A DNA stretch of 64,000 nucleotides from assembly GCF_024508335.1 (NCBI RefSeq), contig NZ_CP101988.1, forward strand, positions 1,302,001-1,366,000, written 5' to 3'. Positions 1-64,000 of this stretch are shown here, piece by piece. The notes below the pieces were generated by a model. The model did no database searches, was not told the origin of the DNA, and worked only from the letters and a program-made list of their open reading frames with translations. The first letter of the stretch is position 1; the number at the start of each line of letters is the position of its first letter. This stretch comes from Cellulomonas chengniuliangii (lineage in GTDB: Bacteria; Actinomycetota; Actinomycetes; Actinomycetales; Cellulomonadaceae). A program made the position numbers and the translations under genes.

Positions 1-1
1 G

Positions 2-1087
2 CTGGTGCCGCCCGGCTTCGACGTCAACGTCGTCGCGCAGTCCATGCGCAACCTGTGCGAATGGGGCGCCCGCCTGCTGATCCTGGGGCACGACCGGGAG
101 GCGACAGCCACTTTCGCCGAGCTGGCCTCGCGGGTGCTGCTGCTCCGTCGGATGTCGCACGGCGCCCCGGGCGAGAACGGGTTGGCGGCCGACTCCGCGG
201 AGATCGTCGCGATGGTGGGCCTCGGCGACCCCGAGGGCGCGCTGGCCCTGGCCGAGCGGGTCGGCCCAGCCCTGGAGGCCTACCGGGGGCGGCCGGAGTG
301 GCTGGCGGCCACCTGCGCGCGCGGGCTCGCGCTGACCGTCGTGGGCAGGCACGCGGAGGCGGAGGCCGTTGTCGCGGAGGTCCGTCCGGAGACGCTGACC
401 CGCGATCGGGACGTGTGGCAGACCGCCGTGGACGCGGTGCTGCTGCAGGCGGCCCGGGCCCGGTTCGGGGACCATCCGGCGGCCACGCAGGCCATCGCCA
501 TGTTCCGACGGGTCGCGCGCCGCACCTGGATCGACCGGGAGCAGCGCTTCGAGGCGCTGCTCAGCAAGGTCCGGATCCAGGAGCTCGTGGAGGAGAGCGC
601 CCGCGCCACCGCGCTGAGCTCGCGTGACGAGCTGACGGGCGTTGGCAACCGCCGGGCGATCCAGGAGTTCGTGTCCGGCGCCGAGGGCCCGGTCGCCGGC
701 GTCTTCATCGACGTGGACGACTTCAAGTGGGTCAACGACCAGCACTCGTACCTGGTGGGGGACGCGGTGCTGGTGCGCATCGCCGAGCTGCTGGGCCAGC
801 ACGCCCGCGACGAGGACCTGGTCGCGAGGTTCGGCGGCGACGAGTTCGTGATCCTGCCGGCGCCGGGCACAGTGATGACGGCGCTCGCCCTCGAGCGGCT
901 GGCTCGTCGGATCCTGGCCGGGGCGCGAGCTGCGGACTGGGACGCCCTCGCGCCTGGGCTGTCGGTGACGCTCTCGGTCGGCGTGGCCCGGGTGGAGACC
1001 GCGGAGGCGCTCTTCGACGGCCTGAGCCAGGCTGTGCGGGAGGCGAAGCGTGGCGGACGTGACCAGGTGGTCGTCGTCGGCGGATAA
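2..1087 (+). CDS. Diguanylate cyclase (GGDEF domain), 5'-truncated by the window edge
   Basis: The product would make cyclic-di-GMP from two GTP. The last ~170 residues form a GGDEF domain. The signature RFGGDEF lies at nt 827-847, and an RxxD inhibitory I-site (RDED) sits exactly five residues before GGDEF, so both catalysis and product feedback look intact. The ~200 residues before it are Ala/Leu/Arg-rich helices resembling TPR-like sensor regions, with no membrane segment visible. The frame is open to the left edge, so the true start is outside; the GTG at nt 5 is only the first start codon in view. recO begins 7 bp after the stop, so the two may be co-transcribed. Confidence 0.85.
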
Positions 1088-1094
1088 TGTCCGG

Positions 1095-1826
1095 GTGAGC
1101 CTCTACCGCGACGAGGCCATCGTGCTGCGCACCCTCAAGCTGGGTGAGGCCGATCGCATCGTGACCCTTCTGACCCGCGCCCACGGCAAGGTCCGTGCCG
1201 TGGGCAAGGGCGTGCGCCGCACGTCCTCGCGGTTCGGCTCCCGGCTCGAGCCGTTCATGCACATCGACGTGCAGCTCAACACCGGCCGGTCTCTCGACCT
1301 GGTCACGCAGGTCGAGACCATCGGGCCCTACGGGCGGCCGATCTGTGAGGACTACGCGCTCTACACCGCGGGGACGGTGATGCTCGAGACCGCGGAGCGG
1401 CTGGTCGAGGACGAGCACGAGCCCTCCGTGCAGCAGTACTGGCTGCTGGTGGGAGCGGTCCGCTCGCTCTCGACCCGTGAGCACGCCCCCGGCCTGGTCC
1501 TCGACTCCTACCTGCTGCGCGCCCTGGCGATCGCCGGGTGGGCGCCGAGCTTCGCCGATTGCGCTCGATGCGGCCGCCCGGGGCCCCACACCTCGTTCGC
1601 CATCGCGCAGGGTGGCGCCGTGTGCCAGGCCTGCCGGCCGCCGGGCGCCACCTCGCCCGCGAACGAGACGTTCACGCTGCTCGCCGCGCTGCTCGCGGGG
1701 CAGTGGGACGTGGCGGAGGCCAGCGCCGAGCGGCACCGACGCGAGGCCGACGGCCTGGTCGCGGCATACTGCCAGTTCCACCTCGAGCGCCAGCTGCGCT
1801 CGTTGCCCATGGTCGAGAGGGTCTGA
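1095..1826 (+). CDS. recO: DNA repair protein RecO
   Basis: RecO helps load RecA on SSB-coated single strands in the RecFOR recombination-repair pathway. The 243-residue protein has the family N-terminal OB fold ([20 protein letters not shown]) and, around residue 155-185, a CxxC...CxxC zinc site (CARC, CQAC). The GTG at 1095 is chosen because it places the family-typical N terminus [10 protein letters not shown] first; an in-frame ATG at 1050 would lie inside the upstream GGDEF gene. The stop overlaps the uppS start by one base (TGATG), showing translational coupling. The recO-uppS order is standard in actinobacteria. Confidence 0.95.
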
Positions 1827-2599
1827 TGCCGATCGCACCGCCGCCGCACCCCAGCGGCGCACGTCCCCCTGCCATCCCCGCGGAGCTGGTGCCGCAGCAC
1901 GTCGCGATCGTCATGGACGGCAACGGCCGGTGGGCCAACGCCCGTGGCCTGCCGCGCACCGCAGGCCACGCGGCCGGCGAGGCCTCGCTGCTCGACGTCG
2001 TGGCGGGGGCCATCGAGATCGGCGTCAAGCACGTCTCCGCGTACGCGTTCTCCACCGAGAACTGGAAGCGCTCGCCAGACGAGGTCCGCTTCCTGATGGG
2101 GTTCAACCGGGACGTGCTGCGCCGCCAGCGGGACACCATGAACGACTGGGGCGTGCGGGTGCGCTGGGCCGGGCGCCGGCCGCGGCTGTGGCGCTCGGTG
2201 ATCAAGGAGCTGGAGACGGCCGAGCAGCTCACGCGCGGCAACGACACGTGCACCCTGACGATGTGCGTGAACTACGGCGGCCGCGCGGAGATCACCGACG
2301 CGGTGCAGGCCATCGCCCGTGAGGTCGCGGCGGGCCGCCTGGACCCGTCGAAGATCAGCGAGAAGACCATCGCGCGGCACCTCGACGAGCCCGACCTGCC
2401 CGATGTCGACCTGTTCCTGCGCACGTCGGGGGAGCAGCGCACCTCCAACTTCATGCTCTGGCAGTCCGCGTACGCCGAGCTGGTGTTCCTGGACGAGCCG
2501 TGGCCCGAGGTCGACCGCCGACACCTGTGGCGGGCGGTCGAGACGTACGCACGGCGCGACCGTCGTTACGGGGGAGCGGTCGACCAGCCCGTCGCGTAG
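1826..2599 (+). CDS. uppS: Isoprenyl transferase (cis-prenyl diphosphate synthase)
   Basis: Cis-prenyltransferase of 257 residues that elongates allylic diphosphates with isopentenyl diphosphate to make the polyprenyl carrier for peptidoglycan and arabinan/teichoic precursors. The catalytic loop [12 protein letters not shown] is present with the Mg-binding Asp at residue 31, along with [16 protein letters not shown] and the C-terminal [11 protein letters not shown] segment. The ATG overlaps the recO stop by one base. Actinobacteria often carry two paralogues (short-chain Z-farnesyl and long-chain decaprenyl); which one this is cannot be decided from sequence alone. Confidence 0.93.
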
Positions 2600-2629
2600 G
2601 CGTCGGCGGGCGCCGCTAGTGTGCTGGAC

Positions 2630-2986
2630 ATGACGCTCACGGTGGAGATGGTCACGTTCGACGCGCTGGACGCCCCGATGCTCGCCCGGTGGTGGGCGGC
2701 CCAGACCGGAGGGGTGGTCCAGGGGGAGCCCGACGCCCCCTTCGTCGTCGTCAGCCCTGGGACGCCCGGAGGACCGAACCTCGGGTTCCAGCAGGTGGCG
2801 TCGCCGACCCGCGGGAAGAACCGCGTGCACGTCGACCTCTCGGCGCCCGACCGGGCGGCAGAGGTCGCCCGCCTGACCGGGGACGGCGCGACATTCGTCG
2901 CCGACCACCGCGAGGACGGCTTCGCGTGGACGGTGCTCGCGGATCCCGAGGGCAACCAGTTCTGCGTCTCGGGCCCGCACTCCTGA
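2630..2986 (+). CDS. VOC (glyoxalase-fold) family protein
   Basis: A short protein of about 118 residues with one vicinal-oxygen-chelate fold. Visible features are the N-terminal strand VEMVTFDALD, the helix with AxWWAAQTGG, the central HVDLSAPD strand and the C-terminal VLADPEGNQFCV strand typical of this superfamily. The metal ligands resemble uncharacterised actinobacterial glyoxalase-like proteins, so the substrate is unknown. The ATG at 2630 is preferred over the GTG at 2621. A second, different VOC protein lies at 47236-47643. Confidence 0.8.
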   Translation: MTLTVEMVTFDALDAPMLARWWAAQTGGVVQGEPDAPFVVVSPGTPGGPNLGFQQVASPTRGKNRVHVDLSAPDRAAEVARLTGDGATFVADHREDGFAWTVLADPEGNQFCVSGPHS

Positions 2987-2990
2987 GCGG

Positions 2991-3551
2991 TCAGCCGCCG
3001 GTGCGCTGCCCGGCCGGCACCGCGCCGTCGCGGCGCGCCGCGCGGCGTCGGGACCACCAGAACGCGCCGGCCGCGAGCAGGAGGCCCGCCGCGGCGAGGC
3101 CCCACGGGGACTCCGCGGCGAGCGCCGCCGCGGCCCACACGGCGCCGAGCCCGACCGTCCCCCAGATGAAGGCCCAGGCGACGCACCCCGGCAGCGAGGC
3201 GATCGTGAATCGGCCGTAGGGCATGCGGGCCATCCCGGCGGCGATGAAGACGGCGGTCTGCGCGCCGACGGTCAGGTAGGCCAGGGTCACGGCGAGCGGG
3301 CCCCAGCGGTGCACGGCGCGCGAGGCGCGCTGCGCGGACACCGTCGAGCCCCAGTCGGCGGTGCGGGCATGGGCGACGGCCCACCAGCGCGGGCCCCGGC
3401 CTGTCGCGGCCAGGCGGCCGGCGCCCTCGGACGCGGCCCGGCCCGCCCAGTACGTCAGGTGCGAGCGGGCGAACACGATCACGGTGAGCACCATGATGAC
3501 GACCCAGAACGGTCGCCCGCCCAGGCCGTACGCCTCGGCTACGTCGGTCAC
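2991..3551 (-). CDS. DedA/VTT-domain membrane protein
   Basis: Integral membrane protein of about 186 residues with a SNARE-associated/VTT (DedA) domain. DedA proteins are implicated in lipid carrier flipping and envelope homeostasis. A first membrane segment (FWVVIMVLTVIVFA) leads the protein; the re-entrant family core follows (AVFIAAGMARMPYGRF and the GCVAWAFIWGTVGLG helix), then a last hydrophobic helix and an Arg-rich cytoplasmic tail. The GTG at 3551 is the most plausible start, since it precedes the first membrane segment by about 15 residues; no strong ribosome site decides it. It lies 44 bp downstream of znuB in the same direction and may be read through from the zinc operon. Confidence 0.8.
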   Translation of the reverse strand: MTDVAEAYGLGGRPFWVVIMVLTVIVFARSHLTYWAGRAASEGAGRLAATGRGPRWWAVAHARTADWGSTVSAQRASRAVHRWGPLAVTLAYLTVGAQTAVFIAAGMARMPYGRFTIASLPGCVAWAFIWGTVGLGAVWAAAALAAESPWGLAAAGLLLAAGAFWWSRRRAARRDGAVPAGQRTGG

Positions 3552-3595
3552 GGGCGTCGAGTCTACGAGCCGCGCCTGTGCGGCGGCCTGGGCCC

Positions 3596-4516
3596 TCAGT
3601 CTCTTGCCGTGGACGCCAGGACCACGTCGTCCTCGACCTCTGGGTGCGGGTCCTCGCGCTGGGCGGGCCGGTGGATCAGCGGGCGCAGGGTCGCGGCGAC
3701 GGCGTACACGACGATCGCGAGCACGACGATCGTCGCGCCGGGCGGGTAGTCCTGCCAGTACGTGACGGACAGCCCGACCACGCTCACCGCCACCCCGATC
3801 GCGCTGGCCAGGGCCATGGTGCGGCCGAACGAGCGGGCGAAGACCTGCGCGATGGCCACCGGGACGATCATCAGGGCGCTGACGAGCAGGAGCCCGACGA
3901 CGCGCATCGCGATGGTGACCGTCAGCGCGGCGACCGTGGCGATGAGCATGTTGAGGAACCGGACGGGCAGCCCGGAGCCCCGTGCGAACTCCTCGTCGTA
4001 GCTGACCGAGAACAGTGCGGTGCGCAGCCCGACCCCCGCGGCCAGCACGATGAGCGCCAGCCCTGCCGTCCACCACAGGTCGCCGCCCGAGACGGTCGAG
4101 ATGGAGCCGAACAGGTAGGCCATGAGGTTCGCGTTGGTGCCCCCGGCGACCTTGATCAGCAGCACGCCGCCCGCGATGCCGCCGTAGAACATGATGGCCA
4201 GCGCCAGGTCGCCGCTCGTGCGGCCGCGCTCCCGCACGAGTTCGATGACCACCGAGCCCACGACGGCCGCCACCACAGCGCCGGGCACCGCCAGCGTGTC
4301 GTCCTGGGCGAGGTTCGCCCAGTTCCCCACGAGCCACCCGAGAGCGACGCCGGTGAGCGCCACGTGGCCGATGCCGTCGCCCATCAGGGCGAGGCGTCGC
4401 TGCACCAAGAACGTCCCCACCACGGGAGCGGCGGCGCCGACGAGCAGCGCGGCGAGGAGCGCCCGCTGCATCAGCGGCCACTCGAGCATGGTGATGATCT
4501 GGTCGAGCCAGGTCAT
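3596..4516 (-). CDS. znuB: Zinc/manganese ABC transporter permease (ZnuB type)
   Basis: Membrane permease of 306 residues from the ABC-3 family, the channel of a high-affinity Zn(II) importer. It has eight or more hydrophobic helices, starting with WPLMQRALLAALLVGAAAPVVG, and carries the ABC-3 signature region MGDGIGHVALTGVALG near residues 45-60. Its start overlaps the end of the ATPase gene by 4 bp, so the three genes at 6284-3596 form one translationally coupled operon. Choice of zinc rather than manganese rests on the His-rich binding protein and the Zur-like boxes upstream. Confidence 0.92.
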   Translation of the reverse strand: MTWLDQIITMLEWPLMQRALLAALLVGAAAPVVGTFLVQRRLALMGDGIGHVALTGVALGWLVGNWANLAQDDTLAVPGAVVAAVVGSVVIELVRERGRTSGDLALAIMFYGGIAGGVLLIKVAGGTNANLMAYLFGSISTVSGGDLWWTAGLALIVLAAGVGLRTALFSVSYDEEFARGSGLPVRFLNMLIATVAALTVTIAMRVVGLLLVSALMIVPVAIAQVFARSFGRTMALASAIGVAVSVVGLSVTYWQDYPPGATIVVLAIVVYAVAATLRPLIHRPAQREDPHPEVEDDVVLASTARD

Positions 4517-5319
4517 GGGGTGACCTCGATGGTGATCGTGGGACCGGCGCCGGGCGTCTCGGGGTCCGCGTGGGGGTGGGTGTGGTCGTGCCCGGGCTCG
4601 GCGTGCTCGTCGCGGGCGTGGGGCGGCGCGCCGTCGTGCACGAGCCTGCCGTGCCGCAGGACCAGCGCGCGCTGGATCAAGGGCGCGAAGGGCCCGAGCT
4701 CGTGGAGGATCACCAGCACCGTCGCGCCGTCCGCGTGTAGCCGCTGGACGGTGTCGACGAAGGTCTGCTGGGTGGGGATGTCGATGCCGGACGTGGGCTC
4801 GTCCAGGACGAGGAGGTCGGGGGAGCGCACCAGTGCGCGCGCGATCAGCACGCGCTGCTGCTGCCCGCCGGAGAGCTCGTGCACGGGGCGGCGGGCCTTG
4901 TCGGCCATTCCGACCTGCTCGAGGGCGGCTTGCGCCCGGGCCCGGGCGTCCCGTGGGGGCCGCAGCCGCCGACCCGTGAGCAGCCCGGAGGTGACGACCT
5001 CGATCGCGTTGGCGGGGACGCCCGTGGCCGCGGGCAGTCGCTGCGGCACGTAGCCGACCCGCTTCCACGGGACGCCGGCGCCGAGCGGCTGGCCGAAGAG
5101 GCGCACCGTCCCCGAGTCGACGGGCACGATGCCGAGCAGGGCACGCACCAGCGTCGACTTGCCGGAGCCGTTGGCGCCCAGCAGGGCGACGACCTCCCCG
5201 GGGCCGACGGCCACGTCGATCCCGCTGAGGATCTGCTGGCCGCCGAGGGCGACCCCGAGTCCCTCGACCTGGATGACCGGGGTGTCGGCGCGGGCGGGCT
5301 CGGCCGGGGCGGTGCTCAT
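4513..5319 (-). CDS. znuC: Zinc ABC transporter ATP-binding protein (ZnuC type)
   Basis: ATPase of 268 residues that powers zinc import. Walker A (GANGSGKST), Q-loop region (YVPQRLP), ABC signature (LSGGQQQR) and Walker B (LLVLDEPTSG) are all present in order. The C terminus carries an unusual His/Asp/Glu-rich tail of about 40 residues (HARDEHAEPGHDHTHPHADP), which looks like a metal-binding or sensing extension beyond the normal ZnuC end. The gene overlaps both neighbours by 4 bp. Confidence 0.93.
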   Translation of the reverse strand: MSTAPAEPARADTPVIQVEGLGVALGGQQILSGIDVAVGPGEVVALLGANGSGKSTLVRALLGIVPVDSGTVRLFGQPLGAGVPWKRVGYVPQRLPAATGVPANAIEVVTSGLLTGRRLRPPRDARARAQAALEQVGMADKARRPVHELSGGQQQRVLIARALVRSPDLLVLDEPTSGIDIPTQQTFVDTVQRLHADGATVLVILHELGPFAPLIQRALVLRHGRLVHDGAPPHARDEHAEPGHDHTHPHADPETPGAGPTITIEVTP

Positions 5320-6284
5320 GAGCAGCCCAGCGCCGTCTGCAGGGCCTGGAGGTTGTCCTCGGCCACCGAGAAGTAGGTCTGCGAGCCGCTGACGCCTTCC
5401 AGGGGGTCGAGCACTGCCGACTCGATGCCGAGGTCGGTGGCGAGCGTCTGGGCCACCTTGGGGCTGACGAGCGCCTCGAAGAAGATCGTGGTCACTCCCT
5501 CACGTTCGACCACGTCGTGGATCTCCACCAGTCGGGCCGGGGAGGGCTCGGCCTCGGGGTCGACGCCGGAGATCCCGACCTCCTCGAGGCCGTATCGGTC
5601 CGCGAGGTATCCGAAGGCGGTGTGCGTGGTCACGAAGACGCGGCGCTCGCAGGCGGCGAGGCCCTCCTCGAAGGCGGTGTCGAGCTCCCCGAGGCGCGAG
5701 GCCAGCGCGGCCGCGTTCGCCTCGAACTCGGCGGCGCCGTCGGGGTCGAGCTCGCTGAGCTGGGCCGCCACGGCCTGGGCCACCGGCGCGAGCAGCGTCG
5801 GGTCGAGCCAGAAGTGCGGGTCGAGGTCGCCGTGGTCGTGGCCGTCGTGCGCGTGGTCGTGCTCGTCCTCGCCGGCGTGCGCCTCGTGGCCGTGCTCGTC
5901 GACCTCCTCGACGTTCTCCTCGGAGAACGGGACCAGCGTGGTGGCGTCCGCGGCGTCGACGACGTGCGCGGGGCCAGCGGACTCGACAGCCTCGTCCACG
6001 GAGGGCTGGAATCCGGAGAGGTAGACCACCAGGTCGGCCGAGCGCAGCGAGCTCACCTGGCTGGGGGACAGCTCGAGATCGTGCGGCTCGGCGCCGGGCG
6101 GGGTCAGCGAGGACACGTCGACACGGTCGCCGCCGACCTCCTGGGCGACGAACTGCAGCGGGTAGAACGACGCGGAGACGGAGAGCCGGCCGTCCGAGCC
6201 CTCCGGCCCGGCGCATCCGGTGAGGGCGAGGGCGGCGAGCGTGAGGCCGCAGGTGGGGGCCAACAGGCCGCGTCGGGAGAGCAT
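5316..6284 (-). CDS. znuA: Zinc ABC transporter substrate-binding lipoprotein (ZnuA type)
   Basis: Cluster A-I metal-binding lipoprotein of about 322 residues. It begins with a signal peptide ending in a lipobox (LALTGC), so the mature protein should be anchored on the outer face of the membrane. The His-rich loop near residues 130-160 (HGHEAHAGEDEHDHAHDGHD) is typical of zinc rather than manganese binders, followed by the conserved DPHFWLDP. The ATG at 6284 is used; an in-frame ATG at 6293 is also possible. The start codon lies inside the second Zur-like box, so repressor binding would cover both promoter and initiation region. First gene of the znuACB operon. Confidence 0.92.
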   Translation of the reverse strand: MLSRRGLLAPTCGLTLAALALTGCAGPEGSDGRLSVSASFYPLQFVAQEVGGDRVDVSSLTPPGAEPHDLELSPSQVSSLRSADLVVYLSGFQPSVDEAVESAGPAHVVDAADATTLVPFSEENVEEVDEHGHEAHAGEDEHDHAHDGHDHGDLDPHFWLDPTLLAPVAQAVAAQLSELDPDGAAEFEANAAALASRLGELDTAFEEGLAACERRVFVTTHTAFGYLADRYGLEEVGISGVDPEAEPSPARLVEIHDVVEREGVTTIFFEALVSPKVAQTLATDLGIESAVLDPLEGVSGSQTYFSVAEDNLQALQTALGCS

Positions 6285-6319
6285 GACGATCATTCTCATT
6301 AGTGTGAGAATCATTGTCA
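6284..6319. promoter_or_regulatory. Two tandem Zur-like boxes at the znuA start
   Basis: Two 15-bp palindromic boxes match the actinobacterial Zur pattern TGAnAATnATTnTCA. The box at 6305-6319 (TGAGAATCATTGTCA) is a perfect match; the box at 6284-6298 (TGACGATCATTCTCA) has one deviation. Their centres are 21 bp apart, two helical turns, which would place two Zur dimers on the same DNA face. They lie between znuA and the divergent glyS gene. Zinc-dependent repression of znuACB is the natural reading. No zur gene is in the window. Confidence 0.8.
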
Positions 6320-6433
6320 ATCTGGCCCGGACCTGCAGCCGCGGAGGCGACCACCCCCACCGCGCCCCGGTAACCTCGTCCCGGAGCCTCCACCAGCCAG
6401 GCGGGGGCACGCGAACCAAAGTGAGTGTGAGCT

Positions 6434-7816
<1,383 letters not shown>

Positions 7817-7826
7817 CACGCGGGAT

Positions 7827-7862
7827 GTGAGGGGCGCGCCGCATCTGCGGCGCGCCCCTCAC
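7827..7862. terminator. Strong GC hairpin after glyS
   Basis: A near-perfect inverted repeat: 7827-7843 pairs with 7846-7862 around a tiny loop, about 15-17 bp of mostly GC pairs. It starts 10 bp after the glyS stop and ends 28 bp before the next gene, without a long T tract. Likely glyS terminator or mRNA 3' stabiliser. Confidence 0.7.
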
Positions 7863-7889
7863 GTCGTCCCCTGGGGTAGTTTCGCCGGC

Positions 7890-8438
7890 ATGGCAGCGCA
7901 CGATCACGTGGACGAGCAGGGGCGCGTCGAGCCGCCGGTGGCCGACGGCGAGGTGGCGACGCTGCTGGGCTTCCTGGACTTCCAGCGCGCCACCCTCGCG
8001 TGGAAGTGCTCGGGCCTCGACGCGGACGCGCTCACCGCCACGACTGGCGCCTCGTCGATGACGCTGGGCGGGCTGCTCAAGCACCTGGCGCTCGTCGAGC
8101 ACGACTGGTTCTCGCGGTCCCTGCACGGGCTGGACCGGGGCGAGCCGTGGGGGTCGGTGGACTGGGCCTCCGACCCGGACTGGGAGTGGCGCACCGCCGA
8201 CGACGACGCCCCCGAGCGGCTCCTGGCGCTGTGGGAGGGCGAGGTCGCCCGCTCCCGCGAGCTCACCGCCCAGGCTCTCGCCGATGACGGGCTCGACACG
8301 CTGGCGCGGCGCTCCTGGAAGGACGGCAGGACGCCGAGCCTGCGCTGGATCCTGGTCCACATGATCGAGGAGTACGCGCGCCACAACGGCCACGCGGACC
8401 TGCTCCGAGAGTCCGTCGACGGGCAGGTCGGCGAGTAG
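7890..8438 (+). CDS. DinB/DUF664 family protein, likely mycothiol-dependent
   Basis: A 182-residue four-helix DinB-fold protein of the DUF664 group, which in actinobacteria contains mycothiol-dependent transferases. Recognisable parts are FLDFQRATLAWKCSGLD, the LLKHLALVEHDWF helix with the first metal His, and the C-terminal EEYARHNGHADLLRE with the HxxxH pair. The three His residues expected to bind a divalent metal are present. The ATG at 7890 sits directly behind a -10-like element (TAGTTT), suggesting a leaderless mRNA. Substrate unknown. It ends 5 bp before the next gene. Confidence 0.82.
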   Translation: MAAHDHVDEQGRVEPPVADGEVATLLGFLDFQRATLAWKCSGLDADALTATTGASSMTLGGLLKHLALVEHDWFSRSLHGLDRGEPWGSVDWASDPDWEWRTADDDAPERLLALWEGEVARSRELTAQALADDGLDTLARRSWKDGRTPSLRWILVHMIEEYARHNGHADLLRESVDGQVGE

Positions 8439-8443
8439 ACAGC

Positions 8444-9772
8444 GTGCCGACTCCGTCCCACCCCACCCCTGTGCCCGGCGCCCAGAGCCCTGGCCGGCCC
8501 CTCGCGCACGCCCACGCGCACGCCCACGGCGGCGCCGGCGAGGGCGTCCGCGTGGACGGCCGGGTCCGGGCGGTGCTCGCGGCCGTGCTGGCCCCGGCGC
8601 TCGCCCTCACGCTGCTCGGGGCGTGGCTGCTCTGGCCTGACGCCGAGTCGCCGACCCTGACCACCCTCGCCCCCGGGTCCAGCTATGCCCGGGTCGAGGT
8701 GCTCGCCGTGGACCCGGCCGTCGCAGCCGAGGACCAGGTCAGCGCGCGTGGCCCCGACGGGCAGCCGACGGCCGTTCTCGTGCCGCCCGAGCAACTGCCC
8801 GAGATCAAGCCCGGCGACATGCTCGTCGTGATGCGGCTCCCCATGACGGACGCCGACGGCGCCGTGGGCACCGCCCACGTCTTCGTGGACTTCGTGCGAG
8901 GCCCCCCGATGGCGGTGCTCGCCGCCGTCTTCGCCGTCTTGGTGGTGGCCGTGGCGCGATGGCGGGGCGTGGCCGCGATCGCGGGGCTCGGCGTCTCGCT
9001 GGCCGGCATCGGCGCGTTCATGCTCCCCGCCCTGCTCCAGGGCCGGCCCGCCGTGCCGGTGGCCCTCGTGACGGCCACAGGGCTCATGTTCGTGCTGCTC
9101 TACCTCGCGCACGGGTTCTCCGCGCGCACTTCGACCGCGCTGGTCGGCACACTGGGCGGCCTGGTCGCCACCTCGGCACTCGCCGCCTGGGCCACGGGCG
9201 CCGCGCAGCTCACCGGGCTGGTCGGCCAGGACTCGCTCGACCTGCAGCACTACGCGCCCCTGGTGACGCTCCGCGACGTGCTGCTGTGCGGCATCGTGCT
9301 CGCGGGCCTGGGCGTGCTCAACGACGTGACGATCACCCAGGCGTCGGCCGTGTGGGAGCTGCACGCCGGCGTGCCCACGATGTCGCGCGCCGAGCTGTTC
9401 CGCCGCGGCATGCGGATCGGGCGCGACCACATCGCCTCGACCGTCTACACGGTGGCCTTCGCGTACCTCGGCGCGTCGCTGCCGCTGATCCTGCTGGTGA
9501 GCATGTCCGACCGTCCGCTGCTCGCGTCGTTGACCAGCGGGGAGATCGCCGAGGAGGTGGTCCGCACGCTCGTGGGGTCGATCGGCCTCGTGCTGGCGAT
9601 CCCGCTGACCACGGCCGTGGCCGCCATGGTCGTCAGCGCGCGCCGGTCAGTGACTGTGCCCGCCGTGACCGTGACCGGCGTGGACGCGCCCCGCCCCGCG
9701 GCCGCGCAGACGGAGCCCGACCCCATCCTCAGCCGTGACATCGGCCCCGTCCGCGGCGACGTCGACGGGTGA
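8444..9772 (+). CDS. YibE/F family membrane protein (copy 1)
   Basis: A 442-residue multi-span protein of the YibE/F family, whose function is unknown. The N terminus before the first helix has a His run (HAHAHAHAHGG). One membrane helix is followed by an extracytoplasmic domain of about 100 residues and then seven or so helices with the family core GVLNDVTITQASAVWELHA and RIGRDHIASTVYT. It lies 5 bp after the DUF664 gene and probably shares its mRNA. Its last 126 bp overlap the 3' end of the opposing paralogue at 9647-10945. GTG start at 8444. Confidence 0.85.
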   Translation: MPTPSHPTPVPGAQSPGRPLAHAHAHAHGGAGEGVRVDGRVRAVLAAVLAPALALTLLGAWLLWPDAESPTLTTLAPGSSYARVEVLAVDPAVAAEDQVSARGPDGQPTAVLVPPEQLPEIKPGDMLVVMRLPMTDADGAVGTAHVFVDFVRGPPMAVLAAVFAVLVVAVARWRGVAAIAGLGVSLAGIGAFMLPALLQGRPAVPVALVTATGLMFVLLYLAHGFSARTSTALVGTLGGLVATSALAAWATGAAQLTGLVGQDSLDLQHYAPLVTLRDVLLCGIVLAGLGVLNDVTITQASAVWELHAGVPTMSRAELFRRGMRIGRDHIASTVYTVAFAYLGASLPLILLVSMSDRPLLASLTSGEIAEEVVRTLVGSIGLVLAIPLTTAVAAMVVSARRSVTVPAVTVTGVDAPRPAAAQTEPDPILSRDIGPVRGDVDG

Positions 9773-10945
9773 GGCGCTCACCACGACCGCGGCCACCGCG
9801 GTCGTGATCGGGATGGCGAGGACCAGGCCGATCGAGCCCACGAGCGTGCGCACGATCTCCTCGGCGAAAGACCCGCTCGTCAGGGTCTGGCCGAGCGAGA
9901 ACTGGTAGACCTGCACGAGCAGCAGCACCGGCAGCGCCGCCCCCGCGTACGCGAACGCGATGGTGTAGACCGTCGACGCGATGTGGTCGCGGCCGATCCG
10001 CATTCCCCGCCGGAACAGCTGCTGGCGGGTGGCGCCCGGCATCGACGCGCGGAGCTCCCACACGGCGGAGGCCTGGGTGATCGTCACGTCGTTGAGCACG
10101 CCGAGCCCGGCGAGCACCACCCCGCACAGGAACACGCCACGCAGGGCGCTCGCGCCCTGGTCGCCGAGCAGCCCGGCGAGCTGGTAGGTGTCCTCGCTGA
10201 CCACGCCCGAGAGGTGCGCCCAGCGTGCGGCGGCCATCCCGAGTCCCGCGGTGACCAGCAGCCCGATGACGGTGCCCAGCAGCGCCGTGGAGGTGCGCTC
10301 CGAGAACCCGTGGGCCAGGTACAGGACCACGTACATGATGACGCCCGAGCCGCACAATCCGATGAGCAGGGCGTCCGACCCGGCCAGCAGCGCGGGGAGC
10401 ACATAGGCGCCGAGCACCGCGAATCCGATCGCCAGGCCGATGATCGCGCGCAGACCTCGCATGCCCGCCACCAGCACCGTCACCAGGGCGAAGACCAGGG
10501 CCAGCGTCATGAGGGGCAGGCCGCGCTCGAAGTCGTGCCAGGCCCACACGTCCGGCTCGCCGTCCGCTCCCGGGTAGCGCTGGACGACGATGCGCGTCCC
10601 GGCGGGCACGTCGTCCGGGGTCAGCGTGGCAGTGGCCCACACCTCGATCTGGGCGCCGGCCTGGGAGCCGCTCGTCACAGTCGCCCGGACCGTCAAGCAG
10701 CTCACCGAGGCGGGCACCGACCCGTCGGGGCGGATGTCCTCCACGGTCCCCTCGCAGCGGGCGGTGGCCGAGGAGTCGACGCGGGCCGTCGGGTGCTCCA
10801 CGTCCACGGCCACGACCGTCCCGTGCGTCGCCCGCGGCTCGCCCGGCCAGCTCAGCAGCATGCCCACCAGGGCGGCGAGGCCGATCGGCGCCAGGACGGC
10901 GGCGAGGATCAGGGTGGTCCGGCGGGGACGGCGAAGGGCGGGCAC
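9647..10945 (-). CDS. YibE/F family membrane protein (copy 2), convergent with copy 1
   Basis: A paralogue of about 432 residues with the same order: one helix (TLILAAVLAPIGLAALVGML), an extracytoplasmic domain, then the polytopic YibE/F core with GVLNDVTITQASAVWELRA and RIGRDHIASTVYT nearly identical to copy 1. Its His-rich stretch is at the opposite end (C-terminal HAGHGHGGHSH). The final 126 bp are read in both directions by the two copies. The GTG at 10945 is the best start; an upstream choice would enter the dusB promoter region. The metal-binding-like tails suggest a metal-linked role, which is inference only. Confidence 0.82.
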   Translation of the reverse strand: MPALRRPRRTTLILAAVLAPIGLAALVGMLLSWPGEPRATHGTVVAVDVEHPTARVDSSATARCEGTVEDIRPDGSVPASVSCLTVRATVTSGSQAGAQIEVWATATLTPDDVPAGTRIVVQRYPGADGEPDVWAWHDFERGLPLMTLALVFALVTVLVAGMRGLRAIIGLAIGFAVLGAYVLPALLAGSDALLIGLCGSGVIMYVVLYLAHGFSERTSTALLGTVIGLLVTAGLGMAAARWAHLSGVVSEDTYQLAGLLGDQGASALRGVFLCGVVLAGLGVLNDVTITQASAVWELRASMPGATRQQLFRRGMRIGRDHIASTVYTIAFAYAGAALPVLLLVQVYQFSLGQTLTSGSFAEEIVRTLVGSIGLVLAIPITTAVAAVVVSASPVDVAADGADVTAEDGVGLRLRGRGAGRVHAGHGHGGHSH

Positions 10946-11026
10946 CGGGAGATTGTCCCGGACCCGCTGCGCGGGGCCGGCACGGCGCGCGGTGGGCAGG
11001 ACGCGCCGGTGGGGGACAATCAAGGG

Positions 11027-12223
11027 GTGCCGCCGTTGACCCAGACCTCCGTGCCCCCCGTGGGCGCCATCCCGGCGCCCGTGCTCCCGCCGCTGCGCAT
11101 CGGGCCCCTGACGATCGACACCCCCGTGGTGCTGGCGCCCATGGCCGGCGTCACGAACGCCGCGTTCCGGCGCCTGTGCCGGGAGTCCGGGGCGGGGTTG
11201 TACGTCGCGGAGATGGTGACCTCGCGGGCTCTGGTCGAGCGCGGCGAGGAGTCCATGCGGATCATCTCGCACGAGCCGGACGAGAAGCCCCGCTCGGTGC
11301 AGGTGTACGGGGTGGACCCCGGGACTGTGGGCGCCGCGGTGCGGCTCATCGCGTCGGAGGACCGCGCGGACCACATCGACCTGAACTTCGGCTGCCCGGT
11401 GCCCAAGGTCACCCGGCGCGGCGGGGGAGCGGTGCTGCCGTGGAAGCGGGACCTGTTCCGCTCGATCGTCAGCGCGGCGGTCGACGCGGCCAGCCCGCAC
11501 GGCGTGCCGGTCACCGTGAAGATGCGCAAGGGCATCGACGAGGCGCACCTGACCTACCTGGAGGCGGGCCTGGTCGCGCAGGAGGTGGGCGCCGCGGCGG
11601 TCGCCCTGCACGCGCGGACGGCCGCCGACTACTACTCCGGCACCGCCGACTGGGAGTCGATCGCCCGGCTCAAGGAGACGGTCACGGACATCCCGGTGCT
11701 GGGAAATGGTGACATCTGGTCCGCCGAGGACGCCCTGGCGATGGTCCAGCAGACCGGCTGCGACGGCGTGGTCGTGGGGCGCGGGTGCCAGGGGCGGCCG
11801 TGGCTGTTCGCCGACCTGGCCGCGGCGTTCGCGGGATCCGACGTGCGCGTGCGGCCTGGGCTCGGGGAGGTGGCGGCCGTGGTGCGCCGTCACGCGGAGC
11901 TGATGATCGAGCACTTCGGCGAGGAGCAGAAGGCGCTGCGCGAGATGCGCAAGCACATGGCCTGGTACTTCAAGGGGTACGTGGTGGGAGGCGAGCAGCG
12001 CGCCGCGCTCGGCCTGGTCTCGACCCTCGCGGAGCTGGACGACAGGCTGGCGGCGCTCGACCTCGACCAGCCGTACCCCGGTGCGGCCGCCGAGGGCCAG
12101 CGCGGCCGGGCGGGGTCGCCCAAGCGGCCGATCCTCCCGGAGGGCTGGCTCGACTCGCGTGACCTGTCGGAGGACTTCCGCCGGGCCTTGCACGAGGCCG
12201 AGCTGAGCATCTCGGGCGGCTGA
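11027..12223 (+). CDS. dusB: tRNA-dihydrouridine synthase
   Basis: FMN-dependent enzyme that reduces uridines of the tRNA D-loop. The 398-residue protein shows the TIM-barrel start VVLAPMAGVTNAAFR, the active-site Cys in NFGCPVPKV, the KMRKGID and ALHARTA strands, and the flavin phosphate region GNGDIWSAEDA / GRGCQGRPW. The N terminus is about 25 residues longer than usual and Pro-rich. GTG start at 11027. The subfamily (DusB-like) is assigned from overall appearance. Diverges from YibE/F copy 2 across about 80 bp. Confidence 0.92.
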   Translation: MPPLTQTSVPPVGAIPAPVLPPLRIGPLTIDTPVVLAPMAGVTNAAFRRLCRESGAGLYVAEMVTSRALVERGEESMRIISHEPDEKPRSVQVYGVDPGTVGAAVRLIASEDRADHIDLNFGCPVPKVTRRGGGAVLPWKRDLFRSIVSAAVDAASPHGVPVTVKMRKGIDEAHLTYLEAGLVAQEVGAAAVALHARTAADYYSGTADWESIARLKETVTDIPVLGNGDIWSAEDALAMVQQTGCDGVVVGRGCQGRPWLFADLAAAFAGSDVRVRPGLGEVAAVVRRHAELMIEHFGEEQKALREMRKHMAWYFKGYVVGGEQRAALGLVSTLAELDDRLAALDLDQPYPGAAAEGQRGRAGSPKRPILPEGWLDSRDLSEDFRRALHEAELSISGG

Positions 12224-12244
12224 CCGGCCGCGGTCGCCGGGCCC

Positions 12245-13240
12245 TCAGGGCGCCGGCGCAGTGCTGCCGCGCACCACGATCCGTGGCCGCAGGCGCAGGT
12301 CCTCGGGCGGGGGCGAGCCGTCCAGCAGCGCGCGGACCCGCAGCCACGCGTGCTCGCCGATCTCGTCGGTGGGGACGGAGGCCGTGGTGAGCGTCGGGGT
12401 GGCGTAGCCGCTGAACGGGATGTCGTCGAAGCCGACCACGGACATCTGCTCGGGGACCCGCACGCCGAGCGCGTGCAGCCCGGAGAGCACGCCCAGCGCG
12501 ACCAGGTCGTTGTAGGCCACGACCGCGGTGGCGCCGGTCTCGCGCGCGGCCCCGGCGACGGCGTGGCCGTCGGCGAAGGAGGGGCCGCACCCGAGCACGT
12601 CGAGCTTGAGGCGGCCCGCCTGGACGAGCTCGTCGAGCGCGTGCGCGCGGAGCGCGTTGGACGCGCTCGTGGCGGGACCGGACAGGTAGGCGAGCCGTCG
12701 GTGGCCCAGCCCTTCCAGGTGTGAGACCAGGTCGCGGATCCCGGCGGCGTAGTCGACGGTGACCTGCGGGGAGCTGACCTCGGGCACGGCGCGGTTGAGC
12801 AGCACGAGCGGCTCCAGCTCGGGGGCGAGCTGGGCGAGGACGTCGGCGGGCATGCGCGGCGCGCACAGCACCAGCGCGTCGCAGCGTCGGCGCGCCTCGC
12901 GCGCGACTTCGATCTCGGCGGCGGCGTCCTCGTTGGACTCCGCGACCAGCAGGCGGTGGGAGGCGCGCCCGGCGGCTTGGCCGAGGCTGCGCAGGATCCC
13001 CTGGAACAAGGGGTTGGCGAGGTCGGGCACCACGAGGGCCACCGTGGAGGTGCGTCCTCCCGCGAGGCCCCGCGCGACGATGCTGGGCCGGTACTCCAGG
13101 GCGGCGGCCGCGGCCTGGACGCGCGCGGCGAGCTCCGGGGCCACCGAGGACTTGCCGTTCATCACTCGAGAGACCGTGGCGCGGGACACCCCTGCGCGCG
13201 CCGCGACCAGGTTGATCGTCGCGGGTCGCCACGATCCCAC
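12245..13240 (-). CDS. LacI-family transcriptional regulator (1)
   Basis: A 331-residue repressor. The N-terminal helix-turn-helix is clear (INLVAARAGVSRATVSRVMNGKSSV, residues about 9-33), then the hinge, then a periplasmic-binding-protein-like sugar domain (VALVVPDLANPLFQGI, VVAYNDLVALGVLSGL, SVVGFDDIPFSGYATPTLTT). It is the last gene of a minus-strand set with a GH13 glucosidase and a second LacI protein, so control of maltodextrin or glucoside genes is likely. Effector and operator unknown. Convergent with dusB. Confidence 0.9.
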   Translation of the reverse strand: MGSWRPATINLVAARAGVSRATVSRVMNGKSSVAPELAARVQAAAAALEYRPSIVARGLAGGRTSTVALVVPDLANPLFQGILRSLGQAAGRASHRLLVAESNEDAAAEIEVAREARRRCDALVLCAPRMPADVLAQLAPELEPLVLLNRAVPEVSSPQVTVDYAAGIRDLVSHLEGLGHRRLAYLSGPATSASNALRAHALDELVQAGRLKLDVLGCGPSFADGHAVAGAARETGATAVVAYNDLVALGVLSGLHALGVRVPEQMSVVGFDDIPFSGYATPTLTTASVPTDEIGEHAWLRVRALLDGSPPPEDLRLRPRIVVRGSTAPAP

Positions 13241-13270
13241 GTCGGCCTCCTGTGGCTCGGTGCTGGCGCC

Positions 13271-13329
13271 GCGAGTGCGACCGGCGCCCGGATCATATCG
13301 GGACGATCCGGCGCCGGTCGCACTCTCGC
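13271..13329. terminator. Long hairpin between the GH13 gene and lacI-1
   Basis: Arms 13274-13294 and 13305-13324 pair over about 20 bp with one bulged base and a loop of about 10 nt. It lies downstream of the GH13 gene (minus strand) and 30-90 bp upstream of lacI-1. It could terminate or attenuate the GH13 message. The AT-richer tip might also be an operator for lacI-1. Confidence 0.6.
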
Positions 13330-13381
13330 ACGCATCCGAGCCCCGCCAGGGGCGTTCACGCTCCTGGCGTGTCGCGGGAGG

Positions 13382-15139
13382 TCAGGACAGACGCGCCCAC
13401 ACGGCCACGTCGGTCGGGACGCTGACGCGCCCGTCCTCGGTGACCAGGTCGCCGCTGGCGAGGAGCACGGTGGCGCCCTCGGGCAGGACGACGGGCTCGT
13501 CGCCCAGGTTCGTCACGACCAGCACGTCCCGGTTGGCGAAGACCACTGCCGCCTGCTCGTCGCCCACGCCGTCCACCCAGGCCAGCGAGCCGGAGCCGAG
13601 GTGGAACTCGCGGCGGACGCGCAGCGCCTCCCGGTACATCTCGTACGTCGAGCCCGGCACGCCCTTCTGCGCGTCGAGGGCGTACGCGGACCACGAGTCC
13701 GGCTGCGGCAGCCAGGTGGCGCCGGTGGGGGAGAAGCCGAATCCGGGCTCGCCGGCCTTCCAGGGCAGCGGGACGCGGCAGCCGTCGCGGCCGCGCTCGG
13801 TGTGGCCGGTGCGCCACCACGCCGGGTCCTGGCGCAGGTCGTCGTCGAGGGCGGTGTGCTCGGGCAGGCCGAGCTCCTCGCCCTGGTAGATGTACGCGGA
13901 GCCCGGCAGGCCCAGCATCATCAGGCTCGCGGCGCGGGCGCGGCGCAGGCCGAGCTCCTCGTCCGGCTGCTCGTCGCCGTGGCCGATGCCGTTGGGGCGC
14001 GAGTTGGGCTCGAGAAGACCCAGGCGCGACGCGTGGCGGACGGTGTCGTGGTTGGACATCACCCAGGTGGTGGGCGCCCCGACGTTGTCGTTCGCGGCGA
14101 GCGACGCCGTCACGACGGTGCGCAGCGCGGCGGCGTCCCACGTGGTGCTGAGGAACGAGAAGTTGAAGGCCTGGTGCATCTCGTCCGGGCGGACGTACCG
14201 CGCCAGGCGGGACAGCGGCTCGACCCAGGCCTCGGCGACCAGGGCGCGGTCGCCGTCGTACTCGGCGAGCACCTTGTTCCAGGCCCGGTAGATGTCGTGC
14301 ACGCCGTCCTGGTCGAACATGGGCCCCGAGTTGCCGGCGCCCGTGGAGCCGGCCTCGTCGTGCGAGCCGTCGATCATCGAGACCGAGCCGTGCCAGTCGG
14401 GCAGGCCGGGGGCCTTGACCATGCCGTGCGCCACGTCGATGCGGAAGCCGTCGACGCCGCGGTCGAGCCAGAACCGCAGGACGTCCTCGAACTCGGCCCG
14501 CACCTCCGGGTGCTCCCAGTTCAGGTCGGGCTGGCGGGTGTCGAACATGTGCAGGTACCACTGGCCCGGCTCGCCGGAGGGGTCGGTGGTGCGGGTCCAC
14601 GCCGGGCCGCCGAAGATCGACTCCCAGTTGTTGGGCGGCAGCTCGCCGTGCTCGCCCTTGCCCTCGCGGAACATGTAGCGCTCGCGCTCCGGGCTGCCAG
14701 GACCGGCGGCCAGCGCCGCCTGGAACCACTCGTGCTCGTCAGAAGTGTGGTTGGGGACCAGGTCCACGATGATCCGCATGCCGCGCTGGTGGGCGCGCTC
14801 GAGCAGCTCGTTGAAGTCCGCCAGCGTGCCGAACAGCGGGTCGATGGCGCGGTAGTCCGCCACGTCGTACCCGGCGTCGGCCTGCGGCGAGCGGTAGAAC
14901 GGGGACAGCCAGATTGCGTCGACCCCGAGGCGTGCGAGGTGGTCGAGCCGGGAGGTGACGCCCGGCAGGTCGCCGATCCCGTCGCCCGACGCGTCCGCGA
15001 AGGAGCGCGGGTAGACCTGGTAGATCACCGCGTGCCGCCACCACTCGCCCGCGGTGTCGCTGGGCGCGTGGACGAGCGTGGTGGTGGTGGTGGTGCGGCC
15101 GTGGGGGTCGGCGAGTGTCACGTCAATGCCTCGATTCAT
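13382..15139 (-). CDS. GH13 alpha-glucosidase (oligo-1,6-glucosidase/maltase type)
   Basis: A 585-residue glycoside hydrolase family 13 enzyme without a signal peptide, so it acts in the cytoplasm on imported oligosaccharides. It opens with WWRHAVIYQVYPRSFADASGD. Catalytic residues are Asp235 (GFRIDVAHG), Glu303 (VAEAWVE) and Asp365 (MSNHDTVRH), and DLVPNHTS is present at about 126-133. Alpha-glucosidase or oligo-1,6-glucosidase activity on maltose or isomalto-oligosaccharides is expected; exact specificity cannot be read. The start is uncertain: the ATG at 15139 has a weak ribosome site, and a GTG at 15121 has GAGG in front of it. The N terminus contains a run of six Thr. Confidence 0.88.
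   Translation of the reverse strand: MNRGIDVTLADPHGRTTTTTTLVHAPSDTAGEWWRHAVIYQVYPRSFADASGDGIGDLPGVTSRLDHLARLGVDAIWLSPFYRSPQADAGYDVADYRAIDPLFGTLADFNELLERAHQRGMRIIVDLVPNHTSDEHEWFQAALAAGPGSPERERYMFREGKGEHGELPPNNWESIFGGPAWTRTTDPSGEPGQWYLHMFDTRQPDLNWEHPEVRAEFEDVLRFWLDRGVDGFRIDVAHGMVKAPGLPDWHGSVSMIDGSHDEAGSTGAGNSGPMFDQDGVHDIYRAWNKVLAEYDGDRALVAEAWVEPLSRLARYVRPDEMHQAFNFSFLSTTWDAAALRTVVTASLAANDNVGAPTTWVMSNHDTVRHASRLGLLEPNSRPNGIGHGDEQPDEELGLRRARAASLMMLGLPGSAYIYQGEELGLPEHTALDDDLRQDPAWWRTGHTERGRDGCRVPLPWKAGEPGFGFSPTGATWLPQPDSWSAYALDAQKGVPGSTYEMYREALRVRREFHLGSGSLAWVDGVGDEQAAVVFANRDVLVVTNLGDEPVVLPEGATVLLASGDLVTEDGRVSVPTDVAVWARLS
15078..15095. repeat. Trinucleotide microsatellite, six GTG units
   Basis: Six uninterrupted GTG triplets (plus-strand reading) encode the Thr run near residues 16-21 of the GH13 glucosidase. 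Length change would add or remove whole codons, not shift the frame. Confidence 0.8.
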
Positions 15140-15203
15140 GAGGGGTGGGCGGCCATGCCCGGAAACAGGCGCACGCCGGTGGCGGCCGTGCGCAGGGGGC
15201 GGT

Positions 15204-16253
15204 TCAGGGGGTGGTGGGGGCGGTCACCGGGGCTGCGCCCGTGGATGACCGCACGATCAGCTCGGGGAAGAAGAGCAGCTCGGTGCGAGAGGCGTTCGTG
15301 CCGGCGATCTCGGACATCAGGGCGCTCACCGCCGCGTGTCCCATGGCCTGCACGGGCTGGCGCACGGTGGTCAGGGGCGGGTCGGTGTACGCGATGAGCG
15401 GGGAGTCGTCGTAGCCGACGATCGACAGGTCGCCCGGCACCGAGAGCCCGCGCTGGCGGGCTGCCCGGATGGCGCCCAGCGCCATCAGGTCGGAGCCGCA
15501 GATGATCGCGGTGTGACCGGCGTCGATGAGCTCCCCGGCCGCCGCCTGCCCGCCCTCGACTGTGAACAGCGTGGTGACGACGTGCGCGGAGGGGTCCGTC
15601 TCACCGAAGTGCTTCTCGAGGTTCTGGGCGAACCCCTCGACCTTGCGCTGGGCGGGGACGAACCGGTCCGGCCCGATGGCGAGGCCGATGCGCCGGTGGC
15701 CGAGCGAGGTCAGGTGCCGGAAGGCCAGCTCCATGGACGCGAGGTCGTCGTTCGACACCGAGGGGGCGTCGACGCCCGCGGAGTGCCCGTTGACCAGGAC
15801 GATCGGCACGCCCCGGCTGCGCAGCCGGTGGTAGCGCTCAGAGCTGGCGGAGGTGTCGGCGTGCAGGCCGGACACGAAGACGATGCCCGCGACCTCGTGC
15901 TCGAGGAGCATCTCGACGTACTGGTCCTCGGTGGTCCCGCCGGGGGACTGGGTGCACAGCAGGGGCGTGTAGCCGCGCTGCGACAGCATCGTCTCGATGA
16001 CCTGGGCGAAGGCGGGGAACACCGGGTTGGACAGCTCGGGCACCACGAGCCCGACGAGACCCGCGGACCGGGTGCGCAGCTTCTCGGGGCGCTCGTAGCC
16101 CAGGAGGTCGAGGGCGGCCAGGACCGCCTGCCGGGTCTGCGCGGAGACGCCGTGCTTGCCGTTGAGCACGCGCGAGACCGTGGCCGTGCTGACGCCTGCG
16201 TGATCGGCCAGGTCGGTCAGACGGGTGCGCACGTGAGGCAGCGTAGGGGACAT
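15204..16253 (-). CDS. LacI-family regulator (2), probable maltodextrin repressor (MalR type)
   Basis: A 349-residue repressor with an N-terminal helix-turn-helix (RLTDLADHAGVSTATVSRVLNGKHGV, about residues 10-35) and a sugar-binding domain (LVGLVVPELSNPVFPAF, ICGSDLMALGAIRAARQ, SIVGYDDSPLIAYTDPPLTTV). It is divergent from the malE-F-G operon across 184 bp and 64 bp upstream of the GH13 glucosidase on the same strand, the classic place for MalR. The ATG at 16253 is supported by AGGAGG 4 bp upstream. It probably represses both directions until maltose or maltodextrin binds. Confidence 0.88.
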   Translation of the reverse strand: MSPTLPHVRTRLTDLADHAGVSTATVSRVLNGKHGVSAQTRQAVLAALDLLGYERPEKLRTRSAGLVGLVVPELSNPVFPAFAQVIETMLSQRGYTPLLCTQSPGGTTEDQYVEMLLEHEVAGIVFVSGLHADTSASSERYHRLRSRGVPIVLVNGHSAGVDAPSVSNDDLASMELAFRHLTSLGHRRIGLAIGPDRFVPAQRKVEGFAQNLEKHFGETDPSAHVVTTLFTVEGGQAAAGELIDAGHTAIICGSDLMALGAIRAARQRGLSVPGDLSIVGYDDSPLIAYTDPPLTTVRQPVQAMGHAAVSALMSEIAGTNASRTELLFFPELIVRSSTGAAPVTAPTTP

Positions 16254-16305
16254 GGGACCTCCTCGTCCGGGGTATGAGCGCACGGAGAGTGCCCGCGTAG
16301 CCGAC

Positions 16306-16346
16306 CTTGCAACTGTTGCCTGAAAGTTACCGTAACGGTTTGCAAG
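16306..16346. promoter_or_regulatory. Operator-like region between malR-like gene and malE
   Basis: The intergenic region holds an inverted pair CTTGCAA (16306-16312) and TTGCAAG (16340-16346). Between them is a perfect 11-bp palindrome GTTACCGTAAC (16326-16336). A further TGCAAAGG follows at 16353-16360. Such TTGCAA half sites resemble operators of LacI/MalR-type repressors of Gram-positive bacteria. Placement in a divergent promoter region supports maltodextrin-responsive control. Confidence 0.6.
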
Positions 16347-16437
16347 GGGCCGTGCAAAGGCGTTAGCGTCACGCCACACCAAGCCAGCGTCGGTGGGACA
16401 CCCCTCCGCCTTGGCATCTCCCCTTCGATTTGGAGAC

Positions 16438-17664
16438 ATGACGATGCGACGGAGCATCCCTATAGTCGCGGCGACTCTCGGCCTCGCGCTGACCCTCACC
16501 GCGTGCGCGGGCTCGACCGACGAGCCCGCGGCCGACGCGACGGCCACGCCCTCCTCGGACGCCCTGACCGTCTGGGTCGACGAGACCCGCCAGGACGCCG
16601 TGGCCGAGGCTGCGAAGGCGTTCGAGGCCGAGACCGGCACCGACGTCGAGCTGGTCCTGAAGAACTTCGGCGACATCCAGGCGGACTTCATCGCCCAGGT
16701 GCCGACGGGCGAGGGCCCGGACGTCACGGTCGGCGCGCACGACTGGCTGGGCGCCTTCCTGCAGAACGGCGTTGTGGCGCCCGTCGAGCTCGGCGACAAG
16801 GCAAGCGAGTTCGTCTCCACGTCGATCGAGGCCTTCTCCCAGGACGGCCAGGTCTACGGCGTCCCGTACGCCGTCGAGAACATCGCGCTGATCCGCAACA
16901 CCGCGCTCGCCGCGTCCGCTCCCGCGACGTGGGACGAGGCCGTGGCCGCGGGCCAGGCCGCCGGCACCCGGTACCCGATCCTCGTCCAGACCGGTGTCGA
17001 GGGCGACCCCTACACGTACTACCCGCTGCAGACCTCTTTCGGCGCCCCGGTCTTCGCGCAGAACGAGGACGGCTCCTACACCGACGAGCTGACCCTCGGC
17101 GGCGAGGCCGGCGTGGCGTACGCGACGTGGCTCCAGGCCCAGGGCGCCGCTGGCGTGCTGAGCACCGACATCACCTACGACATCGCGGTGGAGGCCTTCG
17201 CCAACGGCGAGTCGCCCTTCATCATCGGCGGCCCGTGGATGATCGAGTCCTTCGAGGGCCTGGACCTGGCCATCGACGCCATCCCGTCGGCCGGCGGCCA
17301 GCCCGCCGAGATGTTCGCCGGCGTGCAGGGCTTCTACGTGAGCGCGCAGAGCGACAACGCCCTCCTCGCGAACGACTTCATCACCAACTACATGGCGACG
17401 ACCGACGCGCAGGTCGCGCTGGCCGAGGCGGGCAACCGCCCGCCGGCGTTCCTCTCCGCCGCCGAGAAGTTCGCCGACGACCCGATCATGGCCGGCTTCT
17501 CGACCGTGGGCGCCACCGCCGCCCCGATGCCCTCCATCCCGGCCATGAACTCGGTCTGGGCCTTCTGGGGCGTGACCGAGGCGAACATCATCTCCGGCGC
17601 GGCCGCTCCCGCGGACGCCTGGAACAAGATGGTCACGGACATCCAGGGCGCGATCGGCAAGTGA
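16438..17664 (+). CDS. malE: Maltose/maltodextrin ABC transporter substrate-binding lipoprotein
   Basis: Family 1 extracellular solute-binding protein of 408 residues. A signal peptide ends in a lipobox (LTLTAC), so it should be lipid-anchored outside the membrane and hand maltodextrin to MalF/MalG. Typical segments are LTVWVDETRQDAV at the mature N terminus, FGDIQADFIAQVPTGEGPDV, and AFANGESPFIIGGPWMIESFE. The ATG at 16438 follows TTTGGAGA. It heads malE-F-G plus a GH13 gene. Sugar specificity is inferred from the neighbouring permeases and GH13 enzymes. Confidence 0.9.
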   Translation: MTMRRSIPIVAATLGLALTLTACAGSTDEPAADATATPSSDALTVWVDETRQDAVAEAAKAFEAETGTDVELVLKNFGDIQADFIAQVPTGEGPDVTVGAHDWLGAFLQNGVVAPVELGDKASEFVSTSIEAFSQDGQVYGVPYAVENIALIRNTALAASAPATWDEAVAAGQAAGTRYPILVQTGVEGDPYTYYPLQTSFGAPVFAQNEDGSYTDELTLGGEAGVAYATWLQAQGAAGVLSTDITYDIAVEAFANGESPFIIGGPWMIESFEGLDLAIDAIPSAGGQPAEMFAGVQGFYVSAQSDNALLANDFITNYMATTDAQVALAEAGNRPPAFLSAAEKFADDPIMAGFSTVGATAAPMPSIPAMNSVWAFWGVTEANIISGAAAPADAWNKMVTDIQGAIGK

Positions 17665-17690
17665 TCCCCCCGCGGTCGTGAGACCGCACC

Positions 17691-17727
17691 GAGCCGGTGG
17701 TGCGCGCGTGCCGCGCGCCACCGGCTC
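17691..17727. terminator. Intercistronic hairpin between malE and malF
   Basis: Arms 17691-17699 and 17719-17727 (9 bp) continue as GCGCGC/GCGCGC (17702-17707 with 17713-17718) across a 2-nt bulge and a 5-nt loop. It lies in the 123-bp gap after malE with no T tract. Likely function is partial termination or 3'-end protection, giving more binding protein than permease. Confidence 0.6.
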
Positions 17728-17787
17728 TCCTGCGAGGACGGCCCCTCCCTTCCTCGCCCACTGAGCACTCGAGCCCCGGAGGCACAG

Positions 17788-19431
17788 ATGTCCACCCCCC
17801 AGCCTGCGGTCGTCGACACGGCCACCGCCGGATCACGCGACGGCGGGGACGCGCCCACGAAGCGGCGTCCACGCACCGCCGACCGATCCCATGCGCGCGA
17901 CTTCTCCCGTGGCTTCGTCGTCAAGCTCGTGCTCATGGCCGTCATCGACGCCCTCGGCGTCTACGCCCTCTTCGCCGCCTGGAACGCCGAGGCCTGGGGC
18001 ATCTTCGCCGCGATGGCCGCGCTGGTCCTCGTGGCCAACTGGGTGTACTTCTCCCGTCGGGCGCTGCCGCTCAAGTACATCCTCCCCGGGCTCGCGTTCC
18101 TCCTGGTCTTCCAGATCTACGTGGTCGCGTACACCGGCTACGTCGCGTTCACCAACTACGGCGACGGGCACAACTCGACCAAGGAGCAGGCCATCGAGGC
18201 CCTGCTCATCCAGAACGAGCGGCGCGTCGAGGGCTCGGCCTCGTACCCGCTGACGGTGCTCGCCGACGGCGACGACCTCGCCTTCGCGATCCGCACCGAG
18301 GACGGCGACGTCCGCGTCGGCAGCGCCGAGGAGCCCCTCGAGACCGTGGACGACGCGGTCGTCCAGGGCGGAACGGTCACCGAGGTCCCCGGCTACCAGG
18401 TGCTCGACCGCCAGGCCGTGCTGGCCCGCCAGAACGACGTGACGAACCTGCGCGTGCCGATCTCCGACGACCCCGAGGACGGCTCGATCCGCACCCAGGA
18501 CGCCCGCACCGGGTACGCCTACACCTCGACCCTCGTCTACGACGAGACCGCCGACGCCATGACCGACGCCGCCACCGGCACGGTGTACACCCCCAACGAC
18601 CGCGGCGAGTTCGAGGCCGACTCGGGCGCGAAGCTCGGCGTGGGCTGGCGCGTGGGCGTCGGGTTCGAGAACTTCACCACCGCGTTCTCCGACAGCCGCT
18701 ACGCGCAGCCGTTCTTCAAGATCCTGCTGTGGACGTTCGCCTTCGCGATCCTGTCGGTCGCCACCACGTTCGCGCTGGGCCTCTTCCTGGCCATCGTCTT
18801 CAACGACGAGCGGCTCCGCGGGCGCAAGGTCTACCGGACCCTGATGATCCTGCCGTACGCGATCCCCGGCTTCCTCGCGGCCCTGCTGTGGTCCGGGATG
18901 CTCAACCGCAGCTACGGGTTCGTCAACCAGGTGCTGCTCGGAGGAGCGCAGATCGGCTGGCTGACCGACCCGGTGCTCGCCAAGGTCGCGGTGCTCGGGG
19001 TCAACCTCTGGCTCGGCTTCCCGTACATGTTCCTCATTTGCACCGGCGCCCTGCAGTCGCTCCCGGGCGACGTGCTCGAGGCGGCGAAGATCGACGGCGC
19101 GGGCCGGTGGCGGACGCTGCGCTCGGTGACGCTCCCGCTGCTGCTCGTCTCGACGGCGCCGCTGCTCATCTCGTCCTTCGCGTTCAACTTCAACAACTTC
19201 ACGCTCATCTACATGCTCACCGGCGGCGGGCCGCGCTTCGCGGACGCGTCGGTGCCACTGGGGCACACCGACATCCTGATCTCGATGGTCTACTCCGTCT
19301 CCGGCATCGACGGGACGGCCTCGAAGAACTTCGGCCTCGCCAGCGCGCTGTCGATCATCATCTTCATCATCGTCGGCGTGGTCTCCGCCATCGCGTTCCG
19401 TCGGACCCGCAAGCTCGAGGAGATCAGCTGA
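17788..19431 (+). CDS. malF: Maltodextrin ABC transporter permease (MalF type)
   Basis: A 547-residue permease, longer than the usual actinobacterial sugar permease. Three N-terminal hydrophobic segments lie in the first ~120 residues (FVVKLVLMAVIDALGVYALF and others). They precede an extracytoplasmic domain of about 150 residues, like the P2 loop of enterobacterial MalF that contacts MalE. Five more helices follow. The EAA loop that docks the ATPase is EAAKIDGAGRWRTLRSVTLP. The ATG at 17788 follows GGAGG. It ends 1 bp before malG. No ATPase gene is linked, so a shared MsmK-type ATPase encoded elsewhere is expected. Confidence 0.9.
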   Translation: MSTPQPAVVDTATAGSRDGGDAPTKRRPRTADRSHARDFSRGFVVKLVLMAVIDALGVYALFAAWNAEAWGIFAAMAALVLVANWVYFSRRALPLKYILPGLAFLLVFQIYVVAYTGYVAFTNYGDGHNSTKEQAIEALLIQNERRVEGSASYPLTVLADGDDLAFAIRTEDGDVRVGSAEEPLETVDDAVVQGGTVTEVPGYQVLDRQAVLARQNDVTNLRVPISDDPEDGSIRTQDARTGYAYTSTLVYDETADAMTDAATGTVYTPNDRGEFEADSGAKLGVGWRVGVGFENFTTAFSDSRYAQPFFKILLWTFAFAILSVATTFALGLFLAIVFNDERLRGRKVYRTLMILPYAIPGFLAALLWSGMLNRSYGFVNQVLLGGAQIGWLTDPVLAKVAVLGVNLWLGFPYMFLICTGALQSLPGDVLEAAKIDGAGRWRTLRSVTLPLLLVSTAPLLISSFAFNFNNFTLIYMLTGGGPRFADASVPLGHTDILISMVYSVSGIDGTASKNFGLASALSIIIFIIVGVVSAIAFRRTRKLEEIS

Positions 19432-19432
19432 C

Positions 19433-20341
19433 ATGGCCACCGACATCCTCACCACCAGCGCCCCCGAGGCGACCGCGGAGCTCTCGCAGCGCATGGGCTT
19501 CCGGCGCTGGGCGCGCGAGCTCGGCTGGCGCCACCTCATCGGTGTGATCGCCGTGGTCTACGCCGGCTTCCCGATCGTCTACGTGATCTCCTCCTCGCTC
19601 AGCGAGAAGGGCACCCTGACCGGGTCCAACGCGCTGTTCTCGCAGGTCAGCCTCGCCAACTACACCCAGCTCGGCCAGACCCGGTTCTGGGAGTGGGTGG
19701 GCAACACGGTCGTGATCGCGAGCATCACGGCGATCGGCACCGTGCTCATGGGCGCCGCCGCGGCCTACGCGTTCTCGCGGTTCCGGTTCTCCGGCCGACG
19801 GGTGGGCCTGACCACCCTGCTGATCATCCAGATGTTCCCGCAGATGCTGGCCTTCGTCGCGATCTTCCTGCTGCTCATCGCGCTCGGCAACGTCATCCCC
19901 GGCCTGGGGCTCAACAGCCGCATCGCGCTGATCTGCATCTACCTGGGCGGCTCGCTCGGCGTGAACACGTTCCTCATGTACGGGTTCTTCAACACGATCC
20001 CGCGCGAGCTCGACGAGGCCGCCAAGATCGACGGCGCCACGCACACCCAGATCTACTGGACGATCATCCTGCGACTGGTCGCGCCCATCCTGGCGGTCGT
20101 CGGCCTGCTGTCGTTCATCAGCACCTTCGGCGAGTTCATCATCGCCCGCACGGTGCTGCAGTCGGAGGCGAACTGGACACTCGCGGTCGGCCTGTACAAC
20201 TGGGTCTCGGACCTGCTCGAGGCCAACTGGGGCCTGTTCGCGGCAGGCGCGGTGATCTCGGCGATCCCCGTGCTCGCGCTGTTCCTGTTCTTGCAGAAGT
20301 ACATCGTCGGCGGCCTGACCGCGGGCTCTGTGAAGGGCTGA
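19433..20341 (+). CDS. malG: Maltodextrin ABC transporter permease (MalG type)
   Basis: A 302-residue permease that pairs with MalF. It has six hydrophobic helices and the EAA docking loop DEAAKIDGATHTQIYWTIILR around residues 190-210, ending with a MalG-like C terminus (QKYIVGGLTAGSVKG). The ATG lies 1 bp after the malF stop and the following GH13 gene starts 3 bp after its stop, so all are one operon. Confidence 0.92.
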   Translation: MATDILTTSAPEATAELSQRMGFRRWARELGWRHLIGVIAVVYAGFPIVYVISSSLSEKGTLTGSNALFSQVSLANYTQLGQTRFWEWVGNTVVIASITAIGTVLMGAAAAYAFSRFRFSGRRVGLTTLLIIQMFPQMLAFVAIFLLLIALGNVIPGLGLNSRIALICIYLGGSLGVNTFLMYGFFNTIPRELDEAAKIDGATHTQIYWTIILRLVAPILAVVGLLSFISTFGEFIIARTVLQSEANWTLAVGLYNWVSDLLEANWGLFAAGAVISAIPVLALFLFLQKYIVGGLTAGSVKG

Positions 20342-20344
20342 GCC

Positions 20345-22195
20345 GTGGCAGGACTCCTCGACCAGCCGCACCACGACGGGTCGGAGCTGTACGTCCCGCA
20401 CGGCGCCCCCCGGCTCGGCGACACGGTGCCGGTGCGCTTCCGCGTGCCGGCCACCGGGTCGGAGCGCGCGGTGTGGGTGCGCACCGTCCGGGACGCGGAG
20501 CCGCGCATGGAGCCGGCCCGGCTCGAGCACGCCGACGAGCATGAGCGCTGGTACGTCGCCGACATCCCGATGCACAACCCGGTGACGAGCTACCGCGCGC
20601 TGCTGGACGAGCCCGGCGGGTACCGCTGGCTCAACGGCGCCGGCGTGCACAGCCGGGACGTCGCCGACACGCACGACTTCCGGCTCTCGGCGCACGAGCC
20701 CGCGGCGGCCTGGCTCGACGACGCGGTCGTCTACCAGATCTTCCCGGACCGGTTCGCGCGCTCGAGCGGGCACACCGGCCGCCCGACGGGGGAGCTCCCG
20801 GACTGGGCGGAGCCCGCGGACTGGGCCGACGAGTCCATCGGCTCCGGGCCCTCGACGCCCCGGCAGCTCTACGGGGGCGACCTGCGCGGCATCGAGCAGC
20901 GGCTGGACCACCTGCAGCGGCTGGGGGTCGACACGGTGTACCTGACGCCGGTCTTCCCGGCGCGGTCCAACCACCGGTACGACGCGAGCACGTTCGACCA
21001 CGTCGACCCCGTCCTGGGCGGCGACGAGGCCCTCGTCTCGCTCAGCCGGGCCCTGCACTCCCGGGGCATGCGCCTGCTGGGAGACCTCACCACGAACCAC
21101 ACGGGCGCCGGCCACGAGTGGTTCGCGCGGGCGCAGGCCGACCGTGCGAGCGCGGAGGCGTCCTTCTACTACTGGCAGGACGAGGCGCCGGGCTACGTCG
21201 GCTGGCTGGGGCACGACTCGCTGCCCAAGCTCAACTACAACGCCCCGGCGCTGGCCGAGCGCATGGTCGAGGGGCCCGACTCGATCATCGGCCGGTGGCT
21301 GCGCGAGCCCGTCAGCCTCGACGGGTGGCGGATCGACGTCGCCAACATGACCGGGCGCCACGGCGCGGACGACTTCACCCACCAGGTGGCGCGGGCCATC
21401 CGGGCGACCATGCGGGACCTGAACCCGGAGGCCGTGCTGGTCTCCGAGCACTTCCACGACGCCGGCCTGGACCTGCGCGCCGGCGGCTGGCACACCAACA
21501 TGAACTACTCGGCGTTCACGCGCCCGGTGTGGACGTGGCTGGTGGACCCCGACAACGAGCTCGGCTTCCTCGGGCTGCCGACGTCGATCCCTCGCCGCGA
21601 CGGCGGGTCGATGGTCGCCACCATGCGGGAGTTCGACGCCGCGGTGCCGTGGTCCATCACGACGCACCAGTGGAACATGCTCGGCTCCCACGACACCCCC
21701 CGGCTGCGCACCGTGGTGGGCTCGCGCGCGATGGTCGAGGTCGCGGCCGGCCTGCTGTTCACGTACCCGGGCACCCCGGTGATGTTCGCCGGGGACGAGG
21801 GCGGGCTCACCGGGGTCAATGGCGAGCACGGGCGGGCGCCCATGCCGTGGCCGTCGATCGACGCGGGCGGCGGACCTCGCTGGGACGCGGCGACCTTCGA
21901 CGTGTACCGCTCGCTCATCGCGCTGCGCCGGTCCTCGCGCGCGCTGCGTGAGGGCGGCATCCGGTGGGCGGTGGTCGAGCCCGACGCCGTCGCGTACCTG
22001 CGGGAGACGGCCGACGAGCGGGTCCTGGTCCTGGTGGCCCGGGCGCCGTGGGGTGGCGCCACGCTGCCCCGGCATCTCGTCCCCGCGGGCGGCGAGGCGC
22101 AGAACCTCTACGGCGGGGCGGCGCTGTCGTTGCGGCCCGACGCCATCGAGCTGCCCGGGGACGGGCCGGGCGTCCAGGTGTGGCGCCTGGCATGA
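20345..22195 (+). CDS. GH13 maltodextrin-degrading enzyme (neopullulanase/maltodextrin glucosidase type)
   Basis: A 616-residue glycoside hydrolase family 13 enzyme. The first ~115 residues form a beta-sandwich like the N domain of neopullulanases and MalZ-type enzymes, then the barrel starts at WLDDAVVYQIFPDRFA. Catalytic residues are Asp331 (GWRIDVANM), Glu368 (LVSEHFHD) and Asp450 (MLGSHDTPR). No signal peptide is visible, so it should cleave imported maltodextrins in the cytoplasm. GTG start 3 bp after malG; last gene of the mal operon. Distinction between maltodextrin glucosidase, cyclodextrinase and neopullulanase is not possible from sequence alone. Confidence 0.88.
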   Translation: MAGLLDQPHHDGSELYVPHGAPRLGDTVPVRFRVPATGSERAVWVRTVRDAEPRMEPARLEHADEHERWYVADIPMHNPVTSYRALLDEPGGYRWLNGAGVHSRDVADTHDFRLSAHEPAAAWLDDAVVYQIFPDRFARSSGHTGRPTGELPDWAEPADWADESIGSGPSTPRQLYGGDLRGIEQRLDHLQRLGVDTVYLTPVFPARSNHRYDASTFDHVDPVLGGDEALVSLSRALHSRGMRLLGDLTTNHTGAGHEWFARAQADRASAEASFYYWQDEAPGYVGWLGHDSLPKLNYNAPALAERMVEGPDSIIGRWLREPVSLDGWRIDVANMTGRHGADDFTHQVARAIRATMRDLNPEAVLVSEHFHDAGLDLRAGGWHTNMNYSAFTRPVWTWLVDPDNELGFLGLPTSIPRRDGGSMVATMREFDAAVPWSITTHQWNMLGSHDTPRLRTVVGSRAMVEVAAGLLFTYPGTPVMFAGDEGGLTGVNGEHGRAPMPWPSIDAGGGPRWDAATFDVYRSLIALRRSSRALREGGIRWAVVEPDAVAYLRETADERVLVLVARAPWGGATLPRHLVPAGGEAQNLYGGAALSLRPDAIELPGDGPGVQVWRLA

Positions 22196-22267
22196 GGGCG
22201 GCGCGCTGCGGCGGGCCGCCTGTGGAGCCCTCCGACCCGCCGCAGCGCGGCCAACTAGGGTGAGCGC

Positions 22268-23542
22268 GTGACTGTGCAGACCCTGATCGACGGATACACC
22301 GAGGTGGACCGTGCGCGCTGGGTCGCCGAGGCGCCCAAGTCGCGGGCCAGGTCCCCGTTCGAGCGGGACCGCGCGCGCCTGGTGCACTCCTCGGCGTTGC
22401 GGCGGCTCGGCGCCAAGACGCAGGTGCTCGGCCCCGGCTCGGACGACTTCGTGCGGACCCGGCTGACCCACACGCTCGAGGTGGCGCAGGTGGGCCGCGA
22501 AATCGGCAAGGCGCTGGGGTGCGACCCGGACGTCGTCGACACCGCGTGCCTCGCGCACGACCTGGGCCACCCGCCGTTCGGCCACAACGGCGAGCGCGCC
22601 CTGGCCCAGCTGGCGCGCGGCATCGGCGGGTTCGAGGGCAACGCGCAGACGCTGCGCCTGCTCACCCGCCTGGAGCCGAAGGTGATCGGCCCTGACGGCC
22701 GCGCGGTCGGGCTGAACCTGACTCGGGCCAGCCTGGACGCCGCCACCAAGTACCCCTGGGCCGCGGGCGAGGGCCCGCTCATGCCCGACGGCCGTCCGAC
22801 GCACAAGTTCGGCGTGTACAGCGACGACCAACCCGTCTTCGCCTGGCTCCGCGACGGCGCGCCGGCAGGCCGCAAGTGCCTCGAGGCGCAGGTCATGGAC
22901 CTCGCCGACGACATCTCCTACTCGGTGCACGATGTCGAGGACGCCGTCGTCGGGGGCCGCCTCGACCTGGTCGTGCTGACGCAGGCCGAGGAGCGGGCCC
23001 GTGTGGTCGAGGGGGTGCAGGCCTGGTACGGCGACGACATCGACGGCGACGGGCTGCTGGACGCGATGGACCGCCTCAACGCCGCAGGGCTGTGGGCGCA
23101 CGGGTTCGACGGGTCGCGCGGCGCCCTGGCGGTCCTCAAGGACGCCACCAGCCAGCTCATCGGCCGGTTCGCCGGCGCCGCCCAGGCCGCGACCCGCGCG
23201 CTCTACGGGGACGGCCCGCTCACCCGCTACGCCGCGAACCTCGTGGTGCCCGCGGAGACCGCCGCCGAGATCCTCGTCCTCAAGGGCCTCGCCGTGGCCT
23301 ACGTGATGGCGCCCCGGGAGCTCGAGCCGCTCTACCACCGGCAACGGGAGATCCTCGCGGACCTGGTCCAGGTGATGGCCGACCGCGCCCCCGTCAGCCT
23401 CGAGCCGCCGTTCGCCGCCGACTGGAACGCCGCGGCCGACGACGGCGCCCGCCTGCGCGTGGTCATCGACCAGGTCGCCTCGCTCACCGACGTCTCGGCC
23501 GCCGAGCTGCACGGGCGCCTGGTGCGGCCACCGCGTCGCTGA
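22268..23542 (+). CDS. dgt: Deoxyguanosinetriphosphate triphosphohydrolase-like protein (HD domain)
   Basis: A 424-residue dNTP triphosphohydrolase of the HD superfamily, which releases deoxynucleoside and triphosphate and so tunes dNTP pools. The metal site residues appear in RTRLTHTLEVAQVGREIGKAL and CLAHDLGHPPFGHNGE (H...HD), with the downstream Asp in DLADDISYSVHDVEDA. GTG start at 22268. It directly precedes dnaG, a linkage conserved in actinobacteria. Confidence 0.94.
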   Translation: MTVQTLIDGYTEVDRARWVAEAPKSRARSPFERDRARLVHSSALRRLGAKTQVLGPGSDDFVRTRLTHTLEVAQVGREIGKALGCDPDVVDTACLAHDLGHPPFGHNGERALAQLARGIGGFEGNAQTLRLLTRLEPKVIGPDGRAVGLNLTRASLDAATKYPWAAGEGPLMPDGRPTHKFGVYSDDQPVFAWLRDGAPAGRKCLEAQVMDLADDISYSVHDVEDAVVGGRLDLVVLTQAEERARVVEGVQAWYGDDIDGDGLLDAMDRLNAAGLWAHGFDGSRGALAVLKDATSQLIGRFAGAAQAATRALYGDGPLTRYAANLVVPAETAAEILVLKGLAVAYVMAPRELEPLYHRQREILADLVQVMADRAPVSLEPPFAADWNAAADDGARLRVVIDQVASLTDVSAAELHGRLVRPPRR

Positions 23543-23649
23543 CGCCCGCCGTCGTGGTCTGCGCAGCGCGACACCGGCGGCGCCCGCCCTCGCGCCGCGG
23601 CCCGCAGGGGTGGCCCTGGAGGGGCAGCCCGCTCGCCTAGACTGCGGGC

Positions 23650-25629
23650 GTGGCAGGACGGATCCGGCGGGAGGACGTGCAGGCGGTCCGCGAGCGCGCC
23701 CACATCGAGGAGATCGTCGGCCAGCACGTGACGTTGAAGTCGGCGGGCGTCGGCTCCGCGAAGGGCCTGTGCCCGTTCCACGACGAGCGCTCGCCCTCGT
23801 TCCACGTCCGCCCCCAGGTGGGCCTGTGGCACTGCTTCGGCTGCGGCGAGGGCGGCGACGTCATCTCGTTCGTGCAGAAGATCGACGGCCTGCCGTTCGC
23901 CGAGGCCGTCGAGTACCTGGCTGGCAAGGTGGGGCTCCAGCTGCGGTACGAGGAGGGCGGCGCGCCACGCCCGGGCGAGGAGCCCGGTCGGCGCCAGCGC
24001 CTGCTCGAGGCGCACCGGGTCGCCGCGGCGTACTTCGTCGAGCAGCTGACCACCCCGGGGGCGGCCACCGCGCGACAGTTCCTCGCCGAGCGCGGCTTCG
24101 GCCGTGAGGCGGCCGAGCAGTTCGGCGTCGGCTACGCGCCCCAAGGGTTCGACTCGCTGCTGCGCCACCTGCGCGGCAAGGGGTTCACCGAGGCCGAGTT
24201 GACGGCGTCCGGGCTGGTGAGCCAGAACAACCGGGGGGTGTACGACCGGTTCCGCGGCCGCCTGGTGTGGCCCATCCGCGAGGTCACGGGCGACACGATC
24301 GGCTTCGGCGCGCGCAAGCTCTTCGAGGACGACCAGGGCCCCAAGTACCTCAACACCCCGGAGACCCCGCTCTACCGCAAGTCCCAGGTGCTGTACGGCA
24401 TCGACCTGGCCAAGCGGGAGATCGCCAAGGAGAAGCGGGTCGTGGTCGTCGAGGGGTACACCGACGTCATGGCGATGCACCTGTCGGGGGAGGGCACGGC
24501 TGTCGCGACCTGCGGCACGGCCTTCGGGCCGGACCACGCGCGGATCGTGCGCCGGCTCGTCGGCGACGCGGGCTCCAGCGGCGGGGTGCAGCTCGCGTCC
24601 GGGGCCTCGGTCGGCGGCGAGATCATCTTCACCTTCGACGGGGACGCCGCCGGCCAGAAGGCCGCCCTGCGAGCCTTCGGCGAGGACCAGACGTTCACCG
24701 CGCAGACCTTCGTCGCCGTCGAGCGCAGCGGCATGGACCCCTGCGAGCTCCGTCAGGCGCAGGGCCCGGACGCGGTGCGCGCACTGGTCGCCGGGCGCCA
24801 GCCGCTCTTCGAGTTCGTGATCCGCGCGACGCTGCGCGCCTACGACCTCGGCACCGCGGAGGGCCGGGTCGGGGCGCTGCGGGCCGCCGCGCCCGTCGTC
24901 GCCGGCATCCGCGACACCGCGCTGCGCCCCGAGTACACCCGCCTGCTGGCCGGGTGGCTCGGCATGGACCAGGCCTCCGTGAGCGACGCCGTGCGCTCCG
25001 CGGGCAGGCAGGGCGGCGGCGCGCGGGGCCAGGACTCGCGAGGCGGACGGCCCGACGGCTCGCGTGGCGGCCCACAGCGTGGAGAGCGCGTCCCCGAGGG
25101 GCAGCCCGTGCCCGTGGCCCGGATGCAGCAGCCCGACCGCCGTGACCCGGTGGCCCGCACCGAGCGCACCGCGCTCGAGGTGGTGCTCCAGCACCCCCAC
25201 CTCGTGCCCGCCGAGTTCGACCAGCTCCAGGCCGACGCCTTCACGGCGCCTGCCTACCGCGCAGTGCACGAGGCCGTCCGGGCCGCAGGAGGGCTCCAGG
25301 GGGCCCGTGAGGCGCTCGCCAGCACCGGCTCGGGGAACGCCGCCGCCTGGGTCGCCCGCGTCCAGGAGGAGGCCGCCGGGCCGGTCTCCGGGCTGGTCAC
25401 GGAGCTCGCGGTGGCGCCGCTGCCCGAGGACCGCCCGACGGCGCTCGCGGACTACGTCCGGGGCGTGGTGCTGGCGCTGGTCGAGATCGGCTTCACCCGC
25501 CACATCGCGGACCTGCGAGGGCGGCTGCAGCGGATGGACGGCGCCCAGGACCCCGAGGCGTACCAGGCCGCCTTCGCCGAGCTCGTGGCGGTCGAGGCAC
25601 GGCGCCGCACGCTGCGCGACAGCGCCTGA
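23650..25629 (+). CDS. dnaG: DNA primase
   Basis: Makes RNA primers for replication. The 659-residue protein has the N-terminal CHC2 zinc site (Cys41, His44, Cys62, Cys65 in CPFH...CFGC). The catalytic core with the Toprim acidic residues follows (VVVVEGYTDVMAMHLSG, FTFDGDAAGQKA). A Gly/Arg/Ser-rich linker of about 50 residues lies near residue 455, then a helical C-terminal domain that would bind the DnaB helicase. The Toprim region has a small Gly/Ser-rich insertion (GSSGGVQLASGASVGG) before FDGD. GTG start at 23650. Confidence 0.96.
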   Translation: MAGRIRREDVQAVRERAHIEEIVGQHVTLKSAGVGSAKGLCPFHDERSPSFHVRPQVGLWHCFGCGEGGDVISFVQKIDGLPFAEAVEYLAGKVGLQLRYEEGGAPRPGEEPGRRQRLLEAHRVAAAYFVEQLTTPGAATARQFLAERGFGREAAEQFGVGYAPQGFDSLLRHLRGKGFTEAELTASGLVSQNNRGVYDRFRGRLVWPIREVTGDTIGFGARKLFEDDQGPKYLNTPETPLYRKSQVLYGIDLAKREIAKEKRVVVVEGYTDVMAMHLSGEGTAVATCGTAFGPDHARIVRRLVGDAGSSGGVQLASGASVGGEIIFTFDGDAAGQKAALRAFGEDQTFTAQTFVAVERSGMDPCELRQAQGPDAVRALVAGRQPLFEFVIRATLRAYDLGTAEGRVGALRAAAPVVAGIRDTALRPEYTRLLAGWLGMDQASVSDAVRSAGRQGGGARGQDSRGGRPDGSRGGPQRGERVPEGQPVPVARMQQPDRRDPVARTERTALEVVLQHPHLVPAEFDQLQADAFTAPAYRAVHEAVRAAGGLQGAREALASTGSGNAAAWVARVQEEAAGPVSGLVTELAVAPLPEDRPTALADYVRGVVLALVEIGFTRHIADLRGRLQRMDGAQDPEAYQAAFAELVAVEARRRTLRDSA

Positions 25630-25635
25630 CCCCCC

Positions 25636-26442
25636 TCAGCGGAGCGTGGTGGGGGAGACCCCGTCGTCCGTGGGCAGATCGCCCTGCACGGTGGCCGTCA
25701 CGGTGAGTGCTTGGAGCACGACCTGCCCGCCGTAGCTCGACAGGAACGCGGTGTCGGTGGCGTCCCGGCCTGTCGCGATCCGCAGCATCGACGCGCGCGG
25801 CGCCAGGCCGGTGGCGTCGACGACGGTCCAGGCGCCGTCCACGAAGGCCTCGACGACCGCGTGGAAGTCCATGGGGCTGAGCCCGGGGGCGTAGACGGAC
25901 ACCAGCCGCGCGGGGACGTCACGTGCCCGCAGCAGGGCGATCACCAGGTGCGCGAAGTCGCGGCACACCCCGCGGCGCGTCAGGACGGTGTCCGTGGCGC
26001 CGTCGGTCGGCCCGCTCGAGCCGGAGAGGTACGTGACGTGCCCCCGCACCCACCGCACGACGGCCCCGAGGAGCTCCCTGCCGGCCAGTGGCCCGAACTG
26101 GTCCTGGGCGAACGCGAGCAGCTTGTCCGACTGCGCGTAGCGGCTGGGCCGCAGCGACTCCAGCACGTCGTTCTCCTCGACGGCCGGCGGGAGGTCGAGG
26201 CCGGAGGCCTGTGCCCAGTAGTCCACGACGACCGCGCCCGGGGGAGCGGCGACCCGGTGCACGCGCGAGCCGTGGGGGCCTTTCAGCTCCACGACGTCGA
26301 GCGGCTCATCCGCATGAGACACGGCCAGACGCTCCTGGCAGTCGTAGGCGCCGTCGGCGACCGCCAGGGCGAGGTACAGGTCGCTGGGCCCGAGCACGTC
26401 GAGCTCGAGGTGGGAGGTGACGGTCCGCAGCACCGACGTCAC
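25636..26442 (-). CDS. Transglutaminase-like family protein
   Basis: A cysteine-protease-fold protein of about 268 residues, likely cytoplasmic. The Cys-His-Asp triad is visible as GVCRDFAH (Cys), MDFHAVVEAF (His) and TVVDATGLAPR (Asp), preceded by an N-terminal beta domain (LRTVTSHLELDV). Enzymes of this fold act as peptidases, amidases or crosslinkers; the substrate is unknown. Start choice is open: GTG codons at 26469, 26442 and 26433 are all in frame. The first codons lie in a repeated sequence also found at 27321-27533, so part of its 5' end has been copied next to tRNA-Asn. Convergent with dnaG, 6 bp apart. Confidence 0.82.
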   Translation of the reverse strand: MTSVLRTVTSHLELDVLGPSDLYLALAVADGAYDCQERLAVSHADEPLDVVELKGPHGSRVHRVAAPPGAVVVDYWAQASGLDLPPAVEENDVLESLRPSRYAQSDKLLAFAQDQFGPLAGRELLGAVVRWVRGHVTYLSGSSGPTDGATDTVLTRRGVCRDFAHLVIALLRARDVPARLVSVYAPGLSPMDFHAVVEAFVDGAWTVVDATGLAPRASMLRIATGRDATDTAFLSSYGGQVVLQALTVTATVQGDLPTDDGVSPTTLR

Positions 26443-26558
26443 GACCTTTCGGGAGGGCACGGCTGGCACAGGGCGCGCTCGGCCCGTCGAGTACCGCGCG
26501 CAGATGAAGTGTGGGGCTGCGCGAAGCCCTGCGCCAGTGGGCGCCGTGGGCTTGAAAA

Positions 26559-26590
26559 AGGTCAGGCCCCCTCGAGAGGGGGCCTGACCT
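26559..26590. terminator. Perfect hairpin, left copy of the tRNA-Asn terminator
   Basis: Arms of 15 bp (26559-26573 with 26576-26590) pair perfectly around a 2-nt centre. The same hairpin is found at 27455-27486 behind the intact tRNA-Asn. On the minus strand it is followed by TTTTTCAAG, giving a good intrinsic terminator. Confidence 0.8.
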
Positions 26591-26603
26591 GGTGGAGCCT
26601 GTG

Positions 26604-26637
26604 CTCCCTCGACTGGACTCGAACCAGTAACCGTCCG
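26604..26637 (-). pseudogene. tRNA-Asn 3'-half remnant (att-like)
   Basis: These 34 nt equal the 3' part of the intact tRNA-Asn (27500-27533), from the 3' strand of the anticodon stem through the T arm to the discriminator base. The 5' half is absent; the sequence departs from the tRNA exactly at the anticodon loop. This is the pattern left by integration into a tRNA gene, where the displaced 3' end remains at the far end of the insert. Confidence 0.9.
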
Positions 26638-26646
26638 TTCCCTGGG

Positions 26647-27294
26647 TTAGGCCAGGTGGCGAGCGATCCGAAACCCGACATCGTCGATCCGCAGAGTCGG
26701 ATGGCTGCGCCGGCGCACGGAGGCGCGGCAGCTCCAGTGCTCGTCGAACCAGCCGCCACCGCGCAGCACCCGGTACGTGCCGTAGACCTCGGGGTCGTAG
26801 AGGTCCCAGCACCATTCCCACACGTTGCCGAGGGTGTCGTAGAAGCCCCAGGCGTTGGGCTCCTTGCCGCCGACCGCGTGCAGCCGTTCGCCGGAGTTGG
26901 CGCGGTACCAGGCGCTCACCGCTAGCGGTCCGTATCGCGGGCCGCTCGTCCCGGCGCGACAGGCGTACTCCCACTCCGCCTCGGTAGGCAGGCGGTAGCC
27001 GTCCGCTGACCGGTTCCATTCGACGTGCTCATCGGCGGGGTCGAGCCGATAGGCAGGAGTGAGGTCTTCGTGCCGTGACAGGGTGTTGCAGAACTCTGCC
27101 ACCTCCCACCAGGAGATCTCCGTCACCGGTAGCCGCCCTTCGTCCGCAGGCGGCGGCGGGAGGTTCAGGATTCGGTGAAAGTAGGCCCGGGTGACGGGCG
27201 TCGCCGACATCTCGTACGCACTGATCTCCACCGGCCAGCTTGCGCTGGTGCGGCGGTCGGTCAGGGTCACGGCGCCAGGCGCGACAGAGATCAT
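26647..27294 (-). CDS. Formylglycine-generating-enzyme/SUMF1-fold protein, cargo of the tRNA-Asn cassette
   Basis: A 215-residue protein made almost wholly of one FGE-sulfatase (SUMF1) domain. Landmarks: VTEISWWEVAEFCNTLSRHE, RLPTEAEWEYACRAGT, NAWGFYDTLGNVWEWCWD, YRVLRGGGWFD, and the C-terminal CRASVRRRSHPTLR / DDVGFRIAR. This fold serves formylglycine-generating enzymes, ergothioneine-type EgtB enzymes, pyoverdine tailoring enzymes and target-binding proteins. The paired active-site Cys of true FGE is not obvious, so it may not modify sulfatases. The ATG at 27294 is used (GTG at 27306 possible). The gene ends 10 bp before the tRNA-Asn remnant and is visibly lower in GC than its neighbours, suggesting acquisition. 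Confidence 0.8.
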   Translation of the reverse strand: MISVAPGAVTLTDRRTSASWPVEISAYEMSATPVTRAYFHRILNLPPPPADEGRLPVTEISWWEVAEFCNTLSRHEDLTPAYRLDPADEHVEWNRSADGYRLPTEAEWEYACRAGTSGPRYGPLAVSAWYRANSGERLHAVGGKEPNAWGFYDTLGNVWEWCWDLYDPEVYGTYRVLRGGGWFDEHWSCRASVRRRSHPTLRIDDVGFRIARHLA

Positions 27295-27320
27295 CGTGCA
27301 GGTCACGGAAGAACGTCCTC

Positions 27321-27572
<252 letters not shown>

Positions 27573-27664
27573 TCGTGGCGGAGACGACTCTAGCAGCCGT
27601 CTGAGGGTGGTCCGAAATCGGCGCCGGGAGGGGCCTCCGCACCCGGCTTCCACCCGGCTGGGCC

Positions 27665-28174
27665 TTAGTCCGGCAGCCCTGCGGCCCTGCGGACCCGGAC
27701 CTCGGCGGCGTCCACCTGGGCGGCCACCGCAGGCGAGGTGAGGTCGATCGCGCCGTCCCCGATGACTTGGGACACCAGGTCGCCGTCCTCGGCGCGGCGC
27801 AGTGCCACGCGTGCTGTGGCGCCGCCCGGCAGGGTGACGGTCTCCGCATGCACCACGGACGACTGCACCCGCTCGCGCAGAGTCTGCGCGAAGGCCGGCG
27901 CGCCCCGCTCCGTGAGCACGAGCTCCTGCGCCCAGCCGTCCACCCAGTGCACGGTGATGGTCGAGGTCTCGACGGTCAGGCTCGCCCGGTCCACGTCCAT
28001 CCACGGGCGCCGCTCGACGCTGTCCGTGGACACCACGCACAGCGCGCGTCGCGTGGCGACCGCCCAGCGGCCATCGGCGAGCTCGACGACCGCGAGAGCG
28101 CGGTCATGGGCCGGAAGGGCCAGCCGCGAGCGGATCGGGGCAGGCAAGGACGGGCGGCGCGAGAACAGGGGCAC
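27665..28174 (-). CDS. Hypothetical protein, actinobacterial
   Basis: A protein of about 169 residues without membrane segments or signal peptide. It reads as alternating strands (LAVVELADGRWAVATRRALCVV, SLTVETSTITVHWVDG) followed by two helices with VQSSVVHAETVTLPGGATARVALRRAEDGDL, suggesting a small beta-barrel or PH-like fold with a helical tail. I do not recognise a family. The GTG at 28174 is the likely start. It lies between two tRNA genes on the same strand. Confidence 0.7.
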   Translation of the reverse strand: MPLFSRRPSLPAPIRSRLALPAHDRALAVVELADGRWAVATRRALCVVSTDSVERRPWMDVDRASLTVETSTITVHWVDGWAQELVLTERGAPAFAQTLRERVQSSVVHAETVTLPGGATARVALRRAEDGDLVSQVIGDGAIDLTSPAVAAQVDAAEVRVRRAAGLPD

Positions 28175-28201
28175 GAGGCCACGGTAGTCGTGCTGCTGCG
28201 G

Positions 28202-28278
28202 TGGTGGGCCAGGTGGGGCTTGAACCCACGACCGACGGATTATGAGTCCGCTGCTCTGACCGGCTGAGCTACTGGCCC
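28202..28278 (-). tRNA. tRNA with CAU anticodon (Met or lysidine-modified Ile2)
   Basis: A complete 77-nt cloverleaf with encoded CCA: acceptor GGGCCAG/CTGGCCC, D arm AGCTCAGCCGGTCAGAGC, anticodon stem-loop GCGGACTCATAATCCGT, T arm GTGGGTTCAAGCCCCAC and discriminator A. It lacks the initiator hallmarks (no three GC pairs GGG/CCC in the anticodon stem). Elongator Met and TilS-modified Ile2 cannot be told apart safely here. Confidence 0.92.
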
Positions 28279-28365
28279 GCGACGGGACAGGGTACCGGTA
28301 TTCGCCGATCAGCCGCGTGATGCAGGGCGTCCGCGTGGTCGTGCCCGCGGCGGTCGCGGCGAGAC

Positions 28366-28398
28366 AGGGCGCCTCACCCGCACAGGATGAGGCGCCCT
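28366..28398. terminator. Hairpin upstream of the bldC leader
   Basis: Arms 28366-28376 and 28388-28398 (11 bp, perfect) with an 11-nt loop, in the 430-bp stretch without a protein gene between the CAU tRNA and bldC. Orientation is unclear. The remainder from 28400 to 28575 shows no feature I can support. Confidence 0.55.
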
Positions 28399-28579
28399 CG
28401 CCTGCTGTGGACTGGCCACGGCGTCCCGCTCGCGCCTGGACGTTGTCGCGAGCATAGGGCCGCGATGTCGCGCTCGCAGCAGATGCGTCGCTGCTGTCTG
28501 GTTCCTCCGGGCTCGACCGGGGACCTGGCGGTTCGGGGGAGATATTCCGGAGACCTTCCGTTTTCACCCGATGAGGTTG

Positions 28580-28608
28580 TTGCACGCTTGTCCAGTTTCC
28601 TGCATAGT
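28580..28608 (+). promoter_or_regulatory. Predicted promoter of the riboswitch-bldC transcript
   Basis: TTGCAC (28580-28585) and CATAGT (28603-28608) are separated by 17 bp, a good housekeeping-sigma promoter for a GC-rich actinobacterium. Initiation 6-8 nt after the -10 would start the RNA at about 28612-28616, exactly where the first paired strand of the riboswitch begins. Confidence 0.65.
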
Positions 28609-28611
28609 TCT

Positions 28612-28693
28612 GTTCGTCAGCGAGAACGGCAAACCCGCCGCAAGGTGGGGACGCAAAGCCACGGGGCCTACACGGCTAGCCGAGCTACCGAAC
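28612..28693 (+). promoter_or_regulatory. GEMM-I cyclic-di-GMP riboswitch in the bldC leader
   Basis: The aptamer carries the GEMM-I core in order: GGCAAACC (28628-28635); a 6-bp P2 stem 28634-28639 with 28644-28649 closed by a GCAA tetraloop (28640-28643); GACGCAAAGCC (28650-28660); then CACGGGGCCTA, CGGCTAGCC and GCTACCG. The closing stem GTTCG (28612-28616) with CGAAC (28689-28693) is present. The specificity base before CAAACC is G (28629), as in cyclic-di-GMP sensors; the cyclic-AMP-GMP variant usually has A. The ribosome-binding site AGGAG starts only a few nt after the closing stem, which points to control of translation of bldC. Confidence 0.9.
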
Positions 28694-28709
28694 GACAGGA
28701 GTCGAAGTC

Positions 28710-28940
28710 ATGGCCATTACCACCCCAAACCGCAACGAGTCCGCGACCCCGATGCCGGGTGCGCTGCTCACCCCCGGTGAGGTGGCCGTCCTGTTCCGCG
28801 TCGACCCGAAGACGGTCACGCGGTGGGCCCAGGCGGGCAAGCTCTCCGCGGTGCGGACCCTCGGCGGCCACCGCCGGTTCCACGAGGCCGAGGTTCGCGA
28901 GTTGCTGACGGGCGTCCCGCAGCAGCGCAGCGAGAGCTGA
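28710..28940 (+). CDS. bldC: BldC-type MerR-like DNA-binding protein
   Basis: A 76-residue single winged-helix protein, the MerR-type DNA-binding domain without effector domain. LLTPGEVAVLFRVDPKTVTRWAQAGKLSAVRTLGGHRRFHEAEVRELL and the PQQRSE tail match Streptomyces BldC closely along its whole length. BldC binds head-to-tail on DNA repeats and controls developmental timing in Streptomyces; in non-sporulating relatives its role is open. The ATG is preceded by AGGAG at 9-10 bp. The leader holds a GEMM-I riboswitch, so its synthesis should respond to cyclic-di-GMP. Confidence 0.95.
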   Translation: MAITTPNRNESATPMPGALLTPGEVAVLFRVDPKTVTRWAQAGKLSAVRTLGGHRRFHEAEVRELLTGVPQQRSES

Positions 28941-28959
28941 GCGAAGCACGCACCGCACG

Positions 28960-28990
28960 AAGCCCTGGGGACTCTGGGTCCCCGGGGCTT
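28960..28990. terminator. Terminator hairpin after bldC
   Basis: Thirteen-bp stem (28960-28972 with 28978-28990, one G-T pair) with a 5-nt loop, followed by TGTCGTG. It lies 20 bp after the bldC stop. Confidence 0.7.
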
Positions 28991-29126
28991 TGTCGTGCCC
29001 GGGGGACGAGCGCCGGGTGGCTGGACATCGGTGCTCCGCGTCCCGTGCCGACCTCCGGGCAGGGCGCTTGGGCCTGGCGGGCCGCGACGCGGACCGCGGG
29101 CCGTCCACGCATGAAACAATCCGTCC

Positions 29127-29615
29127 ATGGCGATGAGAGAGATCCGCACGGTCGGCGACCCGGTCCTGCGCACCCCCTGTGACCCGATCACCACTGTCGA
29201 CGAGCGAGTGCGCTCCCTCGTCGCGGATCTGGTCGAGACCGTGGACCACGATGGCAGGGCCGGCCTCGCCGCCAACCAGATCGGTGTGAACCTGCGCGCC
29301 TTCTCGTGGAACATCGACGACGAGGTCGGCTACGTGCTGAACCCGACCATCGTGGAGCTCTCAGACGACTACCAGGACGGTGACGAGGGCTGCCTGTCCG
29401 TGCCGGGCCTGTGGTACCCGACGCGTCGCGCCTGGTACGCCCGGGTCGTCGGCGTCGACCTCGACGGCGACGAGGTCGTGGTCGAGGGAACCGAGCTCAT
29501 GGCGCGCTGCCTGCAGCACGAGGTGGACCACCTGGACGGGATGCTCTACCTGGACCGGCTCGACCGAGCGGTCCGCAAGAAGGCCATGCGCGCGATCCGG
29601 GAACAGCTGGCCTGA
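29127..29615 (+). CDS. def: Peptide deformylase
   Basis: Metal enzyme that removes the formyl group from nascent proteins. The 162-residue protein contains all three motifs: GLAANQIGV (motif 1, about residues 48-56), EGCLS (motif 2, metal Cys) and QHEVDHLDG (motif 3, two His ligands and catalytic Glu). Start at the ATG 29127; a second in-frame ATG at 29133 would remove two residues. It has its own hairpins before and after. Confidence 0.96.
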
Positions 29616-29646
29616 TCTGCGCGGCCCTGAAATCGGGGTGATTCGC

Positions 29647-29670
29647 CCGACGGCTGGCGCGAGCCGTCGG
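29647..29670. terminator. Hairpin after def
   Basis: Nine-bp perfect stem CCGACGGCT/AGCCGTCGG (29647-29655 with 29662-29670) and a 6-nt loop, 31 bp past the def stop. No T tract follows. Confidence 0.5.
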
Positions 29671-29774
29671 CAGTCGGGCATGCTGTCCCCAGCACGCCGC
29701 GAGACCGTGTGCAACTTCCGGAAACGGGCTGAGGTCGTTGGGGAAGGCGAACCTCGATCCGTCAGGAGGGCGAC

Positions 29775-30275
29775 ATGGCAGGTGCGATCACCCGCGGTGT
29801 ACTTTTCGTGCACTCAGCTCCACGTGCGCTGTGCCCGCACTTGGAGTGGGCAGCAGGCAATCTCTTGGGCACCCGCGTGTCCATGGACTGGACGCCGCAG
29901 CCGGCTGCCCGGGGCATGTACCGCGCCGAGCACTCGTGGCAGGGCCCGCAGGGCACCGGCGCGCAGCTCGCCTCCGCGCTGCGTGGCTGGACCCACCTGC
30001 GGTACGAGGTGACGGAGGAGGCCAGCCACGGCTCCGACGGCGCCCGGTGGAGCCACACCCCTGAGCTCGGCATCTTCCACGCGGCCACTGACGTGCACGG
30101 CAACGTCGTGGTGCCCGAGGACCGGATACGCGCGGCGCTCGTGCACGCGGGAGACCCCGCCAGGCTCTGTGCCGAGCTGGACCTCGCCCTGGGGCAGGCG
30201 TGGGACGACGAGCTGGAGTCCTTCCGGTACGCCGGCGCCGGGGCGCCCGTCCGCTGGCTGCACCGCGTCGGCTGA
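29775..30275 (+). CDS. DUF3145 family protein
   Basis: A 166-residue cytoplasmic protein of the actinobacteria-specific DUF3145 family, function unknown. Typical landmarks are GVLFVHSAPRALCPHLEWA at the N terminus, WTPQPAARGMYRAEHSWQG, LRYEVTEEASHGSDGARW, and IFHAATDVHGNVVVPEDRIR. A strong ribosome site (AGGAGGGCGAC) precedes the ATG. It lies next to the fab cluster but on the opposite strand, separated by a bidirectional terminator. Confidence 0.9.
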   Translation: MAGAITRGVLFVHSAPRALCPHLEWAAGNLLGTRVSMDWTPQPAARGMYRAEHSWQGPQGTGAQLASALRGWTHLRYEVTEEASHGSDGARWSHTPELGIFHAATDVHGNVVVPEDRIRAALVHAGDPARLCAELDLALGQAWDDELESFRYAGAGAPVRWLHRVG

Positions 30276-30290
30276 GCCGCCCGGACGACA

Positions 30291-30324
30291 CGAAGGCCCC
30301 GACGTGACCGCGTCGGGGCCTTCG
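30291..30324. terminator. Bidirectional terminator between DUF3145 and fabF
   Basis: Fourteen-bp perfect stem (30291-30304 with 30311-30324) with a 6-nt loop, between two convergent genes whose stops are 60 bp apart. Confidence 0.8.
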
Positions 30325-30336
30325 TCGTGCGTGAGG

Positions 30337-31581
30337 TCAGGCGCTCGTGACCACCAGGGCGACGTTGTGGCCGCCGAACCCGAAGGAGTTGTTGATCGCC
30401 GCCACCTGGCCCGAGCGCAGGTCTCGCGGCTTGTCGCGGACCAGGTCCAGGACCAGCTCGGGGTCAGGGTCGGTGACGTTGATCGTCGGGGGAGCGGTGC
30501 GCTCCGCCAGCGCGAGCACCGTGAAGATCGTCTCCAACGCGCCGGCGCCACCGAGCAGGTGCCCGGTCATGGACTTCGTGGCGGACAGCGCCACCTGGTC
30601 CGCATCGGCGCCCAACACGTCCCGGACGCCCCGCGCCTCGATGAGGTCCCCGACCACGGTCGAGGTGGCATGGGCGTTGACGTGGACCACGTCGGCCGAT
30701 GTGACCTGCGCGTCGGCCAAAGCGCGGCTCATCGCCGCGATCTGGCCACGGCCGCTCGGCTCGGGGGAGGTGATGTGGTACCCGTCGCTGCTGAGCCCCA
30801 CCCCGGCGATCCGGGCGTACACCCGCGCCCCGCGGGCAGCGGCGTGCTCGGCGCTCTCCAGGACGACGATCCCGGCGCCCTCTCCCAGGACGAAGCCGTC
30901 GCGGTTGACGTCGTAGGGCCGTGACGCGCCCGCGGGGTCGTCGTTGCGCAGCGACACGGTGCGCGACGCCGCGAAGGCGGCCACCGGCAGCGGATGGATC
31001 GCCGCCTCGGTTCCCCCAGCGACGACCACGTCGGCCCGGCCCGAGCGGATCATCTCGACCGCGTAGCCGATCGCCTCGGCGCCGGACGCGCAGGCCGAGA
31101 CCAGGGCGTGGGCCCCGGCGCGGGCTCCGAGCTCGAGCTCCACGTAGGCGGCGGGGGAGTTGGGCATCAGCATGGGGACGGTCATGGGCAGGACGCGGCG
31201 CGCGCCCTTCTCCTGCAGCGTGTCCCAGCCGTCCAGGGTGGTCCAGATGCCGCCGATGCCCGAGGACACGACGGCGCCCAGGCGTTCCGGGTCGACCTCC
31301 GGGCTGCCAGCGTCGTCCCAGGCCTCGCGGGTGGCGATGATGGCGTACTGCGCGGAGGGGTCCATCCGCTTGATCTCCTGGCGCGGGAGCACCTCGGAGG
31401 GGGCGACCTTGATCTGCGCCGCGAACGTCAACGGCAGCTCGTAGGTCTCGGCCCAGTCGTTGTCGAAGTGCCGGGCGCCGGACTCACCGGCGAGGGCAGC
31501 GCGCCAGGTGCTGGCCACATCCCCGCCCAGCGGGGTCGTGGCGCCCAGGCCGGTGACGACGACGTCGGTGACGGGGGTCAT
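30337..31581 (-). CDS. fabF: Beta-ketoacyl-ACP synthase II
   Basis: Condensing enzyme that elongates acyl-ACP with malonyl-ACP. The 414-residue thiolase-fold protein begins TDVVVTGLGATTPLGGD, has the active-site Cys in LVSACASGAEAIGYA, and the two His in NAHATSTVVGD and TKSMTGHLLGGAGALE, ending with the NNSFGFGGHNVALV strand. The ATG at 31581 follows GGAG. Last gene of the minus-strand fabD-fabH-acpP-fabF cluster. Confidence 0.95.
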   Translation of the reverse strand: MTPVTDVVVTGLGATTPLGGDVASTWRAALAGESGARHFDNDWAETYELPLTFAAQIKVAPSEVLPRQEIKRMDPSAQYAIIATREAWDDAGSPEVDPERLGAVVSSGIGGIWTTLDGWDTLQEKGARRVLPMTVPMLMPNSPAAYVELELGARAGAHALVSACASGAEAIGYAVEMIRSGRADVVVAGGTEAAIHPLPVAAFAASRTVSLRNDDPAGASRPYDVNRDGFVLGEGAGIVVLESAEHAAARGARVYARIAGVGLSSDGYHITSPEPSGRGQIAAMSRALADAQVTSADVVHVNAHATSTVVGDLIEARGVRDVLGADADQVALSATKSMTGHLLGGAGALETIFTVLALAERTAPPTINVTDPDPELVLDLVRDKPRDLRSGQVAAINNSFGFGGHNVALVVTSA

Positions 31582-31693
31582 GGCTGCTCCAGTTCGGTGG
31601 GGTGAGCGGCCAGGGCCTGACCGTCATGGCGCCGGTGGGCGGCGCCGCGACGGCCAGGCCTGGACGCGTTCGAGCCTGTGGTGCGGGCGAGGA

Positions 31694-31942
31694 TCAGCCC
31701 TGCGCCTTGGTGATGAAGGTGACGGCGTCGCCGACGGTCGCGAGGTTCTTGACCTCGTCGTCGGGGATCCGCACGTCGAACTTCTCCTCGGCGAGGGTCA
31801 CGATCGTCATCATCGACAGCGAGTCGATGTCCAGGTCGTCGGTGAAGGACTTCTCGGGCAGGACGGAGTCGGTGGGAAGCCCGGTCTCCTCGCTGACGAT
31901 CTCGGCCAGTCCGGCCAGGATCTCCTGCTCGCTGTGCGCCAT
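31694..31942 (-). CDS. acpP: Acyl carrier protein
   Basis: An 82-residue acidic carrier that holds growing fatty acids on 4'-phosphopantetheine. The attachment Ser is in DDLDIDSLSMMTIV, around residue 41. The helix pattern and C-terminal VGDAVTFI match AcpP. The ATG follows AAGGAGAA. It sits between fabH and fabF, as in other actinobacterial type II systems. Confidence 0.96.
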   Translation of the reverse strand: MAHSEQEILAGLAEIVSEETGLPTDSVLPEKSFTDDLDIDSLSMMTIVTLAEEKFDVRIPDDEVKNLATVGDAVTFITKAQG

Positions 31943-32017
31943 CGGTGTTCTCCTTGTTAGGTGGTGCGGGGCGGAACGGGGCTGAACGCTACCGGGCGCC
32001 AGGCGGCGCCGGGGCGG

Positions 32018-33022
32018 TCACGGCAGGACGACGACCTGGGCGGCGTAGACGAGGCCGGCGCCGAAGCCGATCTGCAGGGCTAGCGCGCCGCTCGACACCT
32101 GACCCTCGCGCAGAAGGCGCTCGGTCGCGAGCGGTATGGAGGCCGCGGAGGTGTTGCCGGTGTCGGCGATGTCGCGGGCGACCGCGACGGACTCGGGGAG
32201 CTTGAGCTGCTTGATCATCTGGTCGATGATCCGCATGTTGGCCTGGTGGGGGATGAACGCGTCGATCTGGTCAGCGGTCACTCCCGCGGCGTCCAGGGCG
32301 CGCTGCGCGACGGGCGCCATCTGCCACACGGCCCACTTGAAGACGCTCTGGCCCTCCTGGCGCAAGGTCGGCCAACCCGCGTCGGAGTCCCGGGTCTCGA
32401 GCCACGAGTGCGTCTGGCGGATCGCCTCGGCCTGGGAGCCGTCGGAGCCCCAGACCGTGGGGCCGATGCCGGGGAAGTCCGACGCGCCGACGACCACGGC
32501 GCCGGCGCCGTCCCCGAGCAGGAACGAGATGCTGCGGTCGGTCGGGTCGACGAAGTCGCTCATCTTCTCGGCGCCAACCACCAGCACGTTGCGCGCCGCG
32601 CCAGACCGGACCAGCGCGTCGGCCTGGCCGATGCCGTAGCAGTAGCCCGCGCACGCGGCCGAGATGTCGTAGGCGGCCGCCGGGGTGGCGCCGACGCGCT
32701 CGGCGAGGAACGCGGCGGCCGAAGGCGTCTGGTGGAAGTGGGTGACGGTCGAGACCAGCACCGCGTCGATGTCGGCGCCGGTGAGCCCGGCGTCTTTGAT
32801 CGCCGCGTTCGCGGCCTCCTCGGCGAGGTCCAGCACACCGGTGCCCTCGGCGGCGCGGCGGCGCGTCACGATGCCCGTGCGCTGGCGGATCCACTCGTCG
32901 GACGAGTCGATGGGGCCGGCAAGGTCGTCGTTCGTCACGACGCGCTCGCCGCGCATGACGCCGAGCCCCAGGATGCGGGAGTGCGCGGGGCCGGTGGACT
33001 GCGTCAGGGTGGGTCGGGTCAC
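32018..33022 (-). CDS. fabH: Beta-ketoacyl-ACP synthase III
   Basis: Starts fatty-acid synthesis by condensing an acyl-CoA primer with malonyl-ACP. The 334-residue protein has the Cys-His-Asn triad: SAACAGYCYG (Cys), IPHQANMRIID (His) and DTGNTSAAS (Asn). N terminus SRILGLGVMRGERVVTNDD and IDSSDEWIRQRTGI are family-typical. The GTG at 33022 overlaps the fabD stop by 4 bp, so the two are translationally coupled. Confidence 0.95.
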   Translation of the reverse strand: MTRPTLTQSTGPAHSRILGLGVMRGERVVTNDDLAGPIDSSDEWIRQRTGIVTRRRAAEGTGVLDLAEEAANAAIKDAGLTGADIDAVLVSTVTHFHQTPSAAAFLAERVGATPAAAYDISAACAGYCYGIGQADALVRSGAARNVLVVGAEKMSDFVDPTDRSISFLLGDGAGAVVVGASDFPGIGPTVWGSDGSQAEAIRQTHSWLETRDSDAGWPTLRQEGQSVFKWAVWQMAPVAQRALDAAGVTADQIDAFIPHQANMRIIDQMIKQLKLPESVAVARDIADTGNTSAASIPLATERLLREGQVSSGALALQIGFGAGLVYAAQVVVLP

Positions 33023-33999
33023 GAGGGGGTCTCCTGGCTGAGCGGGGCAGCGTGGCGGGCGATGAGGTCGCGTGCGGCCTGGATGTCGGTGGGGGACTTC
33101 ACCGCGACCGTCTCCACACCGGGCAGCGTACGCCGGGCCAGCCCGGTCAGGACCCCGCCCGGCGCCAGCTCGAGGAGCCCGGTGACGCCCACGCGGAGCA
33201 ACGCCTCCTGGCACAGGTCCCAGCGCACGGGGGCGACGATCTGCTGGGCGATCCGGTCCAGCACGTCCGCCGCCGCGCCGAACCGGCCGTGCTCGCCGGG
33301 GAGGTCGCCGTAAGCGGCGCCGTCCGCGTCGGACAGCAGCACCATGCGGGGGTCGTCGGCCGGGCGGGCCGCGGCGACCGGCGCGAATCCGTCGAGGGCG
33401 GACTGCATGAAGGGGGTGTGGAAGGCTCCGGCCACCTGGAGCGGGATGACCCGTGCCCGGGCGGGCGGCTCGGCGGCGAGGGCGGCGAGGCCCTCCAGGG
33501 ATCCGGCGGCGACGACCTGGCCGCCGCCGTTGACGTTCGCCGGCCACAGGCCCGCCTGGGCGATCGCGGCGAGCACCTGCTCCGGGTCGCCCCCGACGAC
33601 GGCGCTCATGCCGGTGGGCTCGGCGGCGGCTGCCTGGGCCATGAGCGAGGCGCGCACGGTCACCAGGCTGACGGCGTCCTCGTCGGTGAGCACACCGGCG
33701 ACGGCCGCGGCGGCGAGCTCGCCGACGGAGTGGCCAGCGGTGGCTCCCGCGACCTGCGCCGCGTCCTGGCCGTCGAGGATCGCGCGCAGGGCGATCAGCG
33801 ACATCGCCACGATGAGCGGCTGGGCGACGGCCGTGTCCCGGATCGCCTCCGCGTCGGAGTCGACCCCGTGCGACCGCAGGTCAAGCCCCGATGCCTCGGA
33901 GAACGCCGCGACACGCCCGGGCACGCCGGCCACGTCGAGCCACGGGGCGAGCATTCCTGGGGTCTGGGAGCCCTGACCTGGGCACACGATGGCAAGCAC
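33019..33999 (-). CDS. fabD: Malonyl-CoA:ACP transacylase
   Basis: Loads malonyl groups onto ACP. The 326-residue protein starts LAIVCPGQGSQTPGM, carries the active-site Ser in GHSVGELAA and the partner His in GAFHTPFMQSAL. GTG start at 33999. First gene of the fab cluster, about 100 bp downstream of the FasR-type regulator on the same strand. Confidence 0.94.
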   Translation of the reverse strand: MLAIVCPGQGSQTPGMLAPWLDVAGVPGRVAAFSEASGLDLRSHGVDSDAEAIRDTAVAQPLIVAMSLIALRAILDGQDAAQVAGATAGHSVGELAAAAVAGVLTDEDAVSLVTVRASLMAQAAAAEPTGMSAVVGGDPEQVLAAIAQAGLWPANVNGGGQVVAAGSLEGLAALAAEPPARARVIPLQVAGAFHTPFMQSALDGFAPVAAARPADDPRMVLLSDADGAAYGDLPGEHGRFGAAADVLDRIAQQIVAPVRWDLCQEALLRVGVTGLLELAPGGVLTGLARRTLPGVETVAVKSPTDIQAARDLIARHAAPLSQETPS

Positions 34000-34100
34000 G
34001 TGTCGACTATGCCGGTCGTGGGCGTCCGGGCGGTCCCCACGACGCGCACCAACCTTCGGTCGGGCGGTTGTGTCGACCCTACAAAGCGGCTGCGAGGGCC

Positions 34101-35360
34101 CTACGCCGGGCCGTCTCCGCCGAGCCGGCCGAGGGCGAGCGCGGTCTGCAGCACGTAGGACTCACGCGGGTCCAGCGGGTCCCATCCGGTCACATCGGCC
34201 ACCCGGCGCAGGCGGTACCGGACGGTGTTGGGATGCACGTACAGGGTGCGCGCCGCGGCCTCGAGCGAGCGGCCCGCGCCGAGGTACGCCGAGAGCGTCT
34301 CGAGCAGCGACCCGGTGCTCGCGGCGAGCGGCACGTACGCCTGCGCCACGAGCATCCGGCGCGCGTCCGCGTCGCCCACCAGCACCCGCTCGGGCAGCAG
34401 GTCGTCAGCCTGCACCGGGCGCGGCGCCTGCTCCCAGGCCGCGGCTGCCAGCAGGCCCGCGAACGCGGCGCGCGCCGAGCGGGCGGCCTCGACGACGTGC
34501 GGGACCGCTGGCCCGATGACCACCGGGCCCGGCCCGAACTTGGGGAGCAGCGTGCCCGCCGCCGCGGCCAGGTCGCCCTCTCCGCCCAGGAAGACGACCA
34601 GGCGGTCGCCCTGGATGCCCACGAGCGCGTCCTCCGCGGCACGGCGGGTGGCCCGGCGCAGGTCGGCGGCGCGCACGTCGTCGAGCGGTGAGGTCGTGGT
34701 GCCGACCATCACGAGGGTCGAGCCCTTCCCGCTCCAGCCGAGCGCGGCCACGCGCGAGCGCAGCGAGTCGTCGACGTCGCCGCGCACCAGTGCGTCCACG
34801 ACCAGCGCCTCGAGCCGGGCGTCCCACGCGCCCCTGACCTCCGCGGCTCGCGCGTACACCTCGGCTGCCGAGAAGGCGACCTCGCGGGAGTACCGCAGCA
34901 CGGCCTCGCGCAGGTCCCGCTCGCCGCCGGGCGCGGCGAGCTGGTCGCTGTGCTTCTCCACGACGTCCACCAGCACGCGCACCAGCTGGAGGGTGTGCTG
35001 CAGCGAGATGGACCGGGTCAGCTCGGGCGGCGCCGCCGCGAAGATCTCGCCGACGCCGTGCGGAGGGCTCGACGGGTCGCTGAACCAGGTCACGAACGCG
35101 GTGATGCCCGCCTGCGCCACGAGGCCCACGGACGAGCGGTCCTCCGCGGAGAGCACGCGGTACCAGTCGAGGTCCTCGTCGAGCCGGCGCATCGCGGCCG
35201 CGGTGAGCAGGCCATTCCCGTCGCGCACCCGGCGCAGGGTCTCGATGCCGGCCCGCGGGGGCGCCGCGTCGTTGGCGGCCGGTGAGGCCGCTGGAGCGGC
35301 GAGGGGCACGGGCGACGACGCCCCGACAGGTGTGGCGGGGTGGCGACGCTGCGTGACCAT
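34101..35360 (-). CDS. fasR: PucR-type regulator of fatty-acid synthesis genes (FasR type)
   Basis: A 419-residue PucR-family protein. The C-terminal helix-turn-helix is clear (LEAAARTLYVHPNTVRYRLRRVADVTG, about 370-396), preceded by a GGDEF-like degenerate middle domain. No N-terminal signal or membrane part. In Streptomyces the PucR-type protein directly upstream of fabD-fabH-acpP-fabF (FasR) activates these genes, and the mycobacterial homologue sits between aceE and fabD; position and architecture match here. The ligand is unknown. Confidence 0.85.
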   Translation of the reverse strand: MVTQRRHPATPVGASSPVPLAAPAASPAANDAAPPRAGIETLRRVRDGNGLLTAAAMRRLDEDLDWYRVLSAEDRSSVGLVAQAGITAFVTWFSDPSSPPHGVGEIFAAAPPELTRSISLQHTLQLVRVLVDVVEKHSDQLAAPGGERDLREAVLRYSREVAFSAAEVYARAAEVRGAWDARLEALVVDALVRGDVDDSLRSRVAALGWSGKGSTLVMVGTTTSPLDDVRAADLRRATRRAAEDALVGIQGDRLVVFLGGEGDLAAAAGTLLPKFGPGPVVIGPAVPHVVEAARSARAAFAGLLAAAAWEQAPRPVQADDLLPERVLVGDADARRMLVAQAYVPLAASTGSLLETLSAYLGAGRSLEAAARTLYVHPNTVRYRLRRVADVTGWDPLDPRESYVLQTALALGRLGGDGPA

Positions 35361-35477
35361 AGCGCGAGCATAGGTCTCGGGTTGTGGGGAGTCGACAAAA
35401 GTCCACGGCGTGGCGGCCGCCTACTGGTCTGGCGGGTGGGGGAGCGCGACACGGGGGGGAGCGACTAAGGTCGCGTC

Positions 35478-36170
35478 ATGGCTCTCCTGCCGCGTCTCCG
35501 CCAGCTCATGCGGCGCCCCTCGTCGGCGTCGCGGGTCGGCGCGCGTCGCCCGACGAAGTCGGCCCGGCGTGGGGACACCCTGCACGAGGACGCGCTGCGC
35601 TCCGTGCTGAGCGACGACCCCAACAACGAGCGCGCCTTCCGGGCGCTGGCGGAGATCGTCCGGCGCCGTGCGGCCGAGCCCGAGGGCTCCGAGCACGACC
35701 CGTTGACCCGCGCCCTCCCCGAGAGCGAGAAGCAGCGCGCCGCGGACCTGGCGGTCTGGTCGCTCGGCGAGGAGCTGGCCGGCAACCCGCGCGCCTGGTA
35801 CCCGTTGGTCGAGGTGGCGCGCCTGTCGGTGCGTGACGACCACGAGGGGACGCTCCGCCGGCTGACCACGGCCGCCGAGCGCGACGCGAGCGGGATCGCC
35901 CTCGCCGAGGGCATCCAGGTGCTGCGCGAGGCCGAGCTCCCCGTGGACGCGTTGTGGCTCGGCGTGGGCCACTGGCGCCCCCGCGAGCACGACCTCGAGG
36001 TGGCGCGGCAGCTGGTCCACGCCTCGATCGAGGCCGAGCGCCCGCTCGAGGCCAAGCAGCACCTCGCCGTCCTGGACGCGCACCCCGACGCCTCCGCCGT
36101 CGCCCGGCTGCGGTCGGAGATGGCCGAGGTCATCCAGGACGCGTTGCAGCAGCACTCTCCCGGCGCCTGA
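35478..36170 (+). CDS. Hypothetical TPR-like protein
   Basis: A 230-residue soluble helical protein. The first ~30 residues are basic (RLRQLMRRPSSASRVGARRP), then helical pairs with TPR-like spacing follow (DPNNERAFRALAEIVRRR, NPRAWYPLVEVARLSV, RPLEAKQHLAVLDAHPDASAVARLRSEMAEVIQDAL). No catalytic motif is seen. A TAAGGT element a few bases before the ATG suggests a leaderless mRNA. It is divergent from fasR and convergent with aceE. Confidence 0.75.
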   Translation: MALLPRLRQLMRRPSSASRVGARRPTKSARRGDTLHEDALRSVLSDDPNNERAFRALAEIVRRRAAEPEGSEHDPLTRALPESEKQRAADLAVWSLGEELAGNPRAWYPLVEVARLSVRDDHEGTLRRLTTAAERDASGIALAEGIQVLREAELPVDALWLGVGHWRPREHDLEVARQLVHASIEAERPLEAKQHLAVLDAHPDASAVARLRSEMAEVIQDALQQHSPGA

Positions 36171-36188
36171 GCCGACCGGCGCCGCCCG

Positions 36189-36242
36189 GACAACGGGACA
36201 GGCCCCGGACCGCGTCTGCGGTCCGGGGCCTGTCCCGTTGTC
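36189..36242. terminator. 25-bp perfect bidirectional terminator hairpin
   Basis: Arms 36189-36213 and 36218-36242 are perfectly complementary over 25 bp with a 4-nt loop. It lies between the stops of the TPR-like gene and the convergent aceE gene. It is the longest perfect stem noticed in the window. Confidence 0.88.
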
Positions 36243-36253
36243 GGCTCAGCGAC

Positions 36254-38998
<2,745 letters not shown>

Positions 38999-39299
38999 CT
39001 GTGCTCCCTCGCCTCTCGTCCGCGGCGAGGCCATCGGCCCCGGCGCGCTCTCTTGGCCCGGCGCCGTCGCGGCACGCTTCTGCGGCTCGACAGGTTCGGG
39101 TAGTCGCGGCCATTCTCCGACCTCAAGGGGCCCAAAGTCACACCGGGCGCGGAAAATGGGACGTGACGTCCGCGACAGCGGGCCCACGGCGACACGACCG
39201 GCCCTTGCCAGAGCGGCGCCCCGTGCGGTGGGCTACGGTTTGCGAGCATCAGCAGGTCGCCCTCCCGGGCGGTCGTGACGGAAGGGAACGGGTCAGGAC
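38999..39299. other. Divergent promoter region between aceE and DUF3052
   Basis: This 301-bp gap carries no reading frame I can support. It is AT-richer than its surroundings near 39115-39165 (AAAGTC, GGAAAATGGG) and contains TACGGT at 39234-39239 as a possible -10 for the DUF3052 gene. No convincing operator palindrome was found. Confidence 0.4.
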
Positions 39300-39722
39300 G
39301 TGGCATCCACCGCGGACGACGCGGCTACGCAGGCGGCGGGTCGTCTCGGATTCACCTCGGGTCAGGTGATCCAGGAATTCGGATATGACGACGATGTCGA
39401 CGGCGGCCTGCGGGGCGCGATCGAGGAGGCCACCGGGGCCGAACTCGTCGACGAGGACTACGACGACGTCACGGACGGCGTCATCATCTGGTGGCGGGAC
39501 GGCGACGGTGATCTCACCGACATGCTGGTCGACGCCCAGACCGTGCTGGACGACGGGGGGACCATCTGGGTCTTCACGCCGAAGAAGGGCCGCACGGGTC
39601 ACGTCGACCACGGCGAGCTCGAGGAGGCCGGCACGACAGCGGGCCTGCACGTGACGAGCACCTTCTCCATCGCCGACGACTGGTCGGCGACGCGCTTGGG
39701 CTACCGCGGCCGCGGCAAGTGA
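39300..39722 (+). CDS. DUF3052 family protein
   Basis: A 140-residue acidic protein of the actinobacterial DUF3052 family, function unknown. Landmarks: RLGFTSGQVIQEFGYDDDVD, DGVIIWWRDGDGDLTDMLVDA, GTIWVFTPKKGRTGHV. The GTG start follows AGGA. Its stop overlaps the peroxiredoxin start by 4 bp, so the two are coupled; that pairing hints at a link with oxidative stress, as inference. Confidence 0.88.
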   Translation: MASTADDAATQAAGRLGFTSGQVIQEFGYDDDVDGGLRGAIEEATGAELVDEDYDDVTDGVIIWWRDGDGDLTDMLVDAQTVLDDGGTIWVFTPKKGRTGHVDHGELEEAGTTAGLHVTSTFSIADDWSATRLGYRGRGK

Positions 39723-40198
39723 CCGTGGCCGAGCAGCCGGCGCCGGAGCTCGGCGCGCTGGCGCCGGACTTCACCCTCGCCGACACCCACGGGAGCCCGG
39801 TGACGCTCTCCGCGCTGCGGGGCTCCCCGGTGGTGGTCGTGTTCGTGCCGTTCGCGTTCTCGGGCATCTGCACCAGCGAGCTGTGCGAGCTGCGTGACAA
39901 CCTGGCCGCGTTCGATGACGTCGGCGCCCGTGTCCTCGTGGTCTCATGCGACCCGACCCCCGCGCAGCGGGCGTGGGCCGAGCAGGAGGGCTACCGCTTC
40001 GACCTGCTCTCCGACTTCTGGCCGCACGGCGAGGTCGCGCGTGCGTATGGCGTGTTCGACGACGAGCGGGGCCGCGCGCTGCGCGGCAGCTTCCTCGTCG
40101 ACGCCGACGGCGTGCTCCGCTGGAGCGTCGTCAACCCTGCCGGGCAGGCCCGTGACCTGGGCGCCTACCGTGCGGCGCTCGCCGCGCTGACCGCCTGA
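39719..40198 (+). CDS. Peroxiredoxin (AhpE/Bcp-like)
   Basis: A 159-residue thiol peroxidase that reduces peroxides. The peroxidatic Cys is in PFAFSGICTSELCELRD (about residue 50), with the Thr-Cys pocket partly changed to S-G-I-C as in AhpE-type one-Cys enzymes. A second Cys five residues later could be a resolving Cys. The APDFTLADTHG N terminus and SFLVDADGVLRW strand are typical. GTG start overlapping DUF3052 by 4 bp. Confidence 0.9.
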   Translation: MTVAEQPAPELGALAPDFTLADTHGSPVTLSALRGSPVVVVFVPFAFSGICTSELCELRDNLAAFDDVGARVLVVSCDPTPAQRAWAEQEGYRFDLLSDFWPHGEVARAYGVFDDERGRALRGSFLVDADGVLRWSVVNPAGQARDLGAYRAALAALTA

Positions 40199-40259
40199 CG
40201 GCGACGTCGCAGGCCCTGCCGCGCCCGAATCGGGCCGGTAGGCTGTGCGACCGTCGAAG

Positions 40260-40336
40260 GGGCCTGTAGCTCAGCTGGTCAGAGCGCCGCGTTTACACCG
40301 CGGAGGTCGCCGGTTCGAAACCGGCCGGGCCCACCA
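40260..40336 (+). tRNA. tRNA-Val(TAC)
   Basis: A complete 77-nt cloverleaf with encoded CCA: acceptor GGGCCTG/CGGGCCC (one G-T pair), D arm AGCTCAGCTGGTCAGAGC, anticodon stem-loop CCGCGTTTACACCGCGG, T arm GCCGGTTCGAAACCGGC, discriminator A. Confidence 0.96.
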
Positions 40337-40379
40337 CCACCTCGTGACGCGCGCAGACGACGCGATCGGCTCCCGGGCG

Positions 40380-40472
40380 TCATCGGGAGACCCACCCGGC
40401 CGTGTGGAGCCGTGCGAACGCGTCGAGCAGAAGATCGAGGGTGAACTCGAACTCTGCCTGGTGCTCGCACTG
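40380..40472 (-). pseudogene. TetR-family regulator, C-terminal remnant
   Basis: About 30 codons on the minus strand read CEHQAEFEFTLDLLLDAFARL and end with TGA at 40380-40382. This is the characteristic last helix of many TetR/AcrR regulators. Nothing of the helix-turn-helix or ligand domain remains upstream, where sequence passes directly into the DUF4386 remnant. The fragment has no start codon and is surely dead. Confidence 0.65.
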
Positions 40473-40819
40473 CCGACGCGGCCCTGGTGGCGATCCACGA
40501 CGGGGCGTTCCTCGTCGGGCCCGGCCTTCTCCCGGCGGTGAACGCCCTCCTGTTCGGCGCCCTGCTCTACCGCGCCCGGCTCGTGCCCCGCGTCATCCCG
40601 CTCGTCGGCATGATCGGCGCCCCCTTGCTCGCGCTGTCCGCGCTCGGCACGATCCTCGGCCTCCACGACCAGGTGTCGCCGCTGGCAGGCCTTGCGGCCC
40701 TGCCGATCGCGCTGTGGGAGCTCAGCATCGGGGTCTGGCTCATCGTGAAGGGGGTCGACCAGACCGCAGCCCCGGCGCACCGGCCAGCAGCTGTGCGCCG
40801 ATCGACAGCACCGGAGTAG
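40473..40819 (+). pseudogene. DUF4386 membrane protein, 5'-truncated remnant
   Basis: The frame ADAALVAIHDGAFLVGPGLL...LVPRVIPLVGMIGAPLL...LWELSIGVWLIVKG is the C-terminal half of a DUF4386 integral membrane protein (normally about 220-240 residues, six helices). Only about 110-115 residues remain and the N-terminal helices are missing. A GTG at 40487 could start a short product but there is no sensible ribosome site. It is joined head-to-head with a TetR remnant, so both genes lost their 5' parts. Confidence 0.7.
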
Positions 40820-40873
40820 CCAGACGTCCCCCTCCGCAGCCATGGCCGTCATCGCGCTGCTAGCGTCGCCGCC

Positions 40874-41698
40874 GTGCATGTCGGCGCGTTGACCCTGTTC
40901 CCCGTGAAGTCGCTGCGCGGCGTCCCGGTGCGCGAGGCCGACGTCGAGCGCCACGGGCTGCGAGGGGACCGCCGCTGGATGGTGGTGGACGAGCACGGCG
41001 AGACGCTCACGGCGCGCCGGGTCCCCGAGATGCTGGCGGTCACGGCGACGCCCACGCCGGGCGGCATCGTGCTCAGCGGAGAAGGGCTCCCCTCGCTGAC
41101 CGTGCTCGAGCCGCGGGGCCCCGCCACCGTGGCGGTGGCCCTCTCGCGGCTCGGCCTGGCGACGGCCGGAGGAGAGGCGGCGGACGGGTGGCTGACCGCT
41201 GCGCTCGGGCGGCCCGCCCGGCTGGTGTGGCTCGACGACCCGTCGCGGCGGCCGGTCTCGCCCACGCACGGAGGCGAGACGGGAGACCCCCTGAGCCTGG
41301 CCGACGCGGGCCCGCTGCTGCTGACCACGACCGCCTCGCTGCGCCGCCTCCAGTCGTGGGTGGCCGACGAGGCGCAGTCCCGCGGTGAGGACGCAGTCTC
41401 GATCGGCATGGAGCGGTTCCGCCCGAACCTCGTGGTCGACGGCGATGACCTCGAGCCCTTCGCGGAGGACGCCTGGGGCCGGGTGCGGGTCGGCGAGGTC
41501 GAGTACCGGTTCGCGGAGCACTGCGACCGCTGCGTGCTCACCACGATCGACCCTGTGACGCGCGCGGGTGGCAAGGAGCCGCTGCGCACGCTGGCCCAGC
41601 ATCGCCGCTGGGGCGGCAAGGTGTGGTTCGGCATCCGGGTGATCCCGGTCACCGCAGGGCGCGTCGCGGTGGGCGACGAGGTGGTCGTGACCGGCTGA
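40874..41698 (+). CDS. MOSC domain protein
   Basis: A 274-residue protein with an N-terminal beta-barrel (LTLFPVKSLRGVPVREADV, HGLRGDRRWMVVDE) and a C-terminal MOSC domain (ERFRPNLVVDGDDLEPFAEDAW, the Cys motif CDRCVLTTIDP, and VWFGIRVIPVTAGRVAVGDEV). MOSC proteins related to mARC and YcbX bind molybdenum cofactor and reduce N-hydroxylated compounds; the conserved Cys that ligates Mo is present. GTG start at 40874. Redox partner not in the window. Confidence 0.88.
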   Translation: MHVGALTLFPVKSLRGVPVREADVERHGLRGDRRWMVVDEHGETLTARRVPEMLAVTATPTPGGIVLSGEGLPSLTVLEPRGPATVAVALSRLGLATAGGEAADGWLTAALGRPARLVWLDDPSRRPVSPTHGGETGDPLSLADAGPLLLTTTASLRRLQSWVADEAQSRGEDAVSIGMERFRPNLVVDGDDLEPFAEDAWGRVRVGEVEYRFAEHCDRCVLTTIDPVTRAGGKEPLRTLAQHRRWGGKVWFGIRVIPVTAGRVAVGDEVVVTG

Positions 41699-41779
41699 TG
41701 GGTCGGCCGACGGACCTCCGCGGCGGAGCACGCGCCGCGCCCGTTCTTCGTGCCCCGTGCGCCAGGTAGCGTTCTTCCC

Positions 41780-43000
41780 GTGAGCAGCAACCCCGACCAC
41801 CACGCGACTCTGGCCGATGTCGTCCGGGTGCTCGACCGGCACTACCCGCCCGGCACGGCCGAGTCATGGGACTCGGTGGGCCTCGTCAGCGGCGACCCCG
41901 CCCAGCCGGTCCGCAAGGTCTTGCTCGCGGTGGACCCGGTGGACGCCGTGGTCGACGAGGCGATCGCGTGGGGCGCGGACCTCGTCTTCGTGCACCACCC
42001 GCTGCTGCTCAAGGGGGTGCACTCCGTCGCGGCGACGACTTTCAAGGGCGCACTGCTGCACAAGCTCATCAGGTCGGGGATCGCCCTGTACAACGCGCAC
42101 ACCAACGCTGACGCGGCAGCCGGCGGAGTGGCGGAGGGCCTCGCGGCCGCCGTGGGGCTGGTCGACCTGGAGCCGCTCGTCGCGCTCGCGTCGGAGCCGC
42201 TCGACAAGCACGTCGTGTTCGTCCCCGTGGACGACGCGGGCAGGCTCGTCGACGCACTGGCCGCGGCCGGCGCCGGCGCGATCGGGGAGTACACGCGCTG
42301 CGCGTGGCAGACGACGGGCGAGGGCACGTTCACGCCGTCCGACGCGGCCAGCCCGGCGATAGGACGCGCGGGGGAGCCGAGCGCGGTGGTCGAGGCGCGC
42401 GTCGAGATGGTGGCCCCCCGTGCCCTGCGCAGGGCTGTGATCGAGGCCATGCGCGCCGCCCACCCCTACGAGGAGCCCGCCTTCGACGTGCTCGAGCTGG
42501 CGCGGTGGGACGGGCCCACGGGCATCGGCCGCGTCGGGAGGCTCGCCGAGCCGACGACGCTGCGCGGCTTCGCGGAGCGGGTCGCCCGTGCGCTGCCGCC
42601 CACGCCGCAGGGCGTGCGGTTCGCGGGCGATCCCGCTGGGCGGGTCGAGCGGGTCGCCGTGGTCGGCGGCTCCGGGGACTCGCTGTTCGACGCGGTGCGG
42701 AGGGCTGGCGTGGACGCCTACCTGACCGCCGACCTGCGGCACCACCCGGCCTCCGAGCAGCGCGAGCGCGCCGAGTTCGAGGCCGGCCCGGATCGACCCG
42801 CCGTCCCGTACCTCGTGGACGTCGCCCACTACGCGTCGGAATGGCCCTGGCTCGCCCAGGCCGCCACCGACCTCCGCACCTCGCTCGAGATCACCGGGAC
42901 TACGGTGGAGACCAGGGTCAGCACGCTGCGCACCGACCCGTGGACCGACCGTGTCTCGAGCCCGGACCACGTCCCGCCGTCGGAAGGAACCGCACCGTGA
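41780..43000 (+). CDS. Nif3-like dinuclear metal center protein (YbgI/YqfO type)
   Basis: A 406-residue Nif3-family protein, possibly a GTP cyclohydrolase 1 type 2-like enzyme. Metal ligands appear in VFVHHPLLLKG (two His), NAHTNADAAAGG (His, Asp) and DVAHYASEWP (His, Glu). A middle domain of about 130 residues with a PII-like fold (VVFVPVDDAGRLVDALAAAG, HPYEEPAFDV) splits the two Nif3 halves. The GTG at 41780 is chosen. Its stop overlaps the next gene by 4 bp. Nif3-zinc ribbon-RNase H order is conserved in actinobacteria. Confidence 0.88.
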   Translation: MSSNPDHHATLADVVRVLDRHYPPGTAESWDSVGLVSGDPAQPVRKVLLAVDPVDAVVDEAIAWGADLVFVHHPLLLKGVHSVAATTFKGALLHKLIRSGIALYNAHTNADAAAGGVAEGLAAAVGLVDLEPLVALASEPLDKHVVFVPVDDAGRLVDALAAAGAGAIGEYTRCAWQTTGEGTFTPSDAASPAIGRAGEPSAVVEARVEMVAPRALRRAVIEAMRAAHPYEEPAFDVLELARWDGPTGIGRVGRLAEPTTLRGFAERVARALPPTPQGVRFAGDPAGRVERVAVVGGSGDSLFDAVRRAGVDAYLTADLRHHPASEQRERAEFEAGPDRPAVPYLVDVAHYASEWPWLAQAATDLRTSLEITGTTVETRVSTLRTDPWTDRVSSPDHVPPSEGTAP

Positions 43001-43737
43001 CCACAGCACCCCCCGAGGAGCAGCGCCGGCTGCTCGACGTCCAGGAGCTCGACACCCGCCTGGACCAGATCGCGCACCGCCGCCGCAACCTCCCCGTCCT
43101 GGCCCGGCTCACCGAGCTGGAGAGCCGCATCGCCGACCTGGACACGGCACTGGTCGCGTCCCGCACCGCCGCGAGCGACCTGCGCCGCGAGCTGAAGAAG
43201 GCCGAGACGGACGTCGAGCAGGTGCGCACGCGCGCCGCGCGCGACCAGGCACGCCTCGACTCGGGCACGGGCAGCCCCAAGGACCTCCAGGCCCTGCAGC
43301 ACGAGCTTGTCGCCCTGGGCCGGCGGCAGAGCGACCTCGAGGACGTCGAGCTCGAGGTCATGGAGCGGCTCGAGGCGCACGAGACGGCGCTGGCAGGGCT
43401 CACCCAGGCGCACGACGAGCTTCTCGCGCAGCGGGTCGAGCTCGAGGCCGAGCGGGACGCGGCGCTCGCCGAGCTCGACGCGGAGGCCGCACAGGTCACG
43501 GCCCAGCGCGCTGAGGCGGTCGCGCCGATCGACGAGAAGCTCGTCGCGCTGTACGAGCGGCTCCGCGGGAGGCTCGGGGGAGTCGCTGTGGCGCGGCTGC
43601 GTCGTGGGCGGTCCGAGGGCAGCGGGCTGCAGGTGCCCGGCACCGAGCTCGCCCGCATCAAGGCCCTGCCGGCCGACGAGATCGTGTTCTGCGAGGACTC
43701 CGGCCGCATCCTCGTGCGGGGCGAGGACGCCTACTGA
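42997..43737 (+). CDS. Coiled-coil protein of the zinc-ribbon (CT398/DUF164) family, ribbon degenerate
   Basis: A 246-residue protein with a long antiparallel coiled coil (about residues 10-190) and a C-terminal remnant of a zinc ribbon. Family members normally end with two Cys pairs (CEGC and CEEC). Here the first pair reads SEGS and the second CEDS, so three of four metal-binding Cys are Ser or lost while the surrounding RGRSEGSGLQVPGTELARIKAL and GRILVRG are kept. Zinc binding is therefore unlikely. GTG start overlapping Nif3; stop overlapping the RNase H gene by one base. Confidence 0.85.
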   Translation: MTTAPPEEQRRLLDVQELDTRLDQIAHRRRNLPVLARLTELESRIADLDTALVASRTAASDLRRELKKAETDVEQVRTRAARDQARLDSGTGSPKDLQALQHELVALGRRQSDLEDVELEVMERLEAHETALAGLTQAHDELLAQRVELEAERDAALAELDAEAAQVTAQRAEAVAPIDEKLVALYERLRGRLGGVAVARLRRGRSEGSGLQVPGTELARIKALPADEIVFCEDSGRILVRGEDAY

Positions 43738-44951
43738 TGAGCGTCGCCGGGGGGCCGGGAGCGCGCAGGAGGCTGATCGTCGAGGCGGACGGCGGATCGC
43801 GCGGCAACCCCGGCCCTGCCGGCTACGGTGCGCTGGTCCGTGACGCGCGCACCGGCGACGTGCTCGCCGAACGGGCGGAGCCCCTGGGCCACACCACCAA
43901 CAACGTGGCCGAGTACTCGGGGCTCGTGGCGGGCCTGCGCGCCGCCGCGGCGATCGACCCCCAGGCCCAGGTGGAGGTCCGGCTCGACTCCAGGCTCGTC
44001 GTGGAGCAGATGTCGGGCAGGTGGCAGATCAAGCACACCGAGATGCGGCGTCTCGCCGACCTCGCCCGCGCGGTGCTGCCGCCCGAGCAGGTCACCTACA
44101 CGTGGGTGCCGCGGGCGCTGAACGCCGCAGCGGACTCTCTCGCGAACGAGGCGATGGACACCGGGCGGTCGATCACGCGCGAACCAGCGCCTGCCGGCGC
44201 CACGGCCGCGCTCAGCGGTGAGGAGGGCGCTCCCGGCGCGCCCGTTCCCGCGCGGGGTCGGAGGCCGTCGGGGGCGGCGCCGCGGTTCGACGACGCTGAA
44301 CCGGTCACCGTCGTCCTGCTTCGCCACGGCGAGACTGCGATGACCACCGCGGGCGGCTACTCGGGCTCGTCTGAGCCAGGGCCGCCGCTGAGCCCGCACG
44401 GGCGCCAGCAGGCCGCGGCGGCCGCCGAGCTGATCGAGCGGATCGGGCGGGACCTGTGGGGCGACATCCCCTACCCGACGGAGATCATCAGCTCGCCGAT
44501 GGTCCGCACGCAGGAGACCGCCGCGGTCATCGCCGACCGGCTGGGCCTGCCGGTTCGGGTTATGGAGCTGGTCAAGGAGGCCGACTTCGGCGACTGGCAA
44601 GGGCTCACCGCCCTGCAGATCGAGGAGCGGTGGCCCGGCGTGCTCGAGCCGTGGCACACCCAGGCGGACGTGCGGCCACCGGGCGGCGAGTCGATCGTGG
44701 ACGTGGGCCGCCGGATCGAGCAGGTCTTCGCCGAGCTGCTCGCGGGTGGCGTGGACCGCACCGTGGTGGTGGTGAGCCACGCCGTGTCGATCCGGGCCGC
44801 GGTCGGTGTGGCGATGGGCGCGCAGCCCTCGTCCTGGAGCCGCCTGCGGGTGGCACCCGCCTCGGTGAGCATCGTGAGGCTCTTCGAGGACGGCCGCACC
44901 GAGGTGGCGGTGGCCGGCGCCCCGAGTGAGGGATGGGCTCGCGGTCGCTGA
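43737..44951 (+). CDS. Bifunctional RNase H / histidine-phosphatase-fold protein
   Basis: A 404-residue fusion. Residues 1-140 form an RNase HI domain with the DEDD set: EADGGSRGNPG, NNVAEYSGL, LDSRLV, and NAAADSLANEA. After a Pro/Gly/Ala linker of about 45 residues comes a phosphoglycerate-mutase-like domain with the catalytic LLRHGETAMT and VVVVSHAVSIRA. The mycobacterial homologue degrades RNA-DNA hybrids and has acid or alpha-ribazole phosphatase activity. The ATG overlaps the preceding stop (TGATG). Confidence 0.92.
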   Translation: MSVAGGPGARRRLIVEADGGSRGNPGPAGYGALVRDARTGDVLAERAEPLGHTTNNVAEYSGLVAGLRAAAAIDPQAQVEVRLDSRLVVEQMSGRWQIKHTEMRRLADLARAVLPPEQVTYTWVPRALNAAADSLANEAMDTGRSITREPAPAGATAALSGEEGAPGAPVPARGRRPSGAAPRFDDAEPVTVVLLRHGETAMTTAGGYSGSSEPGPPLSPHGRQQAAAAAELIERIGRDLWGDIPYPTEIISSPMVRTQETAAVIADRLGLPVRVMELVKEADFGDWQGLTALQIEERWPGVLEPWHTQADVRPPGGESIVDVGRRIEQVFAELLAGGVDRTVVVVSHAVSIRAAVGVAMGAQPSSWSRLRVAPASVSIVRLFEDGRTEVAVAGAPSEGWARGR

Positions 44952-44969
44952 CAGCGGACCACGTCGCGG

Positions 44970-45746
44970 CTACCGCACCACCAGGGAAAGCACTCGGGCG
45001 CCGCGCCCTGCGGGGCCGAGCTCGACGTCGTGCAGCTCGGAGCCCACCAGCTCGCCCGCCGCCGCGGCGAGCTGCTCCGCGTCCACCGGCTCGGGGGCCG
45101 CGCGGGTGAGGAGGTGCCGGGCGAGGACGCCCCGGGTGTGCTTGGCGTGGTGGGAGACCACCGAGCGCTTGCCGTCCAGCTCACGCAGCACCCGCACCGC
45201 GACCCACTCCTGGGCGGCGGCCGGCCGCCACGCGGCGAGGTAGGCCGCCGATCGGCAGTCGACGACCAGCTCGGTGGCGCCGCGGGAGTCCAGCTCGGCA
45301 GCCAGCGGCTCCCGCCACACCCGGGCCAGCGGGCCCACGCCGGGCAGGTCCACCCCCATCGACAGGCGGTACGCGGGGATGGCGTCGTCAGGCGCGACGA
45401 GCCCCCACAGGGCGGAGACGACCCGCAGCGACATGGCGGCGCGTGCCGCCGCCGGCCCTGACAGGTCCGCGAGCCCGGCCGCGGCGTACAGCACGCCGGT
45501 GTAGACCCGCGCGGCCGGGGCGGTGGCGGCCGCCCGCAGCCCCACGTTGCCCGCGACCTCGGCGGCGAGGCTCGGGCCCACCCCCAGCACCGACGCGGCG
45601 TCGGGGCGTGCGCTGACCTCGGCCAGCGCGTCGAGCACCTTCTCCCGCCACGGGTTCAGCGCGGGGGAGGACATCGCGTCGAGATGGAGCGGCGGGCCGT
45701 CGGCCGGAGCGGTCTTGCCTTCGGAGGGTGGGAGCAGGACGAGCAC
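44970..45746 (-). CDS. yaaA: YaaA-family peroxide stress protein
   Basis: A 258-residue YaaA/DUF328 protein. YaaA lowers free iron and limits oxidative DNA damage in E. coli. The signature N terminus LVLLPPSEGKT, the middle VSALWGLVAPDDAIPAYRLSMG and the C-terminal VSHHAKHTRGVLAR are all present. GTG start directly after a TAGAGTCAT stretch, suggesting a leaderless transcript. Convergent with the RNase H gene (18 bp apart) and divergent from the tautomerase gene. Confidence 0.88.
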   Translation of the reverse strand: MLVLLPPSEGKTAPADGPPLHLDAMSSPALNPWREKVLDALAEVSARPDAASVLGVGPSLAAEVAGNVGLRAAATAPAARVYTGVLYAAAGLADLSGPAAARAAMSLRVVSALWGLVAPDDAIPAYRLSMGVDLPGVGPLARVWREPLAAELDSRGATELVVDCRSAAYLAAWRPAAAQEWVAVRVLRELDGKRSVVSHHAKHTRGVLARHLLTRAAPEPVDAEQLAAAAGELVGSELHDVELGPAGRGARVLSLVVR

Positions 45747-45831
45747 GGCATGACTCTACGGGCCTGGGCTGGAGCGCCAGACCCGCGCGGAGGTCGCCCA
45801 CGGGTGGTGGCGCTGTGCGCGCGGCACGGCA

Positions 45832-45870
45832 CCAGATGCCGACGTCCGCCGGGCGCCGGACGATGGGGGT
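45832..45870 (+). promoter_or_regulatory. Bipartite upstream motif CCAGATGC-N17-CGGACGATGGG before the tautomerase gene
   Basis: CCAGATGC (45832-45839), 17 bp, then CGGACGATGGGGGT (45857-45870). The same two blocks with the same 17-bp spacing recur at 48248-48286, about 40 bp before another small gene. Spacing and position suggest a promoter for an alternative sigma factor or an activator site. It does not resemble known actinobacterial -35/-10 pairs I can name. Confidence 0.5.
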
Positions 45871-45915
45871 CGGCGTGCGCGGCGGCGCCCACGCCTGCTC
45901 GACCGAGGGGTGCGG

Positions 45916-46299
45916 ATGGCACAGGTCAAGGTGTACGGGCGACGTGACGTCTGGGGACCGCGACGACGCGAGGTCTCGGACGCGGTGCACGCGGCCCTGG
46001 TGAGCACGTGGGGGGTGCCCCAGGACCAACGGTTCCACCGGTTCCTGCTTCTCGACGCCGACGACCTGCTGGCCCCCCGTTCGCGGGAGTACTTGATCCT
46101 CGAGGTGCTGTGCTTCTCCGGGCGCGGCCCCGTCGAGCGGCGCGCGTTGATCAACGCGATGTACGTCGAGGTGGCCCCGGCCCTAGGGCTGGGCGCCGAC
46201 GACCTGGAGATCGTCATCATCGAGAGCCCGCCGGGCAACTGGGGGCTGCGCGGCGTCGCGGGCAACGAGCTGCTGCTGAGCCGGCGCGCCGGACTCTGA
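45916..46299 (+). CDS. Tautomerase-fold family protein lacking Pro1
   Basis: A 127-residue member of the tautomerase/MIF superfamily. Landmarks: AQVKVYGRRDVWGPRRREVSDAVHAAL, QRFHRFLLLDADDL, and IIESPPGNWGLRG. The catalytic residue of this fold is normally a Pro exposed after Met removal; here Ala follows Met, so classic tautomerase chemistry is doubtful. The ATG at 45916 has GAGGGG before it; a GTG at 45910 is less likely. It is preceded by a bipartite motif shared with another small gene. Confidence 0.82.
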   Translation: MAQVKVYGRRDVWGPRRREVSDAVHAALVSTWGVPQDQRFHRFLLLDADDLLAPRSREYLILEVLCFSGRGPVERRALINAMYVEVAPALGLGADDLEIVIIESPPGNWGLRGVAGNELLLSRRAGL

Positions 46300-46360
46300 C
46301 CGAGGGCGGTCGGCCGGGCGGTGCGCGCGCCGCGCCAGGCAACGGCTAGTCTGGACCCGC

Positions 46361-46747
46361 GGATGAGTCAGTCAGGCGGCCGCGTCGAGCCCTCGGGCTC
46401 GCCGAGGAACGTCCGGGCTCCACAGAGCGGGGTGGTGGGTAACACCCACCCGGGGTGACCCGCGGGACAGTGCCACAGAGAACAGACCGCCTCGCAGGCT
46501 CCTCGGAGCAGGCGAGGTCAGGGTGAAACGGTGGTGTAAGAGACCACCAGCGTGCCGGGTGACCGGCGCGGCTAGGTAAACCCCACCCGGAGCAAGGTCA
46601 GACAGGGAGCGTTCGAGGGCTGCTCGCCCGAGCTCCTGGGTAGACCGCTGGAGGCGTGCGGCAACGCACGTCGTAGATGGATGGTCGCCACCCGTGCCGG
46701 GGCGACCGGGCACGGGGACAGAACCCGGCGTACGACTGGCTCATCCG
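46361..46747 (+). ncRNA. rnpB: RNase P RNA (class A)
   Basis: Catalytic RNA that matures tRNA 5' ends. The 387-nt region has the P1 stem GGATGAGTCAGTC...GACTGGCTCATCC, the conserved GAGGAACGTCCGGGCTCCACAGAGC at the start of P4, the CAGGGTGAAACGGTG core, GGTAAACCCCACC, and the 3' half of P4 ACAGAACCCGGCG. GC-rich helices between them fit the actinobacterial A type. RidA follows 65 bp later. Confidence 0.96.
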
Positions 46748-46811
46748 CTCTCACCCCTCCTTCTGGAGCCGCGCCCGGGACATGGCCGGGCGCCCAGCAG
46801 AGGAGCCCCTC

Positions 46812-47204
46812 ATGGCGTCCCAGGTCGTGCCCGTCGATCCGCCGCACATGCGCCACAGCCCTGCGTTCGCCCAGGGGATGATCGCGCCAGCGGGCCCCAC
46901 CCTCTACGTCGGGGGGCAGAACGGCGTCGACGGCGACGGCACGCTCCTCGACGGCCTCGGCCCGCAGACCGAGCAGGCGCTGCGCAACGTCCTGGCGGTC
47001 CTCGCCCATGCCGGGACCGGGCCCGAGCACGTGGCCAAGCTGACGGTCTACCTCGCCGCGGGAGTCGACCCCGGCGCCGCGTACGCCGCGACCGCCGCGG
47101 TGTGGGGCGGGCATCGCACCGCCGTCACGGTGCTGGCGGTCCCCCCGGCGCGGGAGGGCGCCCTTGTCGAGATCGAGGCCGTGGCGGCAGTCCCGGAGGG
47201 CTGA
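46812..47204 (+). CDS. RidA family protein
   Basis: A 130-residue YjgF/YER057c/UK114 protein. RidA members hydrolyse reactive enamine/imine intermediates from PLP enzymes. GPTLYVGGQNGVDGDGTLLDGL, QTEQALRNVLAVLAHAG and AVTVLAVPPAREGALVEIEAVA match the fold. The conserved catalytic Arg of true RidA (CIRCxxxDM context) is not clearly present, so it may belong to another subgroup. The ATG at 46812 has AGAGGAG upstream. Confidence 0.88.
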   Translation: MASQVVPVDPPHMRHSPAFAQGMIAPAGPTLYVGGQNGVDGDGTLLDGLGPQTEQALRNVLAVLAHAGTGPEHVAKLTVYLAAGVDPGAAYAATAAVWGGHRTAVTVLAVPPAREGALVEIEAVAAVPEG

Positions 47205-47235
47205 CCGCGGCGTCGGCGCGGCCGAGCAGGCCGGG

Positions 47236-47643
47236 TCAGCCGGGGAGCGACTCGGCGGCCGCCATGTCGGCGGCGACCTCGGCCGGCGTGGACCGGAGCA
47301 GGCAGAACTCGTTGCCCTCCGGGTCGGCGAGGACGACCCACGTGACGTCCGGCCCCTGCCCGACGTCGACCCGCCGTGCGCCCAGCGCGATCAGGCGCTC
47401 GAGCTCGGTGGCCTGGTCCGATCCGTCCTGCGGCCGCAGGTCGATGTGGAGCCGGTTCTTGACCGTCTTGTCCTCCGGGACTCGGATGAAGCCCAGCTCC
47501 AGGTCGCCCGGGCTCTCCCCGACGATCCAGATCTCGTCCTCGCCGTCCGCCTCGACCTCGCGGCCCAGCACCTCGCCCCACCAGGCGGCGAGGCTCGCGG
47601 GGTCGCGGGAGTCGACGACCACTTGGCTCAGGATGATGCCCAT
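47236..47643 (-). CDS. VOC (glyoxalase-fold) family protein
   Basis: A 135-residue VOC-fold protein: ILSQVVVDSRDPASLAAWWGEVLG, NRLHIDLRPQDGSDQATELERLIALGARRVDVGQG and VVLADPEGNEFCLLRS. It resembles actinobacterial glyoxalase-like proteins of unknown substrate. ATG start at 47643, with GGACGATAGGG-type sequence immediately upstream. Not close to the other VOC gene at 2630. Confidence 0.85.
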   Translation of the reverse strand: MGIILSQVVVDSRDPASLAAWWGEVLGREVEADGEDEIWIVGESPGDLELGFIRVPEDKTVKNRLHIDLRPQDGSDQATELERLIALGARRVDVGQGPDVTWVVLADPEGNEFCLLRSTPAEVAADMAAAESLPG

Positions 47644-47731
47644 ACGGGGACGATAGGGATGGCCCCGAGCGCACGCAAGGGCTCCGCGCGTCCCATCCGC
47701 CATGGTTGGCCCGTTCTGCGAGGATCTGGCC

Positions 47732-48508
47732 ATGACTGGTCCTCTCGTCGCGGAGCGTGCCGCCGCCGTCAACGCCGCCTCCCTCGACTGGGTGGGCTGG
47801 GCCGTGGTGCTCGGACCGGCGGCGACGCTCGTCGCGGGCCTCGTCGCAGGGGTTGTCGCCTACCTTGCGATCGCGCAGCGCCGGCGGGCCGACGCGAAGG
47901 CCGAGTGGTGGCGCCGCACCCAGTGGGCGCTCGACGAGGTGCTGTCCGGCGAGCCCGATCGTCGCCGTGTCGGCGTGGCGGTGCTGTACCGCCTGGCTGA
48001 GAGCGAGCTCGCCACCCCTGAGGACCTGGAGGTGTTCGACGCCGCGTGGGGCCTGGTGCTCGGAATCGGCGGCCCTGTCGCCTCGGCGGCGCCGGAGCCC
48101 TCGGCCACCGAGGTGACGGCGGCGCGGGGCCGGGTGCTCACCGACGGCAGGCGGGGGGTGGCCACGGCGGGCTGGGTGGTGCGGCTCGCCGTGGGAGCGT
48201 CCGGCGTCCCTGCGGCCGGGGGCGTGGCTGACCGAGAACCCGCGCCGCCAGATGCGGCGGGTCGTGGGGCGACGGACGATGGGAGTGGCCCGCACGGGCC
48301 GCGTCTCGATGGAGGGGAGGGCCTCATGGGGATCGACGACATGAAGGACAAGGCCTCGCAGGCCGCGAAGAGCGACAAGGCCGAGGGGGCTAGCGACTCC
48401 GGCCTGGACAAGGCGGAGTCTGCCGCCTCCTCCAAGGCCGGCGAGGGGCACGAGGACAAGGTCGCGCAGGCCCGCGACAAGGGGGACGAGGCGCTCGGGA
48501 ACGCCTGA
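47732..48508 (+). CDS. Single-frame ORF: small membrane protein continuous with an antitoxin-like C terminus
   Basis: The frame encodes 258 residues and seems to join two unrelated parts. Residues 1-115 hold one membrane helix (VVLGPAATLVAGLVAGVVAYLAIA) and a cytoplasmic helix pair typical of small actinobacterial membrane proteins. Residues 115-198 are low-complexity Ala/Gly/Pro/Arg with no clear fold. The last 60 residues are Lys/Asp/Ala-rich and look like a free-standing antitoxin-like protein with its own Met and ribosome site. No stop codon separates them, so either a true fusion or accidental read-through from a lost stop is possible. ATG start at 47732. I recognise no function. Confidence 0.55.
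   Translation: MTGPLVAERAAAVNAASLDWVGWAVVLGPAATLVAGLVAGVVAYLAIAQRRRADAKAEWWRRTQWALDEVLSGEPDRRRVGVAVLYRLAESELATPEDLEVFDAAWGLVLGIGGPVASAAPEPSATEVTAARGRVLTDGRRGVATAGWVVRLAVGASGVPAAGGVADREPAPPDAAGRGATDDGSGPHGPRLDGGEGLMGIDDMKDKASQAAKSDKAEGASDSGLDKAESAASSKAGEGHEDKVAQARDKGDEALGNA
48248..48286 (+). promoter_or_regulatory. Bipartite upstream motif CCAGATGC-N17-CGGACGATGGG before the nested small gene
   Basis: CCAGATGC (48248-48255), 17 bp, CGGACGATGGGAGT (48273-48286), matching 45832-45870 in both blocks and spacing. It lies 40 bp before the ATG at 48326 and inside the low-complexity part of the longer frame. This supports independent transcription of the downstream small gene. Confidence 0.5.
48326..48508 (+). 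CDS. Nested small protein, Rv0909-antitoxin/CsbD-like
   Basis: A 60-residue, very hydrophilic protein: MGIDDMKDKASQAAKSDKAE and then repeated KAE/KAG helix turns to DKGDEALGNA. Such short Lys/Ala/Asp helical proteins are annotated in actinobacteria as Rv0909-like antitoxins or CsbD-like stress proteins. The ATG has GGGAGGG 4-5 bp upstream and a promoter-like bipartite motif 40 bp upstream. It is in frame with the 258-residue ORF, so the two annotations compete. No toxin gene is adjacent. Confidence 0.6.
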   Translation: MGIDDMKDKASQAAKSDKAEGASDSGLDKAESAASSKAGEGHEDKVAQARDKGDEALGNA

Positions 48509-48574
48509 GGCTCCGTTCGAGCGACGGCTCCAGGCTGCCACAGGGCTGCCTCGGGGCCGTTCGTCGTGGGGGCG

Positions 48575-49362
48575 TCAGGCGCTGAGCCGCTCCACGTGCC
48601 CGCGGTGGGCGTCCGCCAGCCACGGGGTGCGGAGGCGCTCGTCGTCGGGCTGCCGCCCCGAGGCCAGGGCATCGAGGTATCGACGGTCGGCTGCGAGGCG
48701 ACGGGCGAGCTCGGCGGTGTCGCCGACGTGGCCGTGGCCGGGGACCAGGGTGTGGAGCCCGTACTCCGCGATCGCGCGCTCGAGGGTCTCCAAGCCCGCC
48801 CAGTAGTCGCCGAGCGGGTCGTCGGCGTCGGTGTCGAGCAGCGGGATCTCGAGGTCCGAGAGCATGTCGCCCGCCAGCAGGGCCCCGGCGTGGGGGATGG
48901 CGAGCGCGGCGTGGCCTGGGGCGTGGGCCCGGTGCGCCACGACGTGGACGTCCGGGCCGTCCCACGGCAGGGTCGCCGCGCCGGGCGGCAGCGGGGTCAG
49001 GCGCCCGAAGTGCTGGCGGTCCTGCCCGGGGCCTCGGCCTCGGCCTGGGCCAGGTCCGCGTCGCGGGTGCGCGACTGCGACGCGACAGCCTCGGGCGTGG
49101 CCCAGCGGGGGACCCCCGCCCAGTCCGCCCTCCACAGCACGTGGTCCCAGTGCGGGTGGGTGCTGAAGCCGGCGACGACCCGCCAGTCCCGGGCGCGGGC
49201 CTCGTGAGCCCGGGAATCGAGCTCGGGGACGGTGATGCCGGGATCAACGAGCACGCAACCGCCGTCGGCCCCCACGATCGCCGTGGTGATGCTGGTCCAG
49301 GTGGTGGCGGTCGCCACCCAGATCCCCGGGGCGACCTGCGTGAACGTGGATCGCGCCGTCAT
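48575..49362 (-). pseudogene. Metallo-beta-lactamase-fold hydrolase, frameshifted
   Basis: The N-terminal part (from the ATG at 49362) reads APGIWVATATTWTSITTAIVGADGGCVLVDPG and the zinc motif STHPHWDHVLW. Around 49025-49035 the frame runs into Ala/Pro and soon stops. The continuation GQDRQHFGRLTPLPPGA, VVAHRAHAPGHAALAIPHAGALLAGDML and VPGHGHVGD lies in another frame to 48575. One extra base in the CCCGGGG run at 49026-49032 would restore a protein of about 262 residues. Either a real inactivating mutation or a sequencing error in a homopolymer; all other zinc ligands are intact. Confidence 0.8.
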
Positions 49363-49510
49363 GGCTCGATCGTAGGGCCGATCAGATGAGAACACCCTCA
49401 TGGGTGATTTCACCCAGAAAGCGCTCTCTTCTGAGAGGCTCGACTCAAGGACGTGAGCCGCCGCCTCCCCCCCGCAGCAGGCTCGCGTCACGGTCGCCAC
49501 GCGACCGAGC

Positions 49511-49544
49511 GACGGCGGCATCCCGCTCCAGGGATGCCGCCGTC
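49511..49544. terminator. Terminator hairpin after ppgK
   Basis: Fourteen-bp perfect stem (49511-49524 with 49531-49544) with a 6-nt loop, 23 bp downstream of the ppgK stop on the minus strand. Confidence 0.75.
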
Positions 49545-49566
49545 AGTTCGTGTGCGGGCGCCCGCC

Positions 49567-50397
49567 TCAGTGCGAGGCGTCGGCCGCCAACGCCGCCGCC
49601 CCGACGATGCCCGCAGCGTTGCGGAGCGTTGCCGGAACGATCGGCGTCCGGAGGCGGAGCAGGGGCAGGAACTTCTCGTGGTGCTTGGAGACGCCGCCGC
49701 CCACCACGATGAGGTCCGGCCAGAACAGGTTCTCCACGACGCTGTAGTAGCGCTGCAGGCGCTCGGCCCACTCCGTCCAGCTGAGGTTGTCGCGGTCGCG
49801 CGCGCTCTCCGCCGCGCGGCTCTCCGCGTCGTGCCCGTCGATCTCCAGGTGCCCGAGCTCCGTGTTCGGGACCAGGTGGCCGTCGACCACCAGGGCCGAG
49901 CCGATGCCTGTGCCCAGCGTCGTCACCAGCACCACGCCGGACACGCTGCGGGCCGCGCCGTAGACGGTCTCCGCGTACCCGGCCGCGTCCGCGTCGTTGA
50001 CGGCCACGACGTTGCGGCCGGTCGCCTCGGCGATGACGTCCTCCACGTCCGTCCCGATCCACGACGGGTCGACGTTCGCGGCGGACTGCGCGACGCCGTG
50101 CAGGATCACCGCCGGGAACGTCACGCCCACCGGCACGTCCTCGGGCAGGTGGAAGGCCTCGATGACCTCCGCGACGGTCCGCGCGACGGCGTCCGGGGTC
50201 GCCGGCTGCGGCGTCGGGATGCGGACCCGGTCGCCCGCGAACTCGCCGCGGACCAGGTCCACCGGGGCGCCCTTGATGCCGCTGCCGCCGATGTCGATGC
50301 CGAACGCCGTGGTGGGGCGCTCGGCGAGCATGTGGCGGCGCTTGCGGTGGCGGTCGCCCGCGTCCTTGTCGTGGTCGTGCTTGTCGTGGTGGCTCAT
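49567..50397 (-). CDS. ppgK: Polyphosphate glucokinase
   Basis: ROK-family kinase of 276 residues that phosphorylates glucose with polyphosphate (and ATP), a typical actinobacterial glycolytic entry enzyme. Motifs: [16 protein letters not shown] (phosphate 1), [30 protein letters not shown] (phosphate 2), and [11 protein letters not shown]. The first ~25 residues form a strongly charged, His/Asp/Lys/Arg-rich extension ([10 protein letters not shown] and RHRKRRH) not needed for the fold. The ATG overlaps the map stop by 4 bp, so the two are coupled. Confidence 0.93.
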
Positions 50398-51266
50398 GGC
50401 AGTGTCAGCACCTCGGCTCCTGTCTCGGTCACGACCAGCGTGTGCTCGAACTGAGCGCTGCGCCTGCGGTCGGCCGTGACGACGGTCCATCCGTCGTCCC
50501 ACATCTCCCACTCGGGCGTCCCCAGGTTGAGCATGGGCTCGATGGTGAAGACCATGCCGGGCTCCATCACTGTGGCGTAGTGCGGCGCGGCGTCGTAGTG
50601 GGGGACCACCAGCCCGGAGTGGAACGCCTCGCCCACGCCGTGCCCGGTGTAGTCGCGGACCACGCCGTACCCGAAGCGCTGCGCGTACTTCTCGATGACG
50701 CGCCCGATGACGTTGATCTCCCGGCCGGGCTTGACCGCCTTGATCGCACGGTTGAGCGACTCGCGGGTTCGCTCGACCAGCAGTGCCGACTCCTCATCGA
50801 GCTCGCCCACGCCGAACGTCGCGTTGTTGTCCCCGTGCACCCCGCCGATGTAGGCGGTGATGTCGATGTTCACCAGGTCGCCGTCCTGCAGCACCGTGGA
50901 GTCGGGGATGCCGTGGCAGATGACCTCGTTCACCGAGGTGCACAGCGACTTGGGGAAGCCGCGGTAGCCGAGGGTCGATGGGTAGGCGTGGTGGTCCATG
51001 AGGAACTGGTGGCCCACCCGGTCGAGCGCGTCGGTGGTGACGCCAGGCGCCACGTGACGGCCGACCTCCTCGAGCGCCTGCGCGGCGATGCGCGCCGCGA
51101 CCCGGATTCGCTCGAGCACCTCGGGGGCCGGGATGTCGCTGCCGGTGAACGGCGTGGGCGCCGGCCGGCCCACGTACTCCGGGCGGGGGATCGACGCCGG
51201 GACCGGCAGTTGGGGGCTGATGGTCCCGGGGACGAGGGTGGCTCTCGGCGCGTGCACGATCGACAT
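50394..51266 (-). CDS. map: Methionine aminopeptidase type I
   Basis: Removes the initiator Met. The 290-residue protein carries the metal ligands in [21 protein letters not shown] (two Asp), [13 protein letters not shown] (His), [12 protein letters not shown] (Glu) and QFEHTLVVT (Glu). The N-terminal ~40 residues are Pro-rich ([15 protein letters not shown]), like the SH3-ligand-type extension of mycobacterial MetAP1c. ATG start at 51266; coupled to ppgK downstream. Confidence 0.95.
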
Positions 51267-51323
51267 AGGTGGCAGTCTACGGAGCACGCGCGGCCGAGGT
51301 GCGGTCGCACCGAGGAGGGCAGC

Positions 51324-51506
51324 ATGTCGGGCAGCGGCGACGAGTTCTACTTCAACATCGCGACCGGGCAGGTCGAGCAGGGCAAGGTGTCCGACTGGAA
51401 GGACCGGATGGGCCCGTACCCCACCCGTGAGGCCGCCCAGCGCGCGCTCGACATCGCCGCCGCACGCACGAAGGCGTGGGACGAGGACGACGCGCGCGAG
51501 CGCTGA
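51324..51506 (+). CDS. SPOR-like small protein
   Basis: A 60-residue protein, [21 protein letters not shown]...[28 protein letters not shown]. The pattern (short strand, then [13 protein letters not shown] helix) resembles half of a SPOR repeat. Small actinobacterial proteins of this type are conserved next to map. A strong ribosome site GAGGAGGG precedes the ATG by 5 bp. No membrane segment or signal. Function unknown. Confidence 0.75.
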
Positions 51507-51532
51507 GCGGCCTCCCTCGAGGGCTGAGCCCC

Positions 51533-52345
51533 TCAGGCCAGGAACGAGTGCGCGTCGTCGGGGAAAGTCGCCCCGCGGACGTCCGCCGCGTACGCCCGGG
51601 CGGCGTCGCCCAACGCCTGGCCGATCTGCCCGTACTGCTTGGCGAACCGCGGCGACCAGCCGCCCATGCCCGCCATGTCGAGCCACACGAGCACCTGGCC
51701 GTCGCAGTCGACGCCCGCGCCGATGCCGATGGTCGGGACCCGCAGGATCTCGGTGATGCGCGCGGCCACGGGCGCCGGGACCATCTCCAGGACGACGGCA
51801 ACCGCGCCCGCCTCCTGCAGCGCGATCGCGTCCTCGCTGAGCAGCTCGGCGGCGTCCTCGTCCCTGCCCTGCACGCGCTTGCCGCCCAGGGCGTTCTCCG
51901 ACTGCGGTGTGAAGCCGAGGTGCCCGAAGACCGGGATGCCCGCGTCGGACAGCGCCTTGACCTGGGCCGCGACCCGGCGGCCGCCCTCGAGCTTGACCGC
52001 GTGCGCCCCCGTCTCCTTGAAGATGCGCACGGCCGTGGCCAGCGCCTGCTCGGGGCCGGCCTCGTACGAGCCGAACGGCATGTCCACGACCACCAGCGCG
52101 CGGCTCACCGAGCGCACGACGGCGCGGGCCGGCGGGATGAGCTCGTCGAGCGTGACCGGGATGGTGGTCTCGTGGCCCAGCATCGTGTTGCCGATCGAGT
52201 CCCCGACGAGCAGGAGGTCGATGCCCGCCTCGTCGAAGATCCGGGCGGTCGGCGCGTCGTACGCCGTCAGCATCGTCAGCTTCTCGCCGCGCTCCTTCGC
52301 CTCGCGCAGGTGGTGGACGCGCACGCGCTTGGGGGTGGTCGTCAT
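51533..52345 (-). CDS. panB: 3-methyl-2-oxobutanoate hydroxymethyltransferase
   Basis: First enzyme of pantothenate synthesis, transferring a hydroxymethyl group from methylene-THF to ketoisovalerate. The 270-residue TIM barrel shows [42 protein letters not shown] (Mg site), [26 protein letters not shown] and [16 protein letters not shown] start at 52345. It precedes nothing coupled; nadE lies 52 bp upstream on the same strand and may share its transcript. Confidence 0.95.
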
Positions 52346-52397
52346 CGTGCTGGCTCCTGTGGGTCCGGGGCTGGGTCGGCTGGGGCGTCTTCGCCGG

Positions 52398-54050
52398 TCA
52401 GGGCTCGCGCCACCGCGTCGTGATGGGCAGCCTACGGTCCCGGCCGAAGGCGAGCGCTGTGACCTTGGGGCCCAGCGGGTACTGGCGGCGCTTCCACTCG
52501 GCGCGGTCCACCAGGGACAGGACCTTGTCGACCACCTCGGGGTCGTAGCCCCGGGCGAGCAGCTCGGCCCGCCCCTCGGCATGCTCGACGTACGCGTCCA
52601 GCACCTCGTCGAGGAGGTCGTAGGGCGGCAGCGAGTCCTGGTCGGTCTGGCCGGGACGCAGCTCGGCCGACGGCGGCTTGGTGATCGAGCTCTCCGGGAT
52701 GGGCGGGATCTGCCCGGCGTCGACCGCGGCGTTGTTGCGCCACCGGGACAGCGCCCACACCCGCGACTTGTCGACGTCCTTGAGCGGGGCGTACCCGCCG
52801 ACGGCGTCGCCGTAGATGGTCGAGTAGCCCACCGCCAACTCGCTCTTGTTGCCGGTGGCCAGCACCAGGGGCCCTTCGGCGTTCGAGATCGCCATGAGGA
52901 TCATGCCGCGCACCCTGGCCTGCAGGTTCTCCGCCGCGACGCCCTCCAGCCCGAGCTGCGCCTCGAACGCGTCGACGATCGTGCCGATGGGCTGGACGCG
53001 GTAGTCGGCGCCGATCCGCTTGGCGAGGTCGGCGGCGTCGTCCTTGGAGTGCTCCGAGGAGTACCGGGACGGCATCGACACCCCGATCACGTTCTGGCCG
53101 CCGAGCGCGTCGGCGCTGATCGCCGCCACGAGCGCGGAGTCGATGCCACCCGACAGGCCCAGGACCACGGACCGGAACCCGTTCTTGCGCGCGTACCCGG
53201 CCAGTCCGGTGACCAGCGCCTGGTAGACCTCCGCGTCGGCGTCCAGGTGGGGCGCGATCTCGCCGGTCCGCGGCTCGCGGCCGTCGTCGAGGTCCCACAC
53301 GAGGAGGTGCTCGACGAACTGCGGCGCGCTGGCCAGCAGCGTCCCGTCGGCGGCCACCACGAACGAGCCCCCGTCGAAGACGAGGTCGTCCTGGCCGCCC
53401 ACCATGTTCACGTAAGCGACCGGCGCGTCGACCTGCCGGGCGCGCCGCGCGGCCAGCTCGGTGCGGATGTGCCCCTTGCCCTCCTCGAACGGCGAGCCGT
53501 TGAGGACCACGAGCAGCGCGACCTCGTTCTCGTCCATCTCGGAGACGGGCCCGCCGTCCTGCCAGATGTCCTCGCAGACCACCACGCCCACCCGGTGGCC
53601 GCGGACGTCGATCACGCAGATGTCGTCGCCGGGGGCGAAGATGCGGAACTCGTCGAAGACGCCGTAGTTGGGCAGGTGGTGCTTGTCGTAGCGCCGCGCG
53701 ACCGTCCCGTGCTGCAGCAGCACCGCCTGGTTGGTGGGGCGCGCGGGGGCGCCCTCGTGCTCGCGGGAGGCGGTGTCGCCGACCGTGCCGACCAGCACGG
53801 CCAGGTCGCCCATGCCGCGCGCGTCGAGCTCGGCCGCGGTCCGCTCGAGCGCCCGCTCGGCGCCGCGCCGGAACGAGGCGCGCAGCGCCAGGTCCTCGAT
53901 GGGATATCCGGTGATCGTCATCTCGGGGAAGACGACGAGGTCGGCGCCGGCCTCGGCCGCGCGCTGCGACCACGCGAGCACCGCCTGGGAGTTGCCGTCG
54001 AGGTCGCCGACGCACGTGTCGATCTGGGCCAGGGCGATGCGCAGTGCCAT
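52398..54050 (-). CDS. nadE: Glutamine-dependent NAD+ synthetase
   Basis: A 550-residue two-domain enzyme. The N-terminal nitrilase-like glutaminase (residues 1-270) carries the Glu-Lys-Cys triad: VVFPEMTITGYP, YDKHHLPNYGVFDE and VVCEDIWQDGG. The C-terminal synthetase domain has the ATP motif LGLSGGIDSALVAAIS, SMPSRYSSEHSKDDA and ATGNKSELAVGYSTIYGD. It makes NAD from deamido-NAD using glutamine. The ATG at 54050 starts the typical ALRIALAQIDTCVGDLDGN. Confidence 0.96.
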   Translation of the reverse strand: MALRIALAQIDTCVGDLDGNSQAVLAWSQRAAEAGADLVVFPEMTITGYPIEDLALRASFRRGAERALERTAAELDARGMGDLAVLVGTVGDTASREHEGAPARPTNQAVLLQHGTVARRYDKHHLPNYGVFDEFRIFAPGDDICVIDVRGHRVGVVVCEDIWQDGGPVSEMDENEVALLVVLNGSPFEEGKGHIRTELAARRARQVDAPVAYVNMVGGQDDLVFDGGSFVVAADGTLLASAPQFVEHLLVWDLDDGREPRTGEIAPHLDADAEVYQALVTGLAGYARKNGFRSVVLGLSGGIDSALVAAISADALGGQNVIGVSMPSRYSSEHSKDDAADLAKRIGADYRVQPIGTIVDAFEAQLGLEGVAAENLQARVRGMILMAISNAEGPLVLATGNKSELAVGYSTIYGDAVGGYAPLKDVDKSRVWALSRWRNNAAVDAGQIPPIPESSITKPPSAELRPGQTDQDSLPPYDLLDEVLDAYVEHAEGRAELLARGYDPEVVDKVLSLVDRAEWKRRQYPLGPKVTALAFGRDRRLPITTRWREP

Positions 54051-54178
54051 GGCCTGAGCCTAGGCCCCGGCCGCGCGTGGGCGGCGCCCGGGCCGCGCGA
54101 GGGCGCGGACGGGCCGCGCAGAAGAATCGCCTGCGGGTATGTCACCAGCCGTCACAGGCATCGGGCAGGATGTACCGC

Positions 54179-55516
54179 ATGGACAGGCAGCAGGAGTTCG
54201 TGCTCCGCACGGTCGAAGAGCGGGACATCCGCTTCATCCGCCTCTGGTTCACCGACGTGCTCGGGATCCTGAAGTCCGTCGCGATCGCCCCGGCCGAGCT
54301 CGAGGCCGCGTTCTCCGAGGGCATCGGGTTCGACGGCAGCTCCATCGAGGGGCTCACGCGGGTGTACGAGGCGGACATGATCGCCAAGCCCGACCCCACC
54401 ACGTTCCAGATCCTTCCGTGGCGCGGCGAGCGGCACGGCACCGCGCGCATGTTCTGCGACATCCTCACGCCCGACGGCGAGCCGTCCATGGCGGACTCCC
54501 GCAACGTGCTGAAGCGCGCGCTCGCCAAGGCCAGCGCCCAGGGCTTCACCTTCTACACGCACCCCGAGGTCGAGTTCTACCTGTTCGAGGCGCCCGCGGA
54601 CCCGTTGAGCCCGCTGATCCCCGTCGACCAGGGCGGCTACTTCGACCACGTCCCGCGCGGCACCACGCACGACTTCCGCCGCGCCGCGATCACCATGCTC
54701 GAGTCGATGGGCATCTCGGTGGAGTTCTCCCACCACGAGGCCGGCCCGGGCCAGAACGAGATCGACCTGCGGTACGCCGACGCGCTGACCACCGCGGACA
54801 ACATCATGACGTTCCGCACGGTCGTCAAGGAGGTCGCGCTCGAGCAGGGCGTCTTCGCGTCCTTCATGCCCAAGCCGATGCCCGACAAGCCCGGCTCGGG
54901 CATGCACACGCACCTGTCGCTGTTCGAGGGCGACCGGAACGCGTTCCACGAGCCCGGCGCCCACCTGGAGCTGTCCAAGGTGGCGCGCAGCTTCATCGCG
55001 GGCATCCTCACGCACGCCGCGGAGATCACCGCGGTGACCAACCAGTTCGTGAACTCCTACAAGCGGCTGTGGGGCGGCTCCGAGGCGCCCAGCTACATCT
55101 GCTGGGGCCACAACAACCGCTCCGCGCTGGTGCGCGTTCCCATGTACAAGCCGGGCAAGGGCAACTCGAGCCGCGTCGAGTACCGCGCGGTCGACGCCGC
55201 CACGAACCCGTACCTCGCGTTCGCGGTGCTGCTCGCCGCGGGGCTCAAGGGCATCGAGGAGGGCTACCAGCTCCCCGAGGGCGCCGAGGACGACGTGTGG
55301 GAGCTCACCGACGCCGAGCGCCGGGCCCTGGGCATCGAGCCGCTGCCCACGTCGCTCGACGCCGCGATCGCGGTGATGGAGAAGTCCGAGCTGGTCGCCG
55401 AGACGCTCGGCGAGCACGTCTTCGACTTCGTGCTGCGCAACAAGAAGCAGGAGTGGGACGAGTACCGGGCACAGGTCACGCAGTACGAGCTGCAGCGGTT
55501 CCTGCCTGTGCTGTGA
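54179..55516 (+). CDS. glnA2: Type I glutamine synthetase, GlnA2 class
   Basis: A 445-residue GSI-alpha type protein close to mycobacterial GlnA2 along its length (QEFVLRTVEERDIRFIRLWFTDVLG, GFDGSSIEGLTRVYEADM, EFYLFEAP, SVEFSHHEAGPGQNEIDLRYADAL, GSGMHTHLSLF, VNSYKRL, RVEYRAVDAATNPYLAFA). It lacks the C-terminal adenylylation tyrosine segment of GlnA1, so neighbouring GlnE should not modify it at the usual site. The ATG at 54179 is chosen for AGGA 8 bp upstream; an ATG at 54170 is also in frame. glnE follows 52 bp downstream. Confidence 0.92.
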   Translation: MDRQQEFVLRTVEERDIRFIRLWFTDVLGILKSVAIAPAELEAAFSEGIGFDGSSIEGLTRVYEADMIAKPDPTTFQILPWRGERHGTARMFCDILTPDGEPSMADSRNVLKRALAKASAQGFTFYTHPEVEFYLFEAPADPLSPLIPVDQGGYFDHVPRGTTHDFRRAAITMLESMGISVEFSHHEAGPGQNEIDLRYADALTTADNIMTFRTVVKEVALEQGVFASFMPKPMPDKPGSGMHTHLSLFEGDRNAFHEPGAHLELSKVARSFIAGILTHAAEITAVTNQFVNSYKRLWGGSEAPSYICWGHNNRSALVRVPMYKPGKGNSSRVEYRAVDAATNPYLAFAVLLAAGLKGIEEGYQLPEGAEDDVWELTDAERRALGIEPLPTSLDAAIAVMEKSELVAETLGEHVFDFVLRNKKQEWDEYRAQVTQYELQRFLPVL

Positions 55517-55568
55517 GCGCGCCCGGACAGGTGTCCGGCCCGGGCGGCGACGTCGGTAGCGTGAGGTC

Positions 55569-58500
55569 GTGAGCACAGGACGACCGGGGACCTCCCTCGC
55601 GGGGCGCCTCACACGATCAGGCTTTGAGGACGCCGCGCGCGCCGAGCGGCTGCTGCAGGACGCAGGGCTGCTGGCGCTCGTGCCCGACCCCGAGGAGACC
55701 CTCCTCGGGCCGCTGGCCGAGGTCGCCGACCCCGACCTCGCCCTGCTGACCCTCGCGAAGCTCGCGGGCGCCGTCGCCGGCAGCGCGGAGCACCGGTCGC
55801 TGCTGGCCGGGCTGCTCACCGAGCCCGGCCCCGGCCGGGACAGGCTGCTGGCCGTCGTCGGCTCGTCGGTGGCGCTCGGCGACAACCTGGCCGCCCACCC
55901 CGCCCATCTCGCCATGCTGGCCGACACCACGCCCGGCACCGGCGTCCCGGCCGAGGAGGTGCGGGCAGAGCTGCTCGAGGCCGTCGGCGCCGATCCGGCA
56001 GCGGCCGTCCCGGTCGCGGATGACGGCGGGCACCGGGCGATCGACGCGATGCGCCGCGCCTACCAGCGCCGGCTGCTGCGCATCGCCGCGACCGACCTGT
56101 GCTGCCAGGAGCCCATCTCGCAGCTGCCCGCGGTCGGCGCGGCGCTCGCGGACCTCGCCGCGGCGGCCCTCGAGGCGGCGCTGGCCATCGCGCGCGCCGA
56201 CCTCGACGACCACGGCGCCGGTGTGCGCCTCGCCGTGATCGGCATGGGCAAGTGCGGAGGCCGCGAGCTCAACTACGTGAGCGACGTCGACGTCGTCTAC
56301 GTCGCCGAGCCGGTGGACGGGACGTCTGAGGAGGACGCGCTGGCGACCGGCGCCCGCCTGGCCGCCGGGCTGGCCCGGGCTTGCTCGACGGCCTCCGGCG
56401 AGCCCGCGCTGTGGCCGGTGGACGCGGCGCTGCGCCCCGAGGGGAAGAACGGCCCCCTGGTGCGCACCCTCGCGAGCCACCGGGCGTACTACGAGCGGTG
56501 GGCCAAGACGTGGGAGTTCCAGGCGCTGCTCAAGGCCCGCCATATCGCCGGCGATCCCGAGCTCGGACGCGCGTACGTCCAGACCGTCAACCCGATGGTG
56601 TGGGCGGCCGTGCAGCGCGAGAACTTCGTCGAGGACTCGCAGGCGATGCGCCGCCGGGTCGAGGACAACGTCCCCGCCGCGGAGGCTGACCGGCAGCTCA
56701 AGCTCGGCAAGGGAGGCCTGCGCGACGTCGAGTTCACCGTGCAGCTGCTGCAGCTGGTGCACGGTCGCGCCGACGAGTCGATCCGCAGCCCGCACACGCT
56801 CACCGCACTCGCGGCGCTGGCCGCCGGTGGGTACGTGGGACGCGAGCACGCCGCCCAGCTGGCGGTCTGCTACCGGTTCCTGCGCGCCCTCGAGCACCGG
56901 ATCCAGCTCTACCGGCTGCAGCGCACGCACCTGATGCCCACCTCGGAGACGGACCTGCGCCGCCTGGCCCGCTCGGTGGGCATGCGGGCCGACGGCGCGC
57001 AAGGGCTCACCGACCGTTGGCGCGTGGTCCGCAGGGAGGTGCGCCGGCTGCACGAGGAGCTCTTCTACCGGCCGCTCCTGCCCGCCACGGCGCAACTGTC
57101 CGCGGAGGAGGCGAGCCTCGCGCCCGAGGCCGCCCGGGCGCGCCTGGCCGCCATCGGCTACCGCGACCCCGGGGGCGCCGTGCGGCACATCGCCGCGCTG
57201 ACCGAGGGAGTCTCGCGCCGCGCGGCCATCCAGCGGCAGCTGCTGCCCGTGATGCTCGGCTGGTTCGGGGACGGCGCCGATCCCGACGCCGGGCTGCTCG
57301 CGTTCCGCCGGCTCTCCGAGGAGCTCGGCACGACGCACTGGTACCTCAAGCTGCTGCGCGACTCGGGCCTCGCGGCCCAACGGCTCGCGCGGGTCCTGTC
57401 GACGTCGCGGTACGTCTCCGACGCGATGTCACGCTCGCCGGAGTCCGTCGCCTGGCTCGCCGACGACACGGAGCTGGCGCCCCGCACCCGGGAGGGCCTC
57501 ACCGCGGAGGCCGACGCGATCCTCACCCGCGCCACCGAGCCGGTCCCCGCGGTGACCGCGTTGCGCGCCCTGCGCCGCCGTGAGCTGGCCCGGGCGGCGG
57601 CCGCCGACGTGCTGGGCGTGCCCACCGGCGCCCGGTCCGCGGCGAGCCTGACCGTGGCCGCCGACGTCGTCCTCGCGGGCGCGCTGCGGGTGGCGACGGC
57701 GCAGACCCGGGCCGAGCGCGGCCTCGACGAGGACCCCACCCGGCTGCTCGTGGTGGCCATGGGCCGCCTGGGCGGCCAGGAGATGGGCTACTCCTCGGAC
57801 GCCGACGTGCTGTTCGTGCACGACCCGGTCCCGGGCGCCGACAGCGGGATCGCACAGGACTTCGCGCTGGCCGTCGTGACCCGCCTGCGCAAGCTGCTGG
57901 GCGAGGTCGGGCCCGAGCCCGCGCTCGAGGTGGACGCCGACCTGCGCCCCGAGGGCCGCAACGGCCCGCTCGTGCGCACGTTCGACTCGTACGCCGAGTA
58001 TTACGACCGCTGGTCCTCGCCCTGGGAGAGCCAGGCCCTGCTGCGTGCCCGCACCGTCGCGGGGGACCCCGAGCTCGGCCACCGGTTCACCGCGCTCGTG
58101 AAGCCGGTGCGGTACCCCGCCGGGGGGATCGACGCCTCCGTCGAGCGCGAGATCCGGCGCATCAAGGCGAGGGTCGAGTCGGAGCGGCTGCCGCGCGGCG
58201 TCGACCCGGCCCGGCACCTGAAGCTCGGCCGCGGCGGGATCTCCGACGTCGAGTGGACGGCCCAGCTGCTCCAGCTCCAGCACGCCTACGCCGTGCCCGG
58301 GCTGCGGACCACGTCCACCCTCGACGCTCTGGCCGCCGCGGTCGGGGCGGGCCTGCTCGACGCGGCGGACGCCCAGACGCTCACGCACGCGTGGGACCTG
58401 GCCTCGCGGCTGCGGGACGCGATCGTGCTCTGGACCGGGCGGATCGGCGGCGCCCAGGCGGACGTGCTGCCGCACGACACCCAGGCGCTCGCGGGGGTGG

Positions 58501-58607
58501 CCAGGATCCTCGGCTACCCCTCCGGGTCGGCGGGAGAGCTCGAGGAGGAGTACCTGCGCTCGTCACGGCGCGCACGCGCGGTGGTGGAGCGGGTCTTCTA
58601 CGCCTGA
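55569..58607 (+). CDS. glnE: Bifunctional glutamine synthetase adenylyltransferase/adenylyl-removing enzyme
   Basis: A 1012-residue enzyme that adenylylates and deadenylylates glutamine synthetase according to nitrogen status. Two nucleotidyltransferase domains are visible: the N-terminal one with GKCGGRELNYVSDVDVVYV (about 220-240) and the C-terminal one with GRLGGQEMGYSSDADVLFV (about 735-755). Each is followed by helical domains with LKLGKGGLRDVEFTVQLLQL and LKLGRGGISDVEWTAQLLQL. GTG start. Its normal target, a GlnA1-type enzyme, is not in the window. Confidence 0.95.
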   Translation: MSTGRPGTSLAGRLTRSGFEDAARAERLLQDAGLLALVPDPEETLLGPLAEVADPDLALLTLAKLAGAVAGSAEHRSLLAGLLTEPGPGRDRLLAVVGSSVALGDNLAAHPAHLAMLADTTPGTGVPAEEVRAELLEAVGADPAAAVPVADDGGHRAIDAMRRAYQRRLLRIAATDLCCQEPISQLPAVGAALADLAAAALEAALAIARADLDDHGAGVRLAVIGMGKCGGRELNYVSDVDVVYVAEPVDGTSEEDALATGARLAAGLARACSTASGEPALWPVDAALRPEGKNGPLVRTLASHRAYYERWAKTWEFQALLKARHIAGDPELGRAYVQTVNPMVWAAVQRENFVEDSQAMRRRVEDNVPAAEADRQLKLGKGGLRDVEFTVQLLQLVHGRADESIRSPHTLTALAALAAGGYVGREHAAQLAVCYRFLRALEHRIQLYRLQRTHLMPTSETDLRRLARSVGMRADGAQGLTDRWRVVRREVRRLHEELFYRPLLPATAQLSAEEASLAPEAARARLAAIGYRDPGGAVRHIAALTEGVSRRAAIQRQLLPVMLGWFGDGADPDAGLLAFRRLSEELGTTHWYLKLLRDSGLAAQRLARVLSTSRYVSDAMSRSPESVAWLADDTELAPRTREGLTAEADAILTRATEPVPAVTALRALRRRELARAAAADVLGVPTGARSAASLTVAADVVLAGALRVATAQTRAERGLDEDPTRLLVVAMGRLGGQEMGYSSDADVLFVHDPVPGADSGIAQDFALAVVTRLRKLLGEVGPEPALEVDADLRPEGRNGPLVRTFDSYAEYYDRWSSPWESQALLRARTVAGDPELGHRFTALVKPVRYPAGGIDASVEREIRRIKARVESERLPRGVDPARHLKLGRGGISDVEWTAQLLQLQHAYAVPGLRTTSTLDALAAAVGAGLLDAADAQTLTHAWDLASRLRDAIVLWTGRIGGAQADVLPHDTQALAGVARILGYPSGSAGELEEEYLRSSRRARAVVERVFYA

Positions 58608-58662
58608 CCTCGCCGAGTGGTCAGGTCGGTCGAGGCGGCGCCGTCGGGCGCGGTCCCAGGCC

Positions 58663-59883
58663 CTACGACGGGGTGGTGACCGCGCCGGGCTCCGCGTCCT
58701 GGGCTGTCGTGGGAGTCGACGGCGCCCCGGTGGACGTGGCCGACCCGCTGTCGGAGTCCTCCGCCGCGTCGGGAGCAGGTGACGCCCCCCGCTTCCGCGA
58801 CCCGGACGTCTCGGCCAGCAGGTCCGAGTCCACCAGCGCGTGGCGGTGCAGGTAGGCGCCCGAGACCGCTTTGATCGTCGCGGCGACCGGGAGGGCGAGG
58901 AAGGCCCCGAGCGCCCCGAAGACGGCGCCGAAGGCCAGCACGGAGACGAACGCCACGGCGGGGTTCAGCTCCATGGTGTGCGCGGAGATCTTCGGAGCCA
59001 GCAGCAGGTTCTCGATCTGCTGGTAGACGACGATGAAGATCACCACGCCCAGCCCGGTGAGAGGGCTGACCGTGAGGCCGACGATCACTGGCAGCGCCCC
59101 GCCGATGTAGGTGCCGATCGTCGGGATGAACTGCGACACGATCCCGGAGAACGCGGCCAGCGGCACCGCGTACGGCACGCGCGCCACGGTCAGGTAGACG
59201 AACGTCACGAGCGCGGACACCGCCGCTAGGACGATCCTCGAGCTGAGGAAGTTCGACACCTGCTCCTGCGACGCGTCCCACACCCGCAGCACCTCGCGCT
59301 GGCGGTCGGGCGCCAGCAGGCTGAGGATCGACGCCTTGAAGCGTGGGCCTTGGGCGACCATGTAGAACACGACCAGCAGCACCGCCGACAGGACGAAGAG
59401 GCCCCCGAGGATCGTGCCGCCCACGCCGATCACGCCTTCGGCGACATTGGACCCCCAGCCCTCGACCAGCTGGACGAGCACCTTGTCGGTGGTGGGGAGC
59501 TCGTAGCCGAACGCGTTGAGCACGAAGTCCGTGAGCTGCCCGTAGAGCTGGGGGACGGCCTGGATGAGGTCGACGAGCTGGGCGACGAACAGCTGGCCGA
59601 ACACGGTGAGGACGCCCAGGCTGGCGAGGATCGTGCCGAACATCACCAGGCCCGTGGCGAGTCCTCGCCGCATCCCGCGACGGGCCAGCCAGCGCACCGG
59701 CGGCTCCATGGCCAGGGCGATGAACCACGCGATGACGAGGATCGTGGCCACCGTGCCGAGCTGGCTGAACGCCCGCCACGCCAGGATCGCGGCGAAGACG
59801 GCGAGCACGATCATGAGCAGGGCGCGCGGCAGCCAGGCGGGCGGGCGCCGGGCATCGACGCGCTGGGCTGTGGTGGTCCTCAT
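58663..59883 (-). CDS. AI-2E family transporter (copy 1)
   Basis: A 406-residue polytopic membrane protein of the AI-2E/PerM (UPF0118) family. Members include AI-2 exporters and Na/H antiporters, so the substrate cannot be assigned. Helix pattern: ALLMIVLAVFAAILAW, TILVIAWFIALAM, LVMFGTILASLGVLTVFG, a soluble stretch, then FSGIVSQFIPTIGTYIGGALPV and QQIENLLLAPKI family signatures. A Ser/Thr/Pro-rich cytoplasmic tail of about 45 residues ends it. The ATG at 59883 follows GAGGGA. Tandem paralogue of the next gene, 95 bp apart. Confidence 0.88.
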   Translation of the reverse strand: MRTTTAQRVDARRPPAWLPRALLMIVLAVFAAILAWRAFSQLGTVATILVIAWFIALAMEPPVRWLARRGMRRGLATGLVMFGTILASLGVLTVFGQLFVAQLVDLIQAVPQLYGQLTDFVLNAFGYELPTTDKVLVQLVEGWGSNVAEGVIGVGGTILGGLFVLSAVLLVVFYMVAQGPRFKASILSLLAPDRQREVLRVWDASQEQVSNFLSSRIVLAAVSALVTFVYLTVARVPYAVPLAAFSGIVSQFIPTIGTYIGGALPVIVGLTVSPLTGLGVVIFIVVYQQIENLLLAPKISAHTMELNPAVAFVSVLAFGAVFGALGAFLALPVAATIKAVSGAYLHRHALVDSDLLAETSGSRKRGASPAPDAAEDSDSGSATSTGAPSTPTTAQDAEPGAVTTPS

Positions 59884-59978
59884 CGGGCGTCCCTCACAGG
59901 TCATGGCCGCACGGGCGCGGCACACACGGAAGTTACCGGATGCGGTCGTGTTCGGGGGGAGGACTGGCGGCGCCTCGC

Positions 59979-61121
59979 TCAGCCGTCGGAGCCGGCGCCC
60001 GCGGGATCGTCGGACGCGGGGCCGTCGGGCCCAGGGACGACGTCGGACCTGTCGTCGAGCAGCGCCGAGTCCACGAGCTCGTGGCGTCGCAGGTACGTCC
60101 CGGAGACGGCCTTGATGGTCGCGACGACCGGGAGGGACAGGAACGCCCCTAGCGCGCCGAACACCGCCCCGAACGCGATGACGGCCAGGAAGGCGACGGC
60201 GGCGTTGAGCGACATGGTCTGGGCGGCGATCCGCGGGGCGAGCAGCAGGTTCTCCACCTGCTGGTAGGCGACGATGAAGATCAGCACGCCGACCCCGGTG
60301 AGCGGGCTCACCGACAGGGCGACCGCCACCGGGAGCGCCCCGCCGATGTACGTGCCCACGGTGGGCACGAACTGCGACACGAGGCCTGTGAACGCCGCGA
60401 GCGGGAGCGCGTACGGCACCTTCGCGATGGTCAGGTACCCGAACGTCACGAGGGTCGCGATCGCCGCGAGCACGATGCGCGAGATGAGGAAGTTCGAGAC
60501 CTGCTCCAGGGAGACCTCCCAGATGCGCAGCACCTCGCGCTGCCGGTCAGGCGCCAGCAGGCGGCAGATCGCGGATCGGAAGGCCGGCCCCTGCGCCACC
60601 ATGTAGAACGCGACGAGCAGCACGGCCGCCAAGATGAACAACGCGCCGATGATCGTGCCGCCCACGCCGATGACGCCTTGGGCCACGTTGCTGCCCCAGC
60701 TGTCCACCAGCTGTGAGAGCAGCCTGTCGCTGGGCGGCAGGGCGTAGCCGAACGTGCGGTCGAGGAAGTCGGCGAGGTCCGCGTAGAGCGCGGGGACGTC
60801 CTCGAAGAGGTCGATCAGCTGCACGACGAACAGCTGCCCGAACACGGCCAGGATGGCGGCCGTCCCCACCAGGCCGCCGAACATCACCAGGCCCGTGGCG
60901 ACCCCGCGCCGCATGCCCCGGCGTGCGAGCCACCTGACCACCGGCTCCATGGCGAGCGAGAGGAACCAGGCCACCACGATGATGGTGATGACCGTCCCGA
61001 GCTGGGTGAGGGCGCGCCACACGAGAACGCCCGCGAACACGGCGACGAGGGTCATGAGCAGCGCTCGCGGAAGCCATGCCGGGGGACGGCGGGCGTCACG
61101 GGAGGCGGTCGGACTCCTCAT
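59979..61121 (-). CDS. AI-2E family transporter (copy 2)
   Basis: A 380-residue paralogue of the preceding gene, near-identical over much of its length (ARRPPAWLPRALLM, APDRQREVLRIWEVS, FTGLVSQFVPTVGTYIGGALPV, QQVENLLLAPRIAAQTMSLN). Same strand, so the pair comes from tandem duplication. Differences concentrate in the N terminus and the soluble loop around GYALPPSDRLLSQLVDSWG. ATG start at 61121. The shared GSNVAEGVIGVGGTI/GSNVAQGVIGVGGTI block marks the least diverged part. Confidence 0.88.
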   Translation of the reverse strand: MRSPTASRDARRPPAWLPRALLMTLVAVFAGVLVWRALTQLGTVITIIVVAWFLSLAMEPVVRWLARRGMRRGVATGLVMFGGLVGTAAILAVFGQLFVVQLIDLFEDVPALYADLADFLDRTFGYALPPSDRLLSQLVDSWGSNVAQGVIGVGGTIIGALFILAAVLLVAFYMVAQGPAFRSAICRLLAPDRQREVLRIWEVSLEQVSNFLISRIVLAAIATLVTFGYLTIAKVPYALPLAAFTGLVSQFVPTVGTYIGGALPVAVALSVSPLTGVGVLIFIVAYQQVENLLLAPRIAAQTMSLNAAVAFLAVIAFGAVFGALGAFLSLPVVATIKAVSGTYLRRHELVDSALLDDRSDVVPGPDGPASDDPAGAGSDG

Positions 61122-61253
61122 CGCGGTCCTTCGCAGTGGTTGGCCGTGCGGTGGCGGTTCCACCGCCATCCTGCCGGAGCGTGCCCGTGATCGCCGGAGA
61201 CCGGCGCAGGCCGGGTGAAAACGGCCACTCTGGGCGGCCGGCGCGCGGAGTCG

Positions 61254-61281
61254 CTCACACTCCCGACGCCTCGGTCGATAG
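61254..61281 (+). promoter_or_regulatory. Possible flagellar-sigma (FliA-type) promoter of the chemoreceptor gene
   Basis: CTCA (61254-61257), 16 bp, then GTCGATAG (61274-61281) resembles the FliA/SigD pattern TAAA-N15-GCCGATAA with two or three deviations. It lies 45 bp before the chemoreceptor start, a sensible place for a motility-class promoter. No flagellar genes are in the window. Confidence 0.4.
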
Positions 61282-61326
61282 AGCAGGACAGCATGCCCGT
61301 GTGTCCCGCGACGAAAGAGCCTTCCC

Positions 61327-62538
61327 ATGCCGTCTGTGAGCACCCCGCACGACACCGGCGCCCCGTGGGCCGCCCGACTCACCATCCGGGCGAAGATCCT
61401 GATGCTGCTCGTGTTCCTGAGCGTGGCCATCGGAGTGGTCGGCGTCATCGCGTCCTTGTCGGTCCTCGACCTCGCTGAGGGCTCGAGCGGTGACAGCGTC
61501 GACTCCGCCGGGACCACGGTCACGGTGATCGTGGCCGTCCTCGCTGTGGGGGTCGTCGTGATGTGGGGCGTCGGCCTGAGCGTGCTCCGCTCCATCCGCG
61601 CCTCGGTCACCGGCCTGTCGACCCGGCTCGAGGCCATGGCCGCGGGAGACCTGACGGTTCCGGCGCGGTCGACCCGCCAGGACGAGCTGGGTCACATGGA
61701 GTTTCTGCTCACCCGAGCGCAGGATTCCTTGCGGGCGACGCTGTCCCAGGTCGCGGCGACCGCGTCGAGCCTGGTGGGCTCGAGCGAGGAGATGTCGGTC
61801 GCGAGCGCCCAGATGGCCTCTGGCGCGGAGGAGACCAGCGCCCAGGCGGGCCGGGTGGCCGCCGCGGCCGAGCAGGTGAACGGCAACGTCCAGGCGGTCG
61901 CGACCGCGGCCGAGCAGATGGGGGCGTCGATCCGAGAGATCGGGCAGAACGCGAACGAGGCCGCGAACGTCGCCTCGCGCGCCACTGGCGTGGCGGAATC
62001 GACCAACGAGCGCGTCGCGAAGCTCGGCGCGTCCAGCCAGGAGATCGGCAACGTGGTCAAGGTGATCACCTCGATCGCGGAGCAGACGAACCTGCTGGCT
62101 CTGAACGCCACGATCGAGGCGGCGCGGGCGGGCGAGGCCGGCAAGGGGTTCGCCGTGGTCGCGGGCGAGGTCAAGGAGCTGGCCTCCGAGACGGCCCGGG
62201 CCACCGAGGACATCGCCCGCCGTGTCGAGGCCATCCAGGCCGACACCGCCGGGGCGGTGGCCGCGATCGGTGAGATCTCCGAGATCATCGCGAGCATCAA
62301 CGACTACCAGACGACCATCGCCAGCGCGGTCGAGGAGCAGACCGCCACGACCAACGAGATGTCCCGGGGCATCCAGCAGGCCGCCTCGGGCTCGGGCGAG
62401 ATCGCGTCGACCATCAGCAGCCTCGCCTCGGCGACGAGCGCGTCCACCTCGGCGCTCAGCCAGGTGCAGTCCTCGATCGACGAGCTGGCCCGGGTGGCCT
62501 CCGCGCTGCGTGTGAATCTGGGCGAGCTCGACTACTGA
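61327..62538 (+). CDS. Methyl-accepting chemotaxis protein with minimal extracytoplasmic loop
   Basis: A 403-residue chemoreceptor. Two membrane helices ([21 protein letters not shown], about 24-45, and [21 protein letters not shown], about 63-85) are separated by only about 18 residues, so no ligand-binding domain faces outward. A HAMP-like segment ([25 protein letters not shown]) leads to a long signalling coil. Its tip [35 protein letters not shown] is intact. No CheB/CheR-binding pentapeptide is seen at the C terminus (LGELDY). It probably senses membrane or intracellular state, or a partner protein. Confidence 0.92.
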
Positions 62539-62712
62539 GCGGGGTCGCGACCCCGTGCAGGCATGGTGTGCTGATGCTGTGCAAGCCTTGGGCACGCTGC
62601 TTGGCGGGGCGCCCCGCGCTTGGTCGACGTCGGAGCCGCATGCCAGGGTGGCCGCCACGAGGGACGCCCGGACTCGCGGGACGCCCGCAGCCACTCGCAT
62701 GAAGGGGAGTCG

Positions 62713-63315
62713 ATGACGCAGCGCTGGGGAGCCGTGGCCGACGCCGCGGCGGTCGGAGTGTTCGGCGTGCTGTGGTACGGGATGCCTGACGTCGTGCGGA
62801 CGCGCCGCGCCCGCGTGCCGGTCAAGGCGGCGCTCGTCGCGGGGTACGCGGCGTACGCCTGGGGGCGCCGCGACGTCCCCGGGGACGACCCCGTCGCCCG
62901 CGTGGCCGCCGCCGACGGCCAGCAGGGCGGAGAGCCCGCCGACGCGCCGCGCCCGCCCGCGTCCACGGGATCCACCACAGGACTCTCCGTCGTGGCGTCC
63001 GCCATCGCCGCGGGGCCGGCCGTGAGCCCGGCCGACCTCGGGCTGCCCGTGGACGCGGACGGGCGGTTCGCGCCGCGGCAGGGCAGAGCAGGGCGGATCG
63101 GCCTCGCCGTCGCCGTGGCCGGGCTGAGCGTGCTGTTCGAGAGCGCGCTGCACCGCGGCGCGATCCACCTGGGACGGCGCGGCGTCCGGTCGCCCCACAC
63201 ACGGGTGGGGGTCGTGATGGGCCTGGCGAGCGCGGCCTCGACCTACGCCGTGGACGCCATCGGCCAGGGCCGGCTGGCCGCGCGCTCCGGATCGGGAGAC
63301 GTCCCCGCGTCCTGA
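62713..63315 (+). CDS. Hypothetical membrane protein
   Basis: A 200-residue protein with one hydrophobic segment near the N terminus (AVGVFGVLWYGM), a long Pro/Ala/Gly/Asp-rich linker of about 75 residues, and two C-terminal segments (IGLAVAVAGLSVLFESAL and VGVVMGLASAASTYAVDAI). The order suggests a small membrane protein with a flexible cytoplasmic or external linker. No family recognised. A good ribosome site (AAGGGGAG) precedes the ATG at 62713. Confidence 0.75.
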   Translation: MTQRWGAVADAAAVGVFGVLWYGMPDVVRTRRARVPVKAALVAGYAAYAWGRRDVPGDDPVARVAAADGQQGGEPADAPRPPASTGSTTGLSVVASAIAAGPAVSPADLGLPVDADGRFAPRQGRAGRIGLAVAVAGLSVLFESALHRGAIHLGRRGVRSPHTRVGVVMGLASAASTYAVDAIGQGRLAARSGSGDVPAS

Positions 63316-63333
63316 CTCGCAGGCGCCTGCGAG
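63316..63333. terminator. 18-bp perfect palindrome between convergent genes
   Basis: CTCGCAGGCGCCTGCGAG (63316-63333) lies in the 31-bp gap between the membrane-protein stop and the stop of the universal stress protein gene. It could end transcription from both sides, though the stem has no real loop. Confidence 0.5.
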
Positions 63334-63346
63334 CCGACGATCGCGC

Positions 63347-64000
63347 TCACGGGGGCCCGTCGGCCGCGCCACCGACGTGTCGAAGCGGGTCCATGGACTC
63401 GCGCAGCACGAGGACGGGGCACGGCGCGCTCCGGATCACCGCCCGGCTCACGGCGCCCATCATCTGGCCGCGCACAGGGCCGAGACCACGCGACCCCACC
63501 ACCACCAGAGCGGCGTCCCGGCCCAGCTCGACCAGCGATCGGGCGGGATCGTCGTCCATCAGCGTGAGTCGCACCTCGAGGGCCGGGTGCTCTGCGCCGA
63601 TCAGCGCCGCGACCGAGCGCGCCCCGTCATGGCAGGGGTCAGCGGGGTCTCCCAGCCGGGGCGCCGATCCGCGGCGCGGGCGTGGGCCGGGCGCGGAGGC
63701 GCGTGCGTGCGCGAGCAGCAGGGGGACGCCCCGCCGAAGCGCCGAGGCGGCGGCGGTGCGGGCCGCCGCGACCGATGCGGGCGAGCCGTCCACCCCCACC
63801 ACGACGGGCGTCCAGGCGCTCGGGGCGGTGACGCCCATGGCGGGGACCACGGCCACCGGGCAGTGCCCGCTCCGGGCGAGAAAGGCGCTGTTCGCCCCGG
63901 GCCCTGGCCGTCCCAGCACCCCCCGCGCGCCCACCACCAGCATCCGCGCGTCGTGGCTCAGCACGCACAGCGACGCCAGCAGAGGACCGCGCAGCACCCG
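63347..64000 (-). CDS. Universal stress protein, two tandem UspA domains, truncated by the right edge
   Basis: The frame is open to the right edge, so the start lies outside. The visible 217 codons hold the end of one UspA domain (ARMLVVGARGVLGRPGPG...HCPVAVVPA) and a complete second domain starting VVVGVDGSPASVAAA. The ATP-type signature of the second is VVVGSRGLGPVRGQMMGAVSRAVIRSAPCPVLVL (G-x2-G-x9-GS pattern slightly varied: G-P-V-R-G...). Tandem USPs in actinobacteria respond to hypoxia or energy stress. Convergent with the membrane protein gene. Confidence 0.85.
   Translation of the reverse strand, partial: RVLRGPLLASLCVLSHDARMLVVGARGVLGRPGPGANSAFLARSGHCPVAVVPAMGVTAPSAWTPVVVGVDGSPASVAAARTAAASALRRGVPLLLAHARASAPGPRPRRGSAPRLGDPADPCHDGARSVAALIGAEHPALEVRLTLMDDDPARSLVELGRDAALVVVGSRGLGPVRGQMMGAVSRAVIRSAPCPVLVLRESMDPLRHVGGAADGPP

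Follow-up and report, generated by a model that had tools for sequence, protein, structure and literature searches.

A conserved GEMM-I aptamer in the leader of a bldC paralog of Cellulomonas chengniuliangii probably controls its translation in response to c-di-GMP

The analysed stretch of the Cellulomonas chengniuliangii chromosome (64,000 nucleotides, hereafter the window) contains a bldC paralog whose leader is best explained as a c-di-GMP-I riboswitch that probably controls translation of this gene through helix P1 in response to c-di-GMP, a reading to which we assign a probability of about 0.8. What was computed or observed directly is the conserved fold of the aptamer, its position next to the Shine-Dalgarno sequence and a genome with many c-di-GMP enzymes; control as such is predicted from them. 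According to the proposed mechanism, transcription would begin at or beside the first base of P1, so that the aptamer would form the 5' end of the mRNA and no distinct expression platform would follow it. P1, whose 3' strand (CGAC) abuts AGGAG, would then be clamped by bound c-di-GMP, and the clamped helix would alter how readily 30S subunits reach the start site. The amount of the BldC paralog would be changed in this way, and this putative DNA-binding protein would pass the signal on to further genes.

The search with cmscan (window positions 26000-31000) gave a match to RF03167 (c-di-GMP-I-GGC) at 28619-28693 on the forward strand. Its score was 67.8 bits, above the family cut-off of 59, and its E-value 5.4e-15. 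In addition, the covariance model of RF01051 (c-di-GMP-I), which the preliminary description had proposed to run on this leader, matched positions 28618-28692 with 64.5 bits against a cut-off of 35. Both scores bear out the near-consensus GEMM-I aptamer announced in that description, and its end was also rightly placed 3 nt 5' of the ribosome site, since the Rfam match stops 3 nt before AGGAG. The assignment to the GEMM family RF01051 stands in so far as the score exceeds the cut-off, but the top-scoring Rfam family is RF03167 instead. Once the outer P1 pairs are included, the aptamer occupies the predicted leader, and a single base separates it from the GGAG of the Shine-Dalgarno sequence (Table 1). 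Judging from the covariance models and the alignment of leaders, this segment is a real, conserved GEMM-I aptamer. The genome (3.57 Mb) has two RF01051 matches in all, that of the window being one of them.

The open reading frame behind the leader matched the NCBIfam profile HTH_BldC (NF033787), exceeding its cut-off of 77 bits with a score of 100.3, and residues 12-75 of its product match the solved chain 6ama (E 3.4e-28), which we take to be Streptomyces BldC. The order of genes is dnaG (23650-25629), a transglutaminase-like gene, tRNA-Asn, tRNA-Met, bldC and def (29127-29615). The terminator-like stem-loop located after bldC suggests that this gene forms a single-gene unit ahead of def.

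Table 1. Features of the aptamer-bldC region in the window, and EAL genes behind aptamers of two relatives (coordinates of loci L261 and L289).
Feature	Position	Strand	Basis
Predicted promoter: TTGCAC (28580-28585), 17-bp spacer, CATAGT (28603-28608)	28580-28608	+	Sequence and recurrence in relatives
Predicted 5' leader	28616-28709	+	Alignment of 59 leaders and upstream profile
c-di-GMP-I (GEMM-I) aptamer including outer P1	28616-28696	+	Rfam matches and leader alignment
Outer P1, 5' strand (GUC)	28616-28618	+	Leader alignment
P2 hairpin with GCAA tetraloop	28634-28649	+	cmscan and leader alignment
A at RF03167 model position 37 (family consensus G)	28655	+	cmscan alignment
P3 hairpin	28657-28686	+	cmscan and leader alignment
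Outer P1, 3' strand (GAC), adjoining the Shine-Dalgarno sequence	28694-28696	+	Leader alignment
Shine-Dalgarno sequence AGGAG	28697-28701	+	Sequence
bldC paralog, 76-aa MerR-like helix-turn-helix protein	28710-28940	+	HTH_BldC profile, solved chain 6ama
Terminator-like stem-loop after bldC	28972-28987	+	1 found; mean of 0.2 (sd 0.6) when 28300-29150 is shuffled
EAL phosphodiesterase gene directly 3' of aptamer	L261:419-1291	-	Pfam
EAL phosphodiesterase gene directly 3' of aptamer	L289:290-1183	+	Pfam

Conservation of the structure was evaluated in 59 distinct leaders from six genera, in which the named structure pairs in 95.8% of the cells. Changes on both sides of a pair were found in 44 cells belonging to 9 pairs, a value reached by none of 500 shuffles, although kinship among sequences can produce values above such shuffles even where no structure exists; when the partners were slid, pairing fell to 24-43%. 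Many bases of the leaders are invariant. The outer P1 is paired in 96.6% of the cells and two of its three pairs are changed on both sides. GUC/GAC is replaced there by UUG/CGA in five leaders, and, as these form one clade in the tree, the compensatory switch was probably a single event. A U-U mismatch interrupts the outer P1 of three g84 leaders, and in 33 leaders C and A face each other at one pair of P3. Finally, GGA starts between 1 and 5 nt behind P1 in 55 of the 59 leaders, the other four not being parsed by the pattern.

The preliminary description had made the aptamer start at a predicted promoter. A strict sigma-70 scan gave 0 matches for it; however, the two hexamers and their 17-bp spacer are visible in the sequence, and both a T-rich -35 region and a NATAGT hexamer recur in related upstream regions. 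In a profile anchored on the conserved leader block, the hexamer lies 6-8 nt 5' of this block in 28 of 57 upstream regions, a count that includes many close relatives. In the window this block, GTCAGCGA, has its first base at 28616 and lies 7 nt behind the CATAGT of the -10 region. From this spacing the transcript probably starts at or near 28616, where P1 begins. Many aptamer-bldC promoters also carry a TGTCC element between their -35 and -10 regions (28589-28593 in the window), which could be a site for BldC itself or for another regulator.

Since the spacing between P1 and GGA is kept, the transcript probably starts at P1 and the leader scan found no terminator-like site between the aptamer and the ATG, control of translation by P1 is the suggested step. 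The same scan led us to reject an intrinsic terminator as the expression platform. Folding prediction shows no clean switch. The unbound optimum is without the aptamer P1, and the forced aptamer fold is less stable than it by 3.3 to 7.9 kcal/mol. When the sequence reached 28760 or 28820, forcing the aptamer lowered the unpaired probability of GGA from about 0.55-0.6 to about 0.01, a loss of access that consists of pairing with coding bases and appears with at least 50 of them included; when it reached 28712 or 28740 (the ATG followed by 0 or 28 coding bases), the forced aptamer left the Shine-Dalgarno sequence open. On account of the drop in unpaired GGA we lean slightly to a predicted OFF response at high c-di-GMP over an ON response. 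A CGAC-AGGA-GUCG hairpin competing with P1 and carrying the Shine-Dalgarno sequence in its loop belongs to the predicted free state of the window; it was not retained as a candidate, its downstream partner varying among relatives.

The leader without intrinsic terminator and the absence of a clean switch in the computed folds would both be consistent with an aptamer acting on mRNA stability or on the access of Rho and not on that of the ribosome. However, the short distance kept between P1 and GGA would be needless for a control of stability, and we consider this explanation unlikely. The aptamer could also have travelled with a gene duplication and persist at the bldC locus as an inherited relic whose regulation has been lost. 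This is highly improbable in view of the pairing maintained over leaders from six genera, of their many invariant bases and of a tandem pair at L186, where both bldC copies are preceded by an aptamer of their own.

The contact positions of the window are canonical (G at 28628, A at 28655 and C at 28688), and in the Vc2 numbering they correspond to the ligand contact bases G20, A47 and C92; the G at 28628 agrees with the specificity base given in the preliminary description. A related ligand other than c-di-GMP would be sensed if the aptamer were an RF03167 (GGC) variant. This family not only outscores RF01051 in the window but is also the top one for 5 of 14 c-di-GMP riboswitch matches in 20 other loci, and the second aptamer of the genome has a better E-value with RF03167 (1.9e-14) than with RF01051 (3.4e-13). 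That same aptamer, however, obtains more bits with RF01051 (68.5 versus 63.2), EAL enzymes are encoded behind such aptamers in two relatives (199.7 bits at L261 and 199.5 bits at L289 with Pfam), and the G that distinguishes the RF03167 consensus at model position 37, a hallmark of the GGC variant according to our reading of the family name, is replaced by A in the window and in all 59 distinct bldC leaders, these having been chosen by a pattern that permits A or G at this position. Paired leaders outside that pattern include L085, L087, L175, L187, L188 and L192, and L085 has C at the position next to model position 37. The variant base was thus rejected for the window, and a variant ligand seems quite unlikely. 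The genome itself has 9 GGDEF and 7 EAL matches, one of the latter under the cut-off. The A at position 37, the canonical contacts, the EAL targets of relatives and these GGDEF and EAL enzymes together make ordinary c-di-GMP the likeliest ligand. The arrangement of aptamer and EAL gene at L261 and L289 could constitute a feedback loop. One gene for a GGDEF-domain protein lies in the window itself (5-1087, forward strand), about 27 kb from the riboswitch.

The distribution of the pairing was studied in 150 sampled genomes of the family, identified from the named loci as Cellulomonadaceae. RF01051 matches were present in 50 of them, corresponding to 7 of 25 genera, and BldC matches in 148. Comparison of the 150 listed aptamers with the 102 listed BldC places in these 50 genomes yielded at least 55 same-strand pairs in at least 47 genomes and six genera, 14-69 nt apart as measured to the start of the BLAST match and not of the gene. 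Two further genomes, G204 (L202, L203) and G219 (L085), are paired by sequence with gaps of 51, 30 and 55 nt, which brings the total to 49 of the 50 aptamer-bearing genomes; in G213, a 90% complete draft, no pair was found among the matches listed. More than one pair occurs in at least 7 of the 50 genomes, and one genome carries the two tandem units of L186 mentioned above. In another search, led by the riboswitch copy, 80 bldC loci were obtained; the aptamer is present in all 13 named Cellulomonas and Actinotalea loci (12 by pattern, L101 by cmscan), and no aptamer pattern appeared within 300 nt upstream in the 67 others, most of them from Streptomyces and the rest from other families. Likewise, cmscan of four bldC loci outside the family (L102, L147, L107, L122) gave no c-di-GMP aptamer.

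At the level of the order, RF03167 was detected in 26 of 198 genomes, 5 of them inside the family, all with the pairing. Among the 21 outside it, no aptamer beside a BldC match was found, in a comparison made by eye (E up to 1e-15) in which G064, G078, G113 and G134 were absent from the BldC rows listed and the second aptamers of G064 and G134 were left out. BLAST of 53 aptamer loci (22 from those genomes, 30 from a phylum search, and L005, a family locus where the aptamer precedes a gene other than bldC) gave no BldC. These order-wide searches used strict filters and a single variant model, so that weak aptamers could escape them. By these sequence comparisons the aptamer-bldC pairing is a clade trait confined, in the samples examined, to part of Cellulomonadaceae. 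The conservation among bldC leaders of relatives to which the preliminary description had looked is therefore found in 49 of the 50 aptamer-bearing family genomes but does not spread over the order. In the phylum, 155 of 396 genomes have RF01051, with none in six g90 genomes among the matches listed. Outside the family, sub-cut-off RF03167 matches at L022 and L027 precede genes with a GFTLIELLVV motif, typical of prepilin-like proteins.

The genome has a second BldC at genome position 310089 (locus L194), where cmscan found no c-di-GMP aptamer above the cut-off. The neighbours of this copy are common to the single bldC of all five sister genomes compared (L213, L216, L219, L222, L224). For the window copy, a set of five neighbours that includes dnaG and def was compared in the same way; none of them was found at 18 sister loci (about 4.5-5 kb each), at 13 copies that lack the aptamer in genomes bearing one, or at 5 loci of Streptomyces, Actinomadura and Planomonospora. 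The window copy was consequently ruled out as the syntenic bldC of the family. Because the neighbours shared with sister genera belong to the copy at 310089, the riboswitch copy looks like, and is best seen as, a clade-specific bldC paralog. Among the aptamer-bearing copies, for which the loci covered 1.5 to 3 kb on either side, def was found with 16 of the 25 from g1, g3, g7 and named relatives and with only 2 of the 20 from g74, g80 and g84. In a BldC tree of 88 sequences and 56 columns, with many open forks, the aptamer-bearing copies need 2 changes against a shuffled mean of 26.8 when L085 is labelled as aptamer-bearing, and 3 without that label. A single clade for these copies was not rejected (p-AU 0.34), 56 columns being too few to show a single origin.

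The parallel with Streptomyces drawn in the preliminary description holds in that a BldC-family gene does adjoin the aptamer; however, the BldC/BldD parallel is looser than proposed, because the gene is a probable clade-specific paralog and no aptamer precedes the copy whose neighbours are those of the sister genera. Neither bldC copy of this genome shares neighbours with Streptomyces over about 6 kb per locus. The leader resembles the RF01051 class in its fold, helices, GNRA-type tetraloop, contact bases and the EAL targets of relatives, and differs from it in having a BldC-family regulator as target and an aptamer-only leader with P1 against the Shine-Dalgarno sequence. RF03167 is the top family for it in the window, but the leader does not have the consensus G of that family at position 37.

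A c-di-GMP-I riboswitch ahead of a regulator gene is already known, as Vc2 of Vibrio cholerae stands before a tfoX homologue according to the accessible text of PMC6366702 and PMC12564702. That homologue is unrelated to BldC and comes from a distant phylum, and the same part of PMC6366702 warns that regulatory attributes are not necessarily transferable between species. The BldD-c-di-GMP circuit of Streptomyces, in the sections available of PMC6428758 and PMC5859096, likewise provides a c-di-GMP input to the Bld network, but its receptor is a protein at the DNA, whereas in Cellulomonas the receptor would be an RNA in the bldC-paralog mRNA. In the accessible text of PMC4255298, bldC and bldD are the most ubiquitous bld genes. 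Within the portions available, riboswitch and bldC are both mentioned but unrelated to each other in PMC11678152 and PMC2374992, a c-di-GMP riboswitch appears merely in a reference of PMC11626248, and PMC9788692 and PMC12452182 do not describe the pairing. As the preliminary description had supposed, no riboswitch-bldC pairing was found described in the accessible open literature, a scope that leaves subscription papers mostly outside. The riboswitch class is thus known and its bldC target apparently new. If confirmed, a regulator family would be added to the targets of c-di-GMP-I riboswitches, a simple aptamer-only leader would be available for the study of translation control by P1, and relatives of Streptomyces would be known where RNA wires c-di-GMP to a BldC-type protein, the messenger reaching a Bld-family regulator through an RNA-borne route. 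In that case, levels of the BldC encoded by the riboswitch copy should follow c-di-GMP through the leader and those of the other BldC should not.

Besides the bldC pairs, 97 aptamer loci of the family were sorted by the nearest start with a Shine-Dalgarno sequence, which is a loose rule. Proteins of less than 75 residues ending near P-x-Q follow at 34 of them, BldC at 4 and others at 59; by eye, three of the 34 resemble decayed BldC, and the small-protein class also accounts for some of the 59. Pfam analysis of ten chosen others identified two EAL, three DUF4214, two PKD-domain and one DUF7793 protein, and two had no match. The second aptamer of the genome, in the 3426-kb region, precedes a 58-residue protein (L228:2620-2796, reverse strand). 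Its family, of about 43-66 residues with a W-A core and P-x-Q near the end, recurs behind aptamers (L033, L034, L042, L044, L047, L048 and others). Alignment of 27 of these small proteins shows strictly conserved M, P and Q positions and an almost invariant W and A; in Pfam, one of the 27 had a single weak match (E 0.03). We give roughly even chances to a reading in which, in six genera of Cellulomonadaceae, c-di-GMP would control an extra bldC through RNA, as one part of a wider riboswitch regulon comprising EAL enzymes, probable surface proteins and this small Pfam-unnamed family; these odds were slightly lowered because the outer P1 switch was probably one event and because the six genera have their locus context only partly in common. 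That the small proteins are shrunken BldC was not supported, the profile comparison giving a probability of 3.3% over 13 columns. At L283, L287 and L295, the short aptamer-led open reading frames look by eye like decayed bldC copies.
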